From contig JAEZYO010000312.1 in the NCBI GenBank assembly GCA_023419055.1, positions 1 through 7,893 on the forward strand: 7,893 bases of DNA, written 5' to 3'. Position 1 is the stretch's first letter. Every line of letters begins with the position of its first letter. Shown in pieces: positions 1 to 7,893 of the stretch. This stretch comes from Pseudomonadota bacterium. GTDB taxonomy: Bacteria > Myxococcota > Polyangia > Polyangiales > Polyangiaceae. The position numbers and the translations under genes are program-made. The notes below the pieces were generated by a model. It was not told the DNA's origin and did no database searches. It saw only the letters and a program-made list of their open reading frames with translations.

Positions 1-222
1 GAATGGTGGCGCGGGAACGGAGCTCGCCACCGCGTCGAGTGGCTGATCGACGCCCTGACCCATGATTCTCAGGACATCCGTCGCGCCGCGGGCGAGGAGC
101 TGAAGATCGTGACTCGCGAGTACTTCGGCTACTACGACGACCTCCCGGCGCGGGAACGGGAGCGAGCCCAGACCCGATACCGGGAATGGTGGGAGACTCG
201 CGGCAAAGCCCGTTTTCACTGA
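1..222 (+). CDS. C-terminal end of a HEAT-repeat-type protein (5' truncated by window edge)
   Basis: An open frame runs from base 1 to a TGA at 220-222, giving 73 residues with no start in the window, so this is the 3' end of a longer gene. The first part (residues 11-40, with HRVEWLIDALTHDSQDIRRAAGEE split over two helices) has the hydrophobic and charged pattern of one HEAT/PBS-type alpha-helical repeat. The last 30 residues read YFGYYDDLPARERERAQ followed by RYREWWETRG. This is the closing signature seen at the end of many HEAT-repeat proteins in Myxococcota and Planctomycetes, where a Gly-Tyr/Phe loop is followed by a Trp-rich helix. HEAT repeats are protein-interaction scaffolds, and nothing here tells the partner. 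The HEAT assignment rests on pattern recognition over a short fragment; the coding call itself is firm because of the strong GC3 bias and the clean stop. Confidence 0.7.
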   Translation, partial: EWWRGNGARHRVEWLIDALTHDSQDIRRAAGEELKIVTREYFGYYDDLPARERERAQTRYREWWETRGKARFH

Positions 223-225
223 ACA

Positions 226-259
226 GAAGGCCGGGCGCCTCACCTCGAAACCGGCTTTC
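226..259 (+). terminator. Possible intrinsic terminator after the HEAT-repeat gene
   Basis: Bases 226-234 (GAAGGCCGG) pair with 251-259 (CCGGCTTTC) to form a 9-bp stem containing one G-U wobble, with a 16-nt loop. It begins 4 nt after the stop of the upstream gene. The A/T pairs sit in the lower stem and there is no separate long T tract, so termination would be partial or Rho-assisted. Position supports the call more than sequence does. Confidence 0.35.
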
Positions 260-318
260 ATCGGCAGGTTCGGCCTCGACACTCGCGCGGCCCTCGTGGG
301 ATAAACCCTGTCCTGACG

Positions 319-525
319 ATGCCCTGGCAGTACGAGCCCGCCGATCAGGAGGCCCTCCGCTCCGCCAACGTGGCGCTCTCGGGGCGCAAGCACCGAGAAG
401 TCACGCGGCTTGCCTCCATCGAGCTTCGTTCGAGTGACCCGCGCACGAGCCCTTGGGAAGCCGCCGCCATCGTCAGCGTGGGCTTCTTGTCGGTGCTGGT
501 GGTCGTCGGCTGCTGGTTCCTCTGA
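319..525 (+). CDS. Hypothetical small tail-anchored membrane protein (68 aa)
   Basis: Not a family I recognise. The frame encodes 68 residues: a polar, charged N-terminal part (1-46, with many Arg, Glu, Asp and Ser) and a hydrophobic stretch at 48-68 (AAAIVSVGFLSVLVVVGCWF) that ends at the C-terminus. This would place the bulk of the protein in the cytoplasm with one C-terminal transmembrane helix. Third positions are mostly G or C, as in the neighbouring genes, and the length and placement fit the gap between the HEAT gene and the convergent lipoprotein gene, 27 bp before the latter's stop. Against it: no Shine-Dalgarno is visible ahead of the ATG, and a chance open frame of this length is common in GC-rich DNA. 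The overlapping frames at 186-437 and 410-628 look less protein-like. Confidence 0.45.
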   Translation: MPWQYEPADQEALRSANVALSGRKHREVTRLASIELRSSDPRTSPWEAAAIVSVGFLSVLVVVGCWFL

Positions 526-552
526 GCCGAGCAGCCTCGTCGATACTGGCCG

Positions 553-1053
553 TTACTTCTTGGCCTTTTCCTTGGGCGGCTCCTTGAGCTCGATCTCCCA
601 AGTGACGGTCTTCTCGTCGCCCACGTAAGCCGGGACGATCACCGCGCCCATGGCGCGGAGCACGCAGCTGCCGACGGCGGTTTCGGCGTAGGGCGGAGCG
701 ATCTCCGACGACTTTACGTGGCCGTCGTTCTGGAACACCAGGGTCACGTTGGCCGTCCCCGCGGGCGCCTTCTCCGTGACGGAGCCGGGGCAGGTCTCTG
801 CGGAGCGGGCGGCGCGCTTCAGCTCGAGGTCCGCCTGCTTCTCGTCCCACTGGCGCGCCTTCTCGTCGTCGGTCTCGCCGACCTCGCTGTCGTAGTCGTC
901 CGAGCGCTGAGCACTCTGCTTCTCCTGCTCGGCGCCCAAACGCTCCTGTTCGGCGATGAGCTCGTCCGGCGACTTCACGCCTTGGCCTTCCGACGTGGGG
1001 CCACCACAAGCGACCGTGGCACACAACGAAACCCCGAGGAGCAACCGCTTCAT
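553..1053 (-). CDS. Secreted lipoprotein with a C-terminal TonB-C-like domain (AgmX/PglI-type)
   Basis: The product is about 166 residues. It opens with a lipoprotein signal (MKRLLLGVSLCATVAC) in which Cys16 is the predicted acylated residue; the -3 position is Thr, so the lipobox is slightly non-canonical. Residues 28-86 are highly charged (Glu, Gln, Lys, Asp) and probably helical or coiled-coil. Residues 88-157 resemble the TonB-C-like domain common in myxobacterial envelope proteins: a Cys (C88), strand TANVTLVFQNDGHV, then a helix with the second Cys (C130, GSCVLRAMG) and a final strand TVTWEIEL; C88 and C130 could form a disulfide. A Lys-rich tail closes the protein. The ATG at 1053 is preferred over the ATG at 1062 because AGGA lies 8 nt ahead of it, while the upstream ATG overlaps that same AGGA. 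Such domains are usually found in envelope or motility proteins; the actual role here is unknown. Confidence 0.8.
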   Translation of the reverse strand: MKRLLLGVSLCATVACGGPTSEGQGVKSPDELIAEQERLGAEQEKQSAQRSDDYDSEVGETDDEKARQWDEKQADLELKRAARSAETCPGSVTEKAPAGTANVTLVFQNDGHVKSSEIAPPYAETAVGSCVLRAMGAVIVPAYVGDEKTVTWEIELKEPPKEKAKK

Positions 1054-1184
1054 GCGCGGCATCCTAGCCGAGCCCCGCTCGCACAGTCAAAGGGGGAGTC
1101 GCGCGTCCGGGGCGAGCTCTCGAAACCAGCACACCGCCAATTTACAGGGCTTTTGCGCCGTTTCGCTCCGGCGGTGCGCCCGCG

Positions 1185-2549
1185 TCAGAGGTCGGTGATC
1201 TGGTAGTCCTTGATCTTGTAGAGCAGCGCGCGGTGGCTGATTTCGAGCACCTCGGCCGCGCGGGTCCGGTTGCCCTTGGTCTTCTGCAAGGCGCGCCGGA
1301 TCAGGATCTCCTCGATCACGCGCATCGTCTTCTTCACGCTGAGCTCGCCGCTCGAGAGCTGGAGCTGCACGGGGTCTCTCGCTTCGCGGATGCGCTCGGG
1401 CAGGTCGACCGCGACCAGCTGATCGCTTTCCGACAAGACCATGGCGCGCTCGATCGTATTCTCGAGCTCGCGCACGTTGCCGGGCCAGGCGTACTCGTAG
1501 AGCAGCCGGCGAGCCTCGGTGTCGATGCCGCGGATGGCGGTCCCCAGGCGCGCGTTGTTCCGCGCCAGGAAATGATCGATGAGGAGCGGCACGTCCTCCC
1601 GGCGCTCGCGGAGCGGCGGACAGTGGATCGGGAGGACGTTCAGCCGGTAAAACAGATCTTCGCGGAAGCGCCCGGCCTTGGTCTCGCCCAAGAGGTCGCG
1701 GTGCGTCGCCGCGATGATCCGGACATCGACCTGGATGTCTCGCGTCTCCCCGAGGCGCCGGATCTTCTCGTCCTCGAGCACGCGCAGGAGCTTCACCTGC
1801 AGCCCGAGCGGCAGCTCGCCGATCTCGTCGAGAAACAGCGTTCCACCGCTGGCCTCTTCGAACAGGCCGCGACGATCCTGGACGGCGTCCGTGAAGGCGC
1901 CCTTCTTGTGACCGAAGAGCTCGCTCTCGAGCAGGTTCTCGGGGATCGCGCCGCAGTTGATCGCGACGAAATTGCCGCCGCGCCGGTTGCTGCGGCGGTG
2001 GATGGCGCGCGCGATGAGCTCCTTCCCCACCCCGCTCTCGCCGGTCACGAGCACCGTGGTCTTGTAGTCCGCTATTTTCGCGATCGTCTTGAAGATGTCC
2101 TGCATCTTCTGGCTCTTCGCGAGGATGTCTTCGAACTTGTGCTCCTTCCGGATCTCGTCGCGGAGCACGCGGTTCTCGCGGCGCAAGAGCTCTCGCTCCT
2201 CGGCCTTGCGCAACGCGAGCACGACCTCGTCCGGCTTGAAGGGCTTCTGGACGTAGTCGTAGGCGCCCGCCTTCATGGCCTCGATCGCGAGATCCATGTT
2301 CCCGTACGCGCTCATCACGATCACGGTGGCGAGGTTGCCCTTGGCCTTCAGCGTGCTCAAAAGATCGAGCCCGCCCATCTTCGGCATGCGGACGTCCGTG
2401 AGGATGACGTCGGGGCCGAACGAGTCGACCATGGCGAGCGCCTCCTCCCCGCTCTCGGCCGTCTCGACCTCGTACCCATGCCGGCGCAGCAGGGTCTTCA
2501 AGACCAGCCGGAGGTTTTCCTCATCATCGACGACCAGAACGCGGCGCAC
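1185..2549 (-). CDS. NtrC-family sigma-54-dependent response regulator (REC-AAA+-Fis HTH)
   Basis: From the GTG at 2549 the protein has 454 residues, normal for the family. Residues 1-120 are a receiver domain with the acidic pair D8/D9, phospho-acceptor D52 (LTDVRMP), switch Ser80 and K102 (QKPF). A linker helix leads to the AAA+ sigma-54 interaction domain: Walker A GESGVGKE at 170-177, the sigma-54-contacting loop at 217-222 (GAFTDA instead of the usual GAFTGA), Walker [12 protein letters not shown] at 235-245, then the R-finger region [14 protein letters not shown]. The C-terminus has a Fis-type helix-turn-helix ([23 protein letters not shown]). It should remodel sigma-54 RNA polymerase at enhancer-bound promoters after phosphorylation. 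No histidine kinase is adjacent. The frame can be extended to an ATG at 2597 or a TTG at 2645, but 2550-2597 has AT-rich codons atypical of this genome and family members begin just before VLVVDDEE; no candidate has a good ribosome binding site. Target genes cannot be read from the window. Confidence 0.93.
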
Positions 2550-2714
2550 TCTGCAAAAAATGCTAACTTGCGCCGTGGAAGGCTGCAACGACTTCATAGC
2601 ACCGACCCGGTGGCCAGCGAGCTCCAGCCGGGCAAAGGTGCCCAATCAATTCGCCTATTTTCCGTCGCTAGGGCGACAAACGGTTGAGCCGGTGCGCTCG
2701 CCGCTAAGCGGCCG

Positions 2715-2732
2715 CGCGGGTGGGGCCCCGCG
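2715..2732. repeat. Short GC-rich inverted repeat
   Basis: CGCGGG at 2715-2720 is the exact complement of CCCGCG at 2727-2732 across a 6-nt spacer. It is short and GC-only, so it could arise by chance. It is listed because two further inverted repeats follow within 115 bp. Confidence 0.3.
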
Positions 2733-2777
2733 GAATTTCCTCCTTCGAGGATCGCGAAGCGCGTCACTTTCGCGGGG

Positions 2778-2794
2778 CGGGGCGGGCCGCCCCG
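2778..2794. repeat. 17-bp GC palindrome
   Basis: CGGGGCGG at 2778-2785 and CCGCCCCG at 2787-2794 are perfect reverse complements around a single G. As RNA the innermost pairs would open to make a loop; as DNA it is a symmetric site. There is no T tract on either strand next to it, which argues against a classical terminator. Confidence 0.4.
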
Positions 2795-2804
2795 ATGAAA
2801 AGAC

Positions 2805-2847
2805 ACTAGAGAACACCGATCGGGCGCAAACCGATCGGTGCTCTAGT
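2805..2847. promoter_or_regulatory. Long near-perfect inverted repeat upstream of the NamZ-type gene
   Basis: Left arm 2805-2823 (ACTAGAGAACACCGATCGG) pairs with right arm 2831-2847 (CCGATCGGTGCTCTAGT): all 17 bases of the right arm are matched, with only a 2-nt bulge in the left arm and a 7-nt loop. It ends 43 bp before the NamZ-type ATG. Each arm also contains the 8-bp palindrome CCGATCGG, so the site can be read as two symmetric half-sites 19 bp apart centre to centre. On the plus strand no T run follows. On the minus strand TTTT follows 3 nt after the stem, but no gene reads into it from that side except from within the divergent region. Roles that fit are an operator for a dimeric regulator or a leader-RNA structure. 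Confidence 0.5.
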
Positions 2848-2890
2848 CTAGGGCTCCTACCGAGCGCGGAAGAATGGTAGTCCGCCGACC

Positions 2891-4108
2891 ATGCTGTGCG
2901 GACTCGATCAGCTCTACATGGGGGCCTCGTCGGACTTGCGCCGGCGGCTCCGGACTTCCCGTCTCGCTGTCCTGACCCACGCCGCAGCCGTCGATCGAAG
3001 GGGGCGGCAGACGCTCGCGGTGCTGGAGGAGCTCGGCGCTTCCCCGCGCGTCATTTTCGCTCCGGAGCACGGCCTCGACGCGGACGCTCAAGCCGAAGAA
3101 GCGGTCGGCTCGCGCGAGAACGTGGACGCGACGGGAGCGCCGGCTTTCGTCAGCCTGTACGGAAAGACACGCGAGGACCTGGTTCCGCGCCCCGAGCAGC
3201 TCGCGGACCTCGAGCTTTTGGTGATCGACCTCTGCGACGTGGGCGCGCGCTACTACACGTACGTCTGGACGGCCCTGCTCGCGGCGCGCGCTGCCGCGGA
3301 GCGTGGCATCCACACGGTGGTGCTCGATCGACCGAACCCGATCTCCGGCGATCCCTCCACGCTCGAGGGCGCTCCGCAGGAGCCGGGCTTCCTGTCGTTC
3401 GTCGGCCTCGAGCCGCTCCCGATCCGCCACGCGCTGACGATCGGGGAGATTTTGGCACTGTTTTTCGAACGCGACGGCAAGCCGATCGGAAGCAGCGGGG
3501 CGTTGAGCGTCGTTCCGGTGCGCGGCTGGGAGCGCCACCGCAGCGCCGAGGCGTGGGGGCGCCCGTTCATCATGCCTTCCCCGAACATGCCGACGCTCGA
3601 GACCGCGCTGGTCTACCCCGGCGGTTGCCTGATCGAGGGCACGAACCTCTCCGAGGGCCGCGGCACGACCGCGCCGTTCCAGCTGGTCGGTGCGCCGTTC
3701 CTCGACGGCGCCGCGCTCGCGAAGAGCCTCGGAGAATCCGGCGTCCCCGGCGTGCTGGTTCGTCCGGTGACGTTCCGTCCGAGCTTCGAAAAGTTCGCCG
3801 GCGAGCGTTGCAATGGCGTGATGCTGCACATCACCAACGAGAAGCTCTTCCGGCCCGTCGAGACCTACCTGACGCTGCTCTGCCTGGCTCGCCAGCAGGC
3901 ACCCGAGCAGTTCCAGTTTCGGGCCACGCCGTACGAGTTCGAGAGCGAAACCCCGGCCTTCGACCTTCTGACGGGTTCGTCCAAGGCGCGGCTCGCCATG
4001 CTCGAAGGCGCTCGCCCGGAGGACGTGATCGCGAGCGTCATCCCTGTCGATAGCGCGTGGCAAGAGACGGTGCGCGAAGCGGAAGCGCGGCTCGAACGCG
4101 CGCTGTGA
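2891..4108 (+). CDS. namZ: DUF1343 / NamZ-type exo-beta-N-acetylmuramidase
   Basis: The 405-residue protein matches DUF1343 (YbbC/NamZ) across its length. In order: VCGLD-like start and RLAVLTHAAAVDRRGR (24-39), FAPEHGL (56-62), SLYGKTR (88-94), DVGARYYTY (116-124), LDRPNP (145-150), VGLEPLPIRHALTIGE (171-186), SPNMPTLET (230-238) and YPGGCLIEGTNLSEGRGTT (242-260). The characterised member, Bacillus subtilis NamZ, removes terminal MurNAc from peptidoglycan fragments, so a role in muropeptide recycling or wall turnover follows from family knowledge. No signal peptide is visible, so the enzyme is probably cytoplasmic unless exported otherwise. No other recycling gene (nagZ, amiE, murQ) is in the window. 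The ATG at 2891 fits the family N-terminus although its ribosome binding site is poor. The gene converges on the aminopeptidase gene with 3 bp between stops. Confidence 0.9.
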   Translation: MLCGLDQLYMGASSDLRRRLRTSRLAVLTHAAAVDRRGRQTLAVLEELGASPRVIFAPEHGLDADAQAEEAVGSRENVDATGAPAFVSLYGKTREDLVPRPEQLADLELLVIDLCDVGARYYTYVWTALLAARAAAERGIHTVVLDRPNPISGDPSTLEGAPQEPGFLSFVGLEPLPIRHALTIGEILALFFERDGKPIGSSGALSVVPVRGWERHRSAEAWGRPFIMPSPNMPTLETALVYPGGCLIEGTNLSEGRGTTAPFQLVGAPFLDGAALAKSLGESGVPGVLVRPVTFRPSFEKFAGERCNGVMLHITNEKLFRPVETYLTLLCLARQQAPEQFQFRATPYEFESETPAFDLLTGSSKARLAMLEGARPEDVIASVIPVDSAWQETVREAEARLERAL

Positions 4109-4111
4109 GCG

Positions 4112-5482
4112 CTACGCGCCGAGCTCGTCGAGCGTCTTCGGGATCGCGCGCGTCAGGACTTCGCAGCCCGTTTCGGTGACGAGCACGTCGTCCTCGATGC
4201 GGATGCCGCGCACGTCCGCGTAGCGGGCGAGCACGGCGCGGTCGAGCGCGGGCTCGAGCTCTCCCACCTCCTCGGCGCGCTCCAAGATGTGCGGGATTCG
4301 ATAGAAGCCGGGCTCGATGGTCACCACCATGCCGGGCAAGAGGTCACGGTCGAGCCGAAGGTAGCGGTCACCGGGCGACGCGCTCCGTTCACGCCCCGGC
4401 GCGTAGCCCGCGAGATCGCCGAGATCTTCCATGTCGTGAACGTCGAGCCCGAGCAGGTGACCGATGCCGTGAGGAAAGAAGAGCGCCGCGGCGCCGCGAC
4501 GGTAGAGGTCCTCTTCGTCGCCCTTCAAGATGCCGAGGCTGACGAGACCGTCGACCAGCTTTCGCCCGGCGACGCGGTGCACGTCGAGGTAACGCGCGCC
4601 CGGGCGAACCGCCGAGATGGCGGCGAGCTGCGCGTCGAGCACGACCTGATAGAGCTCGCGCTGGGTCGTCGAGAAGCGACCGCTCGCTGGCCAGACGCGC
4701 GTCACGTCGCCGGCCCAACCTTCGGGGCTCTCGGCGCCCACGTCCGCGAGCAACAGATCGCCCTCTCCGATCACGTGGTCGTAGCGGTTGTTGTGCAGCA
4801 CCTCACCCGCCACCGTGACGATGGGCTGATACGCGGGCACGCAGCCGACCGAGAGCATCGCGCCCTCCATGGCGCCGCGCACGCTCGCTTCTTTCCGCCC
4901 TGGACGCGTCGCCGCGCGACCGGCCTCGTGGGCGAGTCGGGTCGCCTCCGCCGCGAAGCGCAGCTGCTCGATCGCGGCGTCGTCGTGACGGAGCCGGAGC
5001 TCGACCACGAGCTCGGCGAGCGCTCGATCGGGCTCCTCGAGATCGGGGCCGAGCTCGGGCTCGAGATCGCGGCCGACGAGCTCGCTCTGCCAGAACACGG
5101 TCTCCAAGTCTTGAGCGGGGAGCGTCGCCGTGGCTCCGTCGACCTCGAGCGCCTCGAGGGGCAGTACTTCGATCCCGAGCTCCGCCTCGAGCTCCTGCAA
5201 CGTCGGCTGCGGTCCCGTCCACATGGCCTCTTCGGGATCCGGCGGTGCCGCGAACAAGATCGCTCGATCGGGCCGAACCACGAGCGCGGCGCCTTCGATC
5301 GCCCGGCCGACGAAGTACAAGAAATGGCTCTCGGCGCGGAACGGGTAAGGGTTGTGAACGAAGTTCCGGGGGCGCGCGCGACCAGCCGGGAAGAGAGCCG
5401 AAGAAGCTAGTCGTTCCGATAGCTTACGGCGGCGTGCCGCAAAGACGTGAGGAGGCGTCGAAGGAGGTCGTGCGTCAGTCAC
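4112..5482 (-). CDS. pepP: Xaa-Pro aminopeptidase (aminopeptidase P, peptidase M24B)
   Basis: From the GTG at 5482 the protein has 456 residues, usual for bacterial aminopeptidase P. The N-terminal creatinase-like domain shows FAARRRKLSERL (14-25), RNF..NPYPFRAESHFLYFVG (39-59). The C-terminal pita-bread domain has all five dinuclear metal ligands: D247 (LLLADVGAE), D259 (GDVTRVWP), H342 (GIGHLLGLDVHD), E390 (TIEPGFY) and E430 (RIEDD), plus conserved H230 (EVLHNNRYDH) and H349. It should remove an N-terminal residue preceding proline, normally with Mn2+, in the cytoplasm. The GTG start has GAGGG 8 nt upstream and matches family length. The alternative ATG at 5569 adds 29 residues unlike the family and would start inside a perfect palindrome. 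The gene is divergent from the bufferin operon and convergent with the NamZ-type gene; no functional link is evident. Confidence 0.93.
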   Translation of the reverse strand: MTDARPPSTPPHVFAARRRKLSERLASSALFPAGRARPRNFVHNPYPFRAESHFLYFVGRAIEGAALVVRPDRAILFAAPPDPEEAMWTGPQPTLQELEAELGIEVLPLEALEVDGATATLPAQDLETVFWQSELVGRDLEPELGPDLEEPDRALAELVVELRLRHDDAAIEQLRFAAEATRLAHEAGRAATRPGRKEASVRGAMEGAMLSVGCVPAYQPIVTVAGEVLHNNRYDHVIGEGDLLLADVGAESPEGWAGDVTRVWPASGRFSTTQRELYQVVLDAQLAAISAVRPGARYLDVHRVAGRKLVDGLVSLGILKGDEEDLYRRGAAALFFPHGIGHLLGLDVHDMEDLGDLAGYAPGRERSASPGDRYLRLDRDLLPGMVVTIEPGFYRIPHILERAEEVGELEPALDRAVLARYADVRGIRIEDDVLVTETGCEVLTRAIPKTLDELGA

Positions 5483-5564
5483 TAGCCCGCCCTCGAGGGT
5501 AGCAGATAAAGTCGAGCGCTCGCCGGTTGAAACCCAATCGCTGGCTCGGCGTAGGACGACGCGG

Positions 5565-5581
5565 AGCATTCGCCGAATGCT
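5565..5581. promoter_or_regulatory. Perfect 7-3-7 palindrome between pepP and bufA (candidate operator)
   Basis: AGCATTC at 5565-5571 and GAATGCT at 5575-5581 are exact reverse complements around GCC. The site sits 83 bp upstream of the pepP GTG and 120 bp upstream of the bufA ATG. The arms are of mixed base composition, so GC bias alone does not explain it. A dimeric repressor or activator serving either or both divergent genes would fit; no regulator gene is next to it in the window. Confidence 0.4.
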
Positions 5582-5646
5582 TCATGAACGTCCCTTCGAT
5601 CCGAACAACCGGGCGGGACGTACTTGAAACGATGCGGTGAGATCCA

Positions 5647-5664
5647 CGGCCGATAGCGGCCGAT
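5647..5664 (+). promoter_or_regulatory. Direct repeat CGGCCGAT with 10-bp period upstream of bufA
   Basis: CGGCCGAT occurs at 5647-5654 and again at 5657-5664, exactly one helical turn apart, ending 37 bp before the bufA start. Same-face tandem half-sites are typical of response-regulator or ECF-linked control regions, but the core CGGCCG is also easy to obtain by chance in GC-rich DNA. It is the only repeated element in the proximal leader of the operon. Confidence 0.3.
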
Positions 5665-5692
5665 GAACTTTCACCCACATCACTGAACGAAG

Positions 5693-5697
5693 AGGAG
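5693..5697 (+). promoter_or_regulatory. Shine-Dalgarno of bufA
   Basis: AGGAG, embedded in a purine run from 5688, lies 4 nt before the ATG at 5702. It is one of the strongest ribosome binding sites in the window and contrasts with bufB, which has none. This fits a precursor made in excess of its modifying enzyme. Confidence 0.75.
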
Positions 5698-5701
5698 AGA
5701 G

Positions 5702-6022
5702 ATGGCTTTCAATCTAGCGAAGACGGTAGCTTCTGGTCTCATGGTGGGTGCGCTCGCCGCGTGCGGCGGCAGCCAGCCCGCGCCGGAAGCGCCTGCGGCA
5801 GAGGCCCCTGCGGCGGAGGCCCCCGCGGCCCCGGAGGCGCCTGCTGCGGACGCCCCGGCAGCCGAGACCGAGCCCACCGCGGCGGCCGGCGAAGCCAAAG
5901 CCTGCTGCAAGGGCATGAACGAGTGCAAGGGCAAGGGCGGCTGCAAGACCGACACCAACGCGTGCGCCGGCAAGAACGAGTGCAAGGGTAAGGGCGGCTG
6001 CAACATGCACTGTCCGAAGTGA
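5702..6022 (+). CDS. bufA: Bufferin-type RiPP precursor, lipoprotein variant with duplicated Cys-rich core
   Basis: A 106-residue protein in three parts. Residues 1-21 form a signal peptide ending in a good lipobox (L18-A19-A20-C21, then GG), so Cys21 is predicted to be cleaved by signal peptidase II and acylated. Residues 24-66 are an Ala/Pro/Glu linker. Residues 68-106 hold eight cysteines (68, 69, 75, 81, 88, 94, 100, 104) in two tandem 19-residue units, each built on CxGxNECKGKGGC. This core resembles Cys-rich bufferin precursors of the non-DUF2282 kind, recalled as CKGxNxCKGxG and CKT repeats, and the next two genes are the bufferin maturation pair DUF692 and DUF2063. In characterised bufferins the MNIO enzyme converts cysteines to thiooxazole groups and the exported product binds copper. 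The same role is inferred here; which cysteines are modified is unknown. Membrane anchoring through a lipid is unusual for the class. Confidence 0.85.
   Translation: MAFNLAKTVASGLMVGALAACGGSQPAPEAPAAEAPAAEAPAAPEAPAADAPAAETEPTAAAGEAKACCKGMNECKGKGGCKTDTNACAGKNECKGKGGCNMHCPK
5771..5901 (+). repeat. Low-complexity Ala/Pro/Glu linker coding repeat
   Basis: Within bufA, short GC-rich units encoding APAAE or APAAPE recur (for example GCCCCTGCGGCGGAG next to near copies), giving an extended acidic spacer of about 43 residues. This kind of tract can change length by slippage. Proline-rich linkers of this sort commonly lift a domain away from the membrane after a lipidated cysteine, which fits the predicted lipoprotein. 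Confidence 0.7.
5906..6019 (+). repeat. 57-bp tandem duplication encoding two Cys-rich units of BufA
   Basis: Units 5906-5962 and 5963-6019 encode residues 69-87 and 88-106. Over the first 13 residues 11 are identical. Within this, the DNA for NECKGKGGC is the same except for a single synonymous change (GGC to GGT). The near identity of codons points to recent duplication or gene conversion, or to strong constraint on codon choice. The unit tails differ: KTDTNA in the first and NMHCPK in the second, which adds a further Cys and a His. Confidence 0.8.
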
Positions 6023-6029
6023 TTCGAGC

Positions 6030-6083
6030 GAGCCCGCGCAGAGCACGACTCGTCGCCCTCGGCGCGGGCTCTCCCCTTATTTT
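6030..6083 (+). terminator. Terminator- or attenuator-like stem-loop between bufA and bufB
   Basis: GAGCCCGCGC at 6030-6039 is the exact complement of GCGCGGGCTC at 6062-6071, a 10-bp GC-rich stem with a 22-nt loop that can itself fold a little (CGAC-TC-GTCG). Five bases after the stem comes TTATTTT (6077-6083), an unusual T run for this DNA, ending 3 nt before the bufB ATG. The arrangement looks like a leaky intrinsic terminator that would lower enzyme expression relative to precursor; stabilising the bufA 3' end is an alternative. Confidence 0.6.
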
Positions 6084-6086
6084 CGC

Positions 6087-7067
6087 ATGAATCAAGAAGA
6101 CGCTCGCCTCGGCTTACCCGATCTGGGCATCGGCGTCGGCCTCCGGGTCCCGCACTATCGGCACATCCTCGCAGAGCGCCCGGCGGTCGACTTCTTCGAG
6201 GTGATCAGCGAAAACTTCATGGGCCACGGCGGGCGCCCTCGCTACCACCTCGAGCGCGTGCTCGAGACCTATCGCGTGGTCCAACACGGGGTCTCGCTCG
6301 GAATCGGGAGCCCGGAGGGGCCGAGCCGCGAGTACCTGGAAGCGCTGAAGAGGTGCTGTCGAAAGACGTCGACGCCCTGGGTCAGCGACCACTTCTGCTG
6401 GAGCGGCGCGGGCGGCGCGCACCTCCACGATCTCCTTCCCCTGCCCTACACGCGTGAAGCGGTCGAGCGCCTCGTCGAGCGCGCGCGCATGGTGCAAGAC
6501 TTTCTCGAGGTCCCCTTCGCGCTCGAAAACACCTCGAGCTACCTCACCTACCGATCGAGCACGCTCTCGGAGTGGGAGTTCATCGCGGAGATCGCGGAGC
6601 GCGCGAACATCGGTCTGCTGTTCGACGTGAACAACGTGTTCGTGTCCGCGTACAATCACGGGTTCGATCCCGTCGAGTTCGTGAAGAGCATTCCCCATCG
6701 GCGCGTGCTGCAGATCCACCTCGCCGGTCACACGAACCTCGGGAAATACATCGTCGACACGCACCGCGGCGCGGTCAGCGACCCGGTGTGGACCCTCTAC
6801 GAGCTCACGATCGCGCACACGGGCCCGGTCTCGACCCTGATCGAATGGGACGACGAGATCCCCGAGTTTTCTCGCCTGGCCGCTGAAGCCGAGCGCGCGC
6901 GGAGGGTTCGCGCCAGCGCGCTCGAGACGCGCGCGAGCGATCCGGACTTCGCGGTCCGGCTCGAAGAGGTGCGCCGACTCGCTCGAGCTCCGGAGGGCTC
7001 GGCTCTGGCTCCTACCCCCGGTTGGCTCCAGGGCGGCCCGCGCGAGACGGAGCTGTCCGCGCCATGA
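6087..7067 (+). CDS. bufB: DUF692 multinuclear non-heme iron oxidase (MNIO), bufferin maturase
   Basis: The 326-residue protein is a full DUF692 (MbnB/BufB) TIM-barrel enzyme. Conserved blocks in order: GIGVGLRVPHY (14-24), FFEVISENFM (36-45), QHGVSLGIGS (66-75), VSDHFCWSG (99-107), HDLLPLPYT (114-122), ALENTSSY (145-152), LLFDVNNVFVSAYNHGFD (177-194), QIHLAGH (209-215), VDTH (223-226) and TLIEWDDEIP (250-259). The His, Asp, Asn and Glu residues in these blocks include the expected iron ligands (for example H68, D101, E147, D180, H211, D224, E253). Family members use O2 and mixed-valent iron to oxidise peptide cysteines. The core normally ends near residue 275; about 50 extra residues follow, Arg- and Ala-rich then Pro/Gly-rich. 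No Shine-Dalgarno precedes the ATG, and the stop overlaps the bufC start. Its substrate is presumably the adjacent BufA. Confidence 0.95.
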   Translation: MNQEDARLGLPDLGIGVGLRVPHYRHILAERPAVDFFEVISENFMGHGGRPRYHLERVLETYRVVQHGVSLGIGSPEGPSREYLEALKRCCRKTSTPWVSDHFCWSGAGGAHLHDLLPLPYTREAVERLVERARMVQDFLEVPFALENTSSYLTYRSSTLSEWEFIAEIAERANIGLLFDVNNVFVSAYNHGFDPVEFVKSIPHRRVLQIHLAGHTNLGKYIVDTHRGAVSDPVWTLYELTIAHTGPVSTLIEWDDEIPEFSRLAAEAERARRVRASALETRASDPDFAVRLEEVRRLARAPEGSALAPTPGWLQGGPRETELSAP

Positions 7068-7882
7068 GCCTCGACGAGCTGCAGCAGGTCGCGGCCAGGC
7101 TCGTCCGAAGTCGGCGTGCGCTCCCCGCTCGCCCCGACGCAACGGCGTTCGCCGGCGCGCAGATCTCGGGGAACGCGCGGCTCTCGCCGGTGGAGCAACT
7201 CGAGATCTATCGGGAGCAGTTCTGGCTCCGGCACACGCAGGCCCTGCTCGAGGACTTTCCCGGAGTCGCCGGCATCATCGGGCAGGGTGATTGGGAACGC
7301 CTGTGCGAGGAGTACCTCGAGCGAACGCCGCCCGCGAGCTACGACCTCGCCGAGCTCGGCCGCGAGTTCCCGGAGCAGGTCGCGCGGAGCGAGTGGCTCG
7401 AGCACCGCGAGCTCGTGACGGACATGGCCCGCCTCGAGTGGGCGTACGTCGTGGCGTTCGGCGCCGAAGACGTCCAAAGTCTCGACCCGGCGGCGATCGC
7501 GGCAGTACCGGACGACGCTTGGGAGAGCGCGAAGCTCGTGCTCTCGCCCTCGCTCGGCCTGCTTCGCGTCTCTTATCCCGTCGTCGCGCTGCGCCGGAGG
7601 CTCGTTACGCCGGAGGACGGTCCCGTTGCGATCCCCGAGCCCGAAGCGGCCCGCCTCGCCGTGTTCCGCCGCGAGCTCTCGACGCGCGTCGAGCCGCTCG
7701 GCGAGGCGGCTTTCGCGCTGCTCGAGTCGTTGAGCCTGGGAAACGCGCTGATGCCGGCGGTTCAAGCCGCGTCGGAACGAGCTCGGGTTTCGCTGGACGA
7801 GATCGGCGCGGAGCTCGGTGGCTGGTTCAGCGCCTGGAGCCGCGAGGGGATCGTGACCGGAATCGTCACGCGCGCCGTTTGA
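7064..7882 (+). CDS. bufC: DUF2063 partner protein of the MNIO enzyme (BufC-like)
   Basis: The ATG at 7064 overlaps the bufB stop (ATGA), which indicates translational coupling and a fixed start; an upstream in-frame ATG at 7022 lies inside bufB and is not needed. The 272-residue protein begins with a DUF2063-type helical domain (about 1-107): LDELQQVAARLV, then LSPVEQLEIYREQFWLRHTQ and ALLEDFPGVAGIIGQGDWERLC, YL..TPPASYDLAELG..FPEQV. The rest alternates hydrophobic and Arg-rich segments and probably forms the RiPP-recognition-like domain known for MbnC and BufC. In studied systems this protein forms a complex with the MNIO enzyme and helps bind the precursor. Although DUF2063 is often annotated as a putative DNA-binding domain, the operon setting favours the RiPP role. 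The gene is complete, ending 11 bp before the window edge. Confidence 0.92.
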   Translation: MSLDELQQVAARLVRSRRALPARPDATAFAGAQISGNARLSPVEQLEIYREQFWLRHTQALLEDFPGVAGIIGQGDWERLCEEYLERTPPASYDLAELGREFPEQVARSEWLEHRELVTDMARLEWAYVVAFGAEDVQSLDPAAIAAVPDDAWESAKLVLSPSLGLLRVSYPVVALRRRLVTPEDGPVAIPEPEAARLAVFRRELSTRVEPLGEAAFALLESLSLGNALMPAVQAASERARVSLDEIGAELGGWFSAWSREGIVTGIVTRAV

Positions 7883-7893
7883 GACTGCTCCAC

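Follow-up and report, generated by a model that had tools for sequence, protein, structure and literature searches.

We consider it likely that the three genes bufABC of a Polyangiaceae contig encode a lipid-anchored, Buf2-type bufferin that buffers excess copper and is transcribed from an ECF-type promoter under SigF-like/NrsF control. The genes lie in a stretch of 7,893 nucleotides, referred to here as the window:

5702..6022, plus strand: bufA, Buf2-type lipoprotein precursor of 106 aa (ORF list and NF050166 search)
6087..7067, plus strand: bufB, MNIO oxidase, PF05114 (formerly DUF692)
7064..7882, plus strand: bufC, DUF2063 partner with an RRE-like C-terminal part (PF09836 and structure model)
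5692..5697, plus strand: likely ribosome-binding site GAGGAG (read from the sequence)

The original prediction had described a minimal bufferin operon of precursor, MNIO and DUF2063 genes with ATGA coupling of the last two. Indeed, the positions, order and plus-strand orientation of the three ORFs are borne out, and the bufC ATG at 7064 overlaps the bufB stop codon (7065-7067) to give ATGA. BufB matches PF05114 at E=2.4e-104 and passes the cut-off of the NCBIfam bufferin maturase MNIO_BufB (NF050167; 331.6 bits, cut-off 310). Residues 253-256 read EWDD. We equate the second Asp with the one described for Cys-Lys-type MNIOs (PMC13097082); it is present in the window BufB, in all 120 of the best homologues (of 7998 matches) and at 22 of 25 loci. 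BufC scores 60.8 bits against PF09836 (DUF2063; cut-off 27.2) and 40.1 bits against the HvfC family, below the cut-off of 142. Its structure model (pLDDT 94) has PDB matches to TglI (8hi7_A, 8hci_A) and NGO1945 (3dee) at E<0.001, and to the RRE of TbiB1 only at E of about 1, with a probability of up to 0.89. BufC thus models as a putative TglI/NGO1945-type partner.

The precursor is less conventional. The profile searches proposed with the original prediction gave the expected DUF692 and DUF2063 families, and the bufferin precursor model was matched only below its cut-off: BufA reaches 36.1 bits (E=5.5e-9) against NCBIfam BufA2 (NF050166), whose curated cut-off is 60 bits, and is therefore filed as a Buf2-related variant rather than a member of the model. 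No Pfam family, DUF2282 (PF10048) included, matches BufA at E<=0.001, so the earlier statement that the core is not of the DUF2282 type stands and a Buf1 identity was discarded. BufA had also been called a small secreted Cys-rich protein. Cys-rich it is; "secreted" gives way to a predicted lipoprotein:

5702..5764, plus strand: lipoprotein signal peptide with lipobox LAA-C21, Cys codon at 5762-5764 (sequence, homologue alignment)
5765..5902, plus strand: Ala/Pro/Glu-rich linker of variable length (sequence, alignments)
5903..6019, plus strand: 8-Cys core, residues 68-106, with Cys 68, 69, 75, 81, 88, 94, 100 and 104 (sequence)

The signal peptide was read from the sequence and a simple pattern, and would be the Sec signal expected of a bufferin in the form of a lipoprotein signal. 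In an alignment of 37 BufA sequences, C21 is nearly invariant (at least 90%) and nine columns are invariant, seven of them Cys (68, 69, 75, 81, 88, 94 and 104). Among the best 120 of 621 BufA homologues, a simple regular expression finds a lipobox-like pattern in 103, and the protein ends in the 8-Cys core type in 93. An AlphaFold2 run on the 37 sequences gave no usable model of BufA (pLDDT 52). The original prediction had overlooked the signal for lipidation, the eight Cys of the core and the element upstream of bufA that is discussed below.

Given the score below the BufA2 cut-off, the two Cys beyond the six of canonical Buf2 and a C-terminus unlike it, the precursor could be a new, non-bufferin MNIO substrate, modified at fewer positions or at different residues, with the CC and C-x3-C ends of the core engaged in disulfides or in a metal site that serves another purpose. 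We regard this as quite improbable: C69 to C94 align with C1 to C5 of canonical BufA2, so that five Cys, together with both core Asn, are common to the two, and BufB scores as a bufferin maturase. From its sequence, BufA is best described as a distinct 8-Cys relative of BufA2 that is predicted to be a lipoprotein. The existing BufA2 profile under-calls this 8-Cys branch. Our literature search found no experiment on any 8-Cys member.

Comparison with described systems places the Buf2 family nearest. As presented in PMC12452194, Buf2 (BufA2, NF050166) has the same bufA-bufB-bufC order, an MNIO with a DUF2063-RRE partner, a signal peptide and a Lys-rich CxxxNxC core; about 16% of the Buf2 proteins in that survey are predicted lipoproteins (Antoine et al. 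2025). Buf2 there has 6 or 12 Cys, whereas the window precursor has eight Cys in a core bounded by CC and C-x3-C and scores below the cut-off, and DoxX is not encoded in the stretch from pepP to the end of the window. The DAG-RiPP NedA likewise joins a lipoprotein signal on an MNIO-modified precursor to a DUF2063 partner (modification being predicted in the window), and this lipidated oxazolin illustrates that lipoprotein and MNIO pathways do combine (PMC12636315). However, NedA is described with EGKCG motifs, and the window BufA has a CKGxNxC core; an EGKCG/oxazolin core was ruled out, the motif being absent from BufA. The captophorins, fontiphorin and oxazolin also pair an MNIO with a DUF2063 partner and place Cys beside Lys, with thiooxazole expected, but they are reported to have Lys-Cys repeats and a Phe beside the catalytic Asp of the enzyme, in contrast to the Cys-Lys type of the window (PMC13097082).

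The gene association extends to relatives. BufB relatives are encoded at 25 genome loci, and a precursor with the CxxxNxC core is present at 20 of them (all but L006, L007, L017, L023 and L025), so the association exceeds chance. At L017 the match lies 176 nt from the start of the contig, and at L023 and L025 there are different Cys-rich ORFs. The 8-Cys type recurs in Polyangia with pepP, namZ and ntrC as common neighbours, and Pfam checks placed ntrC-type, namZ and pepP genes upstream of the operon at both L002 and L010. These neighbours, and the assignment of the nearest loci to Sorangium, Myxococcales, Polyangiaceae, Polyangia or Deltaproteobacteria, agree with the probable myxobacterium named in the original prediction.

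In the pathway we propose, BufC (DUF2063-RRE) would hand the precursor to BufB, an iron oxidase that would turn core Cys of BufA into 5-thiooxazoles (-4 Da each), most likely those before Lys (C69, C75, C81 and C94). The product would be exported via Sec, lipidated on C21 and cleaved. Under the E. coli lipoprotein sorting rule, the Gly at +2 would direct it to the outer membrane, where the linker would keep the core in the periplasm. There the core would take up copper in excess, perhaps together with other thiol-seeking metals. The copper role is what the family suggests, and it is somewhat strengthened by a promoter-like element common to the operon and a metal-stress, SigF-type ECF-NrsF pair. 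The same maturation could serve a buffer that has something other than copper as its main ligand or inducer, acting against thiol metals in general (Cd, Cr, Au, Hg) or against envelope stress. The reported responses of Caulobacter SigF/NrsF to chromium and cadmium (PMC3511200) and of the Legionella and Cupriavidus GIG operons to gold would fit such a buffer, as would the Pfam search of the window, which found no further copper gene. Nevertheless we think it unlikely, given that the tested bufferins and related thiooxazole peptides are reported to bind copper (PMC12452194, PMC13097082).

The remaining part of the preferred reading, ECF-type control of the copper-buffering operon, starts from a promoter-like element upstream of bufA:

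5529..5553, plus strand: ECF-sigma-like promoter element GAAACC-N15-CGTA, with the -35-like box at 5529-5534 and the -10-like box at 5550-5553, kept upstream of bufA in relatives
4112..5569, minus strand: aminopeptidase P (M24), a neighbour outside the system, whose longest ORF covers the element

The true start of aminopeptidase P is probably further in than that of this longest ORF. Within 250 nt upstream of bufA, the strict element is found at 11 of 15 Polyangia loci and, with at most one mismatch, at 14 of 15 (0.31 expected), counts that are descriptive because the two-box form was assembled by eye from those same upstream regions. Its position and strand are fixed. An ungapped k-mer search returned TGAAACCG in 11 of the 15 regions, where the best k-mer of three shuffles reached 9-10, a weak result alone. 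The element is also found upstream of other MNIO operons, in a survey that checked the loci of 30 of 46 MNIO matches. The NtrC-type regulator of the window was set aside by judgement as regulator of the operon, because it is part of the neighbouring block at L002 and L010 and the element is ECF-like.

A further link comes from the sigma factor gene. The element also stands before an ECF sigma gene that lies apart from bufABC: it is present ahead of 19 of 19 close orthologues that have NrsF after them (12/12 and 7/7), including eight found without use of the pattern and seven in new genomes; by the same rule it precedes 0 of 20 other ECF matches. Of two further close ECF genes, L196 has neither NrsF nor the element, and L198 has no element and its downstream side is cut by the contig end. 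In the first genomes, which supplied the pattern, the element stands before bufA in 10 of 12 with a close ECF and in 0 of 4 without one. No ECF-NrsF pair was seen beside bufABC in the Polyangia relatives; the element is common to operon and sigF-nrsF pair in the relatives' genomes, and the window shows the element alone. The lipobox, the 8-Cys core and this shared element together argue for a lipidated Buf2 variant that probably belongs to a SigF/NrsF-type regulon acting in trans. Transcription would most likely depend on a SigF-like sigma that is restrained by an NrsF anti-sigma, the gene of which lies elsewhere in the genome; we infer such a sigma factor for the window's own organism.

There is precedent in Caulobacter, whose SigF, an ECF sigma with NrsF, is reported to read GTAACC-N16-CGAA before sigF itself and before two precursor-DUF692-DUF2063 operons (PMC3511200). 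The Polyangia element differs, being GAAACY-N15/16-CGTA; the two Cys of NrsF, 50 residues apart, are present in Caulobacter and Polyangia relatives alike. One myxobacterium, Myxococcus xanthus, has a copper-dependent ECF sigma in CorE (PMC3107203); in contrast to CorE, the Polyangia sigma genes found have NrsF after them. The bufferin survey places sigma-factor and NrsF genes in Buf1 clusters, not in Buf2, which it describes with 6 or 12 Cys (PMC12452194). The Polyangia branch described here, a Buf2 type with 8 Cys and a predicted lipid anchor, bears a promoter-like element that is also found at an unlinked ECF-NrsF pair. This names a testable regulator, and would carry the SigF-NrsF-bufferin link over from Caulobacter to myxobacteria. 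A broader proposal, to which we give somewhat less than even weight, is that one SigF/NrsF-type switch in Polyangia governs in trans several MNIO operons that differ in their cores: the 8-Cys lipo-bufferin, a Buf2 with 6 Cys and no lipid anchor (accompanied by doxX in one genome, G002) and a lipoprotein of CxxxxC type. If true, metals would be buffered in layers across periplasm and outer membrane, with the under-called 8-Cys class as one part of the system.

Alternatively, GAAACC-N15-CGTA may not be the operon promoter, or may be read by a sigma other than the NrsF-linked one, with the operon constitutive or otherwise controlled. Genome-wide, the element occurs at background frequency (74 matches against 69 for a reversed-pattern control in six genomes), so it defines no regulon alone. 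In further genomes (21 of 24 new bufB genomes), the link is weaker: the strict element is found at 3 of 4 bufB loci with a close ECF versus 4 of 17 without (p 0.09), and 5 of these 17 carry a GATACC variant. The sigma link is not exclusive outside the close clade. This alternative keeps some weight but is on the unlikely side, in view of the fixed placement before bufA and the clean division between ECF genes that adjoin NrsF and those that do not. Moreover, genomes without a close ECF often have more distant ECF-NrsF pairs, and the idea that they are devoid of such a regulator was rejected: 14 of 21 have a match to PF06532, 12 over the cut-off, and an ECF adjoins 20 of the 21 PF06532 matches.

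We judge it likely that bufABC of the window is a lipidated Buf2 variant, probably in a regulon under trans-acting control of the SigF/NrsF type; the sigma-factor evidence comes from the genomes of relatives, and the window shows the promoter element alone. Earlier work has described bufferins as such, lipidated forms by prediction, and bufferin-type operons controlled by SigF-NrsF. The eight-Cys lipo-Buf2 branch and its promoter link were not found in searches of the open literature, and earlier publication is possible. The G+C content of the window is 61-72% (per 500 bases), and its features are as follows.

Features of the window
553-1062, minus strand: small lipoprotein-like ORF (VACGG lipobox), putative lipoprotein, no Pfam match
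1185-2645, minus strand: NtrC-type response regulator
2891-4108, plus strand: NamZ
4112-5569, minus strand: aminopeptidase P
5529-5553, upstream of bufA: two-box element
5702-7882, plus strand: bufA-bufB-bufC

The three genes of the original prediction, bufA (5702-6022), bufB (6087-7067) and bufC (7064-7882), were all found in place, and the ATGA overlap of the last two was confirmed. So were the two enzyme-side families: PF05114 (DUF692) matches BufB with an E-value of 2.4e-104, and BufC scores 60.8 bits with DUF2063 (cut-off 27.2). The BufA2 model matches BufA at 36.1 bits, under the cut-off of 60; a Pfam profile search gave no match for BufA. BufB also exceeds the cut-off of the NCBI bufferin maturase model (331.6 versus 310), and BufC lies below that of the HvfC family (40.1 bits versus 142).

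Among 25 genome loci with BufB relatives, the closest (57-72% identity) are labelled Sorangium, Myxococcales, Polyangiaceae, Polyangia or Deltaproteobacteria. The NtrC-type regulator, NamZ and aminopeptidase P also precede bufABC in L002 and L010, the two loci covered by the family scan; other loci are similar by gene layout alone. A CxxxNxC precursor core is present in 20 of the 25. At L006 and L007 (~5700-6001), bufB adjoins the pepP side with neither an adjacent CxxxNxC precursor nor the element; the precursor may have been lost or be located elsewhere.

The N-terminus of BufA, MAFNLAKTVASGLMVGALAAC21, is a predicted lipoprotein signal with lipobox LAAC, after which come a linker rich in Ala, Pro and Glu and a core of 39 residues, whose Cys are at 68, 69, 75, 81, 88, 94, 100 and 104. 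Three canonical precursors (L018, L022, L024) have six Cys spaced 5-5-6-5-12 or 13, and in alignment A1 window C69, C75, C81, C88 and C94 are invariant and equal canonical C1-C5. In contrast to canonical Buf2 precursors, BufA has the extra C68, C100 and C104 and is without the C6 loop. Among the 120 homologues listed, 93 end in CC-x5-C-x5-C-x6/7-C-x5-C-x5-C-x3..6-C; simpler counts give a lipobox-like pattern in 103, and eight core Cys in 83, 12 in 13, 16 in 11 and other numbers in 13. Precursors P0028, P0035 and P0039 carry the eight-Cys module twice (16 core Cys). Lys directly follows Cys 2, 3, 4 and 6 in 87, 79, 62 and 88 of the 93; after Cys 5 and 7 it stands in 21 and 15. Since it mostly follows the first four, C69, C75, C81 and C94 are the predicted modification sites. 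Ten precursors from other loci were scanned with NCBIfam: against the BufA2 model, five of six Polyangia-type precursors score 22-46 bits, L016 scores 18 and L019, L022 and L024 score 68-102, while the sixth Polyangia-type one (L010) has no match.

An Asp adjoining the catalytic Asp is described for Cys-Lys-type MNIOs, versus Phe in the EGKCG type (PMC13097082). BufB has EWDD at residues 253-256, as do all 120 MNIO homologues listed; its second Asp, equated with the reported one by motif, not structure, is Asp in 22 of 25 loci (Glu in L010, Ala in L019, Gly in L023). Among solved structures, the sequence relatives of BufB are TglH, MbnB and the DUF692 protein 3bww. The BufC model (16 sequences, pLDDT 94) matches only TglI (8hi7_A, 8hci_A) and NGO1945 (3dee) in the PDB with E <0.001; next comes the lasso-peptide RRE TbiB1 (5v1u; E ~1, probability <=0.89). 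A bufferin partner protein comprising DUF2063 fused to an RRE is described in PMC12452194.

The pattern derives from the bufA upstream regions of 15 loci, the window plus 14 more. In the 250 nt leading up to bufA, GAAAC[CT]-N14-18-C[GA]TA occurs 12 times, at 11 of these loci; the remaining 337 kb, both strands counted, contain it once. With up to one mismatch, GAAACY-N15-17-CGTA is found at all but L015 (14/15 versus 0.31 expected). The boxes are conserved between loci; the spacers vary.

Six of these genomes contain 74 matches to GAAACCN15-16CRTA, versus 69 to the reversed control. The genes downstream of all 74 include, in four genomes, related ECF sigma genes. The following gene encodes NrsF, over the Pfam cut-off, in 3/3 pairs scanned. 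By protein search, a close ECF orthologue with adjoining NrsF is present in 12 of 16 genomes; GAAAC[CT]-N16-CGTA precedes all 12 genes, eight of them not revealed by the pattern search, and none of 18 other ECF matches. A set of 60 genomes of the family, nine of them covered above, includes 14 with a close ECF. Eight new genomes gave nine matches, seven adjoined by NrsF and all seven preceded by the element; L196 has neither, and L198 is without the element, its downstream side cut by the contig end. Three Cys are common to all 12 aligned NrsF proteins, and two of these lie 50 columns apart, like C131 and C181 of Caulobacter NrsF. Replacing those two raises SigF-dependent expression, and Caulobacter SigF reads GTAACC-N16-CGAA before its own gene and two precursor-DUF692-DUF2063 operons (both PMC3511200).

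In the first 16 genomes, bufA or bufB has the strict element before it in 10/12 with the close ECF versus 0/4 without (p 0.008). In the further set, 21 of 24 additional bufB genomes, it lies up to 900 nt upstream of bufB in 3/4 versus 4/17 (p 0.09); pooled, the counts are 13/16 versus 4/21 (p 0.0002), kinship being ignored in all three p values. Of the four elements in genomes without the close ECF, two lie at distances of 841 and 532 nt and might not serve as promoters of bufA. Genomes counted as lacking it often hold more distant ECF-NrsF pairs (PF06532 in 14/21, 12 over cut-off), and GA[AT]AC[CT]-N14-17-C[GA]TA lies upstream of 5/20 ECFs in such pairs. The variant GATACC-N15/16-CGTA is present in 5/17 further genomes without the close ECF. 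It replaces GAAACC upstream of bufB at L014, L220, L221, L223, L227 and L228, several with GTAGCC within the spacer, and perhaps marks a class of promoters belonging to a different sigma factor linked to NrsF.

One switch common to several MNIO operons is conceivable, at slightly less than even chances. The 16 genomes hold 46 MNIO matches; in the DNA examined for 30, the element is upstream in 16/23 from close-ECF genomes versus 0/7 from others. Within close-ECF genomes it accompanies 10/12 loci with the eight-Cys precursor type, L145 and L142 but not L149 among six-Cys non-lipid precursor loci, and L154-L157 but not L152 or L159 among loci of lipoproteins with a C-terminal CxxxxC motif of CGAGTCG-like sequence; two loci without a recognised precursor have no element upstream. 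The CxxxxC lipoproteins resemble, by motif only, a group described in PMC12452194 and PMC12636315. Followed by its MNIO and with the element upstream, this precursor forms a second kind of Polyangia MNIO operon (L057:1234-2501, L070:1414-2600, L154-L157). In genome G002 (L076:1-1199), the element is followed by doxX and an MNIO operon with a six-Cys non-lipid precursor. A YceI-like lipoprotein directly precedes the CxxxxC-type operon of L070, and genes for YceI-like lipoproteins, possible regulon members, have the element upstream at L073:452-1309 and L079:465-1748 (genomes G001 and G002).
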